Part shown: in pieces, positions 1 through 64,000 of the stretch
How positions within the stretch are numbered: position 1 is the first letter of the stretch
Layout: the number at the start of each line of letters is the position of its first letter
Source of the DNA: Verrucomicrobiia bacterium
GTDB lineage: Bacteria; Verrucomicrobiota; Verrucomicrobiia; Opitutales; Cerasicoccaceae
NCBI GenBank assembly: GCA_030425485.1
Contig: JAUIAM010000001.1
Span: 1 to 64,000 of the forward strand
Direction of reading: 5' to 3'
Length of the DNA: 64,000 bases
The notes under the pieces: generated by a model
Database searches by the model: none
Told to the model about the DNA's origin: nothing
The model's input: the letters and a program-made list of their open reading frames with translations, nothing else
Program-made: the position numbers and the translations under genes

Positions 1-188
1 GTAATTTTGAGGATTTTTTCGGCTTTCGAAGTGGTGTGAATCCAGATTCATGAACTGAGAAAACGGAAAAAGACGCGAAAAGACCCTTTTCTACCGACCT
101 TGATGAATTTGAAAACACGGCCTAGGGGCTGCTGAGTACTGGCGAACTGTGCTGGCAAAGCCTTATATTTATCTTGATGTAAGATTTT
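1..188. other. AT-rich leading gap, no supported gene
   Basis: No complete gene is visible. On the + strand the frame starting at base 3 is open for 16 codons and ends at TGA 51-53, so this could be the last few residues of a gene truncated by the window edge, but 16 codons are too few to support that. The stretch is clearly richer in A+T than most of the window. No clear promoter or terminator was recognised. Confidence 0.4.
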
Positions 189-422
189 GTGCACAATAAT
201 ATTGTCACATTCATGGATCGCAAAAGTGAAAGACTTCTTCGCAGGGCAATTTTATCGCCGATTCTGCTTTCGATACTGTTGATGGGATTAGATGCCTTGG
301 GCTATTTTCCAGATGCGTTAGCTAGGCTTTCACCTATCCAAGCCATGTGCATTGGCATCATTGTGGTGTGCGTAATTATTTACAGCTATTACGAACAGTT
401 TACGAAGGCGTCTAAGCGCTGA
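189..422 (+). CDS. small two-TM hypothetical membrane protein
   Basis: Predicted 77-residue protein with a basic N-terminus (RKSERLLRR) and two hydrophobic segments at about residues 22-40 and 51-67, separated by a short loop, then a basic tail (KASKR). This suggests a small inner-membrane hairpin protein. The longest reading starts at GTG 189; ATG 213 (MDRKSERLL) is equally plausible, and neither has a convincing Shine-Dalgarno sequence. It converges on mgtE, leaving only 19 bases between stops. I do not recognise a family. Base composition is AT-rich like the leading gap, unlike the mgtE operon beside it. Confidence 0.5.
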   Translation: MHNNIVTFMDRKSERLLRRAILSPILLSILLMGLDALGYFPDALARLSPIQAMCIGIIVVCVIIYSYYEQFTKASKR

Positions 423-441
423 ATACACGGCCTTACTCAGC

Positions 442-1824
442 CTAGAGCAGCAGCCAACTCCCCAGTCCGAGGAAGATAGCGAAGCCGACAATGTCGGTTG
501 AGGCGGTCAGGAAGATGCTGCTCGATTGCGCCGGGTCGAAGCCGACTTTGTTCAGCACGATCGGGATCAATGCGCCCGCCATACCAGCGTAGGTCATGGA
601 GAGCATCATGGCGATGAAGACCACGAGGGCCGTCATGATGCTGCTGGAGAACAGGCCGACAATCGTGGCCGAGAGCAGGCCGATGAGCAATCCGTTGAGC
701 AGGCCCTTTATGCATTCGCGCATACACACGCGGCGGTCTTCGCCGCTTTGGATGTTTCCCATCGCCAGGCTGCGAATGATGATGGCCAGGGTCTGGGCTC
801 CGGTATTGCCGCCGAGGTTGGCCACGATGGGCATACAGACGGCGAGGATGGTCAACTGGCTGATCTGTTTTTCAAAGGCATAGACCACGCCGCCAGCGAT
901 GAGGGCGGTAAAGAGGTTAACCACGAGCCACGGGCTGCGGCGCTTGATGCTGAGCGAAATGGGGTCGTCCACGGCCTCGTCACCACCGGCACCGACCATC
1001 TTCTGGATGTCTTCCGTGGCCTCCGACTGCACAATATCGAGGATGTCGTCGTGGGTAATCATCCCGACAAGCCGCTTGTCCGCATCGACGACAGGGAGCG
1101 CGTTCAGGTTGAGCTCCGCCATGAGCCGGGCAACGTCTTCCTGGTCCATGTCCACGCTGCACACGCCCTTGATGTCGGTGGTCATGATGTCGCTCAGGTA
1201 ATCCAGTGGCGCGTGCATGACGAGGTCGCGCATGGAGACCACGCCCAGCAGGCGGTGATCTTTGTCGACCACGTAGACGTAGAAAATGTGCTCGTATTCG
1301 TCGTTGAGCTTCTGGAGGTAGCGGACGGCCTGAATAACCGTCATGCCCGGTCGCGCGGTGGCGATCTCCGGGGTCATGATACCACCGGCACTGTCTGGCT
1401 CGTAGGCGATCAGGCCGCGGACGGTGGCTTCGGTCTCATCATCGACCTTGCCCAGAAGACGCTCGCGGTCGGCGTCTTCCATCTCCCCGATGATGTCGGC
1501 CGTATCGTCCGGATCGAGTTCCTCCAGGATCTGAATCGCGCGGGGCTCGCGCATGGCCTCGACGACATCGGCGGCATCGTCGGCGTCCATTTCGGACAAA
1601 ATGTCGGTGGCATGCTCCAGAGTGATGCGCCGCAGGACGACGCGTCGGTCATCCACATCCAGCCGGGAGAGGAAACTGCCGACGGTGTACGGTGAGGTGG
1701 CCTGAAGCCGTGCCGTATCGAGTCTTTCCAAGCCCTGATCGGCGTAGAGCTGGCGCAGTTCGTCGAGCGTGTAGGCGTCGGTTTCGTTGGCGGGGTTTGC
1801 CGTGCTGTTGGTAGACTCTGCCAT
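442..1824 (-). CDS. mgtE: magnesium transporter MgtE
   Basis: 460 residues, the usual MgtE length. The N-terminal half is the acidic helical MgtE_N domain (repeats such as MDADDAADVVEAM and LDPDDTADIIGEME). Tandem CBS domains follow at about residues 145-265 (MTPEIATARPGMTV, then DIMTTDIKGV), and then a five-helix membrane domain from about residue 300 with PIVANLGGNTGAQTLAI, the pore-lining motif of the family. MgtE is a homodimeric Mg2+ channel of the inner membrane gated by Mg2+ binding to the N and CBS domains. It lies 12 bases downstream of the metallophosphatase stop, so the two are probably cotranscribed; there is no room for its own Mg2+ riboswitch. Confidence 0.95.
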   Translation of the reverse strand: MAESTNSTANPANETDAYTLDELRQLYADQGLERLDTARLQATSPYTVGSFLSRLDVDDRRVVLRRITLEHATDILSEMDADDAADVVEAMREPRAIQILEELDPDDTADIIGEMEDADRERLLGKVDDETEATVRGLIAYEPDSAGGIMTPEIATARPGMTVIQAVRYLQKLNDEYEHIFYVYVVDKDHRLLGVVSMRDLVMHAPLDYLSDIMTTDIKGVCSVDMDQEDVARLMAELNLNALPVVDADKRLVGMITHDDILDIVQSEATEDIQKMVGAGGDEAVDDPISLSIKRRSPWLVVNLFTALIAGGVVYAFEKQISQLTILAVCMPIVANLGGNTGAQTLAIIIRSLAMGNIQSGEDRRVCMRECIKGLLNGLLIGLLSATIVGLFSSSIMTALVVFIAMMLSMTYAGMAGALIPIVLNKVGFDPAQSSSIFLTASTDIVGFAIFLGLGSWLLL

Positions 1825-1836
1825 GATAGGTGCGGT

Positions 1837-2511
1837 TTAGTCGATGTACTTCTTTTTGGCCTGAATCTGGAGGAATTTTTCCGCTTTGACGTCGTAGGCA
1901 GTCAGTTTTCCGCCATAAACGCAAGCCGTGTCGATGCACAGTGACCACGGGCGGCGATAGACATCCTCGCGCGGCGTATGTCCGCAGACAACGAAGGGCG
2001 GGCCCTTCCAGCGTTCGGCCCAGCTTACGCTGTTGGCGAACTGGCTGCGCTTGCCGTATTGGCCCGTTTCGGTGTCGATGACCTGGATGGAGGTGACGAT
2101 CTCCGGGCCCTGCTCAGTCCAGGGGCGGTCAGGCAGGAAGCCGCCGTGGACGAACACCGTTTCCAACTCGGGATAGGAAATGGTGAGCTCCAGGCTTTCG
2201 AGAAAGGCCCAGTCGTCGCGACCGATTTGCTTGAGCGTTTCCCAGTCGTATGCTTTTAAAATATCGGGGTCGCCTTCGTGGTGGTAGCGCAGGAGGCGCA
2301 GTTCGTGATTACCGAGCAGGCAGCGCGCGTTGCCCAGGCTTTTGACGGTCTTAATCACACGGGCAGAATCCGGTCCGCGATTGATGATGTCACCCAGGAA
2401 TACGAGGGTGTCATCCACGGTGGGCGCAATTTTATCGAGCATGGCATCCAGCTCGTCTGCGCAACCGTGAACGTCTCCGATTGCAATAACTCTTCCTTTC
2501 GATTCCCCCAT
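1837..2511 (-). CDS. PPP-family metallophosphatase
   Basis: 224-residue calcineurin-like phosphoesterase of the PPP/ApaH-PrpE type. The metal ligand motifs are in order: GDVHG (D13, H15), GDIINRGPDS, GNHE, a mid-protein histidine in VFVHGGF, and CGHTP near residue 179. The family hydrolyses phosphoserine/threonine proteins or dinucleoside polyphosphates with a binuclear metal centre in the cytosol; the substrate cannot be read from the sequence. Length is short for ApaH (about 280) and fits PrpE/PphA-like enzymes. First gene of a probable two-gene operon with mgtE; its start is only 32 bases from the divergent upstream ORF. Confidence 0.85.
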   Translation of the reverse strand: MGESKGRVIAIGDVHGCADELDAMLDKIAPTVDDTLVFLGDIINRGPDSARVIKTVKSLGNARCLLGNHELRLLRYHHEGDPDILKAYDWETLKQIGRDDWAFLESLELTISYPELETVFVHGGFLPDRPWTEQGPEIVTSIQVIDTETGQYGKRSQFANSVSWAERWKGPPFVVCGHTPREDVYRRPWSLCIDTACVYGGKLTAYDVKAEKFLQIQAKKKYID

Positions 2512-2579
2512 AGTGTGCTTTTTACCTTGTCGCTGCTCCTACCATGCAAAGAATTTGGACCGACAAAACCCTAAATTCT

Positions 2580-3071
2580 ATGGATTGGCAGTTTAAACCC
2601 CCGGCCCGGCAGTCAAGCTTAAGTGGCGAGGCATTCAATGAAGGCGAGTACGTGGTGTGCCTCCTGTACCTCGATGAGGCCGGGGCACTGCAACGCTCGG
2701 ACCTTCGCAGCGAGGAAGAAGACGCCTTTGAGGCTCCGGGCGGACTGCTCGGACGCTGGAAGCGCGAAGTCAAGGCACCCGACGAGGAGGCCCGCGAGGC
2801 CAGACAGCAGCTCATGGCCACGACCGAAGAGCTCTTCCTGTCGCTCTTTGAGGCCAATGGCGAGGAAGGAGAGGCCGAGCGCGACGCCCTGAAACAGCTC
2901 CTGGCCCTGATGCTGGAGCGAAAGCGCGTCATCAAGCGCGAGGGTGGGATCGTCGACGGCGTGCAGAAGTACCGCCACCCCAAGCAGGATCGCGAATACG
3001 CCGTGCCCATGGGGGACATCGACCCGGCGGTGCTCATCCGACTGCAGGAGCAACTCCAGCTCCTGGTCTAA
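2580..3071 (+). CDS. conserved hypothetical acidic cytosolic protein
   Basis: 163 residues from ATG 2580. An in-frame ATG at 2544 would add 12 residues, but the N-terminus from 2580 (MDWQFKPPARQSSLSG, then FNEGEYVVCLLYLDE) resembles a family of unknown function I associate with Verrucomicrobia and Planctomycetes that starts with a similar M-x-W-x-F pattern. The body is highly charged and helical (EEAREARQQL, ERDALKQLLALMLERKRVIKR) and has no signal peptide or TM segment. Divergent from the metallophosphatase and upstream of the lipoprotein. Function not known; family assignment is from memory. Confidence 0.65.
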   Translation: MDWQFKPPARQSSLSGEAFNEGEYVVCLLYLDEAGALQRSDLRSEEEDAFEAPGGLLGRWKREVKAPDEEAREARQQLMATTEELFLSLFEANGEEGEAERDALKQLLALMLERKRVIKREGGIVDGVQKYRHPKQDREYAVPMGDIDPAVLIRLQEQLQLLV

Positions 3072-3130
3072 AACGTATGGACTTCAAAATCGCCTTGCCT
3101 GCTGCGCTGAGCCTGTAAGCATAGGGCGAT

Positions 3131-3646
3131 ATGCAAGTGCCCACTTTTCTCCGTCGGTTCTGGCAGACCCTGCTCGTCTTGCCTGCATTGTTGCTGGTAT
3201 CCTGCGACGATGATAACCTGCCCTATCTGCCCTCCTTTTACATGGAAATGGGCAGTGCCTACAACCCGCTTGACCGGGCCAAGGAATTGACGCTCTCGAC
3301 GAGTGGCCTGAATTACTTCGTCTATGAAGACCCTGTGGTACCACCCTGGTACGTGACCAATGTCGAGCTGGTTAAGGTGCAAAACGGTCAACTGGCCTTG
3401 CGCTTTTACTTCGACCGCGATGGTAACCGCGAGTTATACCGGAACTCCGTGACCAACATCGGGCGCATGATCGTGACCGTGGTCGATGGTAAGGCGATCG
3501 GCGCGCGGCAGATCGATGGCCCGCTCCAGGGAGGCGTGTTCTACACCTTTACTGAATTGACCGAGGAAGAACTCGTGGAAATGGTTCCCAAGATGCAGGA
3601 AAGCATCAAGAAGTTGAACCAGATGAAGAACGAAGAGGGCCTCTAA
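3131..3646 (+). CDS. hypothetical lipoprotein
   Basis: 171 residues. The N-terminus has basic residues (RR at 8-9), a hydrophobic core and a lipobox (LLLVSC, Cys about 24) followed by DDD. The aspartates right after the lipidated cysteine would count as an inner-membrane retention signal by E. coli rules, which may not hold here. The mature part is a mixed alpha/beta soluble domain with no recognised family. It ends 3 bases before the M23 peptidase start, so the two are likely cotranscribed and may act together in the periplasm. Function unknown. Confidence 0.75.
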   Translation: MQVPTFLRRFWQTLLVLPALLLVSCDDDNLPYLPSFYMEMGSAYNPLDRAKELTLSTSGLNYFVYEDPVVPPWYVTNVELVKVQNGQLALRFYFDRDGNRELYRNSVTNIGRMIVTVVDGKAIGARQIDGPLQGGVFYTFTELTEEELVEMVPKMQESIKKLNQMKNEEGL

Positions 3647-3649
3647 GCT

Positions 3650-4675
3650 ATGCCGTTAATCGATTCGCCGCTGCGGATTGTTGTCCTGTGCTTGCTGCTG
3701 TTCGGGCTCAGCCCAGCAGTGGCCGAGCCCCCCGCTGTCTTCTGGCCCACGCCAAACGGCGAGTACTTCCAGACGGGGGACCTCATCGACTCGCTGCAGC
3801 CGACCGCCTCGGGACGCTGGGAAAGCGCTCTGTTTGGCTGTGTGCGCAACGGCGGCACGCGCTTTCACGAAGGGGTTGACTTAAAACCCATCGGGCGGGA
3901 TCGCCACAACGAAGCTACCGACCCGATCTACTCCGTCATGGACGGACGGGTGGTCTACATTAACCGGATTGCGGGCAATAGCGGCTACGGGCGCTACATT
4001 GTCATCGAGCACGAGTCACTCGACGTTCCGGTATATACCCTCTACGCCCACCTGGCCGCCATCTCGCCCGACATCGATACCGGCACACTGGTCAAGGGTG
4101 GGCAGCGCATCGGTACGATGGGACGCAGCGCAAGCTACAGCATTCCCCGCACACGCGCTCACCTGCACTTCGAGATCGGCCTGCGCAAGAGCAACCGTTT
4201 CCAGGACTACTACGATTTTAAACGCTACGGTGGCAAAAACCTGCACGGTGACTACAACGGGATCAACCTCACCGGGATGGATCCGATGATTTTCTTTGAG
4301 CAGGCCCGCACCGGAAAATTGCAGGACATGCGCTCGATGATCCAGGGGCAGCCCGTCGCCTACACCATCCGCGTGGCTACCCGTAGTGTGCCGGACTTTA
4401 TCGCACGCTACCCCAAGCTGCTCACCAAGCACATCCCCGCTCAGGGGCTTGTCGGCTGGGAGATCGATTACACCGCCGAGGGCATGCCCATTCGCTGGAC
4501 ACCTCTTACGGCCGAGGACGTGGCCACCCGCCGCGAGGGCGACATCACGCTGGTGGATTACAAGCCCGAGCTTCTCCAGGGCAAATGCCGCAAAACGATC
4601 GTCATTAAGGGCGACCGTGCCACCCTCGGTTCAGACCTGCGCAACGACCTCCAGTTGATTTTTGGCTTTCGCTAA
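3650..4675 (+). CDS. secreted M23 (LytM-type) metallopeptidase
   Basis: 341 residues with a cleavable signal peptide (hydrophobic core about 9-22, AVAE cleavage region). The M23 core carries the first zinc ligands in FHEGVDL (H-x3-D) and the HLH motif in RAHLHFEIG, with YTLYAHLAAI between them. The family cleaves peptide cross-links of peptidoglycan. About 130 residues follow the catalytic domain, with no recognised fold. Downstream partner of the lipoprotein ending at 3646. Its TAA stop overlaps the stop of the convergent gene by four bases, so there is no intergenic terminator here. Confidence 0.88.
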   Translation: MPLIDSPLRIVVLCLLLFGLSPAVAEPPAVFWPTPNGEYFQTGDLIDSLQPTASGRWESALFGCVRNGGTRFHEGVDLKPIGRDRHNEATDPIYSVMDGRVVYINRIAGNSGYGRYIVIEHESLDVPVYTLYAHLAAISPDIDTGTLVKGGQRIGTMGRSASYSIPRTRAHLHFEIGLRKSNRFQDYYDFKRYGGKNLHGDYNGINLTGMDPMIFFEQARTGKLQDMRSMIQGQPVAYTIRVATRSVPDFIARYPKLLTKHIPAQGLVGWEIDYTAEGMPIRWTPLTAEDVATRREGDITLVDYKPELLQGKCRKTIVIKGDRATLGSDLRNDLQLIFGFR

Positions 4676-5145
4676 AACAAGAGTATAAAGAGTATATATG
4701 CCCCGTATCCAGTTGCGGCTAGGAATGTCAATATAAGGACAACCTGAATACATCTGACCAAAATTTCGCACGCGTAAACTAGCAGGTAGATTAGCGCTGG
4801 AAATATAAGACCGACAGTGACTCCTGAGATAACTGCAAATTTTGGGCCCCAGTTATCACCCAAACTCGTTTCGCTCCAAATTGGCGCATAGTTTTCCAAA
4901 AAAAGATTGATTCCGGTTGCAATGGTACAAACGTGAATCGCAAGCACCAATGCGATGATGAGTACTCTTGCTGGTATGCTCAGATTGCCCCAGTCATCAA
5001 GGGCTGGCATTGCGGCTTTCACTTCCGCTGCGGGTGAAACGTCAGGCGGTGTTTCAACTGCGGGGCATGGCGCATCACGATCGGTGGTCTTTTCTGCTGG
5101 ACTGCAACCTTCATCCGCCGGTGTGACACGTTCATTTTCTGGCAT
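4672..5145 (-). CDS. AT-rich multi-TM hypothetical membrane protein
   Basis: 157 residues: an acidic, proline-rich soluble N-terminus of about 55 residues, then three hydrophobic segments at about 58-78, 105-128 and 132-155. The stop overlaps that of the convergent peptidase by four bases. The 3' two thirds of the gene are visibly richer in A+T than the flanking peptidase and MFS genes and use AT-ending codons, which may indicate later acquisition. No family recognised; the topology suggests an inner-membrane protein with a cytosolic tail. Confidence 0.6.
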   Translation of the reverse strand: MPENERVTPADEGCSPAEKTTDRDAPCPAVETPPDVSPAAEVKAAMPALDDWGNLSIPARVLIIALVLAIHVCTIATGINLFLENYAPIWSETSLGDNWGPKFAVISGVTVGLIFPALIYLLVYACEILVRCIQVVLILTFLAATGYGAYILFILLF

Positions 5146-5221
5146 GATGAACTATAATGTAGTAATAATCCATTTCAAGCAAGTCTTTTGCTTGGTTATG
5201 GGCAGGCGCCTGAACATGGTG

Positions 5222-6463
5222 CTAACTCAGCTTTCGCATGCGGGGGGAACGCCAGGCGGTGGCAAAGAGGAGGTTGGCCAGCATGAGGAGGCCAGCGGTC
5301 ATCAGGCTGAGGTCGTGCGGGGTCATGTTGGACAGGGCCCAGTAGCCGAGGAAGGGCGCGGCGGTGCCCCGCAGGCCCGTCAGCGCGGTATGCGCACTCA
5401 TGTAGGTGGAGACTTTTTCGGAGGGGGCGAGCTTCGTCACCCATAGCGTCCAGCCGAGGTTACCGCCGCCCATAGCCAGCCCTACGAAGCCCATCCCGAG
5501 CCCGAGCATGAAGAGGCTGGTGCTGTTAAAGTAGATGAGGAAGGCGACGAGGAAGCAGGAGTTGACCAGCACGCGCCAGAGGATGAAGTTGATGCGGTCA
5601 AAGAGGTAGCCCCAGACGCGTGTGCTCAGCATGCGCATGACCATAGGCACGACGAAGGTGACGACCGAAATCTCGTAGTTGTTCGCGTTGATGCCGTACT
5701 GCGGGTCGGCCATGTACTCCACGCGCAGCGGGATGGTCAGCAGGTTCGTCACCCCGATCACCATCCAGCAAAACAGCAGCCAGCCAAAGAGCTTGTCTTC
5801 CCAAATGACGGAGAAGCTCTTGAGGGGGTTGGCGGTCGAGGCACGGTTAAGCGGCTGCGAGGGGATACGTCGGATGATGAGCGCGCACAAAACACAACTC
5901 AGGGCCATGCCTGCCAAAATAAAGGGAAAGACGGAGACGTCGTGGTCGAGTGCCTTACCACCGAGCACTCCGGCGAAGACCCCGCCGAGGGAAGTCAGGA
6001 TGAGGACAGAGGCGAGCTTCTTGCCCCGCTCGCCCGGCCGATAGTTGAGCGAGTATATCTGAATCATGAGCGGCGGTGACTGCACGATGCAGATGTTGGC
6101 CGCGATGAAGAAAGTCAGGAACCAGGCCAGCGATGGGGCGAGGATGGCCAGCACGATCAGCATCGCGCTCATGAGCAGCATGAAGGCAAGGATCTTGGCC
6201 ACGGGCTGCCCGGTCTTGCTGGCCAGTGATGCGCTGAAGGCATTGAGAAAGAGCCCGATAAAGCTGGCCGCAGGCAGGAGCGCCTTCAGGTAGTCCGGCA
6301 TCTCATAGTAGCGGATGGCAATGATGAGCGCAAAGGTCACCCAGCCCGGTTCCAGCATGCCATAGAAGAACGCCCGCAACCGGTCGTAGCGGTACGTCAA
6401 CCGGGCGACTTCCCGGTCCTCCCCGTCGGGTAGGGGAATGGCGCTGGTGCTTGCTTGGCTCAT
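5222..6463 (-). CDS. MFS transporter
   Basis: 413 residues from ATG 6463 (MSQASTSAIPLPDGED). The frame is open further upstream to 6625, but that extension runs into a dispersed repeat and is not protein-like. About 11-12 TM helices are visible, with a charged loop near the middle (RRIPSQPLNRAS) as in a 6+6 MFS fold. Conserved-looking loops include RPGERGKKLASV and GLAMGGGNLGWTLWV. The substrate cannot be inferred from this, and no metabolic partner lies next to it. The gene stands alone on its strand with a repeat-filled 393-base region upstream. Confidence 0.8.
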   Translation of the reverse strand: MSQASTSAIPLPDGEDREVARLTYRYDRLRAFFYGMLEPGWVTFALIIAIRYYEMPDYLKALLPAASFIGLFLNAFSASLASKTGQPVAKILAFMLLMSAMLIVLAILAPSLAWFLTFFIAANICIVQSPPLMIQIYSLNYRPGERGKKLASVLILTSLGGVFAGVLGGKALDHDVSVFPFILAGMALSCVLCALIIRRIPSQPLNRASTANPLKSFSVIWEDKLFGWLLFCWMVIGVTNLLTIPLRVEYMADPQYGINANNYEISVVTFVVPMVMRMLSTRVWGYLFDRINFILWRVLVNSCFLVAFLIYFNSTSLFMLGLGMGFVGLAMGGGNLGWTLWVTKLAPSEKVSTYMSAHTALTGLRGTAAPFLGYWALSNMTPHDLSLMTAGLLMLANLLFATAWRSPRMRKLS

Positions 6464-6856
6464 GGGCGTGTGGTCGAAACCAAACGCCAATCTTGCGGCA
6501 CGCTTCTGCGATGCGCAATGCGCGAGTGGGATTATCTTTATCGCTTGTGCGCCGAGGTCTTGGTTCCTGTTGTAAAAATAATTTAACCGCAGAGACGCAG
6601 AGCGCATAAAGACTCCCAAGCGCATGCTGGCAGCAAGGCGTTTGGCCCAATTCTTGTTTGAGTGACTCAGACCTGTTCCGCTCTGCGTCTCTGCGGTTCA
6701 GTAAAGTGTGCTACTCAGATAGAAGAGTACCTCTTCGCCAATCGCAGTGCATTAGACAGACTTGAACGCCGTGCGTTGAGGCGCAGCCCCTCAGAGCGGT
6801 GAAGCTGGCTCAGCTTCCTTAGGCGAAGCCCCTCAATCAGATTAAACACCGTGCGC
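6464..6856. other. 393-base gene-free region filled by repeats
   Basis: Lies between the start of the MFS gene and the stop of nadA. It contains a 20-base perfect inverted repeat (6585-6604 and 6679-6698) and a partial copy of the hairpin-rich dispersed repeat (about 6766-6860). The open frames here are repeat translations and are not genes. The MFS promoter should lie in 6464-6580, but I could not identify it. Confidence 0.7.
6585..6698. repeat. inverted repeat pair, MITE-like
   Basis: AACCGCAGAGACGCAGAGCG at 6585-6604 is perfectly inverted at 6679-6698, with a 74-base spacer. The arms belong to a motif (CGCAGAGACGCAGAG type) seen scattered through many environmental bacterial genomes. A related arm recurs at 13451-13466. 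No ORF or transposase lies between the arms, so this could be a non-autonomous element or a long-loop hairpin. Confidence 0.75.
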
Positions 6857-6860
6857 TTAG
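6766..6860 (+). repeat. dispersed hairpin repeat, copy B (partial)
   Basis: Contains GAAGCTGGCTCAGCTTC (6801-6817, 7-bp stem, 3-base loop), then a GCCCCTCAATCAGATTAAAC segment and a tail whose TTA at 6857-6859 is the nadA stop codon on the minus strand. A second, degenerate copy of the same tail (gaacgccgtgcgttgag) lies at 6763-6780, so the right end appears duplicated. Matches copy A at 18486-18548 almost base for base. Confidence 0.75.
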
Positions 6861-7840
6861 CGGGACCAGTCAAGCATGCGCTTGATGGGGTGGTAGGCTG
6901 CGGCGCGAATATCTTCGTCCATGGTGATCTCGGGCGAGAGGTCACGCAGGCAGTCGCGCAGCTTTTCCACCGTGTTCATCTTCATGTAGCGGCAGTCGTT
7001 GCAGGCGCAGTTGTCCGTGGGCCCGGCGATGAAGACCTTGCCGGGGATCTCGCGGCGCAGGCGGTTGAGCATGCCGGTCTCGGTCACCACGATGATCTCG
7101 CGCGAGGGGTGGTCCTTGCAGTAGTGGATCATCTTCTCGGTGCTGCAGACTTCGTCGGCAAAGTCGCGCACGGCCTCAACGCACTCGGGGTGGGCCACGA
7201 CGGGCGCGTCGGGAAACTGCGTACGGAGTTTTTCCAGCGCGCGCACGCTAAAGAGCACGTGAGCATAACAACTGCCGGGCCACAGGCGCATCTCACGCCC
7301 GGTTTGCTTGGCTACCCACTGACCGAGGTTCTGGTCGGGGACAAAAAGGATTTCTCGATCGGCGGGCACGTGCTCGACGATCTTCATGGCATTGCCGCTG
7401 GTGCAGATAACATCGCTCAGGGCTTTAACACCTGCCGAGCAGTTAATGTAGGCCACGACGTAGAGATTTGGGTTGGCCTCCTTGTAGGCGGCGAGCTTTT
7501 CGGCGGGGCAGGAGTCCGACAACGAGCACCCGGCGTCCATGTCGGGCAGGATAACCGTCTTGGTCGGGTTGACGATCTTGGCCGTCTCGGCCATGAAGTG
7601 TACCCCGCAAAAGACGATGACGTCCGCATCGGCCTCGGCTGCACGGTAAGAGAGTCCGAGCGAATCACCCACATAATCAGCCACACGCTGAATGGCGTCG
7701 ATCTGGTAATTGTGGGCAAGGATGACCGCGTTGCGTTCCTTCTTTAGCCGCAGGATTTCTTCCTGGATCGCGCTCAGCGGCGCTTCCTGTCCATCAAGTG
7801 AGGGCAGGGTGATCGGTTCGTAGTCAAGCGTCGTCGCCAT
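6857..7840 (-). CDS. nadA: quinolinate synthase
   Basis: 327 residues, cytosolic. Condenses iminoaspartate with dihydroxyacetone phosphate to quinolinate in de novo NAD synthesis using a [4Fe-4S] cluster. Seen: VILAHNYQ near residue 39, CGVHFMAETAKI, YINCSAGVKA, CTSGNA, PDQNLGQWVA, GSCYAHVLFS and HPECVEAV, the successive NadA signature blocks containing the cluster cysteines; a late cysteine pair lies in CNDCRYMKMN. It follows the fur-like gene on the same strand after 108 bases. nadB and nadC are not in the window. The stop codon lies inside a dispersed repeat. Confidence 0.95.
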   Translation of the reverse strand: MATTLDYEPITLPSLDGQEAPLSAIQEEILRLKKERNAVILAHNYQIDAIQRVADYVGDSLGLSYRAAEADADVIVFCGVHFMAETAKIVNPTKTVILPDMDAGCSLSDSCPAEKLAAYKEANPNLYVVAYINCSAGVKALSDVICTSGNAMKIVEHVPADREILFVPDQNLGQWVAKQTGREMRLWPGSCYAHVLFSVRALEKLRTQFPDAPVVAHPECVEAVRDFADEVCSTEKMIHYCKDHPSREIIVVTETGMLNRLRREIPGKVFIAGPTDNCACNDCRYMKMNTVEKLRDCLRDLSPEITMDEDIRAAAYHPIKRMLDWSR

Positions 7841-7890
7841 AGATAAAGCTGCGAACTAGATATAATATTGTCAAATATGGCAATGGGAAT

Positions 7891-7917
7891 GTGACCCACA
7901 GGTTACGTGGTGGTCAC
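7891..7917. other. hairpin between fur-like gene and nadA
   Basis: GTGACC-CAC-AGGTTAC-GTG-GT-GGTCAC can fold into a 9-bp stem with a 2-base bulge and 7-base loop. It sits 28 bases after the fur-like stop and about 50 bases before the nadA start. It could be a terminator for fur, an operator or an attenuator; no T-run follows on either strand. The bases between it and nadA are AT-rich and may contain the nadA promoter. Confidence 0.4.
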
Positions 7918-7945
7918 GCGACTTTGACAACGGTTGCCCCGAAAG

Positions 7946-8437
7946 CTACTTGGCGGCAGCATGCATGCAGACGCCGTCAGGGCTCTTGGAGCGGCACACG
8001 GCGCTGACTTGCAGTCGCTGCGAGTGGGGCTGCATGTTGAGCTTGTCGCAGACGGTTTTGCCGTACCACTCCATGAAGGGGGCATCGACTTCAAAGATTT
8101 TGCCGCAGTCCTCGCAGATGACCTGAGCCTGAAAGGTCTGGGCCTGGCGGGTGGAGCGGTAGTACTTGTTGTCGTGGCCGACGTCGATCTCGCGGATCAT
8201 GCCGCTCTCGGTCAGGATGGGGAGTGAGCGGTAGACCGTGGCGCGTGAGACAGAGTCATCCAGCTTGCGCGAGTATTCGAGCAGGTCCTCTGCTGTAAAG
8301 TGGTCCTCCATGCCGTAGGCCGCATCAAAGATGGCCATGCGCTGGTTTGTCACACGTAAGCCCTTGCTGACAAGGAACTGTTTGAAGGTATCACGTGAAT
8401 CTTCAACGTGAGTTTGGGTCTCCGCAGTCGTAGCCAT
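7946..8437 (-). CDS. atypical Fur-family regulator
   Basis: 163 residues from ATG 8437 ([10 protein letters not shown]); a TTG 20 codons upstream is less likely. The N-terminal winged helix is typical of Fur ([38 protein letters not shown]). The dimerisation domain keeps the first structural zinc pair (CEDCGK), but the second pair is widely spaced ([10 protein letters not shown], eight residues between) and the usual HHDH sensing motif just before CEDC reads FQAQ. Metal sensing at that site is probably altered or absent. Located upstream of nadA and divergent from the DUF11 lipoprotein, both possible targets. Whether it senses Fe, Zn, peroxide or something else cannot be read. Confidence 0.85.
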
Positions 8438-8626
8438 ATTTGTAATGAGACTAAGTTGACACACGAGCTGAGCAGGGTCAATGGGTATTTCGTGCAAAAT
8501 GCAGTTTTTAAGCTAAACTCGTAAGCGTTTTAGCCGAACTGGCAAGGGTACCGTCGATGTGCCTAACTCCCTCGTATTACAGGATTTTGACCTTCTGTAA
8601 GTGTCGTCACATCCCTATTTTGGGAG

Positions 8627-8656
8627 TTGACACAGGTGTAGGGGAACGGCTCTACT
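8627..8656 (+). promoter_or_regulatory. candidate sigma-70 promoter for DUF11 lipoprotein
   Basis: TTGACA at 8627-8632 matches the -35 consensus exactly; TCTACT at 8651-8656 matches the -10 consensus at four of six positions with an 18-base spacer. It lies about 65 bases upstream of the ATG at 8720, in the 282-base divergent gap with the fur-like gene. A perfect -35 fits the high-expression look of the downstream gene. Confidence 0.45.
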
Positions 8657-8719
8657 AACAGACACTGGCCATCTCTTGGCCAATTGGTACATTTAACCTA
8701 ACCTAAAAACATAATCGCG

Positions 8720-10351
8720 ATGAAATTGTCACTATCTACGCTGAAGGCACTCTGGCTCCCCGGAGTGCTCTCTGCAGCAATCCTGCTTACGGGTTGTGAA
8801 TCCGCTGAAACCACCAAGGGCGCTAACCAATCCAAGGGCCCGGTTTCAGACGTACACGGCTACTCCAAGAACGCTTCCGATCAGAATGCAGCAGCTTCTG
8901 CCTCTGCCGATGGCGTTAACATCTACGAGGACGACCTCGTATCGGTTAACAAGCAGTACCTCTCCGGTTCGCTTGCTGGCTCACCCTTTACCTACAAAAT
9001 CATCGTGACGGCCAAGAAGCCGGTCATCAATGTTGAGATCGATGAGATCCTGCCCAAGGAAATCAAGTTCCAGCAGGCTGACCCGAAGGCCAGCATGGAC
9101 CAGTTTGGTATGCCCAGCTGGCAGCTCCCCGCGATGAAGGCTGGCGACTCCAAGACCATCACCGTGACGGTCGTTCCTTCCACCATTGGCAACTACGAAG
9201 TTTGCAGTGTGGTTCGCGCCGATCCGATGATCTGCATGCCGATCTTCGTTGGCCTGCCGCAGCTGACCATCGCCAAGACTGGCCCTGCTCAGACCGAAAT
9301 CGACCAGGACGTAACCTGGAACGTCGTTGTTAAGAACACCGGTAACGCTCCGGCTGCTGACGTTGTCATCACCGACAAGCTCCCCGCTGGTTTCGTAGCC
9401 AAGAGCCCGCTGACCAAGAACGTTGGCACCCTCAAGGCTGGCGAAACCGCCACCATGACCGTCGTCGCTACGGCCAAGGAACAGGGTAAGTTCGTCAACA
9501 ACGCTGTGGCAACTTCCAGCTCCGTTGACACGATCAACGCTTCCTCCCCGATCGTCGTTCAGCAGTCCAGCCTGAAGATCGTCAAGACCGGTCCGGCTAA
9601 CGGCTACATCTTCACCGACGAGCCTTACAAGATCACCGTAACCAACGATGGTGACACCACCCTGAACAACATCACGGTTGTGGACAACCTGCCGGACAAC
9701 TTCGTCCTCGAAGGTGAAGTCAAGCAGGCTGAAGTTAAGGACGTTGACACCGGCTCCACCATCCGCATCGCCAAGGACCCGCAGCGTAACGTTTACGGTT
9801 ACTGGCGTCCGGGCGGCAACCCGCAGACCGACGACTCCGCTGACGTCCTGACATGGACCATCGACAGCCTCGCTCCGGGTCAGTCCAAGAGCTTCGACCT
9901 CGCTGGTTACGCCACGCGTCCGATGACCACGGTTAACACCGCTACGGCCACGACCGACGGCATCAAGGAAACCGCTACCGCCTCCACCGTTTGGAAGGCT
10001 GTTCCGGGTGTCCACACCGCGATGAAGGACTCCATCGACCCGATCATGGTCGGTCAGGAAACCACCTACACGCTGCAGACGCTGAACCAGTCCTCTTACG
10101 AGACCTTCACCGTCACCAGCCAGAAGGTTAGCATTCCGAGCAACCTGAAGATCATCTCCGTCAGCACTGGCGGCGTTATCTCCGGTCAGACCGTTACCTA
10201 CCCGGCCGTATCGCTGGCTCCGGGCCGCGAAGTTACCCGCTCCATCACCGTTCAGGGTGTAAGCGCTGGCACCGTTACCACGAAGATGGAAACGATGACC
10301 AACTTCCGCGACACGCCGATCCTCGACGAAGAATCGACCACGATTTACTAA
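8720..10351 (+). CDS. DUF11-repeat envelope lipoprotein (OmcB-like)
   Basis: 543 residues with signal peptide and lipobox (LLTGC, Cys about 26), then a low-complexity linker and at least three tandem DUF11 beta-sandwich repeats. Each contains the hallmark (V/I)(V/I)xN(T/D)G and DxLPxxF blocks: VKNTGNAPAADVVITDKLP about residue 208, VTNDGDTTLNNITVVDNLP about 308, and a degenerate fourth near 445. DUF11 also builds OmcB, the large cysteine-rich envelope protein of Chlamydiae, but this protein has only three cysteines. Monocistronic, with a good promoter upstream, a strong terminator downstream and strongly biased codons (AAG, GTT/GTC, ACC), suggesting an abundant structural envelope protein. 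Exact role unknown. Confidence 0.85.
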   Translation: MKLSLSTLKALWLPGVLSAAILLTGCESAETTKGANQSKGPVSDVHGYSKNASDQNAAASASADGVNIYEDDLVSVNKQYLSGSLAGSPFTYKIIVTAKKPVINVEIDEILPKEIKFQQADPKASMDQFGMPSWQLPAMKAGDSKTITVTVVPSTIGNYEVCSVVRADPMICMPIFVGLPQLTIAKTGPAQTEIDQDVTWNVVVKNTGNAPAADVVITDKLPAGFVAKSPLTKNVGTLKAGETATMTVVATAKEQGKFVNNAVATSSSVDTINASSPIVVQQSSLKIVKTGPANGYIFTDEPYKITVTNDGDTTLNNITVVDNLPDNFVLEGEVKQAEVKDVDTGSTIRIAKDPQRNVYGYWRPGGNPQTDDSADVLTWTIDSLAPGQSKSFDLAGYATRPMTTVNTATATTDGIKETATASTVWKAVPGVHTAMKDSIDPIMVGQETTYTLQTLNQSSYETFTVTSQKVSIPSNLKIISVSTGGVISGQTVTYPAVSLAPGREVTRSITVQGVSAGTVTTKMETMTNFRDTPILDEESTTIY

Positions 10352-10375
10352 GCCGAGTCGCTTAGTTCTCCTTTC

Positions 10376-10407
10376 AAAGCCCGCATCGATCGATGCGGGC
10401 TTTTTTT
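10376..10407 (+). terminator. strong rho-independent terminator
   Basis: GCCCGCATCGATCGATGCGGGC (10379-10400) is a perfect palindrome forming a GC-rich hairpin, flanked by AAA on the left and seven T on the right. It ends the DUF11 lipoprotein transcript before priA, 24 bases after the stop. Confidence 0.93.
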
Positions 10408-10444
10408 GGCTTTGCGCAGAGTCCGCTCTGGGTGATGCTGTCGT

Positions 10445-12694
10445 ATGCCCGTCAAAGAAGAGCGCATCATCGAAGTGTTGACCTACGGTGGCCCAGAGCG
10501 TCGCCTGGCCTACAAAGTGCGCGATACCACACGTGGCTATACCGGGCCCGGCGCACTTGTGCGCGTACCGCTGATGAATCGCTCCTGCCTCGCGCTGGTC
10601 TGCGAGGGGCTGGGAGAGGACGTCCCTCTGGCTAACAAGCTGAAATACGTACACGAGGGACTCTACGATGAGCCCATCCTGACCCCGGACTTGATCGTGT
10701 TGGCCCAGTGGTTGACGCGCTACTATGCCGCGCCACTTACGAGTACGCTGGAGACGGTTGTCCCCGCGCCGGTGCGTGCGATCATGTCGCCCAAGACCAC
10801 ACGCCTGATCGAACTGGCGCACCACCCCAAGCCAGATGAGCTCGACGCCTTGGCCAAGAAGGCACCACGGCAGGCCGAATTGGTGCGTTTTCTCATGCAG
10901 CAGGACAAGCCCATCTCGCGTCCCCTCTTGCTCAGCCGCCTGAAGCTTGCACCGACCAGTTGCGATGCGCTGGTCAAAAAGGGGCTGCTCAAGGAGCTTG
11001 TCCGCGACGAGTCCCGCGAAGCTTATGCGGACGATCTTGGGGACGAGGAGTCGGCCACGGTGGGGGAGGTTACACTGACTGAGCAGCAGGCCGAAGTTTT
11101 GCTAGACCTGGAAGCGAGTTTGCAGGCGCGGGAATTCCGCCCGCACTTGCTGCATGGTGTGACCGGTTCGGGCAAGACCGAGGTGTACCTGCGCCTGATC
11201 GAGAACGTCCTGGCTGAGGGGGGCGGAGCCATCTTTATGGTGCCCGAAGTCGCGCTGACCCCGCAAACCCTGGGCCGGGTACGCTCACGCTTGAACAAGA
11301 TCGGCGAAAAGGTCGTCGTCTGGCATAGCCATCTCTCTGCCGGAGAGCGGGCAGACGGCTGGATGGCTATGGCCCGCGGCGAGGCCAAGGTCGTGGTTGG
11401 GGCGCGTTCGGCCGTCTTTGCCCCCATTCCCAACCTGCGGCTCATCATCGTGGACGAGGAGCACGAGCCCGCCTACAAGCAGGCCGAGTCGCCGCGCTAC
11501 CACGGGCGCGATGTGGCCGTCTATCGGGCCCGGCTCTGCGGAGCGCTTTGTGTGCTGGGCTCGGCCACACCTGCGCTGGAGTCTCTTTATAATGTGGAGT
11601 CCGGGCGCTATCGCCTCAACCGACTGACCCGCCGTGTGGATGATCGTCAGTTGCCCACCGTTCACCTCGTGGACATGACCCGGGAGAAGCTCAACCCGAA
11701 GGGCGCAGTCACGATCTCAAATATCCTTGCGGATAAAATGATCGAGCGTTTTGAGCAGCAGGAGCAGTCCATCCTCTTTCTCAATCGCCGGGGCTACAAT
11801 ACGAGCATGCTTTGCCCGGAGTGCAGCCACGTGGCGGAGTGCCCACATTGCAGCGTTACGCTGACCTACCACCGCACGGATGAGCGCATCAAGTGCCACG
11901 TTTGTGGTTACCAGGAGCGTGCGCCCCGGCGTTGCCCCAAGTGCGGCTCGGCCAAGTACCGGGGGCGGGGCTACGGGACGCAGAAGATCGAGGAGACGGT
12001 GCAAAAGATCCTCCCGCGGGCGCGCATCATGCGGCTCGACACGGACACGATGACGAAGAAGCACCTCTTCCGCAAAATCCTCTCCGACTTCCGTACGGGT
12101 AAGATCGACATCCTCGTCGGCACCCAGATGTTGGCCAAGGGCCTAGACTTTCCCAACGTCACCTTGGTGGGACTTGTCGATGCGGACATCGCCCTTCACG
12201 TGCCGGACTTTCGCGCGGCGGAGCGGACGTTTCAACTGCTGGTGCAGGTTTCTGGGCGGGCCGGGCGAGGCGATAAGGCAGGGGAGGTCGTGGTGCAGAC
12301 CTTCATGCCACACAGCCCGCCGATCCAGTATGCGCGCAGGGCGGACTTTGAGGGCTTTTTGCAAGAGGAGTTGGACCAGCGGCGGGATTTCCACTATCCT
12401 CCGTTCCGCCACCTCGTGCGCCATCTGTTTCGCGGGCGCAACCCGGAGAAGGTCAACTTCTACGCCGAGCAGTGGTCGCGCCTGCTGGAGGAGAAGCTGG
12501 AGGCCGAAATTGAGATTCGTGGTCCCGCCCCCGCCCCGCTGGAGAAGGTCAAGGACACCTACCGCTTTCACCTCTGGTACTTCGTGGGAAATGTCTCGCG
12601 TGTGCTGCCCATGATTACCGCGTTGCGGCAGGATTTTCCCATGGACGAGGAAGTCATTGACGTGCTCGATGTCGATCCGGTAGACCTCGTGTAA
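10445..12694 (+). CDS. priA: primosomal replication restart helicase PriA
   Basis: 749 residues. N-terminal DNA-binding domain, then a superfamily 2 helicase: Walker A GVTGSGKTEVYLR near residue 238, DEEHEPAYKQ Walker B box, GSATPALES motif III. A zinc-binding insert with paired cysteines follows (CPECSHVAECPHC, CHVCGY, CPKCGS, about residues 458-502). C-terminal motifs include GTQMLAKGLDFPNVTLVG and QVSGRAGRGDKAGEV. PriA reloads the replisome at collapsed forks. The ATG at 10445 lies 37 bases after the lipoprotein terminator, so its promoter must overlap this short gap. Confidence 0.96.
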   Translation: MPVKEERIIEVLTYGGPERRLAYKVRDTTRGYTGPGALVRVPLMNRSCLALVCEGLGEDVPLANKLKYVHEGLYDEPILTPDLIVLAQWLTRYYAAPLTSTLETVVPAPVRAIMSPKTTRLIELAHHPKPDELDALAKKAPRQAELVRFLMQQDKPISRPLLLSRLKLAPTSCDALVKKGLLKELVRDESREAYADDLGDEESATVGEVTLTEQQAEVLLDLEASLQAREFRPHLLHGVTGSGKTEVYLRLIENVLAEGGGAIFMVPEVALTPQTLGRVRSRLNKIGEKVVVWHSHLSAGERADGWMAMARGEAKVVVGARSAVFAPIPNLRLIIVDEEHEPAYKQAESPRYHGRDVAVYRARLCGALCVLGSATPALESLYNVESGRYRLNRLTRRVDDRQLPTVHLVDMTREKLNPKGAVTISNILADKMIERFEQQEQSILFLNRRGYNTSMLCPECSHVAECPHCSVTLTYHRTDERIKCHVCGYQERAPRRCPKCGSAKYRGRGYGTQKIEETVQKILPRARIMRLDTDTMTKKHLFRKILSDFRTGKIDILVGTQMLAKGLDFPNVTLVGLVDADIALHVPDFRAAERTFQLLVQVSGRAGRGDKAGEVVVQTFMPHSPPIQYARRADFEGFLQEELDQRRDFHYPPFRHLVRHLFRGRNPEKVNFYAEQWSRLLEEKLEAEIEIRGPAPAPLEKVKDTYRFHLWYFVGNVSRVLPMITALRQDFPMDEEVIDVLDVDPVDLV

Positions 12695-12720
12695 CCACTG
12701 AGTGACTCACGGTTGTCGGG

Positions 12721-12775
12721 CCGCCGTCATGCCCCCGTGGGCCTGTTGCGTAAAGGGGCTTGTCATGGGGGGCGG
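12721..12775 (+). other. nested stem region between priA and ndk
   Basis: CCGCC (12721-12725) pairs with GGCGG (12771-12775), and GCCCC (12731-12735) pairs with GGGGC (12755-12759), giving a nested GC-rich structure in the 118-base priA-ndk gap. It could be a priA terminator or an ndk leader structure. No T-run follows it. Confidence 0.3.
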
Positions 12776-12812
12776 TTTCAGTCATACCTGCCGGAATATA
12801 CCTACGACAGTT

Positions 12813-13229
12813 ATGGAAAAAACCCTCATTCTTCTGAAACCCGACTGCATGGAGCGCAAGCTCTGGGGCCTCGTGCTCGACCGCTTCGCCAAGGTTGATT
12901 TCGACATCGTTGCCTGCAAGATGCTCCGCCTGGACGAAGCCCTGCTCAAGGAGCACTACGCGCACATTGCTGATCGTCCGTTTTTCCCGGAAATTGCCAA
13001 CTTTATGGGCTCGCGCCCGGTTATCGCAATAGTACTCAAGGGGCCGGAAGCCATCGCGCGCGTCCGTTCGCTGCTCGGCCCGACCGACTCCAAGGCTGCC
13101 CCCGCAGGCACCATCCGTGGTGACATGGGCGCGGACAAGATGCTGAACCTCGTACACGCCTCCGACAGTCCGGAAGCCGCCGAAGCCGAGATCAAGCGCT
13201 TCTTCGGTGACGACCCGATCTTCGACTAG
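12813..13229 (+). CDS. ndk: nucleoside diphosphate kinase
   Basis: 138 residues from ATG 12813 (MEKTLILLKPDCMERK), the family's normal start and length; the longer frame from 12702 is upstream sequence. Transfers the gamma phosphate of NTPs to NDPs through a phosphohistidine. The active-site histidine is H115 in NLVHASDS, and RGDMG and the FFPEIANFMGSRP substrate loop are present. The family usually reads NLIHGSD, so the alanine is a minor variant. Downstream lies a repeat-filled gap and the convergent ispF. Confidence 0.94.
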   Translation: MEKTLILLKPDCMERKLWGLVLDRFAKVDFDIVACKMLRLDEALLKEHYAHIADRPFFPEIANFMGSRPVIAIVLKGPEAIARVRSLLGPTDSKAAPAGTIRGDMGADKMLNLVHASDSPEAAEAEIKRFFGDDPIFD

Positions 13230-13587
13230 GTTGCACCCGCCAGCATGGAGTGGCTACGCCCCTACAGAAGCTGAGCCAGCTTCACTGCTCTGAGGGGCTT
13301 TGCCCCAGTCGCTGGTCCGGCCGGACCTCCCGTTGGTCGCTACCCCGAGTGTGGGATGGTGCGCTAGGCCGTGAGCCAAATTCATTATAAAATGCAGATG
13401 GCCGAAAAAAGGCCGAGGGCATTGCCGGGGATTCAGGTTGAACCTGAAGCTCTCTGCGTCTTTGCGGCTTTGCGTGAAATAATTTATACAAGAACTAAGC
13501 TAGCAGAACACTAGCTCAGGATAAGACTTCTCTTTTTCAGCGAGTGATGCGGGAGCATCACAGGTGCAGGACTGTGTCCTGCTGCTG
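13230..13587. repeat. composite repeat island (copy C plus insert)
   Basis: 358 bases with no gene, between convergent ndk and ispF. The left part carries, inverted relative to copy A, GAAGCTGAGCCAGCTTC (13267-13283), AGGGGCTTTGCCCC (13293-13306) and the GGTCGCTACCCC/GGTGCGC segment (13335-13364). The right part holds GATGCGGGAGCATC (13546-13559) and GCAGGACTGTGTCCTGC (13566-13582), which runs into the ispF TAG stop. Between them are a 17-base palindrome TTCAGGTTGAACCTGAA (13432-13448), a CTCTGCGTCTTTGCGG arm (13451-13466) of a widespread environmental repeat, and GCTAG/CTAGC (13499-13515). It looks like a dispersed element split by a second, unrelated repeat. Confidence 0.7.
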
Positions 13588-14073
13588 CTACCCTCTTTTT
13601 TCGAGCATGACGACGGCGTGTGCGGCGATGCCCATGCTGCGGCCGAGGTCACCGATCTTTTCGTTGGTGGTGGCCTTGAGGCCGACTTCGGTCGGTTCGA
13701 TCTGCATGCTCTTGGCCAGGACGGCCTTCATGGCGTCGAGGTGGGGGGCGATCTTAGGCTCCTCGGCGATGAGGGCAATGTCGCAGTTGCCCACCTGGTA
13801 GCCGCGCGAGTGGGCCTCATCCACGGCCTTGCGCAGGATGTCCTGCGAGTCCATACCCTTGCAGCGTGGGTCGTCATTGGGAAAAAAGTGGCCGATGTCG
13901 GGCAGGCCGAGCGCGCCGAGGACGGCGTCGGCCATGGCGTGCGTCAGGCAGTCGGCGTCTGAGTGGCCGTCGAGGCCCTTGTCGTGCGGGATATCCACCC
14001 CGCCCAGGATCAGCTTGCGCCCTTCGGCGAAGCGGTGAATGTCGTAGCCCAGTCCGATTCTAAATTGACTCAT
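13588..14073 (-). CDS. ispF: 2-C-methyl-D-erythritol 2,4-cyclodiphosphate synthase
   Basis: 161 residues from ATG 14073 (MSQFRIGLGYDIHRF); the longer frame to 14115 is not family-like. Cyclises CDP-ME 2-phosphate, releasing CMP, in the MEP isoprenoid pathway. Metal ligands are visible in GYDIHRF (D and H) and in the later HSDADCLTHAMADA block; GALGLPDIGHFFP and the C-terminal GIAAHAVVML complete the signature. Third gene of the probable pyrF-ispD-ispF operon, 67 bases after ispD. Its TAG stop abuts the hairpin of a dispersed repeat. Confidence 0.95.
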   Translation of the reverse strand: MSQFRIGLGYDIHRFAEGRKLILGGVDIPHDKGLDGHSDADCLTHAMADAVLGALGLPDIGHFFPNDDPRCKGMDSQDILRKAVDEAHSRGYQVGNCDIALIAEEPKIAPHLDAMKAVLAKSMQIEPTEVGLKATTNEKIGDLGRSMGIAAHAVVMLEKRG

Positions 14074-14140
14074 GGGGTAGGTTGAAGCGTAGCCTTGGGG
14101 TAGAGGCAAAGCCAAAATCCCAATATCGTCCCTTGCACGC

Positions 14141-14854
14141 TTAAACAGCAGCCGTGCGGCTACTCAGGAGAAACTCCAGGTAGGGCAGGTCGCCGGGTAC
14201 GGTCAGCTTCGGGTTAGGCGTGAGGTTTTCCACCAGGGTGACGCCGATGCCCTGCTGGGCAAGGGCGGCGGTGTCATCGGTCACGCTGAGGCCGTCCAGA
14301 CGCAGGCGGCGATAGGCTTCGGCGATCTCTTCGCGGGCAAAAGCCTGCGGCGTCTCCATCGCCCAGAGGCTGGCCCGGGGGACGTCCTTCAGCCGACGCT
14401 TGGAAAGGGTCTTGCGGGTGGAAGCCTTCTTGATCGTGTCCGTGACGCGGTGGGCCAGCACAGCGGCGTCGTCCTCGACCACGGCCTTATGCAGGTCACG
14501 CAAGGCCTGAGGGTGGATGCAGGGGCGTGCGCAGTCGTGGATGTAAACGTACTCCACCAGCAGGGAGAGCTCGTTGAGCGCGTTAAAGACCGAGTCCTGC
14601 CGCTCCTTGCCGCCTTCGACCCAGCCAAGGGTGTAGTTGTGCGGCACCGAGGCGAAGGCTTCCTCGAGTTGGCCGCGCTGCTCGTCGTCGCGGTAGACGA
14701 TCATGATCTGGTCAATGATGTCCGCTTCCTGAAAAGCTTTAAGGGAATGCAGGACGACGGCTTGGCCGTTGAGCGGGACGAGGACTTTGTCCTGGACGGC
14801 ACCGCGCATGCGGGTACCACTCCCCGCACAGAGGAAAATAGCTGCGTGTGACAT
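14141..14854 (-). CDS. ispD: 2-C-methyl-D-erythritol 4-phosphate cytidylyltransferase
   Basis: 237 residues. Transfers CMP from CTP to MEP in isoprenoid precursor synthesis. The N-terminal nucleotide-binding signature is FLCAGSGTRMRG (usually AAGxGxRxG; here the first residue is cysteine). Other blocks: VPLNGQAVVLHSLKAF, GGKERQDSVFNAL, YIHDCARPCI (substrate-binding DxARP), MDTPQAF-like METPQAF and TDDTAALAQQGI. It sits between pyrF (29-base gap) and ispF (67-base gap) on the same strand. Confidence 0.94.
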   Translation of the reverse strand: MSHAAIFLCAGSGTRMRGAVQDKVLVPLNGQAVVLHSLKAFQEADIIDQIMIVYRDDEQRGQLEEAFASVPHNYTLGWVEGGKERQDSVFNALNELSLLVEYVYIHDCARPCIHPQALRDLHKAVVEDDAAVLAHRVTDTIKKASTRKTLSKRRLKDVPRASLWAMETPQAFAREEIAEAYRRLRLDGLSVTDDTAALAQQGIGVTLVENLTPNPKLTVPGDLPYLEFLLSSRTAAV

Positions 14855-14883
14855 GGCTAGAAAGTAGGTTAGGGAAAAGGCTT

Positions 14884-15588
14884 TTAGCGTAATTCGGCCA
14901 AAATGCGGCGCACGGCCAGTGCGGGGTCGTCTGCTTTGAGGATGGGGCGGCCCACCACGATGTAGGATGCGCCCTTGGCCCGGGCGCCCATGGGTGTGAG
15001 GATGCGCTTCTGGTCATCACTGCTGGCCCCTTCAGGGCGTACGCCGGGCGTGATGATGTCCACGCTTGAGCCCAGCTCCTGGCGGACGTGCGGCAGCTCC
15101 AGCGGCGAGCAAACCAGTCCGGACAGGCCGGACTCTGTGGCCAGGCGGGCCAGGCGCAGGACGAGCTCCTCCGGGTCTTCATCGACGCCGATCGTGGCCA
15201 GCCCGGCGCGGTCCATCGAGGTCAGCACGGTGACGCCGAGCAGCTTGAGGTCCGGGTTGGTCTCTGCGGCGGCTTCAGCGGCGCGGGCCATCATCTCGGG
15301 CCCGCCCATGGTGTGGATCGTCAACATGCCAGCCGGAACGCCTTTCAGGCTGCGCACGGCGGAGGCGACAGTGTTGGGGATGTCGTGCATCTTGAGGTCG
15401 AGAAAGACCGAGTGCCCGGCATCGGCGATTTCCTGCACGAGGTCCGTGCCGTATTTGACAAAGAGTTGCAGGCCGACTTTTACCCACGTTAATTGCGGGC
15501 CGCACTTCTTCAGGACGCTCATGGCGTCTTCGCGTGTAGGGACGTCGAGGGCGAGTATTAGCTCACATGCTGGGTCGGTCTTGCTCAT
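14884..15588 (-). CDS. pyrF: orotidine 5'-phosphate decarboxylase
   Basis: 234 residues from ATG 15588 (MSKTDPACELILALDVPT); the frame extends upstream to 15708, but that part overlaps the divergent ispE. Decarboxylates OMP to UMP. The catalytic DLKMHDIPNTV block with the K and D residues, ALDVPT, KVGLQLFVKYG and the phosphate loop TPGVRPEG near the C-terminus are present. First gene of pyrF-ispD-ispF. The 58-base divergent gap with ispE must carry both promoters. pyrE is elsewhere in the window, at 58.7 kb. Confidence 0.95.
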   Translation of the reverse strand: MSKTDPACELILALDVPTREDAMSVLKKCGPQLTWVKVGLQLFVKYGTDLVQEIADAGHSVFLDLKMHDIPNTVASAVRSLKGVPAGMLTIHTMGGPEMMARAAEAAAETNPDLKLLGVTVLTSMDRAGLATIGVDEDPEELVLRLARLATESGLSGLVCSPLELPHVRQELGSSVDIITPGVRPEGASSDDQKRILTPMGARAKGASYIVVGRPILKADDPALAVRRILAELR

Positions 15589-15646
15589 AAATGGCTTTTC
15601 ATTGCACAACAAAGCGATAATGGTGCCAACTTCTTTTCGACCTAAA

Positions 15647-16549
15647 ATGAAGACTTTATTCCAAACCCTGGATTGTCCGGCCAAAGTGAACTTCCTGCTC
15701 GCCATCACGGGGGCGCGTGAGGACGGCTTTCACGAGCTGGTCAGCCTCGTCGTACAACTGGACTTCGGCGACACCCTGCGCGTGGACTACAATCCCGAGG
15801 CTAGTGGACCGGACAGCCTGACCTGCAACATCGCGGACATCCCTCTGGACGATTCCAACCTCGTACTGAAGGCCGCGCGCCTCTTTCGTGAGCGTAGCAG
15901 AGTAGGGGGCAGCTTTAGCTTTGATCTGACCAAGCGCATCCCCCACGGAGCGGGACTGGGCGGGGGCAGCAGTGATGGGGCCCAGGCCCTGCGTGCCATG
16001 AACGCGCTTTGCGGAAACCCGCTCACGGACGTGGTGCTGGCCGAGCTCGCCGCCGAGATGGGCTCGGATTGCCCGCTCTTTCTGGGCACGGCTCCGGTCA
16101 TTATGCGTGGACGCGGTGAGGATATTTCACCCTTGGGTGGGGCGGCTCTTGAGGCTCTGCGCGGGGTGCCGCTACTGGTATTTAAACCCAATTTCCCCAT
16201 CGGCACGGGTTGGGCCTACGGTCAAATGAAGGCGAAGGGCGATGCTTATCTCGCCGCCGAGGGTGTGGAGCAGCAGCTCACCCAGTGGCAAAAAACGCCC
16301 ACCGTCGCCGATTTCCCTTTTGTAAATAATATGCAGACCGTGGCTTTCGAAAAATACGTGGCCTTACCCAGCTTATTGGAGGCTCTGCGCGCGCGATTTG
16401 GGCTCACCTGCCTGATGAGCGGCAGCGGCAGCAGTTGTTTTGCCCTGCTAGACGGTGTTGCCGAGGACACCGTGGAGGACGCCATGGCCTACATCCGCAG
16501 CGCGTGGGGAGAGGATGCGTTTTGCTGCCGTACGAGCACCCTGAAGTAA
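15647..16549 (+). CDS. ispE: 4-diphosphocytidyl-2-C-methyl-D-erythritol kinase
   Basis: 300 residues from ATG 15647 (MKTLFQTLDCPAKVNFLL); a much longer frame upstream is the antisense of pyrF. GHMP kinase that phosphorylates CDP-ME in the MEP pathway. The ATP loop PHGAGLGGGSSDGA lies near residue 100, the N-terminal PAKVNFLLAI and GFHELVSLV blocks are typical, and the C-terminal LMSGSGSSCFAL is motif 3. Divergent from pyrF-ispD-ispF, so three MEP genes share one promoter region. ptsI follows after 89 bases. Confidence 0.95.
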   Translation: MKTLFQTLDCPAKVNFLLAITGAREDGFHELVSLVVQLDFGDTLRVDYNPEASGPDSLTCNIADIPLDDSNLVLKAARLFRERSRVGGSFSFDLTKRIPHGAGLGGGSSDGAQALRAMNALCGNPLTDVVLAELAAEMGSDCPLFLGTAPVIMRGRGEDISPLGGAALEALRGVPLLVFKPNFPIGTGWAYGQMKAKGDAYLAAEGVEQQLTQWQKTPTVADFPFVNNMQTVAFEKYVALPSLLEALRARFGLTCLMSGSGSSCFALLDGVAEDTVEDAMAYIRSAWGEDAFCCRTSTLK

Positions 16550-16638
16550 GACCGTGTTGCGCTGTAGGATAAAAATTCCTTGCAAGTGGCGAATTCTCGC
16601 ACGGAAATAGCTATAGCCCGATATTGGGAGTATACTGC

Positions 16639-18408
16639 ATGGCTGATAGAAGAAAAAAAGAAGTCGTCGTCCAAGGCGTTGCCGCTTCTCCTGGGGTAGC
16701 GCATGGCGAAGTCTTTGTCATCCATCAGCGCGACCTGGAGATTCCGCGTTACGATTTGGCCGTTTCGCACATCCCGGGCGAAATCGCCCGCTTTGAGCAA
16801 ACCCTGCTCGAAACGCGCAAGGAGATCATGACCCTGCGGACCGAGGTGGCGACCCGTCTCGGTGAGGGCGAAGCCAAAATCTTCGATGCCCACCTCATGG
16901 TGCTGGAAGACACCGCCCTGATCGAGGAAACCATCAGCCAGGTCGAGGCGACGAAGAACAACGTCGAGCACTGCTACTCCGAAGTCGCCCAGCGTTACAT
17001 CGACGCCTTTAGCGCGATGGAGGACGAGTACATCAAGGAGCGCATGACGGACGTGCGCGATGTTACTCGCCGCATGCTGCACAACCTCCTCGGCCATCAG
17101 GGGGAGAACCTTTACGAAATGACCTCGGAGCGCATTGTGGCCTCCGAAGATGTCTCGCCCTCGGACGCCGCTCAGCTCGAAGACAGTAAGGTCATCGGTG
17201 TGGTGACCGATGCAGGCAGTCGCACCAGCCACGCGGTCATCATGGCCCGTTCGCTGCGGATTCCCGCCGTGGTCGGCCTGCACGACATCACCCGCCGCCT
17301 CAAGACGGACGACTACGTGCTGGTCGATGGCTACGACGGGCTGGTCATCATCAATCCTTCGGAAAAGACACTCTTTCGCTACGGTGAGCTGAAAAAAGAG
17401 CGCCTCAATATCCAGCGCACCTTTGACAAGGACAGCCTGCTTCCGGCCAAGACCAAGGACGGCACCACGTTGCCCGTTTTCGGTAACATCGGCGGCCCAG
17501 AGGACTGCGAGGGGGTTATGGTCAATGGCGGGGAAGGCGTCGGCCTGTTTCGCACCGAAGCTCTTTTTATGAGCGGTGATCGCTTTCCCACCGAGGAGGA
17601 GCAGTTCCAGGCTTACCGTCGCTCGGTCGAGGCCGTCCAGCCGCATCCGGTGGTCATCCGTACGCTCGACTTGGGCGGGGACAAAACCGTCAACAGCTAT
17701 TACTTTACCGAAGAGGAGGAAAACCCCTTCATGGGTTTCCGGGCCATCCGCTTTTGCCTCGACCATCCGGACGTCTTCAAGGAGCAACTCCGCGCCATTT
17801 TGCGGGCCAGTGCTTACGGCGACGTGCGCATCATGTACCCCATGATCAGCAGTGTGCAGGAGCTCATTCAGGCCAACAAAATCCTCGAAGAAGCCCGGCA
17901 GGAGCTCCGTGACCGTCAGGTCGCCTTTGACGAAAATACGCCCATCGGCAGCATGATTGAGATCCCCGGCGCGGCCATCGTTTCTGACCTGCTGGCCGAG
18001 CATTGCGATTTTTTCAGTATCGGTACGAACGACCTCATCCAGTACCTGCTGGCCGTGGACCGTGTAAACGACCGTATTGCCCACCTCTACATGCCGAATC
18101 ACCCGGCAGTCATCCGCACCATCGATCATGTCATCAAGACGGCCAAGAAGCACGATGTCGAAGTCGGCATCTGTGGTGAGATGGCAGCGGACCCGATTTA
18201 CGTGCCGCTGCTTTACGGCATGGGCGCTACGGACATCAGCGTTACCTCTACCTCGTTGGCCGAGATTAAGTACATGCTGCGTCAGATGAAGCTCAAGGAC
18301 GCGCAGGAGCTGGCCGCCAAGGTGGTCAAACTCAGCGACCCTGAGGAAATCTACATGACGCTGACCGCCTTTTACGCCAAGCTCATGGGCGAGCTCTTCA
18401 AGAACTAG
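16639..18408 (+). CDS. ptsI: PTS enzyme I (phosphoenolpyruvate-protein phosphotransferase)
   Basis: 589 residues from ATG 16639, with a GGGAG Shine-Dalgarno eight bases upstream; a TTG at 16624 is less likely. Transfers phosphate from PEP to HPr. N-terminal HPr-binding helical domain, then the phosphohistidine in GSRTSHAVIMARSL (usual GGxTSH; here SRTSH) near residue 203. The C-terminal PEP barrel carries LFRTEALFM, RTLDLGGDK, MIEIPGAA, SIGTNDLIQY and GICGEMAADP. No HPr, HPr kinase or EII component is nearby, so it may serve a regulatory PTS, as is common in this kind of bacterium (inference). The TAG stop abuts repeat copy A. Confidence 0.94.
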   Translation: MADRRKKEVVVQGVAASPGVAHGEVFVIHQRDLEIPRYDLAVSHIPGEIARFEQTLLETRKEIMTLRTEVATRLGEGEAKIFDAHLMVLEDTALIEETISQVEATKNNVEHCYSEVAQRYIDAFSAMEDEYIKERMTDVRDVTRRMLHNLLGHQGENLYEMTSERIVASEDVSPSDAAQLEDSKVIGVVTDAGSRTSHAVIMARSLRIPAVVGLHDITRRLKTDDYVLVDGYDGLVIINPSEKTLFRYGELKKERLNIQRTFDKDSLLPAKTKDGTTLPVFGNIGGPEDCEGVMVNGGEGVGLFRTEALFMSGDRFPTEEEQFQAYRRSVEAVQPHPVVIRTLDLGGDKTVNSYYFTEEEENPFMGFRAIRFCLDHPDVFKEQLRAILRASAYGDVRIMYPMISSVQELIQANKILEEARQELRDRQVAFDENTPIGSMIEIPGAAIVSDLLAEHCDFFSIGTNDLIQYLLAVDRVNDRIAHLYMPNHPAVIRTIDHVIKTAKKHDVEVGICGEMAADPIYVPLLYGMGATDISVTSTSLAEIKYMLRQMKLKDAQELAAKVVKLSDPEEIYMTLTAFYAKLMGELFKN

Positions 18409-18548
18409 CGGCAGGACACGGTCCTGCACCTGTGATGCTGGCGCACCACCCATACTCAGGGGTAGCGACCAACCCTCAGTGTGGTGAAGCTGGCTCAGCT
18501 TCCGTAGGGGCGTAAGCCCCTCAATCGGATTAAACGCCGCGCGTTTAG
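18409..18548 (+). repeat. dispersed hairpin repeat, copy A (reference copy)
   Basis: Fills the whole gap between convergent ptsI and queE. In order: GCAGGAC-acg-GTCCTGC (18411-18427), a TGCACCTGTGATG link, a GCGCACCACC/GGGGTAGCGACC segment (18441-18470), GAAGCTG-gct-CAGCTTC (18486-18502), AGGGGC-gtaa-GCCCCT (18506-18521), then CAATCGGATTAAACGCC and a GCGTTTAG tail. The left end starts one base after the ptsI TAG; the right end contains the queE TAA. Related copies lie at 6766-6860, 13230-13587, 33199-33310 and 52870-52904. Confidence 0.85.
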
Positions 18549-19297
18549 GTGCCGCGGGAGTTGCCGTAGAGGTGGACGTGGAGCCTGTCGCCAAAGCGAT
18601 AGCCATGCTCCAGGCAGAGGGGGGCGAGCCAGGTGGACGAGTCGCGCAGGGTGGCCGAGTCCGTCCCGCAGGGCATGAGCAGGATGCGCTCGCGGGGGAT
18701 GCTGTAGCGTTCGCGCAGGGTATCGATTTCGCTCAGGTCGGCTTGGTCCGCCACGACGAACTTAAACCACGCCCGCTCGCAGCCGGCAAAGAAGGCCAGT
18801 GCCTCGGGCTTCTCGCGTTCGGCTTCGGTGTTGCGTGAGTTGGTCAGCTTGGGGGAGACGTTGTACTGGGCCACGAGGGCGTCCAGCTCAGGGGGCGGGA
18901 CGAGTGTGCCGTTGGTTTCGATCTCAAAGCGGCAGCTCGGATCGCGTTCGCATAGGAGCGTAGCGAGTTTTGCCAGGTCCTTGCCCTGAATGAGCGGTTC
19001 GCCGCCAGTAAAGATGATGTTGCGCGCGGTGAAGCCGAGTATCCGCGCGGCCACGTCCTCGATGGAGAGGGTGAGGATTTCGTCCTCACGGCGAAATTTG
19101 CGGTAGGCGGGATCGGCCTCGTTGGCGTGAGGGTAGGGGGTGCCTTCCCAGTTCCAAGTATAGTCGGTGTCGCACCAGTGGCAGTGGAGGTTGCACAGCG
19201 ACAGGCGTGCAAAAACGCTCGGCACGCCCACGCTAACGCCTTCGCCTTGCAGGCTCTGGAAAATCTCCGGCCCCTCGCCGTCCCTGGCCAATTTCAT
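18545..19297 (-). CDS. queE: 7-carboxy-7-deazaguanine synthase (radical SAM)
   Basis: 250 residues from ATG 19297 (MKLARDGEGPEIFQSLQGEG); the frame is open to 19657, but that part overlaps tig. Rearranges 6-carboxytetrahydropterin to CDG in queuosine/7-deazaguanine synthesis. The [4Fe-4S] motif is CNLHCHWCDTDYTW (C35, C39, C42) and EGVSVGVPSVFARL is the family N-terminal block; FTGGEPL and ETNGTL follow. The rest of the queuosine pathway is not in the window. The stop codon lies in the tail of a dispersed repeat. Divergent from tig with a 142-base gap. Confidence 0.93.
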   Translation of the reverse strand: MKLARDGEGPEIFQSLQGEGVSVGVPSVFARLSLCNLHCHWCDTDYTWNWEGTPYPHANEADPAYRKFRREDEILTLSIEDVAARILGFTARNIIFTGGEPLIQGKDLAKLATLLCERDPSCRFEIETNGTLVPPPELDALVAQYNVSPKLTNSRNTEAEREKPEALAFFAGCERAWFKFVVADQADLSEIDTLRERYSIPRERILLMPCGTDSATLRDSSTWLAPLCLEHGYRFGDRLHVHLYGNSRGT

Positions 19298-19378
19298 GGT
19301 GCTAACTTCAAATGCGATTTTATCCCCGGGGCGACGCTTTTTTCTATCAGATCCCCGTAGACGATTTTCACTCCGGCC

Positions 19379-19407
19379 TTGACGCTGGCTCAGAGCTGGG
19401 CAAGATG
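19379..19407 (+). promoter_or_regulatory. weak candidate promoter for tig-clpP-clpX
   Basis: TTGACG at 19379-19384 and AAGATG at 19402-19407 with a 17-base spacer, 32 bases before the tig start. The -35 is good and the -10 poor. Offered only because the spacing and position fit. Confidence 0.25.
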
Positions 19408-19439
19408 CGAAATCTTTTTCCCATAACTTCGCAATTCCC

Positions 19440-20792
19440 GTGAATACATCAGTCGCAGATATTACCGATACCCGCAAGGAAGTCACCGTCACCGTAACCC
19501 GTGAGGAAATCACCGAGAAGGAAACCACGATGGTGGGTGAATTCGTCAAGCAGGCCAAGATCCCGGGCTTCCGCCCCGGCAAGGCCCCCAAAGACATGGT
19601 GCGCAAGCGCTTCAAGAGCGAGATCGAGAAGGAAGTCCAGCAGAAGGTTGTTTCCACCGCTTATCAGGACGTGGTCGAAAATGGCGACCTCAAGGTGCTG
19701 ACCCTCGTTGACCTGGCCGAACCCGACTTTTCCGGCCAAGGCGACGTCGAACTCAAGTTCACCTTTGACGTGAAGCCCGAGTTTACCCTGCCCGAGTACA
19801 AGGGCATCGAAGTCGAAGTCCCGCCCAGTGAGGTGACCGACGAGGAGTTTAACCGTGGCCGCGAGTACTACCTCAACCAGCGCGCCGAGTACAACATCGT
19901 CGAAAAGGCCGCCGAGAAGGGCGACTACGTCAAGGTCAGCTACGAAGGCAAGATCGGCGACGAGCTCGTCTCCGAACTCATCCCCGAGAACCCGATTTTT
20001 GGCTCCCAGAGCAACACCTGGGAAGAAGCCGGCGCCACCGACGGCCCGGGCGTTAAGGCCGTAGTCGAAGGCATTCTCGGCATGAAGGCCGGTGACACCA
20101 AGGACGAAGACGAAACCTTCCCGGAAGATCACGCCATCGAGCCCCTGCGTGGCAAGACCGTGACCTACCACCTCGAAGTACACGAAGTGCGCGAGAAGAA
20201 GCTCCCCGAGATCAACGAAGAGTTCCTCAAGGGCTTCGAAGTGGACAGCGAGGAAGCCTTTAACCAGCGCATCCGCGACGACATCAAGGCCCAGAAGACC
20301 CAGTCCATCGAAGGCCAGAAGCGCAACCAGGTTGCCGAAAAGCTCGCCGCTCAGGTTGATTTCTCCATCCCCGAGAGCCTGATCGAGAACGAAACTCAGC
20401 ACCTCCTGCAGGACTACATGCAGCGCAGCATGCAGCAGGGCGCGACGATGGAGCAGTTCGAAGAGCAGAAGGAAGAGCTTCACAAGGGCGCACAGGACGC
20501 CGCCAAGCAGCGCGTCAAGGTGCAGATGCTCCTGACAGAAGTCGCCCAGGCCGAAGAACTGAAGGTCGAAAACGACGACATCAACCGCGCCATCATGCAG
20601 CAGGCCATGGCCAGCCGCCAGAAGCCGGACGAGATCGTCAAGGAACTTCAAAAGGACCGCGCGCGCATCAACGAGCTCCAGCGCAACATCCTAATTAACA
20701 AGGCCCTTGATTTCCTCGTAGAGCAGGCTAATGTAACCGAGAAGGAGCCCGAGCACGTGCATGGTCCCGATTGCGACCACGATCACGACTAA
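19440..20792 (+). CDS. tig: trigger factor, ribosome-associated chaperone
   Basis: 450 residues from a GTG start at 19440; no better in-frame start exists and the N-terminus (NTSVADITDTRKEVTV) fits the family. The N-terminal domain carries the ribosome-docking loop GFRPGKAPKDMV at about residues 44-55. An FKBP-type PPIase domain spans about 155-245 (KGDYVKVSYEGKIGDE, GMKAGDTKDEDETFPEDH), followed by a long helical C-terminal chaperone domain. The tail HVHGPDCDHDHD is a metal-binding-like His/Asp/Cys cluster reminiscent of SlyD. It heads the classical tig-clpP-clpX order; clpP begins 30 bases after its stop. Confidence 0.95.
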   Translation: MNTSVADITDTRKEVTVTVTREEITEKETTMVGEFVKQAKIPGFRPGKAPKDMVRKRFKSEIEKEVQQKVVSTAYQDVVENGDLKVLTLVDLAEPDFSGQGDVELKFTFDVKPEFTLPEYKGIEVEVPPSEVTDEEFNRGREYYLNQRAEYNIVEKAAEKGDYVKVSYEGKIGDELVSELIPENPIFGSQSNTWEEAGATDGPGVKAVVEGILGMKAGDTKDEDETFPEDHAIEPLRGKTVTYHLEVHEVREKKLPEINEEFLKGFEVDSEEAFNQRIRDDIKAQKTQSIEGQKRNQVAEKLAAQVDFSIPESLIENETQHLLQDYMQRSMQQGATMEQFEEQKEELHKGAQDAAKQRVKVQMLLTEVAQAEELKVENDDINRAIMQQAMASRQKPDEIVKELQKDRARINELQRNILINKALDFLVEQANVTEKEPEHVHGPDCDHDHD

Positions 20793-20822
20793 GCTCCGGT
20801 CTCGAATCAACGCATACCGAAC

Positions 20823-21416
20823 GTGAGCTATATCATCCCTTACATTTCCGAACGTGACGGCCGTGGAGAGCGCCGTGACGACATCTACAGCCGCCTCCTG
20901 CGCGACCGCATCGTCTTTATCGGCACGCCGATTTACGACGAGGTGGCCAACGCCGTCGTTGCCCAGTTGCTCTTCCTCCAGATGGATGATCCCAAGAAGG
21001 ACATCCACATCTACATCAACTCCCCCGGTGGCAGCGTCACCGCAGGCATGGCCATCTACGATACGATGAACTTCCTGCACTGCGACGTGGTCACCTACTG
21101 CGTGGGCATGGCCGCCAGCATGGGCACGGTCCTGCTCGCCGCAGGCACAGAGGGCAAGCGTTACGCGCTGCCCAACAGCCGCGTGATGATTCACCAGCCG
21201 ACTGGCGGAGCAACCGGGCAGACCTCGGACATCTCCATCGCGGCCAAGGAAATCCTCCGCTGGCGTCAAACGATCAACGGCGTTCTGGCCAAGCACAGCG
21301 GCCAGAGCGAGGAGAAGATCAACGCTGACTCCGACCGCGATTACTACATGACCGCCCAGGAAGCCTGCGACTACGGCATCGTGGACAAAGTTATCGAAAA
21401 CAAACCCGCCCAGTAA
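20823..21416 (+). CDS. clpP: ATP-dependent Clp protease proteolytic subunit
   Basis: 197 residues from a GTG start. Catalytic triad S99 ([14 protein letters not shown]), H124 ([10 protein letters not shown]) and D173 (SDRDYYMTA), with spacing identical to E. coli ClpP (25 and 49). [20 protein letters not shown] is the oxyanion region. The short propeptide fits self-processing. Forms the tetradecameric chamber fed by ClpX, whose gene follows after 87 bases. The usual GQAASM reads GMAASM here, a minor variant. Confidence 0.97.
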
Positions 21417-21503
21417 TTTCGGGCCCGGGGCTTAATCTATGCGTTTACCTTACGATGGGTAGCACATAGCTTCAGGCTCAATTAAACTTATTTTATCCAG
21501 CTC

Positions 21504-22850
21504 ATGGCCAAGTCCACCAAAATGACCTTCTGCTCCTTCTGCGGCAAATCGCAGAACGAAGTCCGCAAGATGATTGCGGGCCCTGCGGGGGTGTACATTT
21601 GTGACTCCTGCGTGACGGTCTGCAAGACCATCATCGACCGTGAACTGAAGGAGGGCACGACTGGCGGTGCTTCCGATAAAGACGGGGGGGATAACTCTTT
21701 CCGCCTGGTCAAGCCGATCGACATTAAGCGCCACTTGGACGAGTTCATCATCGGTCAGGAGCATGCCAAGAAGGTGCTGTCCGTCGCGGTGTACAACCAC
21801 TACAAGCGCCTGCAGGCCGCCGACGACAAGTCTGGCAGCGCCGACATCGCCTCCGAGTTTGACGATGTCGATATCGAGAAGAGCAACATCCTGCTTATCG
21901 GCCCGACCGGTAGCGGCAAGACCCTGCTTGCCCGCACGCTGGCCAAGCTCCTCGACGTGCCCTTTGCCATCGCTGATGCCACCACGCTGACCGAGGCCGG
22001 GTACGTGGGTGAGGACGTGGAGAACATCGTGCTGCGCCTGCTTCAGTCGGCCAACTTTGATGTGCGTCGCGCCGAGTGCGGCATCATTTACGTGGACGAA
22101 ATCGACAAGATCGGGCGCAAGACCGATAACGTGTCGATCACGCGCGACGTTTCCGGCGAAGGCGTCCAGCAGGCTCTGCTCAAGATTTTGGAAGGGACCG
22201 TTTGCAACGTACCACCCCAAGGTGGACGCAAGCACCCGAATCAGGAGTACATCCAGCTCGACACGGCAAACATCCTCTTCATTTGCGGCGGGGCCTTTGT
22301 GGGCTTGGAAAAGCTCATCTCCGACCGCGCGGGCAAGAAGGTACTCGGCTTCGACCCGGCTGCCGATAAGGAGCAGGTGGAGGAGCGCGACGAGCTTATG
22401 CGCCTCGTCCAGCCTGAAGACCTCGTACGCTTCGGCATGATTCCCGAGTTTATCGGTCGTCTGCCCGTCGTTTCCGTGCTGAATGAACTTTCGCAGGCTG
22501 ACCTCGAGCACATCCTGCAAAATACCCGCAACTCCCTCATCAAACAGTTCTCCAAACTGTTCTCGATGGAGAATGTGCAACTGCGCTTTACCAAGGACGC
22601 CATCGCCGCCATTGCCAAGAAGGCGATTGAGCTCAAGACAGGGGCCCGTGCGCTGCGTGCCATCATGGAGGAGATCATGCTGGAGATCATGTACGATATC
22701 CCGCAGGACGAGACCATCGAGGAGGTTACGATCACGGCTCCCGTCGTACGCGGCCAGCGCAAGCCGCAGATCAAGCGCCGCGCAGCCGAAGCCAAGGACG
22801 AGAAGTCCGAAGACGCTGCCCCGGGCGGTGCCAGCGACACCGCTGCCTAA
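21504..22850 (+). CDS. clpX: ClpX ATPase subunit
   Basis: 448 residues. N-terminal C4 zinc-binding domain (C10, C13, C33, C36) for substrate and adaptor binding. AAA+ core: Walker [12 protein letters not shown] near residue 135, Walker [14 protein letters not shown], the pore loop [10 protein letters not shown], sensor-1 and a [11 protein letters not shown] sensor-2 helix. Unfolds proteins and threads them into ClpP. The C-terminal 25 residues after the core ([17 protein letters not shown]) are charged and low-complexity. A GC-rich hairpin follows the stop. Confidence 0.97.
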
Positions 22851-22855
22851 ACAAA

Positions 22856-22880
22856 ACGGCAAGCCAGTTCAGCTTGCCGT
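22856..22880. terminator. hairpin between convergent clpX and M42 peptidase
   Basis: ACGGCAAGC (22856-22864) and GCTTGCCGT (22872-22880) form a perfect 9-bp stem with a 7-base loop in the 64-base gap. AAAA precedes it on the + strand, which is a T-run for transcripts from the minus-strand gene. Likely a bidirectional terminator. Confidence 0.65.
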
Positions 22881-22914
22881 CGTGTAAATGCGTTTGAGTT
22901 GGAGGTGTGGTTCC

Positions 22915-23988
22915 TTACCAGACGCCGCGCTCGCCTTTCTTCAGGCTCTGGGCAAAGGCCACTATCAGCTTGACCGTATTTTCGACATCGGCCAAGTCCA
23001 CGACTTCGCTCGGCGTGTGCATGTAGCGCAGGGGGATGGAAACCACTGCGGCGGCCACACCGGCCCGGGCCATTTGGATCGCGCGGGCGTCCGTCCCGGT
23101 GGGGCGGGGCTCACATTCTACCTGATAGGGGATATTCTGCTTTTCGGCACACTCCACCAGACGTTCGAACATGAACGGGTTGATGTTCGGCCCGCGTCCG
23201 ATGATCGGCCCGCCGCCGAGGGTTTGCTTGCCGTATTTCTTTGGCTCGCAATCGGGGTGGTCGGTGGCATGGCCGACATCCACCGCAATGCCCAGGTCCG
23301 GGTTGACTGCGTAGCTGGAGGTGACGGCGCCGCGCGTGCCGATCTCCTCCTGCGTGGTGGCCACGCTGACGACCTTTGCCGTGAGCTTCTTCTTGGAGTC
23401 TGCCAGGCGGCGTAGAGCCTCGCTGACGACGTAGCAGCCGCTCTTGTTGTCAAAGGCCCGTGAGGCGCCGACGGTGCCGTGAATCAGCTCAAACCCGTGC
23501 TGGTAGACAACCGGGTCGCCGATGGAAATACGTTCTAGTGCCTCGTCGCGGCTCTTGGCCCCGATGTCGATCCACATCTGGTGGATTTGGGGAACTTTTT
23601 TGCGGTCCTCCGGGCTCATGAGGTGGATGGCGCGCTTACCGGTTACACCGCTGACGTCGCCCTGCTTGTTCAGCACGGTAACCCGTCGGCCCGAGATCAT
23701 GACGTTGTCGTGTCCGCCGAGTACGTCGAAATAGACAAAGCCGTTGTCGTCGACATAGCGGACGATGAGTCCGAGCTCATCCATGTGGCCTGCGAGCATC
23801 AGGGTGGGGTTGCCCTTGGGGTTGAGCGTGGCAATGCGGTTTCCCATCGCGTCCTTTTCGTATACGTCGGCAGCGGGCTTGAGGTATTTGTCAAGGACGG
23901 CTTGCGCCTCGTACTCGGCTCCGGTGGGGGAGCGGGCATCGATCAGGTCTTTGAGAAAGGCGGGAACGGGAGATTTGCTTTTAGCCAT
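22915..23988 (-). CDS. M42-family glutamyl/leucyl aminopeptidase
   Basis: 357 residues. Cocatalytic metal site motifs of M42 in order: LAGHMDELGL (H and D, about residue 66), AFDNKSGCY, TTQEEIGTRGA (catalytic and bridging glutamates), IAVDVGHATDHP and YMHTPSEVV near the C-terminus. These tetrahedral (TET-type) dodecameric enzymes trim peptides in the cytosol, though many are annotated as endoglucanase M for historical reasons. Divergent from hisA with a 97-base gap. It lies downstream of clpX only by convergence, not in one transcript. Confidence 0.9.
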   Translation of the reverse strand: MAKSKSPVPAFLKDLIDARSPTGAEYEAQAVLDKYLKPAADVYEKDAMGNRIATLNPKGNPTLMLAGHMDELGLIVRYVDDNGFVYFDVLGGHDNVMISGRRVTVLNKQGDVSGVTGKRAIHLMSPEDRKKVPQIHQMWIDIGAKSRDEALERISIGDPVVYQHGFELIHGTVGASRAFDNKSGCYVVSEALRRLADSKKKLTAKVVSVATTQEEIGTRGAVTSSYAVNPDLGIAVDVGHATDHPDCEPKKYGKQTLGGGPIIGRGPNINPFMFERLVECAEKQNIPYQVECEPRPTGTDARAIQMARAGVAAAVVSIPLRYMHTPSEVVDLADVENTVKLIVAFAQSLKKGERGVW

Positions 23989-24085
23989 ACTCCCAGCATG
24001 CCCAGAATCTTCCTGCTCGCAAAGATTTTTTTGTTGGGCATATGCGTGGAGGGGTTTTAGATTACGCCTTACCCCCTGAGATACT

Positions 24086-24805
24086 ATGACTATCTATCCC
24101 GCAATCGACATAAAGCACGGCACCTGCGTTCGCCTGACGCAGGGCCTCGAAGACCAGGAGACTGAGTACTATGATGATCCCGTTGAACCGGCACGCATAT
24201 TTAAGGCGGCCGGGGCTGAATGGGTGCATGTGGTTGACCTCGACGGCGCCTTTTCCGGCGAGCCGATCAACTTGGGGATCGTGAAGCAGATCGCCGCGCT
24301 CGGGCTCAAGGTGGAGTTCGGTGGCGGCATCCGCGAACTGGATGACTTCGCCCGTGTGCTGGATGCCGGCGTAAGCCGCATCGTTGTGGGCACGCGTGCC
24401 TGCCAGGATCGGAGCTTTGTCGAGGAACTCGTGCGCCGCTGGCCGGACAATCTCGCCATCGGTATTGATGCGCGCGCGGGTAAGGTAGCCGTCCGCGGTT
24501 GGGTCGAGGTAACCGATACGCCCGCCATTGGCTTTGCCCAGACGGTAGCCAACATGGGCGTGCAGAAGATCATCTACACGGACATCAGCACGGACGGCAT
24601 GATGGTCGGCCCGAACTTTGACGGTCAGCTGGAGATGCTCAACTCGGTCGATATCGACGTGATCGCCTCGGGCGGCGTCAGCGACCTGCACGATGTGGTC
24701 ACCTACAAGGAGATTGCCAAAACGAACAAGAACCTTGAGGGCGTCATCGTGGGCAAAGCGCTGTACGAGAAAAAGTTTACCGTGGAGCAGGCACTCGGCG
24801 TTTGA
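24086..24805 (+). CDS. hisA: phosphoribosylformimino-AICAR-P isomerase
   Basis: 239 residues. (beta/alpha)8 Amadori isomerase of histidine synthesis. The first catalytic aspartate is D8 in IYPAIDIKHGTCVRL, with VHVVDLDGAFSG, FGGGIRELDD and YTDISTDGMMVGPN (second catalytic Asp) following. VIASGGVSDL and EGVIVGKALYEKKFT form the phosphate-binding C-terminal half. No other his gene is in the window, so the his genes are dispersed. Followed by two hairpins in a convergent gap. Confidence 0.95.
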   Translation: MTIYPAIDIKHGTCVRLTQGLEDQETEYYDDPVEPARIFKAAGAEWVHVVDLDGAFSGEPINLGIVKQIAALGLKVEFGGGIRELDDFARVLDAGVSRIVVGTRACQDRSFVEELVRRWPDNLAIGIDARAGKVAVRGWVEVTDTPAIGFAQTVANMGVQKIIYTDISTDGMMVGPNFDGQLEMLNSVDIDVIASGGVSDLHDVVTYKEIAKTNKNLEGVIVGKALYEKKFTVEQALGV

Positions 24806-24817
24806 GTTGATTCATGA

Positions 24818-24863
24818 GGGGGCGATACCCCCAGGGCTAACGCAAGTCCGTCATCGCTGACGG
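24818..24863. terminator. two hairpins in the hisA/oxidoreductase convergent gap
   Basis: GGGGG-cgata-CCCCC (24818-24832) and CCGTCA-tcgc-TGACGG (24848-24863) lie in the 87-base gap between convergent stops. Neither has a T-run, but their position fits a bidirectional or factor-assisted terminator. The first resembles the GGGGC/GCCCC hairpin of the dispersed repeat family, but I see no further match. Confidence 0.5.
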
Positions 24864-24892
24864 CTTGATGCCCGAGCATTACGGCTATTGCA

Positions 24893-26272
24893 CTACGTCA
24901 TGTCCGCCACGTCCTCCAGGGGATAGGTCCATATCTCCGAGAGGGTGGGGTGGTACCAGTGAACCTTGAGCAGGTCGCTGGCCGTGGCCTTGAGCGTGAT
25001 GCCGACAGCGAGGCTGTGGATGAGTTCCGAGGCGTCCTTGCCCACGCACTCTGCGCCGAGGATACGTCCTGTGCCTTTCTCCGCATGGACTTTGACGTAC
25101 CCGTGCTTGGCCTCCATGAGGATGGATTTGCCGTGGTCGTCAAAGGGGTAGTCCGCCGTGACGTAGTCGATGCCGCGCTCCTTCAGCGTTGCCTCCGGGA
25201 TGCCCGCGTACGCGACTTGCGGGTCGGTGAAAACAATCGAGACGAGTCCGTCGTAGTCCACGGGGGCAACGTCGCGCCCGGTGGCATGACGCGCGGCCAG
25301 CTCGCCTTGCAGGATGGCTACGTGGACGATCTCGTGCGGTCCGGCTACATCCCCTGCCGCGTAAATGGCGGGGTTGCTGGTTTGCTGGTGGCTGTTGGTG
25401 GCGATGTGCCCGGACTTCTTTAGCTCAACCCCGGCTTTGTCCAGATCGAGTGAGGCGGTGTTCGGGCTGCGGCCCAGCGCGTTGAAGAGGTGCTTGGCCT
25501 CGCGGACTTTCTCTTCGCCCGCGTGGTCGAAAGTGACTCGGTAGACTGTATCGGTTTTCTCAATACATTTTAAATTCGTGCCGGTAAGCAGCTCGGTGCC
25601 ATCTTCGCGAAAGGCGTGCTCGACCACCGTGGCGGCTTCGGGGGAGGTTTCCTTGAGGATGTGCTCGCTGCGCTGAATTTGCGTGACGCGGCTGCCGATG
25701 CGGCGCAGGAACTGCGATAGCTCGCAGGCCACGACGCCCCCGCCGAGCACGATGACGGATTCTGGCAGGTGGTCGAGCTCGAGCACGTCGTCGCTGGTCC
25801 AGGGCTGGGATTCTTTCAGGCCGGGTACAGGGGGCCAAGCCACGGTGGAGCCCGTGGCGATGAGAAAGGCGTCCGCGGTGAGCGCGGTACCATCCTCAAG
25901 CGTGATTTCCTTTTCAGCGGTGAAGCGGGCCCGGGAGCGGAAGAGGCTGAAGCGCTCCGAGGCCAGTTGCTCCTGTCGGTAGCTGGCGAAGTCGTCGATG
26001 GTGGCGAGTTTACGCTGGTGCAGGCGGGGCATATCGACTTCTGCCGTGGGGATGTTGAGCCCGAATGTGTCTGCCATTTTGGCCAGGTGAAGGACCTCCG
26101 CGGAGTAGATGAGGGTTTTGGAGGGCATGCACCCGCGCAGGATGCACAACCCGCCAAGGGGCTCTCCGCCGTCGATGATGGCCACGCGTTCGCATGTTTC
26201 TCTGGCTGTGCGTGCGGCGGCATAGCCCGCGCTGCCTCCGCCTAGGACGATAAAATCAAAATGGTTACTCAT
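24893..26272 (-). CDS. FAD-dependent pyridine nucleotide-disulfide oxidoreductase
   Basis: 459 residues from ATG 26272 (MSNHFDFIVLGGGSAGYAAA). Class I dihydrolipoamide dehydrogenase/mercuric reductase fold: FAD-binding GGGSAG, a redox-active pair in GGLCILRGCMPSKTL, NAD(P) site VLGGGVVACELSQFL near residue 190, second FAD motif IYAAGDVAG, and the C-terminal HWYHPTLSEIW with the His-Glu catalytic couple. The redox loop is CILRGC, unlike the usual CLNVGC/CVNVGC. No pyruvate or 2-oxoglutarate dehydrogenase genes are nearby, so the disulfide substrate is unknown. Confidence 0.85.
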   Translation of the reverse strand: MSNHFDFIVLGGGSAGYAAARTARETCERVAIIDGGEPLGGLCILRGCMPSKTLIYSAEVLHLAKMADTFGLNIPTAEVDMPRLHQRKLATIDDFASYRQEQLASERFSLFRSRARFTAEKEITLEDGTALTADAFLIATGSTVAWPPVPGLKESQPWTSDDVLELDHLPESVIVLGGGVVACELSQFLRRIGSRVTQIQRSEHILKETSPEAATVVEHAFREDGTELLTGTNLKCIEKTDTVYRVTFDHAGEEKVREAKHLFNALGRSPNTASLDLDKAGVELKKSGHIATNSHQQTSNPAIYAAGDVAGPHEIVHVAILQGELAARHATGRDVAPVDYDGLVSIVFTDPQVAYAGIPEATLKERGIDYVTADYPFDDHGKSILMEAKHGYVKVHAEKGTGRILGAECVGKDASELIHSLAVGITLKATASDLLKVHWYHPTLSEIWTYPLEDVADMT

Positions 26273-26334
26273 GGGATAAGGTATTGCGAGTTGTCTTGAA
26301 CCGCTTAGTCTCTTGGCTGTCCTATCCCTTACAT

Positions 26335-27882
26335 ATGTGCGTGTCAAAACAAGCCTTCTTCCGATTCGTTTTTGCCCTGCTGATGCTTTGTGCGGTTTGC
26401 GGGCAGATAAACGCCGCTGAGTCCACGGTTGACTTCGACCCGGACAATCCGCCGATGGGGCTCTTTATTGAGGAATGGCTGGAGCTGTCCATGAATGGCC
26501 AGAAAATCGGCTATACGCACATCACGATGCGTCGTCAGGGCGGCAATGTCATCACGGAGACCGAGATGTTTATGCGCATCATGCGTGGTGATGTGGCGCT
26601 TGAGTTTACGACTCGTGAGACCTCGTTGGAGACGATTCCGGGTGAACCGCTCGGCTTTAACTACGACATCAGCATGGGCCAAATGCCGATTATAAATGAG
26701 GGCACCATCGAGGACGGAGTCATTTACCTCGAAACGAACAGCATGGGCGCGGTGCAAACGCGCGAGATCCCCTATCCGGCGGGTGCCATAATGACCTGGG
26801 GCATGACCCGTAAGTCGATCAATACCGCGTTCGCGCCCGGGTTGGTGATGGATTTTAAGACATACATGCCATCGGTTAGCCTGGAGCAGCCGATTGACAC
26901 GCGCTTTGAGATTCTTGACGAAGACGTGCTTGAGCTGAACGGCGTGCGTCATGACGTCTGGCGGGCCACGATGACGATGGAAATCAGCGGCACACCGATT
27001 GTGTCCGATTGCTGGATGGACGAAGACGGGCGTTTGCTCAAGAGCAGCTCAATGGTGATGGGCATGCCGATGCTCATGGTCGCGGTGGATGAGGAAACGG
27101 CGCTGAAAGATTTTATCCCGGCGGAGGTGTTTGAGGTTAATCTGGTTCAGCTCGATCAGCATATCCCCAAGGATGCGCAGGAGGTGGTCTACCGCGTGAC
27201 CCTCAGCAACCCCAACGCCGAAGAGGCCGGGCTGGTCGAGACGGACTACCAGAAGGTTCAGCGCGTGAGCGAAAACCAGTTTCTCGTCACCGTGATGCGC
27301 GCCGATCACGCAAGCTTGCCGGATAGCGAGGATGGCACCGGGCCGGGCGAAGCTTATTTCGAGGCCAACCTCATCTTGGATTCGGAGGACGAGGTTGTCA
27401 GCGGCCTGCTTGCACAAGCCATACCGCCGCAGTCCAAGACGGCAGCCCAGCAGGCTGACGCATTGCGCGTATTTGTCACCAACTACATTGAAGATAAGAA
27501 CCTGAATGTCGGCTTTGCCACGGCGAGCGAAGTCGCTCGCAACCCGCAGGGGGACTGCACCGAGCACGCGGTGCTGCTGGCAGCGCTTGGGCGCTCGGCA
27601 GGGATCCCGACGCGCGTGGCTGCGGGGCTGGTCTATCTGCCAAGCTGGCTCGATGCCGAAGGGGAGTTGCGCCGCAACGTCATGGGCTACCATATGTGGA
27701 CGCAGGTTTACCTCGGCGGAAAGTGGGTGGACTTTGATGCCGCTCAGGACGAATCCGAGTGTGCGCCGACCCGCCTGACCATGATGACGTCGTCGCTGCG
27801 TGACAGTTCCATTTCCGAACTCGGCCTTGAGATGCTTGACCTCATGGGCCAGATCCACATCGAAGTTGTATCCATCAAATGA
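26335..27882 (+). CDS. secreted transglutaminase-like domain protein
   Basis: 515 residues from ATG 26335, with a signal peptide (FFRFVFALLMLCAVCG, cleavage near NAAES). About 370 residues of unrecognised, probably beta-rich domain precede a transglutaminase core with the Cys-His-Asp triad C408 (GDCTEHAVLLAALGR), H453 (GYHMWTQVYL) and D466 (WVDFDAAQ). Such bacterial proteins act in the periplasm as peptidases or cross-linkers. The stop overlaps the ATG of the downstream lipoprotein (ATGA), so the two are translationally coupled. Divergent from the oxidoreductase. Confidence 0.85.
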   Translation: MCVSKQAFFRFVFALLMLCAVCGQINAAESTVDFDPDNPPMGLFIEEWLELSMNGQKIGYTHITMRRQGGNVITETEMFMRIMRGDVALEFTTRETSLETIPGEPLGFNYDISMGQMPIINEGTIEDGVIYLETNSMGAVQTREIPYPAGAIMTWGMTRKSINTAFAPGLVMDFKTYMPSVSLEQPIDTRFEILDEDVLELNGVRHDVWRATMTMEISGTPIVSDCWMDEDGRLLKSSSMVMGMPMLMVAVDEETALKDFIPAEVFEVNLVQLDQHIPKDAQEVVYRVTLSNPNAEEAGLVETDYQKVQRVSENQFLVTVMRADHASLPDSEDGTGPGEAYFEANLILDSEDEVVSGLLAQAIPPQSKTAAQQADALRVFVTNYIEDKNLNVGFATASEVARNPQGDCTEHAVLLAALGRSAGIPTRVAAGLVYLPSWLDAEGELRRNVMGYHMWTQVYLGGKWVDFDAAQDESECAPTRLTMMTSSLRDSSISELGLEMLDLMGQIHIEVVSIK

Positions 27883-28865
27883 AGTACCCGCTCGTAACCC
27901 TCTCTGTTCTGTCAACCCTGCTTCTGGCCGTCGGCTGTGGTGAGAAGCCCGCTCCCGCGCCCGCCCCGAAAGTCGAGGCCCCCGCACCTGCGCCGGAGCC
28001 CGTCGCGGTTACCGTAACGCGCGGAACGCTGGAGTTTGCCGCCCTGGTCAGCCCCGAGCCGACCGATATTGAGGTGATCGTGCTGCCGGAGATTACCCCC
28101 GATCTGGCCAAGCTATTGGCTGAGCAGCAGGAGCTGTATGTTGCGGTCAAGCTGCCGGAGTTTCAGCCCGAGGCCGCCGAGGATAACGGCATCACAGACA
28201 TGGATTTGCTGAGCGAACGCGACATCAAGCGCCTGGAGGGGGATCTGGACGAAATCAAAGCAAACTTTCCCAAGCCGATGCGCTCAGACTTCACCGTCGG
28301 CGGTGTGCAGCAGTCCTTTACCTCCCGTGAATCGCTCTACAACCGCTACACAACGCTGAACGACAACATGACGCTCGAGAACATGATCGAGTCGTTAAAC
28401 CAAATGACGGAGCAGATGCGGGCTGACTACGGAGTGCTCCAGCAGGAGGCAGAATTTGGTGAAACCACACGCGGCATGCAGGCCCGGGCAGACATTAACT
28501 GGATGGCTGCCTTGAGTGAGTACATGGAGGATTATCAGCGACTGGTACGCCGCTACGACGCGCTCCGCCGCCGAGGCGTTCGCCGCCTTGAGAGAGAAGT
28601 CTCCAACGAGGTGCATCCGGCAGACGCGTTTGAGGACTTCCAGGCCAGCAACGCGACTGCGCTTCAGGTGGAGGTTTTCAAGACCGCCATGGGTAATGCG
28701 CATGCTGCGCCCGACAAGAGCTTCGAGGTCAAGGGCGAGGGGGTGCTTATCATCAGCATCAATGATGAGGCTGGACGCCCCCTGTTGCTCAACCCGTCAT
28801 CTGAAAAAGCGTTGGTCTTTGTCAATAACCTCGAAACGACCGAGGTTATGCCAGAAAGCAAGTAA
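27879..28865 (+). CDS. hypothetical lipoprotein coupled to transglutaminase
   Basis: 328 residues: signal peptide with lipobox (LLAVGC, Cys 20), then an Ala-Pro linker (EKPAPAPAPKVEAPAPAPE) that could span peptidoglycan or extend the protein from the membrane. The mature part is charged and mostly helical, with a probable coiled coil at about residues 105-205 (RDIKRLEGDLDEIKANF to MTEQMRADYGVLQQEAEF). No family recognised. Overlap with the preceding transglutaminase stop by four bases implies joint function in the periplasm. Confidence 0.75.
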   Translation: MKYPLVTLSVLSTLLLAVGCGEKPAPAPAPKVEAPAPAPEPVAVTVTRGTLEFAALVSPEPTDIEVIVLPEITPDLAKLLAEQQELYVAVKLPEFQPEAAEDNGITDMDLLSERDIKRLEGDLDEIKANFPKPMRSDFTVGGVQQSFTSRESLYNRYTTLNDNMTLENMIESLNQMTEQMRADYGVLQQEAEFGETTRGMQARADINWMAALSEYMEDYQRLVRRYDALRRRGVRRLEREVSNEVHPADAFEDFQASNATALQVEVFKTAMGNAHAAPDKSFEVKGEGVLIISINDEAGRPLLLNPSSEKALVFVNNLETTEVMPESK

Positions 28866-28904
28866 GATTGCCGCGAACGCGCAATCTCGCCTCAGCATAG
28901 GCGA
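28866..28904. terminator. tandem hairpins between convergent genes
   Basis: GATTGC (28866-28871) pairs with GCAATC (28881-28886); TCGCCT (28887-28892) pairs with AGGCGA (28899-28904). They occupy most of the 53-base gap between the lipoprotein and the O-antigen ligase-like gene. ATCGAAAA follows. Probably a bidirectional terminator. Confidence 0.5.
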
Positions 28905-28918
28905 ATCGAAAATACCCG

Positions 28919-30430
28919 CTACTCGGGAGTTTCTTCGCTATCTGGGTCTGGCTTCTGCGTGCTTCGCTTCTTCTCCTTCGGGTGAGAAGACTTTAGCTGC
29001 GTCCGCCGCAGGGACTCGGTAAAGACGAGCTCCGGGCGTTGCTTGCTCAGCATGTCCAGGTGGGGGATGACAGACCACTGGTACGCCCCGAAGAGCATCA
29101 GCCAGTACGAAAAGGTGAAGGCTGGAAATTGGAAGGGCATGCTGACCAGTCCGAGCACCAGCCCGATCATGGCACCGGAGAAAAGGTACCAGCTCAGCGG
29201 GCGACGCTCTTTCAGGCGCAGGAATTTTACCGTAATGATGAGGGGTACGATGGACCAGGCAATCATGCCGACGAGGCCTTTTTCCATCAGCGCTTGCAGG
29301 AGATCGCTGTGGGCGCTGCCGTAGCTTACATTACCATAGTCGCTCTCCTGGGTGAATGCCAGCATGGTGCGAAAGGAACCCTCACCCCAGCCGAAGAACG
29401 GCTTGTGGAGGAAGAGCTCCCAGGTGTCGCGCATCAGTCGGCTCTGCTCAGCCCAGGTGATACCGGCCAGTTCGGTAAAGCCGAGATCAAAGGCTGTCAT
29501 GGTGCCGTGCTTGGCACTCATCGCGACGGCCGCGGTGCCTGCAAAGATGGTTATCAGCCCACCGAGGAAAAACGTGCGTTTGTGCGAACGCTTGGGCGAC
29601 TTGACATTCTTGGCGATGTCAAATGAGGCGAGCGCCAGCAGGAGCGTTAACAAGAGGATATGGAGGCCCGTGCCGCTGATAACGACTGTAGCCATGAGTA
29701 CCGTCGTCCCTGCGATAAACCAGACGCCCCCCCGGTCGAGGAAAAGGGCGATATGGATGTGGCGAACGTAGTGCGAGCACATACCGAGCATGGCCGCAGA
29801 CCAGAGCAGGGCAAAGGAGGCCCATGCGTGCGGGTGGGGGAAAACAGAAAACTGGCTGTCCGTCGGAATGGATACGATCCCGAGGAACCAGTCCGGGCGT
29901 ATGATCGCCTGAACGCAGCCCAGAAAGGCGAGTATGGCTGCGCTGATACAGAGCACGAGCAGGATGCGCCGCATGACATCCTCTGCCTTCACCACCAGGA
30001 GGAGATTCACCCCCGCCAGGTACAGACCGCCACTTAGCATGAGCGGGAGCCATGTTTGCCGGGGCAGGATGGTGGTTGGCAAAAGAGAAGTAGTATCCTT
30101 TAGTGCGAGGTACGTTTTGCCTTCGAGTATGACTTCGCCCACGGGCTGATTCCAGGCCCCGATGATGAAACAGATGACACTGAGCAAGAATGGGCTGAGG
30201 TAGAGAATCAGCGTTCGGTGCGCCAGAGAGATATCGCTCTCGGCCTCGGAGACGTGGTGAAAATAGAAGATGATGCCGAGCCAACTGAGGCCGACAAGAA
30301 AGGCCTGGGCAAAGAAGGCAGAGCCACCCAAGAGCCAGGATGAGACGATGCCCAGCGCGATGAGCTGAAGCATTAAGCCTCTCTCACCACCAGACTTTGG
30401 GCCGGGACTGGGAAATTCTTCTTCGAGCAC
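28919..30430 (-). CDS. O-antigen ligase/polymerase-like membrane protein
   Basis: 503 residues from a GTG start. About 11-12 hydrophobic segments; a large loop between late helices contains HKPFFGWGEGSFRTM and HSDLLQALMEKGLVG, the arrangement of the Wzy/WaaL O-antigen ligase family (PF04932), whose loop histidine and arginine act on lipid-linked sugars. The C-terminal 50 residues are charged and cytosolic (HPKEKKRSTQKPDPD). It lies 13 bases after DJ-1 on the same strand. The substrate may be O-antigen, exopolysaccharide or a protein glycan; this cannot be decided here. Confidence 0.75.
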   Translation of the reverse strand: MLEEEFPSPGPKSGGERGLMLQLIALGIVSSWLLGGSAFFAQAFLVGLSWLGIIFYFHHVSEAESDISLAHRTLILYLSPFLLSVICFIIGAWNQPVGEVILEGKTYLALKDTTSLLPTTILPRQTWLPLMLSGGLYLAGVNLLLVVKAEDVMRRILLVLCISAAILAFLGCVQAIIRPDWFLGIVSIPTDSQFSVFPHPHAWASFALLWSAAMLGMCSHYVRHIHIALFLDRGGVWFIAGTTVLMATVVISGTGLHILLLTLLLALASFDIAKNVKSPKRSHKRTFFLGGLITIFAGTAAVAMSAKHGTMTAFDLGFTELAGITWAEQSRLMRDTWELFLHKPFFGWGEGSFRTMLAFTQESDYGNVSYGSAHSDLLQALMEKGLVGMIAWSIVPLIITVKFLRLKERRPLSWYLFSGAMIGLVLGLVSMPFQFPAFTFSYWLMLFGAYQWSVIPHLDMLSKQRPELVFTESLRRTQLKSSHPKEKKRSTQKPDPDSEETPE

Positions 30431-30443
30431 GCGTCAGACTTTC

Positions 30444-31001
30444 TTATTGCGCCGAGGAGAGGCAGATGCTCTTGGCGACTTCGCGCGCGGTGGCGTCGTC
30501 GGTCAAGCGGGCGAGAATGGCGAGGCCGAAAGCCGTAGCCGTACCGGCACCCTGCGAAGTGATGAAATTGCCATCGGTGACCACAGATTGTGTGGTGTCG
30601 CGCGCGGGAAGCTCGCTTGCCGTGCTGGGGTGCGAGGTGTAGCGCTTGCCCTCCAGCACGCCCGCATCGTGCAGCACAAGCGGTGCGGCGCAGATGGCGG
30701 TGACGAGTTTGCCTTTGGCGGTAAATTTTTCGGCCAGTTCGAGCACACGCTTATCCGAGCGCAGTTTTTCAAAGACTCCGGGGCCACCGGGCAGGATCAG
30801 GCAGTCGTAACTCTGGCGCAGCACGTCGTCCAGCAGTGCGTCGGCCTTGACGGATATCTGGTTGCGTCCCTTGACCGTGGGGTAGCACTCGCGGCTGGCC
30901 ACGGTGACGTTTACGCCGCCGCGGCGCAGGATGTCGATAGGGGCGATGGCTTCCATCTCTTCGAAGCCTTCGTGCAGGATAATTAGGGCGGTCTTGCTCA
31001 T
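30444..31001 (-). CDS. DJ-1/PfpI family protein
   Basis: 185 residues, the length of DJ-1 rather than of the larger class I GATases. Nucleophile C104 in VTAICAAPLVLHDAG, conserved E15 in HEGFEEMEAIAPID, and ILPGGPG preceding. Members (YajL, ThiJ, DJ-1) act as chaperones, glyoxalases or protein-deglycation enzymes in the cytosol; which activity applies is not visible. The start overlaps the stop of the upstream alpha/beta hydrolase (ATGA), and the O-antigen ligase-like gene follows 13 bases later. Confidence 0.88.
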   Translation of the reverse strand: MSKTALIILHEGFEEMEAIAPIDILRRGGVNVTVASRECYPTVKGRNQISVKADALLDDVLRQSYDCLILPGGPGVFEKLRSDKRVLELAEKFTAKGKLVTAICAAPLVLHDAGVLEGKRYTSHPSTASELPARDTTQSVVTDGNFITSQGAGTATAFGLAILARLTDDATAREVAKSICLSSAQ

Positions 31002-31783
31002 GGGGTGAGTTGTTCGCGGAAAGCGCGTATGGCATCAGAATAAGCGGGCCCGGCGACTTCAATCAAATTGTTGTGTCCAGCGCCCTCGACCCAGAGGTGG
31101 AACTTGGGCTCGACGGCCTTTTGGTAAAGGTCGAGTGCGTGGTGGAAAGGCACGGTGCGGTCCTTTGTGCCGTGGATGATGAGCAGCGGGCAATCAATGC
31201 GATCAACTTTAGCCAGGTTATCAAAGCAGTCCCAAGGCAGGAGCTTGTAGCGGGTCATGACCCGAAAGGTGCTGGAAAAGGTGCCATCGGTAATCACACC
31301 ACCGACGGGCTCGCGGGTGGCGAGGTCAAAGGCTGGGCCACCGCCGAGGGAGCGCCCAAAGAGCACGATCTGCTCTGGGGGGATGCTGAGCTCCCTGGTC
31401 AGGTAGGCGTAGGCGGCATCGATGGCGGCGTAGGAGGCGGCTTCGCTCGGTTTACCGCCACTGGTGCCATAGCCGGGATAGTCGTAGACGAGGACATTGT
31501 AGCCCAAATCGCGCAAGCCTTCCCACAGGTCGGGGCTGGTACCGATGTCCTCGCCATTGCCGTGGCTGTAGAGCAGGGTATGAGTAGCCTGCGGGTTGGG
31601 GTAGTACCTTGCCGAGATGGTGCCGCCTTCTGCCATGGGGAGCTTGAGGATGTCCGCATCGTCCGTGTAGTTGGGGGGCGGTGCGGGGAAAATCATGCGA
31701 TCCGCCATGATGAGGGCGAACAGCATGAGGCCGAAGTAGCAGACCGCGACAAAGGAAAAGAGACCGATGAGGAAATTGAGCAT
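30998..31783 (-). CDS. membrane-anchored alpha/beta hydrolase
   Basis: 261 residues from ATG 31783 (MLNFLIGLFSFVAV), which gives an N-terminal membrane anchor at about residues 3-27; the frame is open to 31915 but would then overlap upstream sequence of the aminotransferase. Catalytic features: oxyanion HGNGED, nucleophile elbow FGRSLGGGPA, acid HGTKDRTVPF and base GAGHNN. It resembles the ABHD13/YfhR-like serine hydrolase family, which is often membrane-bound. Heads a three-gene run with DJ-1 and the O-antigen ligase-like gene. Confidence 0.82.
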   Translation of the reverse strand: MLNFLIGLFSFVAVCYFGLMLFALIMADRMIFPAPPPNYTDDADILKLPMAEGGTISARYYPNPQATHTLLYSHGNGEDIGTSPDLWEGLRDLGYNVLVYDYPGYGTSGGKPSEAASYAAIDAAYAYLTRELSIPPEQIVLFGRSLGGGPAFDLATREPVGGVITDGTFSSTFRVMTRYKLLPWDCFDNLAKVDRIDCPLLIIHGTKDRTVPFHHALDLYQKAVEPKFHLWVEGAGHNNLIEVAGPAYSDAIRAFREQLTP

Positions 31784-31929
31784 CTTGGAGGAGGTGCGAA
31801 AGGGAGTGGGAAAGATTTCCCAGCACAGGATGTCCCGCAAGCTTTTCCCGCATCTTGGCCGGGATTGTAACGGCTCAGTGCTTCCCGGCTTGTCAGATGT
31901 GTGCGTGGTCTTCATCTTGGGCGTTTATC

Positions 31930-33198
31930 GTGTCTGAGGCTATTCACAAGATTCATTACTCCGCGTTGGGAAAGCGTGCCAGCGAGCCGGTGATTACCGA
32001 CTTGATGCACCGTGCGCTGGATAACTCCGAGCTCCTTTCGCTCGCGGCGGGTTTTACTGATAATATCACCTTGCCGGTGGAACTGATCCAGAGTGCGGTG
32101 GCCAGACTGGGGCAGGATTACCCGCAGGCGGAGTATCTCCAGTACGGGACGAATCGTGGCCGCGCCGGGCTCCTGATCGAGATCGCCGAGTGGCTCAACG
32201 CGGACCGTGGTGAGGTGCAGCCCGCGCCCTTCTCGCCCGAATCGGTCTTTGTCACCAATGGTTCCCAGCAGGCGCTCTATCTGGCTATGCAGGCGCTGTG
32301 TGATCCGGGCGACGTCATCCTCGTGCAGCAGCCGACTTACTTTGTGTTTCTGGAGCTGCTGCGTGGCTTGGGGATCGAGGCCGTTTCGATGCCTGTCTGT
32401 GAGGACGGGGGGATCGACCTGGAGGCCTTGCCGGGCTTTTTGCTCGAGCTCAAGACCCGCCACGGGGCAGAGCGGATCAAAGCCGTTTACCTGAACAGCT
32501 ATTTTTGCAATCCCTCCTCGCGGAGCATGTCGGTGGCGGAGAAACGCGCCTTTGGCCGTGCCCTGCACAGTAACGGTCTCGTGCTGCCCGTGCTGGAGGA
32601 CGCCGCCTACCGCGAGTTGTGGTTTGGCAAGCCCTGGCCCGCGCCGAGCGTGTTCAGCCTGCCGGAGTATGACGTCTTTCCCAAGCTCTACCTGGGCACC
32701 TTTACCAAGCCTTTTGCCACGGGCTTAAAAATAGGCTATGGCGTTTGCTCGGATGAGGAGTGGCTGGGCAAGATGCTCTCCCTCAAAGGCCACCAGGACT
32801 TTGGCTCGGCCCACTTTAATCAGGCCATTCTGGAAACCGTCATGGCCAGCGGGGAGTACCGCACCCACCTGGAGCGCTTGCGCGCGCACTATGCGGCCAA
32901 GGCAGAGATCATGGGCAGTGTGTTGGAAGCTTCGCCGTTGCGTGAAATGGGCTGGAGCTGGGACACGCCGGAAGGTGGGCTCTACTACTGGCTCAAGGCT
33001 CCCGAAGGGGTGGACTTGTCCATCGGTTCAGACTTCTGCGAGCAGTGCGTCAGCTCAGGCGTGCTCTATGTCCCGGGCGATCTGTGCATTGCCGAGGGCA
33101 AGCCGAAGTACTTTGCCCGTCTCAGCTACGGCTCGCTCGCGAAGGAGAAGCTGGAAGAAGCCACCTCGCGCTTCTGCACCGTCGCTCATTCCAGATAG
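31930..33198 (+). CDS. PLP-dependent aminotransferase (class I/II)
   Basis: 422 residues from GTG 31930 (the frame is open upstream to 31855). Fold-type I aminotransferase related to 2-aminoadipate aminotransferase LysN and the MocR C-terminal domain, but without a helix-turn-helix. Features: TNGSQQALYLAMQAL, QQPTYFVFLELL, VLEDAAYRELW and the PLP lysine in GTFTKPFATGLKIGY. Substrate not decidable; LysN-like enzymes act on aromatic or aminoadipate-type substrates. Divergent from the hydrolase and convergent with rsmA; its TAG stop is followed directly by a dispersed repeat. Confidence 0.85.
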   Translation: MSEAIHKIHYSALGKRASEPVITDLMHRALDNSELLSLAAGFTDNITLPVELIQSAVARLGQDYPQAEYLQYGTNRGRAGLLIEIAEWLNADRGEVQPAPFSPESVFVTNGSQQALYLAMQALCDPGDVILVQQPTYFVFLELLRGLGIEAVSMPVCEDGGIDLEALPGFLLELKTRHGAERIKAVYLNSYFCNPSSRSMSVAEKRAFGRALHSNGLVLPVLEDAAYRELWFGKPWPAPSVFSLPEYDVFPKLYLGTFTKPFATGLKIGYGVCSDEEWLGKMLSLKGHQDFGSAHFNQAILETVMASGEYRTHLERLRAHYAAKAEIMGSVLEASPLREMGWSWDTPEGGLYYWLKAPEGVDLSIGSDFCEQCVSSGVLYVPGDLCIAEGKPKYFARLSYGSLAKEKLEEATSRFCTVAHSR

Positions 33199-33310
33199 GG
33201 CAGGTAGGGCAACGTCCTGCACCTGTGATCCTTCGGTTTGCCCATTGGGGGTGACCTGGGTGAGTTTCAGGAGTTCCCGTGCTTAATAAAAAACCGGATC
33301 AAACGCCGAG
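33199..33310 (+). repeat. dispersed hairpin repeat, copy D (degenerate)
   Basis: Fills the 100-base gap between the convergent aminotransferase and rsmA and runs into rsmA. Recognisable parts: GGCAACGTCCTGC (33208-33220, half of the first hairpin lost), CACCTGTGATCC, and the right-end tail CCGGATCAAACGCCGAGTGTTTG (33294-33316), in which TCA 33299-33301 is the rsmA stop codon. The middle hairpins of copy A are not recognisable. Confidence 0.65.
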
Positions 33311-34126
33311 TGTTTGCTCCAGGCGGAGCCAGGCCGAGAGCGGGAGGGCTTCCGGGCGCAGATTGGCGGAAAGGCCATCGGCTTCAAGTGCCTCAAGCCA
33401 TGCCATCAGGCGGGGATCTTTCGCCTGGCGAGCCAGCGAACCGATCTGCTTGCGGCGCTGGGTGAAAAATTTGCGCATGAGGGCGCGAGTCTCGGCGGAA
33501 AAGCGTATGGGGGAGTCAAGGCGCTCGAGGTGGAGGAGAACCGAATCGATGTCGGGCGCGGGGTAGAAGCAACTACGGGCCACGGCGTGACCGGGGCGTT
33601 TGCGGTAGGCTGCGGCCAGAAATAGGCTGACTGCGCCGAGGTTCTTGCCGCCGGGCTCAGCGGTGAAGCGCTCGGCGGCTTCCTTTTGGAGCATGAGCAC
33701 CATGCGCTCCGGCAGGGGGCCGGAGAGGATTTTCTCCATCCACGGAGTGGAAATGGCATAGGGGAGGTTGGCCACGATTTTGAACGGGCCTTCTCCGTCA
33801 AAGCCGGCGAGGGGAGCGTCCATCGCGTCGGCTTCGGTCAGGTGAAACGGCACGATGTCGCCGTGAATCTCGCGTTGGTAGGCGGCCAGGCGGCGGTCGA
33901 GCTCGACCGCGAATACCCGCGCGCCGCGCTGGAGCAGGCCAGCGGTCAAGGTGCCCAGGCCGGGGCCGACTTCGACCACGGTGTCACCAGCTTGCACCTG
34001 TGCCAGATCGAGCGATTTGCGGACGATGTTGGGATCGATGAGAAAGTTCTGGCCCAGCTTTTTGCTGGGGCGCAGACCGAGCTGATCGAGTCGTTCGCGG
34101 GTTTGGGAGGGCGTGAGCACACACAC
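33299..34126 (-). CDS. rsmA: 16S rRNA A1518/A1519 dimethyltransferase
   Basis: 275 residues. Dimethylates two adjacent adenines near the 3' end of 16S rRNA during 30S maturation. Seen: SKKLGQNFLIDPNIV at about 22-36, SAM site VVEVGPGLGTLT, and catalytic NLPYAIST; helical C-terminal domain with TQRRKQIGSL. Starts GTG-TGT-GTG, so translation could begin at either GTG (34126 or 34120). It lies 17 bases after the PiT-like gene on the same strand. The stop lies inside a dispersed repeat. Also known as ksgA. Confidence 0.95.
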   Translation of the reverse strand: MCVLTPSQTRERLDQLGLRPSKKLGQNFLIDPNIVRKSLDLAQVQAGDTVVEVGPGLGTLTAGLLQRGARVFAVELDRRLAAYQREIHGDIVPFHLTEADAMDAPLAGFDGEGPFKIVANLPYAISTPWMEKILSGPLPERMVLMLQKEAAERFTAEPGGKNLGAVSLFLAAAYRKRPGHAVARSCFYPAPDIDSVLLHLERLDSPIRFSAETRALMRKFFTQRRKQIGSLARQAKDPRLMAWLEALEADGLSANLRPEALPLSAWLRLEQTLGV

Positions 34127-34143
34127 TTGCCTAGCCGTTGCGG

Positions 34144-35310
34144 CTATTCTTGCAAGGGTGAAGACTCGCCCGTGCCACTCTCGCCCGAAGTGGGGCCGGA
34201 GTCGGGGACTTCGGTCACGTGCTCAATGTCCGTGGGCGTCATCATATCCTGTGGCTTGCCCTTCGGCATGAGCATGGGGACGAACATGGCCAGCATGATC
34301 GCAACCACGGAGCCAAAGAAGGCTTTACCGGCATCGGAGAAGACCAGTGAGGTGACCTTCTTCTTACCTCGGTGGCGCATGCGCAGGGCCAGGCCGACTT
34401 CGCGCCCAGCGAGCAGACCGAGGAAGACCCAAGTCGTGCTCATGGGCATCTTTTCGGGCCAGGGCACATCCATGCCCATCGAGGCAAAGAGCTTCGGGAT
34501 ATAGTCCACCTTGAAGAAGAGCAGCACGATGCCGTAGAGCAGGTCAATAAAGGTGGCCGAGCGGATGTCGACGGTGTTGGTCTTCTTGGTAATGATCTTC
34601 TGGATCTTACCGCCGCGTTCTTTGAAGATGTAGCCTTGGAGGAGGACCATGCCGCCCAGGGAGAGCGCAAGCCCCCACCAGGTGAGTTCGCGCGGCAGGT
34701 AGACGAAGATATTGGCCAGGTCCTGCACGAGCCACATCGACCAGAGAAAGCCGGTCGATATCCATTGGAAAACCATCCAGCCGGGGTGCCTGGTCGTCGT
34801 GTGCTGCTTTTCTTCGGTGTAGATTTTGCGCTCCATGATCTGGAGCACCAGAAAGAAGATGATGAGACCGAGGGTGAAGGCGATGCCGTAGCCGACGAGC
34901 GACTTCTTCATCATGTCGGTGAAGAGCGCGACTGCCGTCGAGGGGTCCTGACCCTCCTGTCGGGCTACCAGGGCCTTGAACCCCGTCAAGACCAGCAGCG
35001 AGGTGCTGACGGGAATCCCCATGCGCGTAAGGATGACCAGACACAGCGGAGGCAGGATAAACAACCAGGTAAAGGTTGTCGGCATATCGATGTTCTTCGC
35101 TGCCAGTCGGCCAAAGGAGGGGTCGCCGCCGTTTACCACCCAGCCCCAGACGACCGTGACCACCATGATGCCCGAGATAAAAATCCACAGCAACCACCAG
35201 GGACGCTTGGAGTTGGACGACATGAAGGTGCCCAGCGTTTGGATCGAGTCGTTGGCGACAATGGAGTAGGCCGCCAACGCGAACCCGAGAATCATGAAAA
35301 ATTCAGACAT
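34144..35310 (-). CDS. divergent PiT-like (phosphate transporter family) carrier
   Basis: 388 residues with about 8-9 TM helices. I see an internal duplication that matches the PiT phosphate transporter fold: first half VANDSIQTLGT (18-28) and GIPVSTSLLVLTGFKA (98-113); second half VQDLANIFVYLP (195-206) and MPMSTTWVFLGLLAGRE (288-304). These correspond to the PiT GANDVANA and PVSTTHA signatures, though both are altered. The acidic, serine/glycine-rich tail of about 45 residues is cytosolic. The ion may be phosphate or something else. Between trpC and rsmA on the same strand. Confidence 0.65.
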   Translation of the reverse strand: MSEFFMILGFALAAYSIVANDSIQTLGTFMSSNSKRPWWLLWIFISGIMVVTVVWGWVVNGGDPSFGRLAAKNIDMPTTFTWLFILPPLCLVILTRMGIPVSTSLLVLTGFKALVARQEGQDPSTAVALFTDMMKKSLVGYGIAFTLGLIIFFLVLQIMERKIYTEEKQHTTTRHPGWMVFQWISTGFLWSMWLVQDLANIFVYLPRELTWWGLALSLGGMVLLQGYIFKERGGKIQKIITKKTNTVDIRSATFIDLLYGIVLLFFKVDYIPKLFASMGMDVPWPEKMPMSTTWVFLGLLAGREVGLALRMRHRGKKKVTSLVFSDAGKAFFGSVVAIMLAMFVPMLMPKGKPQDMMTPTDIEHVTEVPDSGPTSGESGTGESSPLQE

Positions 35311-35491
35311 AGGTGACAGGATTGGCCATCAAGCTGGCCAGTTTAGGCGCCCAGGGGGCGAAGCTTAGCATGCCGGCAGTTTTCCCCGTGCCGATTTGGG
35401 GGTGCAGTTTCTCCCTCAATGCAAGGTCACAATCGGGAGATAGAAAGCTCATGGATGCAGCGGTTCTAGAGAGGCTATGGGCTGAATCAAC

Positions 35492-35511
35492 CCATCTTTC
35501 TAAGAAGATGG
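35492..35511 (-). terminator. hairpin downstream of trpC
   Basis: CCATCTT (35492-35498) and AAGATGG (35505-35511) form a perfect 7-bp stem with a 6-base loop, 27 bases past the trpC stop. A second smaller hairpin ATGGG/CCCAT (35477-35495) overlaps it as an alternative fold. The T-run is weak. It would separate trpC from the PiT-like gene. Confidence 0.4.
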
Positions 35512-35537
35512 CATTTTCAACATTCCTGTAACATTTG

Positions 35538-36332
35538 TTATAATGCGTGCATGGCCTCCACAAAGTGCTCCGGCTCGTCATGCTTCATGAGGGCTTCGCC
35601 GATCAGGACGGCCTTTGCGCCCGCCTCGTAGACCCGCTCGGCGTCCTCCAGGGTGAAGATTCCGCTCTCGCTCACGGGCAGTATCCCGTCGGGGATCTGC
35701 GGGATCAGCTCCTCGGAAAAGGCCAGGTCGGTCTTAAAGCGGGCCAGATCGCGGTTGTTGACGCCGATCATCTCGGGTTCAAAGCGCAGGGCACGCTCCA
35801 GCTCCGGCTCGGAGTGGATCTCGTAAAGGATGTCCAGCCCGGCGGTGTCGGCGGCATCGCGCAGGGTATAAATCTCGTCGTCCTCCAGCGCGCGCACAAT
35901 AATCAGGATGCAGCGGGCCCCGGCTTCGGCGGCTTCGAGCACCTGCAAAGGGTGTACCATGAAGTCCTTGCGCAGGCAGGGGGTGGGGCGGCGGTGGTCG
36001 GAGAGGAAGTCGGTCACGGCCCAGAGATCTTTCAAGCTGCCGCCAAAGTACTTCTCGTCGGTCAGGACGGAGATGGCGTCGACTTCAGCATTGAGGTACT
36101 TGCGGGCCTGCTCTTCGGCTACGGGCAGCTCGGCGATCTGCCCGGCAGAGGGCGAACGCCGCTTGATCTCGGCGATGACACCCAAGCCGGGAGCGTTGAC
36201 TAGCGACTCGATGAAGCCGGGCCCGGCATACCCGCGATTACCAAAGCGGGCCAGCTCGGCATCGCTTACGGGGCGCAGCCGCGGGGCGAGCTGCTCGCGG
36301 GTGTGGGCCATGATTTCGCTCAGTTTGTCCAT
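35538..36332 (-). CDS. trpC: indole-3-glycerol phosphate synthase
   Basis: 264 residues. (beta/alpha)8 enzyme closing the indole ring in tryptophan synthesis. Catalytic and phosphate-binding blocks in order: VIAEIKRRSPSAG near residue 53, SVLTDEKYFGGSLKDL, CLRKDFMVHPLQ, IGVNNRDLARF, PVSESGIF and AVLIGEALMKHDEP. Stands alone, with no other trp gene in the window. Divergent from mazG across a 140-base gap that contains repeated 10-mers. Confidence 0.95.
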   Translation of the reverse strand: MDKLSEIMAHTREQLAPRLRPVSDAELARFGNRGYAGPGFIESLVNAPGLGVIAEIKRRSPSAGQIAELPVAEEQARKYLNAEVDAISVLTDEKYFGGSLKDLWAVTDFLSDHRRPTPCLRKDFMVHPLQVLEAAEAGARCILIIVRALEDDEIYTLRDAADTAGLDILYEIHSEPELERALRFEPEMIGVNNRDLARFKTDLAFSEELIPQIPDGILPVSESGIFTLEDAERVYEAGAKAVLIGEALMKHDEPEHFVEAMHAL

Positions 36333-36370
36333 GGGCGTTGTCGAAAGTTTACAAAGTTACGTGTAAGAGA

Positions 36371-36464
36371 GTTTGAAAGTCGGGCCAAACGCAATACTGT
36401 GCCAGAAGTTAACCGCGTTTGGCTACCTTTACTTTCAAACCCGCAAACAATCGAACTTTCAAAC
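36371..36464. promoter_or_regulatory. triplicated 10-mer in the trpC/mazG divergent gap
   Basis: ACTTTCAAAC occurs exactly at 36431-36440 and 36455-36464 (24 bases apart), and as its reverse complement GTTTGAAAGT at 36371-36380. In addition GCCAAACGC (36384-36392) is inverted as GCGTTTGGC (36415-36423). Such nested symmetric sites in a divergent promoter region look like operator sites, but no known regulator motif is recognised. Confidence 0.5.
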
Positions 36465-36472
36465 CTATATTC

Positions 36473-37171
36473 ATGAGCGAGTCCTCCTCCGCGCCCGTCC
36501 AAAGTTCGTCCAGCGCCCTGCTGGACCTACGTGAAACCATCGCCCGCCTGCGTGCGCCCGATGGTTGCCCCTGGGACCGCGAGCAGACCCACCAGTCGAT
36601 CTGCGATTGTCTGATCGAAGAGGTGGCCGAGCTGCTCGAAACCATCGACCGGCAGGACATGCCCCACATGCGCGAGGAACTGGGCGACCTGCTTATCCAC
36701 GTGGTTATGCATGCGCAGATGGCCGAGGAGGCCGGGCACTTTGACCTCGAACAGGTTGCCGCCGAGGTGAACGAAAAACTCATCCGCCGCCACCCCCATG
36801 TTTTTGGTGAACTCAGCCTGAGCAACTCCGACGAGGTCATGCAGACCTGGGACGCGATCAAAGCGCAGGAAAAGAAGAACGGCGTGCAGAGCGAGGGTCT
36901 CTTTAAACACCTCCCACCGCAGCTTTCGTCTATCCTCAGTGCCCGCGAGGTCTTCAAGCAGATCACGAAAAAGCAGTTGCCCGCCCCCGCATCTGTGGAT
37001 AGAAAAAAGATCGAAATGCACTCCCAATCTCTCACCGAAGCCAAGGCCGGCCAGCAGCTCTTTGAGTTGGTTGCCGCCTGCCGCCTGGCCGGTGTCGACC
37101 CCGAATCCGCCTTGCGCCGCTTCACCCAGCAGGTGCAGGATGAAACCGAAGCCCGTGCCGCTAAAAGCTGA
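36473..37171 (+). CDS. mazG: nucleoside triphosphate pyrophosphohydrolase MazG
   Basis: 232 residues from ATG 36473 (MSESSSAPVQ). Hydrolyses NTPs and dNTPs to NMP and pyrophosphate; house-cleaning enzyme. The N-terminal MazG domain has RLRAPDGCPWDREQTHQSI, EEVAELLETI and REELGDLLIHVVMHAQM, whose acidic residues bind Mg2+. VNEKLIRRHPHVFGE is the second signature. A shorter, degenerate second MazG domain follows at about 180-228, as in E. coli MazG. Its 3' end overlaps the next gene by 32 bases. Confidence 0.93.
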   Translation: MSESSSAPVQSSSSALLDLRETIARLRAPDGCPWDREQTHQSICDCLIEEVAELLETIDRQDMPHMREELGDLLIHVVMHAQMAEEAGHFDLEQVAAEVNEKLIRRHPHVFGELSLSNSDEVMQTWDAIKAQEKKNGVQSEGLFKHLPPQLSSILSAREVFKQITKKQLPAPASVDRKKIEMHSQSLTEAKAGQQLFELVAACRLAGVDPESALRRFTQQVQDETEARAAKS

Positions 37172-37907
37172 CAGACTCAGTTTGACCGAAGTCGAGACTT
37201 CGCAGGGTAAGGTAATGGTACCTTACGAGGTGCGCCGTTACAAAGGTTCACGGCACATCAAGCTATCCATCGGGCGGCAAAACCACGCCGTCCTCTCCGT
37301 GCCCTGGCGTTGCCCCATCGCCGAGGCGATGGAGTTTCTACGTTCGCAGGGCTCTTGGTTGGAAGAAAACCTCAATCAGCACCCGAGCCGCAGCTCACTC
37401 TTTGATTACCTGCAGGACAACCCACGGCTCTATGGCCTCGGGCACGTCCTGCGCCTGACCATTCACACCACCCGCGCTCGACCGTTCTACGTGTACGACA
37501 AGGCAGCGGGAGAGATTGAGATGCGCCTGCGGGCCGAAGCAAACAAGGAGACCGAAACGCTCGCCCTGTGCCGAAGCTTTGCCAGTGAAGTCATCGAAAT
37601 GCGCACGCTTGAACTCGCCGCCCAGCACAAGCTAAAGGTGGGCCGTGTCACCGTGCGCGACCAGTCCAGCCGCTGGGGCTCGTGCTCCAGCCGCCGTACG
37701 CTCTCGCTCAACTGGCGGCTCATTCTCTTGCGCCCACAGCTTCAGGATCACGTCATCCTGCACGAGTTGGCCCACCTGACGGAGATGAACCACAGCCAGC
37801 GTTTCTGGGACCTGCTCCGCAGCTACGATCCGCGCACGGACCACCACAACTCCCAGCTCAACCCGGCTGCCGCCCGCCTCATGCCGTTGGGCCGCTTGGC
37901 CGAGTAG
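37140..37907 (+). CDS. YgjP-type metallopeptidase (DUF45/M48-like)
   Basis: 255 residues from ATG 37140, which lies inside the 3' end of mazG. The C-terminal zincin site is HELAHLTEMNHSQRFW (HExxH and third ligand H), preceded by SRWGSCSSRRTLSLNWRLIL, the hallmark of the YgjP/DUF45 SprT-related family. A beta-rich N-terminal half (RRYKGSRHIKLSIG) is typical. Physiological substrates of the family are largely unknown. The 32-base overlap suggests translational coupling with mazG. Confidence 0.87.
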   Translation: MKPKPVPLKADRLSLTEVETSQGKVMVPYEVRRYKGSRHIKLSIGRQNHAVLSVPWRCPIAEAMEFLRSQGSWLEENLNQHPSRSSLFDYLQDNPRLYGLGHVLRLTIHTTRARPFYVYDKAAGEIEMRLRAEANKETETLALCRSFASEVIEMRTLELAAQHKLKVGRVTVRDQSSRWGSCSSRRTLSLNWRLILLRPQLQDHVILHELAHLTEMNHSQRFWDLLRSYDPRTDHHNSQLNPAAARLMPLGRLAE

Positions 37908-37947
37908 GGGGATTGACTCCATTCGGTTTCGTCACTATCGTTCACAC

Positions 37948-38160
37948 ATGATTACGGAAAAGGAAATCAGGGAAATGCCCCTCAACCAGAAGCTCAGGCT
38001 TATGGAGGTTATTTGGGACGACCTTATCCGTGAGCCTGAATCCGTAAATACCCCTGATTGGCACCGTGACGAGTTAGAGGCCACTGAGGCGCGCCGGGCG
38101 GTTGGGGGTGAGATCCCGCTAGACTGGGAAGCAGCCAAGAATAAGCTCTTGGGAAGATAA
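37948..38160 (+). CDS. antitoxin, addiction-module component family
   Basis: 70 residues. Matches the small addiction-module antitoxin family (TIGR02574 type): MPLNQKLRLMEVIWDDL resembles the family's helical N-terminus (xERLxLVExLWDSL), followed by PDWHRDELEATEARR and a C-terminal DWEAAKNKLL toxin-binding segment. The partner toxin starts two bases after its stop. It would bind and neutralise the toxin and repress the operon. Confidence 0.85.
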   Translation: MITEKEIREMPLNQKLRLMEVIWDDLIREPESVNTPDWHRDELEATEARRAVGGEIPLDWEAAKNKLLGR

Positions 38161-38162
38161 TT

Positions 38163-38456
38163 ATGACGCCCGAGATACTCCCTTCCGGCGTCCGCGACCT
38201 GGAGCACGGGCGGGATTTTTATGATTCTCAGGAGGCCGGAGTCGGCACTTATTTTCTTGAGACCGTCTTTTCTGCCATAGATTCGCTACGTTTGTACGCA
38301 GGTATTCATGGGGTAAAGTTTGGGTTTCATCAGCTGTTTGTGCCTAAGTTTCCCTATGCCATCTATTACAAGGTCGAGGGAACCCGTGTCGTGGTTTATC
38401 GAATACTGGATTGCCGGAGTGACCCGAAGAAACACAGACGTGCCTTAGCGCGATAG
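38163..38456 (+). CDS. RelE/ParE-family toxin
   Basis: 97 residues. RelE/ParE-superfamily fold: N-terminal helices (VRDLEHGRDFYDSQ), a central hydrophobic strand LFVPKFPYAIYYKVEG, then VVVYRILDCRSDPKKHRRAL, the typical strand with a terminal basic segment. Acts as a ribosome-dependent mRNA nuclease or a gyrase poison depending on subgroup; the sequence does not settle which. Downstream of its antitoxin in a two-gene operon. Base composition is slightly more AT-rich than the neighbouring genes, as is common for mobile TA pairs. Confidence 0.85.
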   Translation: MTPEILPSGVRDLEHGRDFYDSQEAGVGTYFLETVFSAIDSLRLYAGIHGVKFGFHQLFVPKFPYAIYYKVEGTRVVVYRILDCRSDPKKHRRALAR

Positions 38457-38557
38457 CGTAAGCACAGAACCAACGCTATTGCCGATAATACCTGCTCAGG
38501 CTTGCGCTTTGGGACTGCTTGGGCTTCGATGGTGGATTACTAAACTCGTAAATCCTT

Positions 38558-40603
38558 ATGCAGGCCACCACACCACCCGCACCCGCTCGGCAGGAAGCAC
38601 CGCTTCCGGTGGGGGCATGCTGTCATGATGACGAGGCACCGGGGCTTGGAGTGAGCTCGGAGACTTGGGCCAAGACCTGGCTCAAGGTAGCCATCGCGCT
38701 GGTCATTGCCGGACAGGGGACGATTTTCAGCCTCGGCTTTAATACCGCCGATCCGCGCCCGGAGTTTGGCAGCACGGTTTATTGGCTGCTCAACGGCGCG
38801 CTTGCCCTCTCGGCTACGATTGTCATCGGGCTGCTGGGGGTGCCCCTCATAAGGGAGATGCTGCGCGGGCTGCGGCAGGGGAAGCTCACCGTGGAGGCCC
38901 TGTTCGTCATCACCGCGTTGGGGGCCTTTGCCGGGTCGCTCGTTTCGACTTTTACCGGGACGGGCAGCCTCTACTACGAAGTCGTCGCCATCGTGCTGGC
39001 TATATATACGATAGGCAAAACGCTGGGCGCGCGTTCGCGGGCCAAGGCGTTGGAGGCGGCTGAGCGTCTGCGGACGGACTTCGACGCGGCCTGGGTGGAG
39101 TCGTGCTGTGCCGAGGGGCGCAAGCGCGTTCCTCTGGCTAAACTCCAGCCGGGGCAGGAGGTCATCGTGGCTCCCGGCGAACCTATCACCGTGGACGGCC
39201 AGGTCGTGCGGGGGGAAGGCTTTGTGCAGGAGACGGCCATCAACGGCGAAACCGAGCCCGTGCGGCGCGGCGAGGGCGAGTCAGTCTTTGCCGGAAGCTA
39301 CGCCGTGGACGCTTCGTTGGTTATCCGGGCCGAGGGACTGGCTGGCTCGCGCAAACTGGATGCTATCTTTGAAACCATCGAGGCCGCACGCCTGCGTCCC
39401 TCTGCCCTGCAAGCCCAGGCCGACCGCCTCACGCGCTGGTTCGTGCCCATCGTAATTAGTGTCTCGGTGGCGACCTTTATTTATTGGTCGGTGGTGGGCG
39501 CGTGGCAGGTGGCTCTCTTTAATGCCATGGCTGTGCTGCTGGTGGCCTGCCCCTGCGCCTTGGGGCTGGCTACGCCGATCGCCGTCTGGAGTGGCTTGAT
39601 GAACCTCTCCCGCTTGGGGTTGGTCTGTGGGGCGGGGGATTTTCTCGATACGCTGGCTACGGCCAAGTGGCTCATCTTTGACAAGACCGGGACGCTGAGC
39701 GGAGAGCGGCTCAGCCTGAGCCGGGTTGACGTTATGCCCGGGGCAGATGAGCCCGCCTTGCGCGCGATGATTCGCGCGGCGGAGACACCGATCCAGCATC
39801 CGGTGGCTGAGCCTTTAAAATCGCTCGAAACCGACGAAGCACTCCTGGCCAACTGCCGGGTGGAGGCAACAAAGCTTGTGCCGGGCAAGGGCTTGCAGGC
39901 TCGCGTCGCGCTGGGCGCTGGGCCGGAGCAAGAGCTACGCATTGGGGCGCTGGACTATATGCCCGAGGCGGAGCGTGCGGCCTTCTCCGCGCTGGGGACC
40001 GAAGAGGCCAAGCGGCGGCTCTATGTTACTTGTGAGGGCCGGGCAGTGGCAGTCATTTCGCTGGAGGAAAAACTCCGGGCCGATACGGAATCAACCATGC
40101 AGGAGCTGCGCGGACTCGGTTGCGAATTGGCCATCCTGACCGGTGACGAGGCCCCCCGCTGGCGCGAGTTGGCCGGGGTCAGCATCTGTGCAGGCATGCA
40201 CCCGGAGGCAAAAGTCGCCGCTGTACAGGAGCGTGAGGGCAGGGGAGAAGCGGTTGTCTTTATCGGTGACGGCATCAATGACGCCGCCGCGATGGCTGTG
40301 AGCTCGGGTGGTATTGCCATGGGCGCGGGGGCGGACCTTACCCGTTCGTCGGCTGCGGCAATCTTGGTCGGCAATACCCTGAGTTGCCTTCCGGAGGCGG
40401 TGCGGGTGTGTCGTCGTATACGTCGGGCGGTGCGCAGCAACCTGCTTTTTGCCTTGAGCTACAACGTCTTGGGCATGGGGCTGGCGGCAGCGGGGATTCT
40501 GCATCCGGTGGTGGCGGCAGTCTTGATGCTGGGCTCGAGCTCGCTTGTCTCCTGGCGTGCCGCCCGCTCGGCGCGTCTGGAAAGCGTCCAAAATGGTGCC
40601 TGA
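38558..40603 (+). CDS. ccoI: Cu(I) P1B-type ATPase, CcoI/CopA2-like
   Basis: 681 residues. P1B ATPase: metal site CPC at 331-333 (LLVACPCALGLATP), phosphorylated D375 (FDKTGTLSGE), GDGINDAAAM hinge, and C-terminal YN and MLGSSS residues that mark Cu(I) transporters. No N-terminal HMA domain; instead a short cysteine-containing start (GACCHDDEAPG). Two oddities: the actuator TGE loop reads NGE (229-231) and the SxHP motif reads IQHP. It lies directly upstream of an ACIII-cbb3 gene block that also has a ccoS-like gene, so I infer it is the CcoI-type pump loading copper for the oxidase. General copper export remains possible. Confidence 0.75.
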   Translation: MQATTPPAPARQEAPLPVGACCHDDEAPGLGVSSETWAKTWLKVAIALVIAGQGTIFSLGFNTADPRPEFGSTVYWLLNGALALSATIVIGLLGVPLIREMLRGLRQGKLTVEALFVITALGAFAGSLVSTFTGTGSLYYEVVAIVLAIYTIGKTLGARSRAKALEAAERLRTDFDAAWVESCCAEGRKRVPLAKLQPGQEVIVAPGEPITVDGQVVRGEGFVQETAINGETEPVRRGEGESVFAGSYAVDASLVIRAEGLAGSRKLDAIFETIEAARLRPSALQAQADRLTRWFVPIVISVSVATFIYWSVVGAWQVALFNAMAVLLVACPCALGLATPIAVWSGLMNLSRLGLVCGAGDFLDTLATAKWLIFDKTGTLSGERLSLSRVDVMPGADEPALRAMIRAAETPIQHPVAEPLKSLETDEALLANCRVEATKLVPGKGLQARVALGAGPEQELRIGALDYMPEAERAAFSALGTEEAKRRLYVTCEGRAVAVISLEEKLRADTESTMQELRGLGCELAILTGDEAPRWRELAGVSICAGMHPEAKVAAVQEREGRGEAVVFIGDGINDAAAMAVSSGGIAMGAGADLTRSSAAAILVGNTLSCLPEAVRVCRRIRRAVRSNLLFALSYNVLGMGLAAAGILHPVVAAVLMLGSSSLVSWRAARSARLESVQNGA

Positions 40604-40733
40604 TTCTCACCCGATTTGCTAATGGGTGCTAGAACAAATACTTATGGATGAACGAATCGTGGACGTTTTATCAAAATGTTCCATTTTTTTCTTTGCTTAA
40701 GCGGGTCTTTAACCTTTCATAAGCGCGGATCAA

Positions 40734-40919
40734 ATGACGGACACTAAGACGACACGAAAAACTTTCTTAAAAGGACTGGGACTCGCGGCAATTGCTACTG
40801 CGTTTACTTCCCTTGGCGCTTCGGCGGCAACGGGCAGCACGCACGCGCCTGCCGACAAACTGCCTATGGCCGCCCGCAAGGCACCCAAGGCCGTTGCCCG
40901 TCGTGGCGACTCCGTTTAA
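40734..40919 (+). CDS. tiny Tat-signal-like protein
   Basis: 61 residues. N-terminus resembles a Tat signal: TTRKTFLKGLGLAAIATAF, with an RK pair in place of the twin arginines, a hydrophobic core and an ASAA cleavage site at about residue 31. The mature peptide would be only about 30 residues, basic, and without cysteine or heme motifs. It lies 42 bases before actA, probably in the same transcript. Function unknown; possibly a secreted assembly factor or small subunit of the following complex. Codon use fits the neighbours. Confidence 0.6.
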   Translation: MTDTKTTRKTFLKGLGLAAIATAFTSLGASAATGSTHAPADKLPMAARKAPKAVARRGDSV

Positions 40920-40961
40920 TTTCCCCTTAATCTCTGGCGGATTCGTTACTCTCACGAGCAC

Positions 40962-41615
40962 ATGGCAAATATTTTTCCTAAATGGACTAACATAGCCCCG
41001 CTTAAAGTCGCGGCATGCTTGTTGTTATTCGTAGGCACCGTGGTGCTGGGCATTACCTACTACGCCACGCCTAAGTGGACAGAGGTCGGCTTTCAGCCCA
41101 TCCAGCCCGTCGCCTTCAGCCACGCGCTGCACGTTGACCAGCTCGGTCTGGACTGCCGTTACTGTCACACCTACGTTGACCGCTCCGAGCACTCGAACGT
41201 TCCGGCGGCCAGCACTTGCATGAACTGCCACAGCATGGTCCTCAGCAGTGACGACCGTCTCGCCCCCGTTCGCGAGAGCTATGAATCCGGCGAACCGGTA
41301 CCGTGGGTACGCATCCACAACACGCCGGACTATGTTTACTTTAACCACTCCGTCCACGTTAACCGCGGGGTCAGCTGCGTGGAGTGTCACGGTCAGATCA
41401 ATGAGATGGAAGAGGTCTATCAGGCCAAATCCCTCAGCATGGCCTTCTGCCTGGAGTGTCACCGCAACCCCGAAAACTTTATCCGCCCGCCGGACGAGGT
41501 CTACAACCTCGACTGGCAGCCCGAGAGCGCTGCGGCGCAGATCGAGCAGGGTGAAAAATTCGTCCATGACTGGAAAGTCATGCCGCCACAGAGCTGTTCC
41601 GGCTGTCACCGATGA
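40962..41615 (+). CDS. actA: alternative complex III subunit ActA, pentaheme cytochrome c
   Basis: 217 residues with an N-terminal membrane anchor (about 13-34) that holds the rest in the periplasm. Five CxxCH heme sites: C65-H69, C86-H90, C139-H143, C163-H167 and C212-H216. This is the usual ActA heme count. ActA receives electrons from ActB iron-sulfur clusters and passes them on. First core gene of the act cluster; its stop overlaps the actB start (ATGA). Several HxxH-type histidines (FSHALH, FNHSVH) can serve as distal heme ligands. Confidence 0.93.
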   Translation: MANIFPKWTNIAPLKVAACLLLFVGTVVLGITYYATPKWTEVGFQPIQPVAFSHALHVDQLGLDCRYCHTYVDRSEHSNVPAASTCMNCHSMVLSSDDRLAPVRESYESGEPVPWVRIHNTPDYVYFNHSVHVNRGVSCVECHGQINEMEEVYQAKSLSMAFCLECHRNPENFIRPPDEVYNLDWQPESAAAQIEQGEKFVHDWKVMPPQSCSGCHR

Positions 41616-44600
41616 AGCGTAAATTCCACCATCCCGAGCCCACCGAACGCGAACTCGCAGGTCCGCGCTACTGGCGCAGCCCCGAAGAATTGGCTGACAC
41701 GCCGGAGTTCCGCGTGTTGCTCGAGCGTGAGTTCCCGGAGGGCGCCTCCGAAACCACCGAGTCCGACCGCCGCAGCTTCCTTAAGCTGATGGGCGCCTCG
41801 GCCGCCTTTGCCGGTCTCGGCCTCACCGGCTGTCGCCAGCCCAAGGAGCACATCCTTCCGTACTCCAAGCAGCCGGAAAAAATGGTGCAGGGCGTGCCGA
41901 TTTACTACGCCAGCTCGCAGCCGGACTCCAAGGGCAACGTGCCCCTGATCGTGGAAACTCACGACGCCCGCCCGACCAAGATCGAGGGCAACCCCAGTTA
42001 CCTGCCTTACGGCGGCGGCACCACCAGCTACGCTCAGGCCAGCGTACTCGACCTTTACGACCCGGACCGCCTGCAAAAGAGCTTTACCAATAAAGGTAAG
42101 CAGCTCGGCAAGGCCGCTGTCTCCACCCAGCTCGGCGCACTGAACAAGTCTGCCAGTGCCAGCAAGGGCAAGGGCCTCGTTTTCCTCGCCCAACCCTCGA
42201 CTTCTCCCAGCCGTGCCGCTCTCGTCGAGCAAATCCGCAAGGCTATGCCGGAAGCGGTTTGGGCCGAGTACGAAGCCATTGATACCAGCAACCCCGAGCG
42301 CGGCGTCAAGTCCATCACGGGCAAGGCTGCCCGTCCGGTTTACGACTTTACTAAGGCTCAGCGCATCCTCGCGCTCGATTGCGACCTCTTCGGTACCGAG
42401 CCCGGTCATACCGCCTATGCTCGCGCCTACGCCAAGGGCCGGAAGGTAGCGACCAAGGATGATGCCGACAAGATGAACCGCCTCTATGTGGTAGAGTCCG
42501 ACTTCACCATCACGGGCGGACAAGCTGACCACCGTAAGCGTCTTGCCAGCAGCAACATCCCTGCGCTCACCGCTCTGATTCTGGCCGAAGTGGCCAAGCA
42601 GACCGGCAATGGCGACGACAAGCTTATCAAGCCTCTGGCCGAGAAGGCTGGGGCACTGGACTTTGACCCCAAGTGGATCGAAGTCTGTGTCAAAGACCTC
42701 ATTGCAGCCTCCAAGCAGCACGGTGCCATCGTTGCCGCAGGCAGCCACCAACCCGTTGAGGTTCACGTCCTCGTTTACGCGATCAATAATTTGCTCAAGG
42801 CTGACGGACACACCGTCAACTACCTGGCCCTGCCCGAGTCTGAAAAGGTGGGCACGATCAGCGATGTGGCCGACCTGCTCAACGCGGGTAAGGTCGAGAC
42901 GCTGGTCATCCTCGGGGGCAATCCCGCTTATGACGCCCCGGGCGACATCGACTGGGAAAAGCTCCAGCCCAAGGCAAAGCAGACCATTCGCTTCGGTTAC
43001 TACGATGACGAAACCAGCGAGCTGGCTGACGTGACGGTTGCCGCCAACCACTACCTCGAAAGCTGGGGTGACGGGCGCACACTGGACGGCGTTTATGTGC
43101 CGGTTCAACCCATGATTTTGCCGCTCTTTGACGGCTTTACCGAGCTGGAAGTCCTTGAATTGATTGCCACTGGCCAGTCCGCGGGCGATCAGGGCTATGC
43201 CACGGTACGCAAGACCTTTGGCGAGCTTTCCGGCAAGAAGGGCGATGTCGCTTTCAACGCCTGGTTAACCGAAGGCGTGCTCGAAGACAGCAACTTCAAG
43301 CCGATCAAGGGCGCATCCGATGCGATGTTCATGAAGTCGCTCTCGGCCATCCGCGACAACGCCGCCGTTTTGGCAGTCAAAACGCTCGGCCCCGACGCGC
43401 TCGAAGTCCGTATCGCTCCGAGCTCACACTTTTACGACGGCACCTATAATAATAACGGCTGGCTGGCAGAAACGCCGGACCCGATGACCAAGCTGACCTG
43501 GGACAATGCCATCAGCGTTAGCCCCAAGCTGGCCAAGGCTCTCGGCGTGACCCCTGATCCTATCCTCATGGACAAGATCGGCCAGCTCCACATGGATGCC
43601 AATAAGTTTGACCGCGGTAAAGAGCAGGCTCAGATGGCTACGCTCACCGTAGGTGATACGACGATTTCAGGCCCCGTCCACATCCAGCCTGGCCTGGCCG
43701 ATTACACAGTGGTAATCAACCTCGGTTTTGGTCGCCGCAAGACTGGCCGTGTGGGCACGCGCCTGAAGAACCGCCCCGGCTCCGGCAATGGCGCAGGCAT
43801 TGGCTTCGACGCCTATCCGCTGACTACCGTGGCTTCTCCCGCTGTGGCGACGGGTGCAGCGCTGAAGGTTACGGGTGAGATTTTCCAGTTGGCCAACACC
43901 CAGCAGCATTGGTCGATGGAAGGCCGCGCCATTCTTCGTGAAGGCACCGCTGAAGAATTTAGCCAAGACCCGAAGTTTGCCCAGAAGATGGGTGCTGAGT
44001 CACACGCTCCGCCCAACCTCGGTAACGCCCGCAAGGACCCCTACGAAGAGGTCGTCAAGTCGATCCCGCGTGGTGGCTCCATGTACAAGACGCCGGAGTT
44101 CAAGGCCGAGCAGCAGTGGGGCATGGTTATTGACCTCAACAGCTGCCTGGGTTGCAGCGCATGTGTCGTCGCCTGTCAGAGCGAAAACAACATTCCGATC
44201 GTGGGTAAGGACCAGGTCCTGCGCGGTCGTGAAATGCACTGGTTGCGGATCGACCGTTATTACTCGACCGGCCCTGACTTTCCGACCACGGAAATTCCGG
44301 AAGACCCGCAGGTTTCCTTCATGGGCGTGGCTTGCCAGCACTGTGAGCTTGCTCCCTGCGAAAGCGTTTGCCCAGTTAATGCTACCGTGCACGACGACCA
44401 GGGCCTGAACGTCATGGCCTACAACCGTTGCGTAGGTACGCGTTACTGCGCCAACAACTGCCCGTACAAGGTCCGCCGTTTCAACTTCTTCGATTTCAAC
44501 AAGCGCGAGCGCGGCGAGTTCTACAAGGGACCGCTCGGGCCGGACCGTTACAAGACGGAAGCTTCCCAGCTCACCCGCATGCAGAAGAACCCGAACGTCA

Positions 44601-45076
44601 CCGTCCGCATGCGCGGCGTGATGGAAAAGTGCACCTACTGCGTGCAGCGCATCGAGCAGGCCAAGATCAACCAGAAGGTCAAGGCGGGAGCCAGCCCGGA
44701 CACCAAGGTGCCGGACGGCGTGATCAAGACCGCCTGTCAGCAGGCTTGTGCGACGGACGCCATCACCTTTGGCGACGTGGCCGACTCGACGACCGAAGTT
44801 TCCAAGCTTCACGCCAACGACCGCAACTACGCCGTCCTGGGCTACCTCAACGTTCGCCCGCGCACGACCTACCTGGCTCGCCTGCGCAACCCGAACAAGG
44901 ATATGCCCGACTACACCAAGCCGCTTTCGCGCATGGAGTACGACCACAAGGCGCACGGTGGCGATCACGGTGACCACGGCAGCCATGACACTCACGGCGA
45001 CCACGGCCACGACTCACACGGTGCGCATGCCCCGTCTGATTCGCACGCCGCCCCGGCCGATGATCACCATCACTAA
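41612..45076 (+). CDS. actB: alternative complex III subunit ActB, Fe-S molybdopterin-like
   Basis: 1154 residues. Fusion of a molybdopterin-oxidoreductase-like N-terminal part (about 100-800; in known ACIII this part lacks Mo cofactor) with an NrfC-like ferredoxin part. Cluster cysteines begin at C845 (CLGCSACVVAC), then CQHCELAPCESVC, CVGTRYCANNC and CTYCVQR/CQQAC, giving up to four Fe-S clusters. A Tat motif SDRRSFLKLMG (R53, R54) leads to a lipobox (LTGC, C74), so it is exported folded and probably lipid-anchored. The last 40 residues are rich in His and Asp (HGGDHGDHGS to DDHHH), which is unusual. Overlaps actA. Confidence 0.94.
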   Translation: MKRKFHHPEPTERELAGPRYWRSPEELADTPEFRVLLEREFPEGASETTESDRRSFLKLMGASAAFAGLGLTGCRQPKEHILPYSKQPEKMVQGVPIYYASSQPDSKGNVPLIVETHDARPTKIEGNPSYLPYGGGTTSYAQASVLDLYDPDRLQKSFTNKGKQLGKAAVSTQLGALNKSASASKGKGLVFLAQPSTSPSRAALVEQIRKAMPEAVWAEYEAIDTSNPERGVKSITGKAARPVYDFTKAQRILALDCDLFGTEPGHTAYARAYAKGRKVATKDDADKMNRLYVVESDFTITGGQADHRKRLASSNIPALTALILAEVAKQTGNGDDKLIKPLAEKAGALDFDPKWIEVCVKDLIAASKQHGAIVAAGSHQPVEVHVLVYAINNLLKADGHTVNYLALPESEKVGTISDVADLLNAGKVETLVILGGNPAYDAPGDIDWEKLQPKAKQTIRFGYYDDETSELADVTVAANHYLESWGDGRTLDGVYVPVQPMILPLFDGFTELEVLELIATGQSAGDQGYATVRKTFGELSGKKGDVAFNAWLTEGVLEDSNFKPIKGASDAMFMKSLSAIRDNAAVLAVKTLGPDALEVRIAPSSHFYDGTYNNNGWLAETPDPMTKLTWDNAISVSPKLAKALGVTPDPILMDKIGQLHMDANKFDRGKEQAQMATLTVGDTTISGPVHIQPGLADYTVVINLGFGRRKTGRVGTRLKNRPGSGNGAGIGFDAYPLTTVASPAVATGAALKVTGEIFQLANTQQHWSMEGRAILREGTAEEFSQDPKFAQKMGAESHAPPNLGNARKDPYEEVVKSIPRGGSMYKTPEFKAEQQWGMVIDLNSCLGCSACVVACQSENNIPIVGKDQVLRGREMHWLRIDRYYSTGPDFPTTEIPEDPQVSFMGVACQHCELAPCESVCPVNATVHDDQGLNVMAYNRCVGTRYCANNCPYKVRRFNFFDFNKRERGEFYKGPLGPDRYKTEASQLTRMQKNPNVTVRMRGVMEKCTYCVQRIEQAKINQKVKAGASPDTKVPDGVIKTACQQACATDAITFGDVADSTTEVSKLHANDRNYAVLGYLNVRPRTTYLARLRNPNKDMPDYTKPLSRMEYDHKAHGGDHGDHGSHDTHGDHGHDSHGAHAPSDSHAAPADDHHH

Positions 45077-45120
45077 TTCCCTGAACCCAATCTTTTTCCA
45101 ACCTAAGCACTATTTCCCGG

Positions 45121-46614
45121 ATGCCTGAAATCGCACCAGAGTTGCCCTTCACCGCCTCGGACGCCGAGTCGCGGGAGAAGCTGCTGGCCAAGGTCAAACC
45201 GGTAGAAGCCCCCCGTCGCGAACTCGTGACCGGCGACAAGGACTTCCACTGGGTGACTGAAAAGGTCTGTGGTATTCCCGAGAGCAAGACCCCCCGCTGG
45301 TGGTGGATCATGTTCTGCGTGGCGGCCTGTATGGCCACCTTCACACTTGCCGGCCTGACCTGGCTCGTATCCTCAGGGGTAGGGGTCTGGGGCTTGGCTA
45401 ATCCCGTCAACTGGGGTTGGGCGATTGTGAACTTCGTGTTCTGGATTGGTATCGGCCACGCCGGTACACTTATTTCCGCTATTTTGTGCCTGCTGCGCCA
45501 GAAATGGCGCGTATCTATCAACCGTGCTGCGGAGGCCATGACCATCTTCGCGGTGGTCTGTGCGGGTATCTTCCCGCTCTTCCACGTCGGTCGCGTCTGG
45601 TTCGCATGGTGGCTTTTCCCGCTGCCCAATGCCAACTGGATCTGGCCACAGTTCCGATCGCCACTGGAGTGGGACGTGTTCGCGGTTTCGACTTACGGTA
45701 CGGTATCGGTGCTCTTCTGGTACATGGGGCTCATCCCTGACCTTGGCACGATGCGCGACCGTGCGCTGAAGGCGGGTAAGCTCATCAAGGCCTGGGCCTA
45801 CGGCGTCTTTGCCATGGGTTGGCGCCAGAGCAACCGTCACTGGCGCAACTACGAAATGGCCTACCTGCTCCTCGCGGGTCTGTCCACGCCCCTGGTGCTC
45901 TCCGTGCACACGATCGTTTCGTTTGACTTCGCCGCTTCCCAGCTCCCCGGTTGGCACACTACCATTTTCCCACCGTACTTCGTGGCCGGTGCTATTTTCT
46001 CCGGCTTCGGCATGGTGCTGACCCTGATGCTGCCGTTGCGCGCCGTCTATGGTCTGCACAACCTGATTACGCAGTACCACATTGACTGCATGTGTAAGAT
46101 CATCCTGGCGACGGGCTCGATGGTTGGCTACGCGTACATGATGGAGTTCTTCATCGCCTGGTACGGTGCGAACCCCTACGAAGGCTTTGCCTTTATCAAC
46201 CGCGCCCTTGGTCAGTACGCCTGGTCTTACTACATCATGGTTGGCTGCAACGTTATCTCGCCGCACCTGTTCTGGTTCAAGGCGGTACGTGAAAACACGG
46301 CACTGGTCTGGATCATCTGCGGCTTTGTTAACGTGGGTATGTGGTTCGAGCGTTTCGTTATCACGGTGACCTCGCTGGCCAACGACTTCCTGCCTTCGAG
46401 CTGGGGTTACTACTCGCCGACTATCGTCGACATCTTCACTTTCTTTGGCACCTTCGGCCTGTTCTCCGTGCTGTTCCTCCTCTTCGTACGCTTCCTGCCC
46501 ATGATGCCCATGGGTGAGATCAAGGCAGTCATGAAGCAGGGTGACGCTCATGGTCACGGCACCGGCACGCAGGCTGTACCGCACGACGTACACGGGAAGG
46601 GAGGGCACCACTAA
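45121..46614 (+). CDS. actC: alternative complex III subunit ActC, NrfD-like
   Basis: 497 residues. NrfD/PsrC-family integral membrane subunit with about ten TM helices (for example [18 protein letters not shown] and [19 protein letters not shown]). In ACIII it binds quinol near the Fe-S subunit and may couple to proton movement. An N-terminal soluble segment of about 60 residues and a histidine-rich C-terminus ([16 protein letters not shown]) flank the core. Stop and start of actC/actD overlap by one base (TAATG). Lies 44 bases after actB. Confidence 0.93.
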
Positions 46615-47153
46615 TGGCACACGCTCAAGATACTTACGGAATTCTGGCGGAGTTCTCCGAGACACCGGCTTTTTACGAGGCCGTTGGCAAGGTGAAGGAC
46701 GCTGGCTACAAGAACTTTGACTGCTTCACGCCTTTCCCGGTTCACGGGTTAGACGGCCAGATGGGGCTCGGTCGCTCCAAAGTGCCGATCTTCACCGCCA
46801 TCGGTGGGGTAACGGGCTTTTGCACCGGCACGCTCATCACCTGGTACATGAACGGCCTCGACTACCCGCTCATCGTGGGGGGCAAGCCCTTCTGGAGCCC
46901 GATCTTTCCCTTCCCGATCATGTACGAGCTGACAATTCTGTTGGCTGCCTTCGGCACACTTTTCGGAATGTTCGCTATGAACCTGCTGCCCCGGCATAAC
47001 CACCCGGTCTTTGAGTACGAGGACTACATCAAGTGCGGCGACGACACCTTCTTCCTCGTCATCGAAAAAGCCGACCCGCAATTCGACTTGGAGCAAACCA
47101 AGGCCTTCGTCGAATCGCTGGGCAGTAACAAAGTGGAGGTCTTGAAAGCCTGA
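46614..47153 (+). CDS. actD: alternative complex III subunit ActD (DUF3341)
   Basis: 179 residues. DUF3341 protein: soluble N-terminal domain (YGILAEFSETPAFYEAV, KNFDCFTPFPVHGLD), two TM helices at about 62-82 and 98-123, and a C-terminal domain with FFLVIEKADPQFD. Structural subunit next to ActC and ActF in the membrane. Start overlaps the actC stop, and its stop overlaps the actE start (TGATG), consistent with tight translational coupling for fixed stoichiometry. Confidence 0.93.
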   Translation: MAHAQDTYGILAEFSETPAFYEAVGKVKDAGYKNFDCFTPFPVHGLDGQMGLGRSKVPIFTAIGGVTGFCTGTLITWYMNGLDYPLIVGGKPFWSPIFPFPIMYELTILLAAFGTLFGMFAMNLLPRHNHPVFEYEDYIKCGDDTFFLVIEKADPQFDLEQTKAFVESLGSNKVEVLKA

Positions 47154-47812
47154 TGCGTTACTTTATCGGCATATGGATTTTCCTCATTATCGCGGTGGTC
47201 TCCCTGCTGGGATTCCGTGGTAGCAAGAGCAAGGACCAGCCGCTCTATGTCTTTCCGGACATGGATTGGCAGGCCAAATACTTGCCCCAGGGGGAAAACA
47301 AGTTTTTCGCAGACGGACGCAATGACCGCCCGATGGTGCCCGGTACCGCTGGGCGCGGCTACGGCAACCAGCTCGCTTCCGTTTTCTCGGCTGACTACAC
47401 CGACCCGGTGAGCGAAAACCCGCCCCTCTACTCTGGTAAGGATGATGAGGGCGAGTGGATGCGCGGCTTCCCCGTAGAGGTCAATGACGAGTTCATGCTC
47501 CTCGGACAGCAGAAGTACGACATCTTCTGCGCGGTTTGCCATGGTGCTTCCGGCGACGGTAACGGCGTGGTCAAGCAGTACGAAGGCGCGACCCTCATTG
47601 CTTCTCTCCTGCAAGAGCGGCTCATGGCCATGCCTGAAGGCGAAATCTTTAACACCATCACCCATGGTAAGCTCAATATGGGCGCTTATGGCATGAAACT
47701 GCGCCCTGATGAACGCTGGGCAGTGGTCGCATACGTACGCGCTCTCCAGTTGGCATCAAGCGCCAGTGTGGATGACGTTCCCGAACAATTTAAATCGGAG
47801 CTTGGACTATGA
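47153..47812 (+). CDS. actE: alternative complex III subunit ActE, monoheme cytochrome c
   Basis: 219 residues. N-terminal hydrophobic anchor (YFIGIWIFLIIAVVSLLG) and one heme site CAVCH (C126, C129, H130); the likely axial methionine lies in the NMGAYGMKLRPDER region. Monoheme ActE hands electrons from the complex to an oxidase or soluble cytochrome. It has the usual length. Stop overlaps the actF start (ATGA). Confidence 0.93.
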   Translation: MRYFIGIWIFLIIAVVSLLGFRGSKSKDQPLYVFPDMDWQAKYLPQGENKFFADGRNDRPMVPGTAGRGYGNQLASVFSADYTDPVSENPPLYSGKDDEGEWMRGFPVEVNDEFMLLGQQKYDIFCAVCHGASGDGNGVVKQYEGATLIASLLQERLMAMPEGEIFNTITHGKLNMGAYGMKLRPDERWAVVAYVRALQLASSASVDDVPEQFKSELGL

Positions 47813-49122
47813 GTAGTGAAGCCGCAGTAGCATCCGTTCCGGCTGAAGCCGCCGCCTCCGGTGGCCGCAAAAGCCCGGCAATCCTCTTCCTTATCATCGG
47901 CATCATCGGTCTTGCCGTGGCTCTCTTCGGCCTGGTGACGGGCCTGGAGAACGGCTCTGGCCGTGCTGGCCTCAGCTGGCTGCTTGGGTTCAGCTTTTGG
48001 TTTGCTGCCCTCGTGGGTATGCTTTTCCTTGTTCAGCTTTCCTACGTCTTCGACGCAGGCTGGAGCACGATCATCCGTCGCCAGATGGAGCACTTCCTAG
48101 GCGCCTTCCCCTGGCTGTTCCTCTTGCTCGTGCCGGTTATCGCCCTGCCGTTCTTTATTGGTGACAACACCGGTATGGTCTGGAAATGGCTCAACCTCGA
48201 CAACATCCTGCCGGGTATTCACCCGACGCGGGTAGGGGATGACCCGCTTTACCTGCTCAAGGCAGCCTTCCTGAACCAGACGAGCCTTTTCATCGGCCTG
48301 GGGGTATCCTTCGTTATTTTCTGCGGACTCTCCGCGGCCCTGCGCAAGCATTCCTTCACCAATGACTTTCAGCCTGACGCCAAGCACTACGCAGCGTGCC
48401 GCAGGTGGTCGGGTGCGGGCTTGTTCCTGACGCCGATCGGCACCACGGTCATGGTCATGTACCTGCTGATGAGCCTCAGCTACCACTGGTTCTCCACCAT
48501 GTACGGGGTATGGTTCTTCGCGCTGTCCATGCGTGTTGCTCTGGCCACGATGGTCATCACCTGCTTCTTCCTCAGCACCCGTGGCGGCCTCAAGGGGATC
48601 TTTAACCAGAGTCACTATTACTTCCTGGGCTGCCTTTGCCTGGCCTTTACGATCTTCTGGGCTTACATCAGCTTCTCCCAGTTCTTCCTGATCTACAACG
48701 CCAACATCCCGGAAGAAACCTACTGGTACAACATGCGTCAGCTTAATGCCGATGGCACCTTCAACGGCTGGTGGTGGGTCGGCCTGTCACTGGTCTTCTT
48801 CATGTTCCTTTTCCCCTTCCTTTTCCTGCTCCGCTACAAGAGTAAGGTTCAGGTTCGCAGTATTGTGTTCATCTGCTGCTGGATCCTCTTCTTTGCGATC
48901 GTAGACCTTTACTTTAACATTATACCGACGCAGAAAGCGGCCGACAATATCCTCGGTTACAACGTCACGCCGGTATTTTCCAAATATATGATCTTTGATG
49001 TCGCGGCAATCATCGGCATCGGCGGTATCGTCATCTGGGCAGCGCTACGCAGCATGTCCAAGACCTACATCATCCCGATTCACGACCCGCGCATCCGCGA
49101 ATCCATCTCCAGCGTCCAGTAA
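47809..49122 (+). CDS. actF: alternative complex III subunit ActF
   Basis: 437 residues, about ten TM helices, an NrfD-like paralogue of ActC. Notable periplasmic or lumenal blocks: DNTGMVWKWLNLDN, KAAFLNQTSLFIGLG and NIPEETYWYNMRQ. ActF pairs with ActC to form the membrane core of ACIII. This is the last core act gene; the next gene begins two bases later and belongs to a group specific to this locus. Confidence 0.92.
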   Translation: MSSEAAVASVPAEAAASGGRKSPAILFLIIGIIGLAVALFGLVTGLENGSGRAGLSWLLGFSFWFAALVGMLFLVQLSYVFDAGWSTIIRRQMEHFLGAFPWLFLLLVPVIALPFFIGDNTGMVWKWLNLDNILPGIHPTRVGDDPLYLLKAAFLNQTSLFIGLGVSFVIFCGLSAALRKHSFTNDFQPDAKHYAACRRWSGAGLFLTPIGTTVMVMYLLMSLSYHWFSTMYGVWFFALSMRVALATMVITCFFLSTRGGLKGIFNQSHYYFLGCLCLAFTIFWAYISFSQFFLIYNANIPEETYWYNMRQLNADGTFNGWWWVGLSLVFFMFLFPFLFLLRYKSKVQVRSIVFICCWILFFAIVDLYFNIIPTQKAADNILGYNVTPVFSKYMIFDVAAIIGIGGIVIWAALRSMSKTYIIPIHDPRIRESISSVQ

Positions 49123-49124
49123 CC

Positions 49125-49598
49125 ATGTCAAACACCGCGCCGGAAACCAGTCATTCCAACTACATGCTCTCCATCCTTGGAGCGCTTGGCAGCATCCTGC
49201 TCTTTGGTCTCATCGTCCTGATTGCCTACGTGTATATGTTCGATCCCGAGCCGGTCAACCAGCAGCGCATTGATCAGCGCCTGACCATACGCGGTGAGGT
49301 TGACGCCAAGCAGAAGGCCCTGACCACCGAGTATGCTGTGGTCAACGCCGATGAGGGCACGGTACGCATTCCGACCGAGCTCGCCATGCAGTTGGTCGTG
49401 AAAAAAAATCAAGAAAACCCAGACGGCATTTTCCCCGCTACGATCGAGGCAGCTCCTGCCCCGGCGACTCCCTCTGAGAAGTCAGAGGATAAGAGTGACG
49501 AAGCGGCTGAGACTGCCGATAACTCCGAGCCCACTGAGGCTGATCCTGCCACTGGCGAGAAGGAGGCTTCCGCCAAGCCGGCATCTGAGGCTAAGTAA
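49125..49598 (+). CDS. membrane-anchored low-complexity protein between ACIII and cbb3 genes
   Basis: 157 residues. One TM helix at about 13-35 (MLSILGALGSILLFGLIVLI), a conserved-looking segment of about 55 residues (NQQRIDQRLTIRGEVD, VRIPTELAMQLVVKKNQ), then a 45-residue Ala/Pro/Glu/Ser/Thr tail (PAPATPSEKSEDKSDEAAE). The charge layout suggests the tail is periplasmic. No family recognised. Position, with 2 bases from actF and 0 from the next gene, makes it a likely accessory subunit or linker between ACIII and the oxidase. Confidence 0.75.
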   Translation: MSNTAPETSHSNYMLSILGALGSILLFGLIVLIAYVYMFDPEPVNQQRIDQRLTIRGEVDAKQKALTTEYAVVNADEGTVRIPTELAMQLVVKKNQENPDGIFPATIEAAPAPATPSEKSEDKSDEAAETADNSEPTEADPATGEKEASAKPASEAK

Positions 49599-49850
49599 AT
49601 GGAATCGTGGGACGGTTATCTGATCTTTATTGCAGCGATGGGAGCTATGTTCTTCACATCGGCTGTGCTCGTGCTCGTGTGGGCGCTTAAGCACAAGCAA
49701 TTCAGTAAGTTGAACCAAGGCGCTCGCGTCATCTTTGACGAAGAGGAGCCCGAAGGCGTACACACGGACTACTTTCCCGGCGAGGCTGCCAAGGCCCGCG
49801 AGATGCTGGCCAAGGAAGAGCACAAGCCTCTCAAGCACGCAACCCGCTAA
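49599..49850 (+). CDS. ccoS: CcoS-like cbb3 oxidase assembly protein
   Basis: 83 residues: one TM helix (about 8-30) followed by WALKHKQFSKLNQGARVIFDEEEPEG, which closely follows the CcoS pattern of W-A-x-x-x-x-Q-F-x-x-L and a short acidic tail. CcoS is needed for insertion of copper and heme into cbb3 oxidase. The tail is longer than in typical CcoS (about 50-70 residues in total). Located just before ccoN. The family assignment is from the short motif, so it is moderate. Confidence 0.65.
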   Translation: MESWDGYLIFIAAMGAMFFTSAVLVLVWALKHKQFSKLNQGARVIFDEEEPEGVHTDYFPGEAAKAREMLAKEEHKPLKHATR

Positions 49851-49874
49851 TTATCTGACTTTTTTCACCACTCG

Positions 49875-51365
49875 ATGAGCCCGCTCATATCCTTTTTCAC
49901 CTCTATCGACCCCCGGCAAAAAACCGGGGTACCGCTGAAGGTGCAGCTAAGCGAGATCGATCGGCAGATGCGTGTGCCGGTGATCATGTTCCTGTGCTTT
50001 GCCGTGCTGTGGTTACAGATCGGTACCTTCTTTGCCATGGTTTCCTCCATCAAGCTCCACAACCCGGAGTTTTTGGGCGATCTCTCGTGGTTAACTTTTG
50101 GCCGCACCCGTAGCGCTCACCTCAACAGCGTGGCCTATGGCTGGGCAAACAACGCGGTTTTCGGCGTCGGCCTCTGGATCATGGCGCGCCTGTGTAAGGT
50201 CACTGTGCGCCATGCGGGCATCCTGATTACGGCAGGTATTTTCTGGAACATCGGCGTCGCCGCCGGGGTATTTGGTATTCTCAGTGGCGGCATGACTTCC
50301 ATCGAGTGGCTGGAAATGCCCATGCAGGTTGCTCCCTTACTCGCACTCTCCTACGCCATGATCGGCGTCTGGGGCGTGATTATGTTCCGCTATCGAGCGC
50401 TGGGGCATGTCTATGTTTCGCAGTGGTATATCCTCGGTGGGCTTTTCTGGTTCCCTTGGATTTACATGATTGCGCAAGTCATGATCCTGTGGGTACCCGC
50501 GCGCGGTACCGTGCAGGCGATCACTAACTGGTGGTTCGCGCACAATGTGCTCGGTCTCTGGTACACGCCCATGGGATTGGCCGCGATTTACTATTTCCTG
50601 CCCAAAGTGCTTGGGCGTCCCATCCACAGCTACTACCTGTCTGTGCTTGGCTTCTGGTCGCTGGCACTCTTCTACAACTGGGCCGGTGTGCACCACCTCA
50701 TCGGAGGTCCGATTCCTGTCTGGCTGATTTCGGCCGGTATCGTGGCCAGCGTTATGATGGTTATTCCCGCCATCGTGACCGCGATCAACCACCACATGAC
50801 AGCCGTGGGCAATGCCCGTGCCGTGTGGTGCAGCCCGACCCTACGTTTCATTGTCTTCGGTGCGATGTCCTACACCTTTGCCAGTCTGTTCGGATCAGCA
50901 ATGGCCCTGCGCGACATCAACGTCGTGACGCACTTTTCGCAATTTACGGTCGGACACGCACACCACGGCGCTTACGCCTTCTTTACCATGGTGATGTTTG
51001 GTAGCGTCTACTTTATGGTGCCCCGCCTGCTCAAGCGCGAATGGCCTTCGGCTGCGCTTATCAAGGTCCACTTCTGGGGCACGGCGATCGGCATCGGTAT
51101 CATGCTCTTTGCGCTGCATATTGGCGGCTGGATTCAGGGCGAGATGTGGAACGAACTCAAGGACGGCGCTCCGGTTTACTCCAACCTTGATGTTTCCCAG
51201 GCGCTGGTGAAGTGGTTCCTCTCGCGCTCTTTTGCCGGTATCCTGCTGACCATCGGCCATGTTGCCTTTCTGGTGAACTTCGTATGGATGCTCGCTGGTG
51301 GTAAATCCACCCGCTATAAGGAAGGCCCGACCCTAATCGGTGATAAGGAGGGCTCCACACTGTGA
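49875..51365 (+). CDS. ccoN: cbb3-type cytochrome c oxidase subunit I
   Basis: 496 residues, about 12 TM helices. Heme-copper oxidase ligands: H82 (TRSAHLNSVAYG, low-spin heme b), H223 (WWFAHNVLGLWY) and H273-H274 with active-site Y267 (LFYNWAGVHHL, the cbb3 tyrosine position on helix VII), and H361/H363 (TVGHAHHGAYAF). This pattern, with Tyr just before the HH pair, marks cbb3 rather than aa3. Reduces O2 to water, with high oxygen affinity in the family. Stop overlaps the GTG start of ccoO. Confidence 0.93.
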   Translation: MSPLISFFTSIDPRQKTGVPLKVQLSEIDRQMRVPVIMFLCFAVLWLQIGTFFAMVSSIKLHNPEFLGDLSWLTFGRTRSAHLNSVAYGWANNAVFGVGLWIMARLCKVTVRHAGILITAGIFWNIGVAAGVFGILSGGMTSIEWLEMPMQVAPLLALSYAMIGVWGVIMFRYRALGHVYVSQWYILGGLFWFPWIYMIAQVMILWVPARGTVQAITNWWFAHNVLGLWYTPMGLAAIYYFLPKVLGRPIHSYYLSVLGFWSLALFYNWAGVHHLIGGPIPVWLISAGIVASVMMVIPAIVTAINHHMTAVGNARAVWCSPTLRFIVFGAMSYTFASLFGSAMALRDINVVTHFSQFTVGHAHHGAYAFFTMVMFGSVYFMVPRLLKREWPSAALIKVHFWGTAIGIGIMLFALHIGGWIQGEMWNELKDGAPVYSNLDVSQALVKWFLSRSFAGILLTIGHVAFLVNFVWMLAGGKSTRYKEGPTLIGDKEGSTL

Positions 51366-52117
51366 AGAACCTACCGCTGTTATTCTTTGGCATTTTCTTC
51401 ATGCTGGCTTTCTCCTGGACGGGCCTGATCCTTTCCAGCGTAATCCAGTATGGCAGCCTCCAACCCGTGACGGAGTTTGTGAATCACCCGCAGAGCGAGG
51501 AGCAGATTACGGGCGCGTTCATCGAGCTCGACCTCGATAACGACGGCAAGAAAGAGTCTTTCGTGCCCGGTGTTAACCAGCCTGGCGAGCAAACGTTCCC
51601 TCAGCCGATCTCCGGCCTGGCCCAGCAGGGTAAAGAGGTCTACCAAAACATGGGCTGCCTCTACTGCCATTCGCAGCAGGTGCGCCGCAAAGGCTTCGGG
51701 GCAGACTTTGAGCGCGGCTGGGGCGATCGCCAGACGGTGCCCCGCGACTACATCTTGCAGGGGCGAGTGCTCCTCGGTACCAGCCGCACAGGTCCGGACC
51801 TGATGGCCGTCGGCCAGCGTCAGCCGAGCTGGGAGTGGCACTACCTGCACCTCTACAATCCGCGCATCACGGCAAATCCGACCCGCGATCCGAACAAGCC
51901 GGATTCCATCATGCCGCCTTTCCGCTTCCTCTTTAAGGTGCAAAAGATTGGTGACGCACCTTCACCGGATGCGTTGAAGATCCCTGATAACTTCCCTGAA
52001 GACAAGGCGCCCGAGGGGTACGAAATTGTGCCCACAGATGAGGGGCGTGCCCTCGTCGCCTACCTGCTCAGCCTCAAGCTGAACTACGAACTGCCTGAAT
52101 CCCGTTTTTCCGAATAA
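51362..52117 (+). CDS. ccoO: cbb3 oxidase monoheme subunit CcoO
   Basis: 251 residues from GTG 51362. N-terminal TM helix (LLFFGIFFMLAFSWTGLIL), heme site CLYCH (C99, C102, H103) followed by SQQVRRKGFGADFERGWGDR and PRDYILQGRVLLGTSRTGPDL, which are the CcoO signature, and an axial methionine in SIMPPFRFLF. An EF-hand-like DLDNDGKKESFVPG lies at about 57-70. Longer than usual CcoO by about 40 residues. Passes electrons to CcoN. Confidence 0.93.
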   Translation: MKNLPLLFFGIFFMLAFSWTGLILSSVIQYGSLQPVTEFVNHPQSEEQITGAFIELDLDNDGKKESFVPGVNQPGEQTFPQPISGLAQQGKEVYQNMGCLYCHSQQVRRKGFGADFERGWGDRQTVPRDYILQGRVLLGTSRTGPDLMAVGQRQPSWEWHYLHLYNPRITANPTRDPNKPDSIMPPFRFLFKVQKIGDAPSPDALKIPDNFPEDKAPEGYEIVPTDEGRALVAYLLSLKLNYELPESRFSE

Positions 52118-52120
52118 TCG

Positions 52121-52831
52121 ATGAGCGACCACCCCAACAGCGACCATAAGCCGGACCGTCTCCCCAACGAGCGCGGATTCGACCCGCATGAGGAGGCCGC
52201 TTACGCCGACGACACACTTCACCGTGTCCACCAGCAGCTTCAGCGTGAAAAGGAAGAGCCCACCGAGGGCTTCTCGCCGATCCCGATTTTCCTGCTCTTT
52301 CTCTTTGGCGGTCTTGTTTTCTGGGCTGGTATCTACATGGCCAACAACTCCGGCGAGTTCCGGCCTGACATTTACAACCCGGAGTGGAAGCCCGGTGGTG
52401 GTGGGAATGAAACCGCTGCAGCCTGGGACCCCATCAAGCGTGGTGACCGTCTGTTCCGCAACAACTGTGCGGCTTGCCACCAGGCTGACGGTAACGGTGT
52501 CCCCGGCTCTTTCCCCCCGCTGGCCAGTTCACCCTGGGTAGTCGGTGACGAGGCTCGTCTCGTCAAGATTCTCCTCCGTGGCTTGCAGGGTCCGATTGAG
52601 GTTATGGGCACGACCTACAACGGTGCGATGCCTTCCTATGGTGACAACTCCGGAGGTGCTGGATGGAGCGACCGCGACATCCACGCTATCGCGACTTACA
52701 TCCGCCAGTCATGGGGCAATGGCGCTCCGCCTGTCTCGGAAGAAACGGTAGCCGCGGTACGCGCTGAGATCGCCGACCGGGACAAGGCATGGACGGCACC
52801 TGAGTTGCTCGAAATGCACCCGATGGAGTAG
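52121..52831 (+). CDS. membrane-anchored monoheme cytochrome c (CcoP position)
   Basis: 236 residues. CcoP-like N-terminal layout: hydrophilic start, one TM helix at about 52-72 (PIFLLFLFGGLVFWAGIYM), a linker, then a single cytochrome c domain with CAACH (C116, C119, H120) and an axial-Met region GAMPSYGD. Classical CcoP has two heme domains; here only one is seen, and no second CxxCH exists downstream. It would donate electrons from ACIII or soluble carriers to CcoN/O. The last gene of the respiratory block; the TAG stop is followed by a repeat-bearing gap. Confidence 0.85.
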   Translation: MSDHPNSDHKPDRLPNERGFDPHEEAAYADDTLHRVHQQLQREKEEPTEGFSPIPIFLLFLFGGLVFWAGIYMANNSGEFRPDIYNPEWKPGGGGNETAAAWDPIKRGDRLFRNNCAACHQADGNGVPGSFPPLASSPWVVGDEARLVKILLRGLQGPIEVMGTTYNGAMPSYGDNSGGAGWSDRDIHAIATYIRQSWGNGAPPVSEETVAAVRAEIADRDKAWTAPELLEMHPME

Positions 52832-53030
52832 GCGCGTACGCATTCACACCCGCTCATCGAGTGGGGGAACGAACGAAGCCCCTCAATGCAGTTTAATTAA
52901 GACGTAGCGGGAGCGTCTTTATATTATGGCTACGGATGACACAGATCTATGCGGATAGGCTAGAAATTATCTGTGAAATCTGCGGACATGATATTTCTAA
53001 ATGCACGCATGCGCTGAGGCGGATTCAGCT
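52832..53030. repeat. gap with dispersed-repeat fragments (copy E)
   Basis: 199 bases between the convergent cytochrome c and hldD genes. GAAGCCCCTCAATGCAGTTTAAT (52875-52897) matches the right half of copy A. AAGACG (52899-52904) and CGTCTT (52914-52919) form a 6-bp hairpin followed by TTATATTA, a weak terminator. ACACAGATCTATGCGGATAG (52940-52959) and ATCTGTGAAATCTGCGGA (52969-52986) are versions of a motif scattered in many environmental genomes. No gene seen. Confidence 0.55.
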
Positions 53031-54017
53031 TCAGGAGCCGAGTTGCTTACCGGGCTTGAGGTAGTTGCTCACGTAGTCCTTGACGGCCTCATCGAGTGAG
53101 AACTTGCAGCCCGCGTAGCCGCTTTCCAGCAGCTTGGAGTTGTCCGCCTTGGTAAAGTACTGGTACTTCTCGCGGAGTGTCTCGGGCATTTCGATATACT
53201 CAATGCTGAGGGGCAGGTCGAGCGCCTCAAAGATCGGCGTAACAAGGGCTTTCCAGGTATTTGCCTGGCCGGAGCCGAGGTTAAAGAGGCCGTTTGCGCT
53301 GGGGGTCTCTGCCAAGTGAAGCGTCATGTCGATGGCGTCCTTCACGTAGAGGAAGTCGCGCATCTGCTCGCCGTCGGCGTAGTCGAGATGGTAGCTCTTG
53401 AAGAGGCCCACGCTGCCGTGCTCGCTGATCTGGCCAAAGGCCTTGTGAACCACGCTACGCATGTCGCCCTTGTGGTCTTCGTTGGGCCCAAAGACGTTAA
53501 AGTACTTCATACCCACGATGCGATCGAGCCAACCCATGCGCTGCGCGTAGAGGTCAAACATGTGCTTGGAATAGCCGTACATATTCAGCGGGCGCAAGCG
53601 GTGGAGCTCTTCAGACTTGTCGTCCATGCCCTGCTCGCCGTCGCCGTAAGTCGCTGCGGATGAGGCGTAAACGAAGCGCGCCTCATTTTCCAGTGACCAC
53701 TCGGCCAGCACCTTGGTGTACTCGTAGTTGTTCTGGATGAGGTAGCGGCAATCCTTCTCCGTGGTGGCCGAGCAGGCCCCGAGGTGAAACACATAGCGCA
53801 CGTCCTCGAAGTCCTCCAGCGCCTCGAGCAGATCGTCTGCTTCGAGGTAATCGACATAGCGCAGGGGCACGAGGTTTTTGAACTTCTCATCGTCGCCGAG
53901 GTAATCGCTGATGATGATGTTGTCGTGGCCGCGCTCGTTCAGGGCCCAGACGAGGGCGCTGCCGATAAAGCCGGCGCCGCCGGTGACGAGGATTCGGTCG
54001 CTGGGGGAAATGCTCAT
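53031..54017 (-). CDS. hldD: ADP-L-glycero-D-manno-heptose-6-epimerase
   Basis: 328 residues from ATG 54017 (MSISPSDRILVTGGAGFIG); the frame is open to 54098 inside proC. Extended short-chain dehydrogenase: NADP site TGGAGFIGSALVWALNERG, catalytic S in YASSAATYGDG, Y-x3-K in YGYSKHMFD, and YFNVFGPNEDHKG and QMRDFLYVKD, typical of RfaD/HldD. It epimerises ADP-D-beta-D-heptose for LPS inner core, which implies an LPS-bearing outer membrane. Last gene of a minus-strand run, 7 bases after proC. Confidence 0.92.
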   Translation of the reverse strand: MSISPSDRILVTGGAGFIGSALVWALNERGHDNIIISDYLGDDEKFKNLVPLRYVDYLEADDLLEALEDFEDVRYVFHLGACSATTEKDCRYLIQNNYEYTKVLAEWSLENEARFVYASSAATYGDGEQGMDDKSEELHRLRPLNMYGYSKHMFDLYAQRMGWLDRIVGMKYFNVFGPNEDHKGDMRSVVHKAFGQISEHGSVGLFKSYHLDYADGEQMRDFLYVKDAIDMTLHLAETPSANGLFNLGSGQANTWKALVTPIFEALDLPLSIEYIEMPETLREKYQYFTKADNSKLLESGYAGCKFSLDEAVKDYVSNYLKPGKQLGS

Positions 54018-54024
54018 GGGAAAA

Positions 54025-54831
54025 TCAGAGTTGGGAAAGTTCGATGGAGCGTGCCTTGGCCGCCTCGACGGCTTTGGCCACGATGCCACGCAGGTCACTA
54101 GCGGTAAAGGATTCCAGCGCGGCTTGGGTGGTGCCGCCCGGGGAGGTGACGTGGTTGCGGAGGGTTTCGGGGTCTTCCTCCAGCGCGGCCATCAGGTTGC
54201 CTGCTCCGATCACGGTCTGGCGGGCGAGGGTGGCTGCGGTTTTGCGCTCGAGCCCCGCCTGCACGCCGGCTTCTTCCAGGGCTTTCGTGAATTCAAAAAT
54301 ATAGGCAGGGCCGCTGCCGCTGACGGCGGTCACGGCGTCGAGTTGGGCCTCGGGGAGTTCGACCACGACCTCGCCCAGCGCGCCAAGGATTTGCGTCGTG
54401 GCGGCAAGGTCGTTCGGCGAAAGGGCATTGGCTACGCAGAAGCCAGTGGCGCCGGCTCCGATTTGGCCGGGGGTGTTGGGCATGGAGCGCACGATGTTGC
54501 GCGCCTCGGGAAAGCGCTCGCTCAGCCGTGCCAAGGTGGTCCCGGCGAGGATAGAGAGGATGAGCTTCCCCGCGGTCTGCGCGCGCAGGCTCTCGGGGAG
54601 CTGGGCGAGTTGCTGGGGCTTGCAGGCGAGCACGAGGACATCGGCCTCGGCCAGCAGGGTGGCAAGGTTTCGCGAGTAGCCGATGCCTGTCTGCTTGGCC
54701 AGCTTTTCGCCCGTATCGTCGTCACCGCAGGTGCAGGCGATGTCAGTTGGTTTGTAGATGCCTTTGGCGATAATGCCGCCGACAATGGCGGAGGCCATCC
54801 TGCCCGCCCCGAGAAAGGTTACCTTAGCCAT
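54025..54831 (-). CDS. proC: pyrroline-5-carboxylate reductase
   Basis: 268 residues. Final step of proline synthesis, reducing P5C with NAD(P)H. N-terminal FLGAGRMASAIVGGII is the dinucleotide fold; VLACKPQQLAQLPE, RSMPNTPGQIGAGATG and AVSGSGPAYIFEF with the C-terminal HVTSPGGTTQAALESF form the family signature. Six bases after the receiver-kinase gene and seven before hldD, so likely cotranscribed although functionally unrelated. Confidence 0.95.
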   Translation of the reverse strand: MAKVTFLGAGRMASAIVGGIIAKGIYKPTDIACTCGDDDTGEKLAKQTGIGYSRNLATLLAEADVLVLACKPQQLAQLPESLRAQTAGKLILSILAGTTLARLSERFPEARNIVRSMPNTPGQIGAGATGFCVANALSPNDLAATTQILGALGEVVVELPEAQLDAVTAVSGSGPAYIFEFTKALEEAGVQAGLERKTAATLARQTVIGAGNLMAALEEDPETLRNHVTSPGGTTQAALESFTASDLRGIVAKAVEAAKARSIELSQL

Positions 54832-54837
54832 GTGTGC

Positions 54838-55971
54838 TTATCCGACCAGGTTATCGGCTCCGGGTGTCTCCAGCGGGTAGCTGATGACTGCGCAGGTGCC
54901 GCCGCTGGGGAGGGTGTGCAGATCCAGGTCGCCATTGAGGTTGCGGATGGCGTGGCGTGCCATGGTGAGGCCCAGCCCGCGGCCGACCGACGTCTTTGTC
55001 GTGATGAAAGGCTCGAATACGTTGTCCCGGATGCTGTCTGCAATGCCGGAGCCATCGTCGTTGATCTTGATGAGCAGTCGCTTGCCATCGCCGACGGTAA
55101 CGATCTCCGTCTCGATCCAGACTTCCCGGTTTTCGTCCGGCTCGTTCTTCGGGTACGACTCCCACGCGTTGATGAGGAGCTTACCCACGATGCTTTCGAA
55201 GACTTCCAGGTTGGTTTTGATGGCAAAGTCCGCCGGAAGCGGGTTCGTGATCGTGACCACTGTGCTGACTTCGTACTCTTCCTTAAAGCGCTGGATGCTG
55301 CCTTCAAGGAGGTCGGCCAGCGCGATTTCGCTCAGGGCCACGCGGTCGTTGGTCGCGATGGTGCTGAGTTGGCGGATGATGTTAACCATGCGGTTGATGG
55401 CCTGATCCATGAGCATGACGCTGCGCTGGACCATATCCGGGCTGTCGTAACCGTTTTTGAGCAGGTCGAGATAGCCTACGACGACGCCGAGCAGGTTGTT
55501 CAAATTGTGGGCAATGCCCTGGGTAATCGCGCCGATGGCTGCCGTCTTGCGGGAGTCAGCCAGACGCATTTGCAGGTCCATGTTGGCGCGAAAAATTTCC
55601 TGTAGGCGAAGCTGTGTTTTGACGCGGGCCAGGGTTTCGTCCAGGTCGATGGGCTTGGTGATGTAGTCCACGCCGCCAGCACTGAGGCCCTCGATTTTAC
55701 CCTCCTTGGAGGATTTTGCCGTGATGAAGATGATGGGGATGCCCTTGGTGGACTCATCCGCCTTGAGGCGCTGGCAGGCTTCGATGCCGTCCATCTCGGG
55801 CATCATGACGTCGAGCAGAATGAGGTCCGGCGGGTTGCTTTTGACCGCCTCAAGGCATTCGACGCCGTTGTAAGCGGTATGAACGGTGTAACCTTCACGC
55901 TCCAGCTTGCGCTGTAGGAGCTTGATGTTAATGGGTTGATCGTCGACGACGAGTATTTTCGCAGGTGTCAC
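54838..55971 (-). CDS. receiver-histidine kinase hybrid
   Basis: 377 residues, cytosolic, with no TM segment. N-terminal receiver domain with phospho-acceptor D54 (LILLDVMMPEMDG) and the KP pair (YITKPIDL), then a short coiled linker (about 112-145) and a histidine kinase with H155 in GIAHNLNNLLGVVVGYL (NtrB/DHp style), N-box, G1 box DDGSGIADSI and G2 box GRGLGLTMAR. The receiver-first order is that of cytosolic kinases controlled by an upstream phosphorelay. No output regulator is adjacent; the pathway cannot be read here. Confidence 0.88.
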   Translation of the reverse strand: MTPAKILVVDDQPINIKLLQRKLEREGYTVHTAYNGVECLEAVKSNPPDLILLDVMMPEMDGIEACQRLKADESTKGIPIIFITAKSSKEGKIEGLSAGGVDYITKPIDLDETLARVKTQLRLQEIFRANMDLQMRLADSRKTAAIGAITQGIAHNLNNLLGVVVGYLDLLKNGYDSPDMVQRSVMLMDQAINRMVNIIRQLSTIATNDRVALSEIALADLLEGSIQRFKEEYEVSTVVTITNPLPADFAIKTNLEVFESIVGKLLINAWESYPKNEPDENREVWIETEIVTVGDGKRLLIKINDDGSGIADSIRDNVFEPFITTKTSVGRGLGLTMARHAIRNLNGDLDLHTLPSGGTCAVISYPLETPGADNLVG

Positions 55972-56068
55972 GGCGTGTACGGGGCGTTGTGTTTCGCCCA
56001 GAATGATGAGCTATTGACGGGGCTTAGCGCAAACCCATTTTTACCAAGAGTTTCCTTGTGCGGGAAAG

Positions 56069-56656
56069 CTACTCAGCGATGACCACCGTGCGGGAGACGT
56101 AGTCGTGCCCGGCGCTGCGGTTTTTGTTAAACAGGGGTGTGAGATAACTGAACCAGAGAAAGGGGATAACGGCTAACAGCGTGACGGTCTTGATCATGGA
56201 GCGCAGGAAGTGGTCGAAGATGCCGCAGGGCAGCCCGGTGTCTGCGTTGATCGTACGTAGACGAAAGGTGCGTTTGCCGAGGGTCGCACCGCGCAAGCAT
56301 ACCTCCATGAGGGTGAAGTAGCCCATCGTGATGAAGAGGAGTGCGCTCATGGCATACTGCGCCATCTCGTTTACGTGGGGGTTACCGGTGAGATCGGGGA
56401 ATGGGGGCGGCTGCTCGCCGCTGAGCTCCGCTGCCTGAACTCCCTCCATGTAGGTCTCCGCGGCAGACATGACGTCCTGTATACCTTTGGGGTGCTCGGC
56501 AGGGAGGAGGACTTTTAGCAGCAGAAAGACGGAAAGGGCGGCCAGCAGCGCGATATCCATCAGGAAGGCCAGCATGCGACTAAGCATGCCAGCTATTTGA
56601 GGAACAGGTTGTGTGACCGGATTCGGCGGCGGGACATCGCGCGCGTTGGGCTGCAT
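56069..56656 (-). CDS. RDD family membrane protein
   Basis: 195 residues. RDD domain: first TM helix starting with GMLSRMLAFLMDIALLAAL (R..D motif), a periplasmic loop of about 50 residues, a second TM (ALLFITMGYFTLMEV), then GATLGKRTFRLRTINADTG, the family's LGK motif. A third TM helix near 165-182 and a KNRSAGHDYVSRTVVI end complete it. Family role is poorly known (proposed ion or osmolyte exchange). One base separates its ATG from the upstream folD stop. Confidence 0.82.
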   Translation of the reverse strand: MQPNARDVPPPNPVTQPVPQIAGMLSRMLAFLMDIALLAALSVFLLLKVLLPAEHPKGIQDVMSAAETYMEGVQAAELSGEQPPPFPDLTGNPHVNEMAQYAMSALLFITMGYFTLMEVCLRGATLGKRTFRLRTINADTGLPCGIFDHFLRSMIKTVTLLAVIPFLWFSYLTPLFNKNRSAGHDYVSRTVVIAE

Positions 56657-56657
56657 A

Positions 56658-57527
56658 CTAGACCTTGCTCAGTTGGTAGGCCTTGACCGTATTCTTCATG
56701 AGCATGGCCACGGTCATGGGGCCAACACCGCCCGGCACGGGGGTGATGTGGCTACACTTGGGGGCTACGGCGTCAAAGTCTACGTCGCCGACCAGGCGAT
56801 AGCCACGCTTGCGGGAGGCATCATCGACACGGTTGATGCCCACATCGATGACGACTGCGCCGTCCTTGACCATGTCTGCCGTAATGGTGTGCGGACGGCC
56901 AATGGCGGCTACGACGATGTCGGCCCGGCGGGTAACTTCGCCTAAATCCTGAGTGCGGGAGTGGCACACGGTGACAGTGGCGTCGCCCATTTTGGTCTTC
57001 ATCATGAGCAGAAGCGAGACGGGCTTACCCACGATCAGGCTGCGGCCCACCACAGCGACTTGCTTGCCGCTGGTTTGCACTCCGCTGCGCGCCAGCAGCT
57101 CGATAATGCCCGCAGGGGTGCAGGCGACGAAGGCAGTGGGGTCCTCTTGGCAGAGTTTGCCGATGTTGGCCACGTTGAAGCCATCGACGTCCTTGAGCGG
57201 GTCGACGCGGTTAAAGATTTCCTTCTCGTCCTTGATCTGGCCGATGGGGGACTGCACGAGGATGCCGTGTACGCCCGGGTCGGCGTTGAGCTCGTCGATC
57301 ACGGCGAGGAGTTCTTCGCGCGTGGTGTCCTCCGGCATGAGTTTGAGGCGGCTCTCGATGCCGACTTCCTCCGCCGTGCGCTGCTTCTTTTTCACATAAG
57401 AAACAGAGGCGGGATCTTCGCCCACGCGGACAAAGGTCACGCAGGGTTTGCTCTCGAGCGCGGCTACTTCTTCGGCCACTTCGGCCAGAACCTGCTTGGC
57501 AATGGCATTACCATCAATCAATTCCAT
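56658..57527 (-). CDS. folD: methylenetetrahydrofolate dehydrogenase/cyclohydrolase
   Basis: 289 residues. Bifunctional interconversion of 5,10-methylene-THF and 10-formyl-THF. Signatures: [15 protein letters not shown] with the catalytic Lys, [14 protein letters not shown] (usual LPLP reads VQSP), [31 protein letters not shown] and [18 protein letters not shown] loop at the GRS motif. First of folD-RDD, one base apart. One carbon supply for nucleotide synthesis; pyrE is two genes upstream. Confidence 0.94.
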
Positions 57528-57587
57528 GCAAGGAGCGAAAGCGCGGAGCGCGTCCTTGGCAAGCTTACCCTGCAGGTTGGGGCGCGA

Positions 57588-58601
57588 TTATTTCAGTCGC
57601 ATGAAATTGGCGTGGATGACGATCGGTACCGTGCCGTTGATTTTCTCCGGCTTGCCCTCTACGACGACGTTCTTGCCGAAGTAGCTCTCGATGGAGGAAA
57701 AGAGCAGGGCGTTCTTGAGGTCAACGTAGGCGATACGCTTGCCGCGTGCGTCGTCGATAGCGTAGTCGTAGCTCGGGCCGAACCAGTTAAAGTCAAGGCC
57801 GCGGACACGGGTAAAGGTGCCTTCGTAGAGGCGGGGAACGTCCTTGCGGAGGTTTTCCATCTCCGCCGGTGAGCTGGGCTGCTGCTGCGGCGTATAGCCG
57901 GGGGGCGGAGCCTGTGGGCGCTGCGGGGCCTGCGGAGGGGGAGGCGGTGCCACGACAACGGGCTGTGCGCTCCGGGGGGCTGCCTTGGGCTGGGCTACCG
58001 GGCGGGCCGGAGCCTCCGAGACGGTTAATTCGTCAAAAGCGAGGATTTCGCCGCCTTCCTGCGGGCCGACGGGAATCGTGCTTACCGCGACGCTGGAGCC
58101 GCTGGCCGAAGGGGGGGCTGGTGCTGTCACGGTGGGACGGGCCTGGGTGACGACGGCCGAGGGAGCTGGTGCGCTCGAAGGTGGAAACTTTAGCGGATTG
58201 CGGTAGTAGACTGCGCCCTTGCCGCGGAAGTCTACCGTTGACCAGTTGGGACCACGGTCGATGACCTTGGCTTCGTCGCCGTACTGGATGCGGGCGATGA
58301 TGACGCTGTCGGTAGCCGAGCGCATGAAGAGTCGTGCCCCGGGGTTAAAGGTGTCGTCGCCCTTGACTTCGGAGGTCTGGACAAAGCCGACGTAGTGCCC
58401 CGGGTACTTTACCCGCAGCCAGTCCTCGTCTGTGTTTCCGTCTACGACCGGATGTTCAGGCGAAAGCGTTTCCAGCTTGGCCAGAGGCACCTGATTGTAG
58501 GGAAAGGCGTCCGATTCGGGCTCCAGATACACATTGACTGAGGGCTGAGCCTGCAGTCCGACAATGCTTGCAAACAGTGAGACGAGAAAAACCAATCGCA
58601 T
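57588..58601 (-). CDS. secreted proline-rich SH3-like domain protein
   Basis: 337 residues from ATG 58601 (MRLVFLVSLFASIVGLQAQ, signal peptide); a further upstream start at 58649 is weaker. A first SH3b-like beta domain spans about 20-140 (YPGHYVGFVQTSEVKG). A Pro/Ala/Val/Gln-rich linker covers about 145-240 (VAPPPPPQAPQRPQAPPPG), and a small C-terminal beta domain of about 80 residues follows (TFTRVRGLDFNWFGPSYDY). No catalytic motif seen. Envelope location is likely; function unknown. In the pyrE-folD run. Confidence 0.72.
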   Translation of the reverse strand: MRLVFLVSLFASIVGLQAQPSVNVYLEPESDAFPYNQVPLAKLETLSPEHPVVDGNTDEDWLRVKYPGHYVGFVQTSEVKGDDTFNPGARLFMRSATDSVIIARIQYGDEAKVIDRGPNWSTVDFRGKGAVYYRNPLKFPPSSAPAPSAVVTQARPTVTAPAPPSASGSSVAVSTIPVGPQEGGEILAFDELTVSEAPARPVAQPKAAPRSAQPVVVAPPPPPQAPQRPQAPPPGYTPQQQPSSPAEMENLRKDVPRLYEGTFTRVRGLDFNWFGPSYDYAIDDARGKRIAYVDLKNALLFSSIESYFGKNVVVEGKPEKINGTVPIVIHANFMRLK

Positions 58602-58662
58602 ACGTTTAGATGGCACCTTAGTAGGCTCGCGTAAAGCTTTCAACAACATTTGACGTCAGATG

Positions 58663-59232
58663 CTACGACCCGGGCTTTGAAGCGGGCAGGGCGGCCAGCT
58701 CGGGGGGGAGCTTGTCCGCCTCATAGGTGGGAAAACTCAGTTCCAGCAGGGAGGTCAGGGGCACTTCAAAGGTGGTCTTGCCCTGGCTGCGGTCTACCAG
58801 CACGGCCACGCCACCGCAGGCACCGCCCTCGGCCTTGATGATGTCCAACGCCTCGCGTACACGGCCTCCGCGGGTGATGACGTCCTCCACCACGAGGATG
58901 CGCTCGCCGTCGGCGATCTTGAAGTTCCGGCGCAGCGCGAGCTTGTCGTCTACCTTTTCGACAAAGAGGAAACGCTTGCCGGCTTGGCGGGCGACTTCCT
59001 GCCCGATGACGAGGCCGCCCATCGCGGGGGCCACAACGGTGTCAAAGGCGTCCGTATCGATTTTCTCCAGCAGGAGCTCGGCCAGGCGGGTCACGCGGTC
59101 GAGGTGCTCACAGACACGGGCGCACTGGAAGAAGTGCCCGCTGTGCAGTCCACTGCGCAAAACGAAGTGCCCATTGAGCAGGGCACCGGTTTCTTCAAAA
59201 ATACGTAAAACTTCAGCTTGGGTCTCTGACAT
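58663..59232 (-). CDS. pyrE: orotate phosphoribosyltransferase
   Basis: 189 residues from ATG 59232 (MSETQAEVLRIFEETGALL); ATG 59274 would add 14 residues and cannot be ruled out. Adds phosphoribose from PRPP to orotate. The PRPP loop is ILVVEDVITRGGRVREAL; HFVLRSGLHSGHFFQC and APAMGGLVIGQEVARQAG (usual GPAxGG) are family blocks. Heads the long minus-strand run down to hldD and is divergent from smc. Confidence 0.9.
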   Translation of the reverse strand: MSETQAEVLRIFEETGALLNGHFVLRSGLHSGHFFQCARVCEHLDRVTRLAELLLEKIDTDAFDTVVAPAMGGLVIGQEVARQAGKRFLFVEKVDDKLALRRNFKIADGERILVVEDVITRGGRVREALDIIKAEGGACGGVAVLVDRSQGKTTFEVPLTSLLELSFPTYEADKLPPELAALPASKPGS

Positions 59233-59390
59233 ATCCCGCAGAAAGACAAACACCCCGCCTTCAGGCAACGACATAACGCGCAAGCTTCTTTTTTCTCCGT
59301 ATGTGGGTATTTCTCCACAAGTTATTCCCAAGGTGGAAAAAGGGTTGCCGATAACTCGGGCGGCGGTTCTCATTTCGGCTTTTCCGGTCT

Positions 59391-62300
59391 ATGTATCTCA
59401 GCGAACTTGTCATTAACGGCTTCAAAAGCTTTGCCGACCGCACCCGCGTACAACTCGATAAAGGCGTTACCTGTATCGTCGGTCCCAACGGCTGCGGTAA
59501 AAGCAACATCGTCGACGCGATCCGATGGGTACTGGGCGAGCAGTCCGCCAAGGCCATGCGCGGCAGTAAGATGCAGGACGTGATTTTTCAGGGGACTGAC
59601 CGCCGCAAGCCCCTCCAGACCTGTGAAGTCTCGCTCATTTTTACCGATTGCGAAGCCGAGCTCGGCACGCGCTTTAACGAAGTCGAAATCACGCGTAAGG
59701 TAGACCGCGACGGCGGAAGCAGCTATTCGCTCAACGGAAAAGCCTGCCGCCTGAAAGATATTCACAATCTGTTTATGGATACCGGGGTGGGGCGCGCGAG
59801 CTACTCCTTTATGATGCAGGGGCAGATTGACCAGATCCTTTCGTCTAACCCCCAGGAGCGCCGCACGATCTTTGAAGAGGCCGCCGGCATCACCCGTTAC
59901 AAGGCTCAGCGCAAGGAGGCCCTGAACAAGCTCGCCCTGGTCGAGCAGAACCTCTCCCGTGTCACCGATGTCATCGAGGAAGTAGGGCGCCAGATTGGTT
60001 CGCTTAAGCGGCAGGCCAGCAAGGCCTTACGTTACCAGCGTCTCAAGCACCGTCTGGGTCATCTCGATTTAGCCCACAACGCTCACCAGTACAGCTCGCG
60101 TTACCGGGCGATTAACGATCTCACCAACAAGGCCAAGATATTGCGTACGGAGGTGGAGTCCGTCGGCGCCCGTCTTGGGAGGGAAGAGGGCGAGCTGGAA
60201 ACCCAGCGGGCCCAGCGTGCAGAACTCTTTCAGACTCTGCAAGAGGCCCAGCAGACCGTTTACAACCTGCGCTCGGAGATGGAGAACGCCACCAACAAGG
60301 CCGACTTTTCCAAGGTCCGCATGGGCGACGTGACCAAGCGCATTGGCGAGATCGAGCAGGAAATTTCCACCCTGGAACAGCAGCGGGAGAGCATCGAACA
60401 GCAAACCGAGGGCACCGAGCAGGAAAAGCAGATGGCGCTCGACCTCGTGGGGAACTCCGATGCAGCCTTTCGCGAGCGTAACGACGCCTTTCAGGGGCTC
60501 ATCGCCCGCTTGCGCGAGGCCGAGGGCAACCTGGAAACTTTTAAGCAGGACTTGCTGGTCAAGGAGGGTGCCATCACCCGCCACCGCCAGCAGTGCACCA
60601 CGCTCGAAGTCGATCTCAAAACCTATCAGGTCAAGCACAGCGACCTCGGCGACGGCCTCTATCAGGCCAAGGAAGCGGGTGCCGTGCTGGAGGCCCGCCG
60701 GGATGAGACCGAGCGCGCGCTGCAGGCCCGGGTCCATCAGGCCGAAGAGGCCGCTCAGGGCGTGACCCAGGCCCGTGAGCAGGTGCAAAACCTCCGCACC
60801 GAGTTTCGCAACCTTCAGGTAGAGATTCAGGAGATGGACCGTGCCGTGGCCCGCCAGAGCGCACAGCTCACCACGCTCGAGGACCTGCAAAAGCGTTTCG
60901 AGGGCTTCTCTGCCGGAGCAAAGGCCATCCTTCAGGGTAAACTCGACGATGTCCTGCCCCGCGAGAGCATTCGCCCGCTGACCAGCTTTCTCCAGATTGA
61001 CAAAGGCTACACCCAGCTTATCGAAACCCTGCTTGGCGGCTCGGCCGATGCCGTCTTCTTGCAGGACAGGACACGCACCCGTGACGTGCTTGCCGCGCTG
61101 GAAGAGCGCAAGCTGGGCCGTGTCTGCCTTCAGGTAGAAACTCCGCAGGGCGCAAACGTAGTCGAAACGCCTGAGTGGCTCACCCCGGCCAGCAGCGTGG
61201 TCCGCGCCCGTGATGAGGCGGGTTCCGCGTTGGTGGAGAAGTTCCTCGGCGGCTGTTTCCTCTGCGAAGATTTGGCCAGCTTCCTGACCTACTGGGAGGA
61301 AAACCCCGGCTTTGCCTTTGACCTCGTGGCTACGCGCAGCGGCGAACTCATCGACCGCCGCGGGCTCATCTTCGGGGGTGGCCCGGGCAAGAAGCAGCAA
61401 GAGCAGAGCTTTATCCAGCGCGACGAGCAGATTCGCCAACTCCGGACCAAGATCGAGGAGGACAACGAGCAGTTGACCCAGCTCAATGAGAAGGCGCTCG
61501 CCATGCAGGCCCAGATGGACGAAGCCGAACAGGCCGTCGAGGAGTGCCGCAGACGCGAGAACGAGCTGCGTCAGGAACTTTCCGGCCTGCAGTCCGAGCT
61601 GCGCAGTGCCCGCGCCCGCATCGACGAGAACGAGCGCAACGTCAGCAAGCAGGAAAAACAGCTTGAGGAACTGGAGGCCAGCCGCGAGACCGCCGAGCAG
61701 AAGTTGACCGAGGCGCAGGCGAATTTGACCCAGGCCGAGGCCGCCATTACCGGGCAGCGAGATAAAATTTCTGAAACCGAGCGCGCGCTCCAGCAGATGC
61801 GTACCGAGCGGGACGCGCACCAGGACGGCTTGGCCGAGGTGCGTCTCGATCTGGCTGAAAAACGCCAACGCCTGGAGCTCCTTGACCGTGGCCTCAACGA
61901 AGCCAAGAATCAGCGCCTGGAGCTTGAGAACCGCCTTGTGCGCCGCCGCCAGGAGGTCGATACCCTGCGCACGCAGGTCGAGGAACTCGAGCTCGACTCC
62001 GAGACCCAGCGCGAGCGCGCAGCCGAGATCGAGAAGACGCTGACCGTGACCGCCGAGACGCTCAAGCAGAAGCAGGAGGCTCACGCCGCGGTCGAAGCCA
62101 CCATCAGCAAGGCTGAAGGTGGCCTAAGTGGCCAGCGTAGCGATCTGCGCGAAAAAGAAACCTCGCTCAACGCCATTGAGGTTAAGTTGGCCGAGGAGCG
62201 CTCGCAGGCCAATTTTCTTTCGGACAAGGTCCGCACTGAGTACGAGCGGGAGATCACCGAGATCGACTGGAAGGCCGAGCTCTGGTCTGCCGACGAAAAG

Positions 62301-63110
62301 TTTGAAACCCGTATCAAGCTAGACGACTTCGACGAAGACGAGGGCATCGTGGCCAAGAGTAAGGACGAGCGAGGCGAGCCGACCGAGGAGGACCTTGCCG
62401 CAATGGAGGAAACGGACTGGCGCTCGGTAGCCTCGGAAGTACGCGAGCTGCGCGACCGCATCAACAGCCTGGGTGCGGTTAACCTTGTCGCGATTGAAGA
62501 GTACGCCGAGTTGAAGGAGCGCTTTGACTTCCTCAACTCCCAAAGCGAAGACCTCTGGAATTCCAAGGACGAGTTGATGAAGGCCATCGACGAGATCAAC
62601 ACGACCTCGCAGAAGATGTTCGCTGAAACCTTCGATCAGATCCGCAAAAACTTTAAGTTTACCTTCGAAAAGCTCTTCGCCGGTGGGGTGGCAGACCTTC
62701 AGCTCATCGAGGCCGAGGACATCCTCGACTCCGGTATCGAGATCACGGCCCGCCCGCCTGGCACAAAGCTCAAGACCCTGTCGCTCCTCTCCGGTGGACA
62801 GCGCACCATGACCGCCGTCGGCCTGCTCTTTGCCATTTACATGGTAAAGCCCAGTCCCTTTGCCGTGTTGGACGAGCTCGACGCACCGCTGGACGACGCC
62901 AACATCGGCCGCTTCGTCGATATGGTGAAGCAGTTCACGCGCTATTCGCAGTTCCTCATCGTGACGCACAACAAGCGCACGGTGGCCGCGGCGAACTCCA
63001 TCTACGGTGTGACCATGCAGGAACGTGGCGTGACCAAACTCGTCTCTATGCGCTTTAGCAAAGATAAGGGCGAGGCGGTCGAGCTCGAGGAAGACGGCGC
63101 GGGTATCTAA
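59391..63110 (+). CDS. smc: chromosome partition protein SMC
   Basis: 1239 residues, slightly longer than typical SMC (about 1180). ATPase head: Walker A VGPNGCGKSNIVDAIRWVLGE (about 29-49), signature LLSGGQRTMTAVGLLFAIYM and Walker B FAVLDELDAPLDD at the C-terminus. Two long coiled coils (about 170-500 and 690-1030, rich in E, Q, R, L) flank a hinge domain at about 510-670 (KLDDVLPRESIRPLTSFLQ, RLIFGGGPG-like GLIFGGGPGK). Acts with ScpA/ScpB, which are not in the window, to compact and segregate the chromosome. Convergent with the FkbM gene. Confidence 0.95.
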   Translation: MYLSELVINGFKSFADRTRVQLDKGVTCIVGPNGCGKSNIVDAIRWVLGEQSAKAMRGSKMQDVIFQGTDRRKPLQTCEVSLIFTDCEAELGTRFNEVEITRKVDRDGGSSYSLNGKACRLKDIHNLFMDTGVGRASYSFMMQGQIDQILSSNPQERRTIFEEAAGITRYKAQRKEALNKLALVEQNLSRVTDVIEEVGRQIGSLKRQASKALRYQRLKHRLGHLDLAHNAHQYSSRYRAINDLTNKAKILRTEVESVGARLGREEGELETQRAQRAELFQTLQEAQQTVYNLRSEMENATNKADFSKVRMGDVTKRIGEIEQEISTLEQQRESIEQQTEGTEQEKQMALDLVGNSDAAFRERNDAFQGLIARLREAEGNLETFKQDLLVKEGAITRHRQQCTTLEVDLKTYQVKHSDLGDGLYQAKEAGAVLEARRDETERALQARVHQAEEAAQGVTQAREQVQNLRTEFRNLQVEIQEMDRAVARQSAQLTTLEDLQKRFEGFSAGAKAILQGKLDDVLPRESIRPLTSFLQIDKGYTQLIETLLGGSADAVFLQDRTRTRDVLAALEERKLGRVCLQVETPQGANVVETPEWLTPASSVVRARDEAGSALVEKFLGGCFLCEDLASFLTYWEENPGFAFDLVATRSGELIDRRGLIFGGGPGKKQQEQSFIQRDEQIRQLRTKIEEDNEQLTQLNEKALAMQAQMDEAEQAVEECRRRENELRQELSGLQSELRSARARIDENERNVSKQEKQLEELEASRETAEQKLTEAQANLTQAEAAITGQRDKISETERALQQMRTERDAHQDGLAEVRLDLAEKRQRLELLDRGLNEAKNQRLELENRLVRRRQEVDTLRTQVEELELDSETQRERAAEIEKTLTVTAETLKQKQEAHAAVEATISKAEGGLSGQRSDLREKETSLNAIEVKLAEERSQANFLSDKVRTEYEREITEIDWKAELWSADEKFETRIKLDDFDEDEGIVAKSKDERGEPTEEDLAAMEETDWRSVASEVRELRDRINSLGAVNLVAIEEYAELKERFDFLNSQSEDLWNSKDELMKAIDEINTTSQKMFAETFDQIRKNFKFTFEKLFAGGVADLQLIEAEDILDSGIEITARPPGTKLKTLSLLSGGQRTMTAVGLLFAIYMVKPSPFAVLDELDAPLDDANIGRFVDMVKQFTRYSQFLIVTHNKRTVAAANSIYGVTMQERGVTKLVSMRFSKDKGEAVELEEDGAGI

Positions 63111-63171
63111 TTGAGCTGTATCAGAAAAAGCACTACACTTGCTTTGACGCTCTGGCCAGTGTGGCGTGTGT

Positions 63172-63999
63172 TTACTTCAGGTCCATTCGGGACAGCCTGC
63201 TGGCATGTTTGTGCTGGTTCGCGAAGATAATGTTCGTCGAGATGCTTTCGCCCGTATCGATGAGCGTGTAGGCATCGCGCTGGGGCGCGGGCAGCTCGTA
63301 GGCGAGGGCGGTGTCGTAGCCATGAGCTTTGAGCATGGCAGCCAGTTCAGGCAGGGACTTACCAAAGTCTTTTAACCACTGGGTATTAGCTTCGAGGTGG
63401 ATGAGCGGCAGCAGGGTAGATAGCGCGTTGCTGGCACCTTCCAGAGCCAGTGGCTCGGCGCCCTCGATATCAAGTTTGAAAAAGTCGATGCGTTCAATGC
63501 CTTTCGCTTCGCGGTAGGCGTCCAGCGTGGTCAGCGTAATGGTAAAGGCTTTGACCTTTGTCTCGGCTTTCCATGAGCCGGAGTCGTGCCGCTTGAGCGA
63601 GGCCTGGCCGCTGTCATCACCGGGCAGGTAAATGGTGGTTTCTCCGGCTTCATTGCTCAGACCGAGCGGGTTTAGGGTGAGCGGGGCAGGCAGGGCGGCT
63701 GCGTCGCAGTTTTGCTTCAGTGTCGCATAGGTAGTTGGCACGGGCTCGAAGGCGTGGACCTGGCCGCTCTTGCCCACGACGCGCGAAAAAACGCGGGTAA
63801 AGTATCCGAAATTAGCTCCGGCCTCGATGATAGTATCGCCGCGGTCCAGCAGGGCCAAAAATGCCAGCTTCTCCGCGCTGGCGGTCCCACGCTGCCTGAG
63901 GAGCTTGGCGTAGGTACGGGGGAATGTGCTCAAAAGGTTCTCGATCTGATTCTTCACAAAATACCTCTGGCTATAGTTGTCAGAAAGGGAGGGGCGCAT
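63172..63999 (-). CDS. FkbM-family methyltransferase
   Basis: 275 residues, starting at ATG 63999 next to the window edge; an upstream start outside the window is possible. SAM-binding motif DTIIEAGANFGYFTRVFSR near residue 55, then VHAFEPVPTTYATLKQNC and the acidic FFKLDIEGAEPLAL, the hallmarks of FkbM O-methyltransferases. These methylate sugar or polyketide hydroxyls; in Gram-negative genomes they are frequent in surface glycan loci. Convergent with smc. A small AAGCA/TGCTT hairpin (63128-63144) lies in the 61-base gap. Confidence 0.8.
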   Translation of the reverse strand: MRPSLSDNYSQRYFVKNQIENLLSTFPRTYAKLLRQRGTASAEKLAFLALLDRGDTIIEAGANFGYFTRVFSRVVGKSGQVHAFEPVPTTYATLKQNCDAAALPAPLTLNPLGLSNEAGETTIYLPGDDSGQASLKRHDSGSWKAETKVKAFTITLTTLDAYREAKGIERIDFFKLDIEGAEPLALEGASNALSTLLPLIHLEANTQWLKDFGKSLPELAAMLKAHGYDTALAYELPAPQRDAYTLIDTGESISTNIIFANQHKHASRLSRMDLK

Positions 64000-64000
64000 G

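Follow-up and report, generated by a model that had tools for sequence, protein, structure and literature searches.

Mosaic arrays of short hairpin modules adjoin gene 3' ends in a genus of Verrucomicrobiia

In the window, by which we mean the whole stretch of 64,000 nucleotides analysed, ptsI and a queE-like gene converge on a gap that holds a mosaic array of hairpin modules (18409-18548, + strand). The array runs from the ptsI stop (TAG, 18406-18408) to the queE-like stop (TAA, 18545-18547, - strand), as an earlier sequence-only reading of this DNA had described. Along the + strand it comprises module M1a (18411-18432), a perfect hairpin at 18411-18427 followed by ACCTG; M1b (18432-18449), the second M1 hairpin, which has one mismatch in this copy and no T-run after it; a remnant of the M2 linker (GGGGTAGCGACCA..., 18459-18473), recognised by eye against full copies and not called by the module scan; M4 (18484-18502), with a perfect hairpin at 18486-18502; M3 (18504-18525), with a GTAG tag at 18504-18507 and a hairpin at 18506-18521; and M5 (18527-18547), whose perfect hairpin (18531-18547, 7-bp stem and 3-base loop) includes the queE-like stop codon in its right arm. 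In all, the array has four perfect hairpins and one imperfect one; the three perfect hairpins previously named (18411-18427, 18486-18502 and 18506-18521) were correctly placed, and the perfect hairpin 18531-18547 and the imperfect one at 18432-18449 had been overlooked. When 18409-18548 is folded, each strand beats 200 of 200 shuffles (z -3.3 and -3.5). Terminator-like sites were not called in 18409-18548, and the Rfam covariance models gave no match in the window at the gathering score and none at E<=1 for 18300-18700.

Three further arrays lie in the window, where copies had been proposed near 6766-6860, 13230-13587 and 33199-33310. The first (6799-6860, + strand) consists of a called M4 with degenerate M3 and M5 recognised by eye, the M5 arm carrying the nadA stop (6857-6859, - strand). 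The second (13230-13587, - strand) stretches across the gap between an ndk-like gene and ispF and holds an M7 remnant (by eye), M3, M4, M2 ... M1b and M1a; the ndk-like stop (13227-13229) also adjoins it. The third (33199-33316, + strand), between an aminotransferase-like gene and rsmA, has a degenerate M1a and an M5 that carries the rsmA stop (33299-33301). The stops of nadA, ispF, the aminotransferase-like gene and rsmA lie where they had been placed. A fourth proposed copy (52870-52904, + strand) is weak: it is a partial M3-like piece 38 nt past the stop of an ORF, in which part of one module is matched and which the module scan does not call. Among the genes named, curated cut-offs are passed by ptsI, nadA, ispF and rsmA, while scores stay under them for the genes termed queE-like, ndk-like and aminotransferase-like. 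Other degenerate intergenic repeats, CTCTGCGTCTTTGCGG...GTGAAA and ATCTGTGTGAATCTGCG..., occur in the window at 6670-6710, 13450-13480 and 52925-52995 and in loci L028, L041, L042 and L046; strings of this kind are presumably found in many phyla.

Searching the 3.81-Mb genome of the window (G000) with the ptsI-queE element gave 51 matches at E<=0.01, and the mosaic build was read from 37 matches and their flanks. We found 55 mosaic arrays composed of about eight hairpin modules of roughly 20-45 bases; they were collected from a sample and from what BLAST matched with a single element, so that arrays of only other modules are under-counted, and some of them are single-module. In M1, GCAGGAC-nnn-GTCCTGC is followed by ACCTG and by another hairpin, GTGATGC...GCATCAC; GTAG leads the M2 hairpin, M3 is GTAG-GGGC...GCCCC, M4 is GAAGCTGGCTCAGCTTC, M5 is AAACGC...GCGTTT, M6 and M7 are additional hairpins, and M9 is a longer palindrome. 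GTAG starts M2 and M3 in most of the copies read, with the qualification that the regular expressions required it; M1, M4, M5 and M7 lack a tag of this kind, be it GTAG or CGTC. Some arrays were enlarged by tandem duplication, spacers included, and repeat every 117 or 115 bases. The module expressions were composed after reading copies and their edges define the array edges, so distances are accurate to a few nt.

Our own script called genes in the window and in 40 further 20-kb stretches, together 864 kb with 715 genes, and in the regions around matches. Sampled intergenic DNA outside the window (103.6 kb) contained 14 hits of the module motif set, against 4 in five Markov copies summed. In the coding DNA of the 864-kb sample, a loose module scan gave no hits for M2, M2b, M4, M6, M7 and M9, two for M1b, three for M3 and one for M5. 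With up to 2 mismatches, M1a gave 18 hits in coding DNA (six times the length) and 9 in intergenic DNA, and its limit was therefore set to at most 1 mismatch. Exact 14-mer counts in the sample were too strict for degenerate modules, yet revealed other repeats: the M9 palindrome (GGTAGGGCTGCCTG...CCCTACC, for example at L166:3663-3688 and L175:10320-10345) and further exact repeats between genes, for instance AAAAAGACGCGAAAAGACCCTTTTCTACCG, which occurs in four regions. One additional pattern was tried and showed no excess over its control.

The M1 stems are kept paired. Across 49 copies from four genomes, cleanly delimited matches chosen by hand from 77 M1 copies, 97.1% of cells are paired and changes on both sides occur in 7 of 14 pairs; among 500 shuffles that pair count is reached twice and the other four measures never, and slid controls were also exceeded. 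This analysis covers M1 only, and no covariation is claimed for M5 since its loose expression yields 301 mostly chance hits.

The placement of the arrays is real and non-random. The neighbouring genes of the 55 arrays are convergent in 26 cases, tandem in 23 and divergent in two, with four at an edge; the expectation from intergenic length (n=51) is 5.9, 31.4 and 13.7, respectively. The convergent preference on which the sequence-only reading had staked its proposal of a dispersed repeat at gene 3' ends, adjoining or supplying stop codons, therefore holds (26/51 vs 5.9 expected). So does the adjacency itself: among 75 array-facing gene 3' ends, 33 overlap the array or are no more than 5 nt from its edge, against 11.2 expected under random placement in the gap, a count reached by none of 20,000 simulations, while 5' ends do so in 1 of 27 cases (1.5 expected). 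This distance test dropped the four edge arrays, and arrays adjoining tRNA genes are scored in it as far, tRNA genes being absent from the gene calls. In the sister loci, which were chosen for their matches, 24 settings are convergent, 24 tandem and three divergent. As a module stands at only 5 of 631 gene ends in the G000 sample (about 1%), the family is no general gene-end device.

Arrays also stand right after the CCA end of tRNA genes. A tRNA-Gln gene ends at L026:2027 with an M5 match from 2029, and a tRNA-Ser gene ends at L037:1917 with M5 from 1918; tRNA genes were also searched in six sister loci, where none was found. At L037:1903-2178 there is a 117-bp tandem repeat whose unit consists of the last 15 nt of the tRNA-Ser gene with CCA, followed by M5-M3-M2b. 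At L256:2000-2050, in the genus mate G002, M5 is joined to an apparent tRNA-Ser 3' fragment in a 4-kb locus where no tRNA gene was found, perhaps a remnant of an island integrated in a tRNA gene.

Modules that meet gene ends keep a fixed polarity and register. An array lies no more than 20 nt from 43 gene 3' ends; at these, M1a is co-oriented with the gene in 18 of 18 cases and non-M1 modules are anti-oriented in 23 of 24, while the 43rd end has M1b, which is palindromic and uninformative. Some genes end inside modules, namely in an M4 arm (GGAAGC-TGA), the M1 loop (GAC-TAA) or an M5 arm. At 53 ends, from G000 and sister loci, a module starts within 5 nt of the stop; a second module is in reach at 40 of them, and in 33 it begins 19-26 nt past the stop. 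The internal spacing of M1 is fixed, so the telling part is that M5-M3 and M7-M3 ends have the same register. For comparison, perfect-stem hairpins (stem >=6) past 628 gene ends of G000 start within the first 5 nt in five cases, similar to the level 75-100 nt away, and are commonest at 20-34 nt (18, 26 and 24 per 5-nt bin); in G001 and G003 the commonest distances are 20-44 nt and 30-49 nt, respectively. These distances place the second hairpin of the modules near the usual place of a terminator and the first where other hairpins are scarce. TAG stops are enriched at M1 (12/18, p 0.004; sister loci 8/15, p 0.04); the idea that M1 supplies the TAG stop was dropped, TAG also being found at 11 of 24 orthologous module-free ends.

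A run of at least four T follows M1b in 13 of 34 G000 copies (at least three in 24/34), compared with 4.4% (14%) in the control. As T-runs so often follow M1 in this genome, M1 looks like a terminator acting in one direction there. In G001-G003 the corresponding counts after M1 are 3/43 and 11/43, and by eye many sister copies have a further hairpin in place of the T-run. At non-M1 ends, inspection by eye found a T-run at 1 of 24 (C40:164463, 9 nt past the hairpin).

The repeat was present in four of the 36 genomes searched, G000 and its three genus mates, and in none of the other 32. Among 387 genomes of the phylum, a draw that left out G002, the exact M1 core occurs in five: G000 (16), G001 (23), G003 (13), G394 (3) and G248 (1). 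In G394, which belongs to another family of the phylum, three M1 cores stand right at TAG at similar gene ends (L262, L266), followed by a second hairpin. Collections of phages and plasmids gave no match to the repeat. A scan across phyla found the M1 core at no fewer than 80 loci, which include repeats in a Clostridia MAG, Magnetaquicoccus, Desulfovibrio relatives and gut Clostridia as well as apparent coding chance matches. Among the hairpins listed that have a co-oriented upstream stop in reach, few stand no more than 10 nt from it: 1/10 in the Clostridia MAG, 0/7 in Magnetaquicoccus, 3/9 in gut Clostridia, 0/2 in Desulfovibrio relatives, 0/4 in a Puniceicoccales MAG, compared with 5/8 in the genus mate JB024. 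Hairpin tails reading ACC are raised in the cross-phylum loci, which were selected for such a hairpin. Chains of hairpins with ACCYG-like linkers occur in the Clostridia, Magnetaquicoccus and Desulfovibrio relatives (L060-L139, e.g. L077, L067 and L072), with 19 specified M1-core bases in common. The M1 core across phyla may reflect common descent, transfer or convergence.

Orthologous counterparts in G001 and G003, 58 distinct ends in all, were obtained for 33 of those 43 ends in G000, the orthologues being best alignment scores and not reciprocal; 60 loci were made from the 94 matches listed. A recognised module is lacking at 50 of the 58, in the sense that no expression matched, and by eye some of these ends have hairpins or module-like pieces; C-terminus length is within 2 residues in 42 of the 50. 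One protein end can thus occur with and without a module across sister species, and the module is not required at those 50 ends. The remaining eight carry a module. Among unselected sampled ends of G001 and G003, 10 of 600 do so (odds ratio 9.4, p 5e-5); for convergent ends the count is 6 of 176 (p 0.008). In six of the eight the module type differs from that in G000. At the protein end ...RYPKHEWR-TGA, G000 has M5, G003 has M7 and G001 has M1, in every case no more than 2 nt from this stop. At the ptsI orthologue, G003 is without a module and G001 has M7 after an M1 fragment. An earlier comparison restricted to fetched sister loci, a small and selected set, had given 4/8 vs 8/37.

The reading that we favour, and consider probable by a modest measure, is a REP/BIME-like hairpin family at gene 3' ends, in which M1 is a 3'-end module, M5, M4 and M7 are protective, and modules spread and replace one another. 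It builds on what was observed: the position, the polarity, the paired M1 stems, the near-constant protein ends and the differing modules at some sister ends. The M1 end of an array adjoins the stop of a gene pointing the same way and the other end (M5, M4, M7, M6 or M3) that of an oppositely pointing gene, which gives the RNA a first hairpin module from about +1 past the stop and a second from about +19 to +26. M1 would then be the 3'-end module of its gene, with hairpin 1 protecting the end and hairpin 2 plus the T-run terminating transcription in G000. The M5, M4 and M7 hairpins would protect 3' ends without terminating, which REP hairpins can do (summarised in PMC13289151, in excerpt). Modules would spread and replace each other through a mobile or recombination process and persist mostly where they are harmless or useful as gene ends; an enzyme moving them was sought and none was found. 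Against this reading count the +1 hairpin, which could get in the way of the terminating ribosome, the ptsI-queE copy without a terminator-like site, the rarity of T-runs after sister M1 copies, the small share of gene ends with a module and the 50 of 58 orthologous ends at which none was recognised. Possible roles of the arrays as an mRNA 3'-end stabiliser and as an element docking at gene ends are not mutually exclusive.

Less probable is that these are plain selfish REP/BIME-type repeats with no gene-end function, which insert anywhere, are purged except at gene ends and have had the DNA between stop and repeat trimmed. The patchy occurrence of the M1 core, found in 5 of 387 phylum genomes and mostly in one genus, fits such repeats, as do arrays that grow in tandem together with their spacers and the 50 of 58 orthologous ends without a recognised module. 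However, uniform placement does not produce the pile-up at 0-5 nt, the end modules are strictly polar, and sister ends are re-occupied more often (8/58) than sampled ends (10/600), an excess that persists against convergent ends.

We regard it as rather unlikely that the family consists of GTAG REPs driven by a RAYT transposase that was lost or acts in trans. GTAG is the tag of the REP super-family, and GTAG REPs have been reported from the verrucomicrobium Opitutus terrae (PMC3733652, in excerpt); M2 and M3 are GTAG-led hairpins by eye, and matches to the RAYT domain (Pfam PF01797, Y1_Tnp) are common elsewhere in the order (8 of 13 genomes searched, G002 included). Against this stand the absence of GTAG from M1 and the result of the Y1_Tnp search in the genus, which gave no match in G000, G001 or G003 and four matches in G002, in three regions that are all without modules.

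More speculative still, and in our view improbable, is the idea of genuine docking at gene 3' ends, stops and tRNA CCA ends alike, where a process that needs no RAYT, and may act on RNA 3' ends, would put cassettes in place and swap them. If this were true, one gene end might bear M5, M7 or M1 depending on the species, with the protein unchanged.

It is very unlikely that the arrays are bidirectional intrinsic terminators between convergent genes, one of the options originally suggested. Their convergent preference and the hairpins formed by both strands speak for such a role, but it does not fit a T-run at only one of 24 non-M1 ends (by eye), a ptsI-queE copy without a terminator-like site, or tandem arrays (23) nearly equal in number to convergent ones (26). 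A DNA-level role, in which the arrays would take up positive supercoils where genes converge, follows a proposal made for BIMEs and gyrase and is about as doubtful: REPs do bind gyrase and sit between convergent genes (PMC1525189, in excerpt), in line with the convergent preference, but the exact adjacency to stops and tRNA CCA ends, the module polarity and the copies in tandem gaps would be left unexplained.

Among known systems, intrinsic (Rho-independent) terminators resemble the M1b hairpin in its place about 21 nt past the stop and in the T-run that often follows it in G000. They differ in that M1 forms a repeated family and brings an additional hairpin at +1, and T-runs are mostly missing in the sister genomes and at the other end modules. 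Like MITEs, the arrays are dispersed, non-coding and able to supply stops to genes; unlike MITEs, they are built from modules of about 20-45 bases that recombine. In the copies read by eye, neither shared terminal inverted repeats nor duplicated target sites were noticed, and the sister species are too diverged to offer base-level empty sites. The REPs of E. coli are likewise stop-proximal hairpins with a possible effect on translation or the mRNA 3' end, and an effect on translation is ascribed to those no more than 15 nt from a stop (PMC12306157, in excerpt, citing an earlier study). In 300 kb of E. coli K-12, however, no REP lies within 5 nt of the 16 gene 3' ends, against 33 of 75 here; 10 of the 16 have one within 20 nt and 12 of 16 at 9-22 nt, a small control in which the core motifs may fall short of the REP edge by one or two bases.

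The closest known kind is that of the GTAG REPs and BIMEs (Di Nocera 2013, PMC3733652; Tobes and Pareja 2006, PMC1525189; PMC2817692; all in excerpt), although none of the open-licence papers we found treats this module family. The modules are short, palindromic, multi-copy and intergenic, and M1 shows compensatory stem changes. With the known repeats, as far as the excerpts of PMC3733652 and PMC1525189 describe them, they share the mosaic arrays, the stems kept by paired changes, the location mainly between convergent or co-directed genes and, apparently, the GTAG-led hairpins, as read by eye in M2 and M3. They depart from them in an M1 end module without GTAG, in different end modules of fixed polarity, and in a first hairpin that often stands 0-5 nt from the stop. 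REP-type repeats near stops are already known. What sets this family apart is the GTAG-less end module, the polarity, the lack of a RAYT match in three of the four genus genomes, and a tighter docking that is often near exact, polar, and found at protein and tRNA genes alike. Across the sister species a gene end can be seen empty, with the same module or with another, so that targeting, exchange and an effect on the mRNA 3' end are directly testable.
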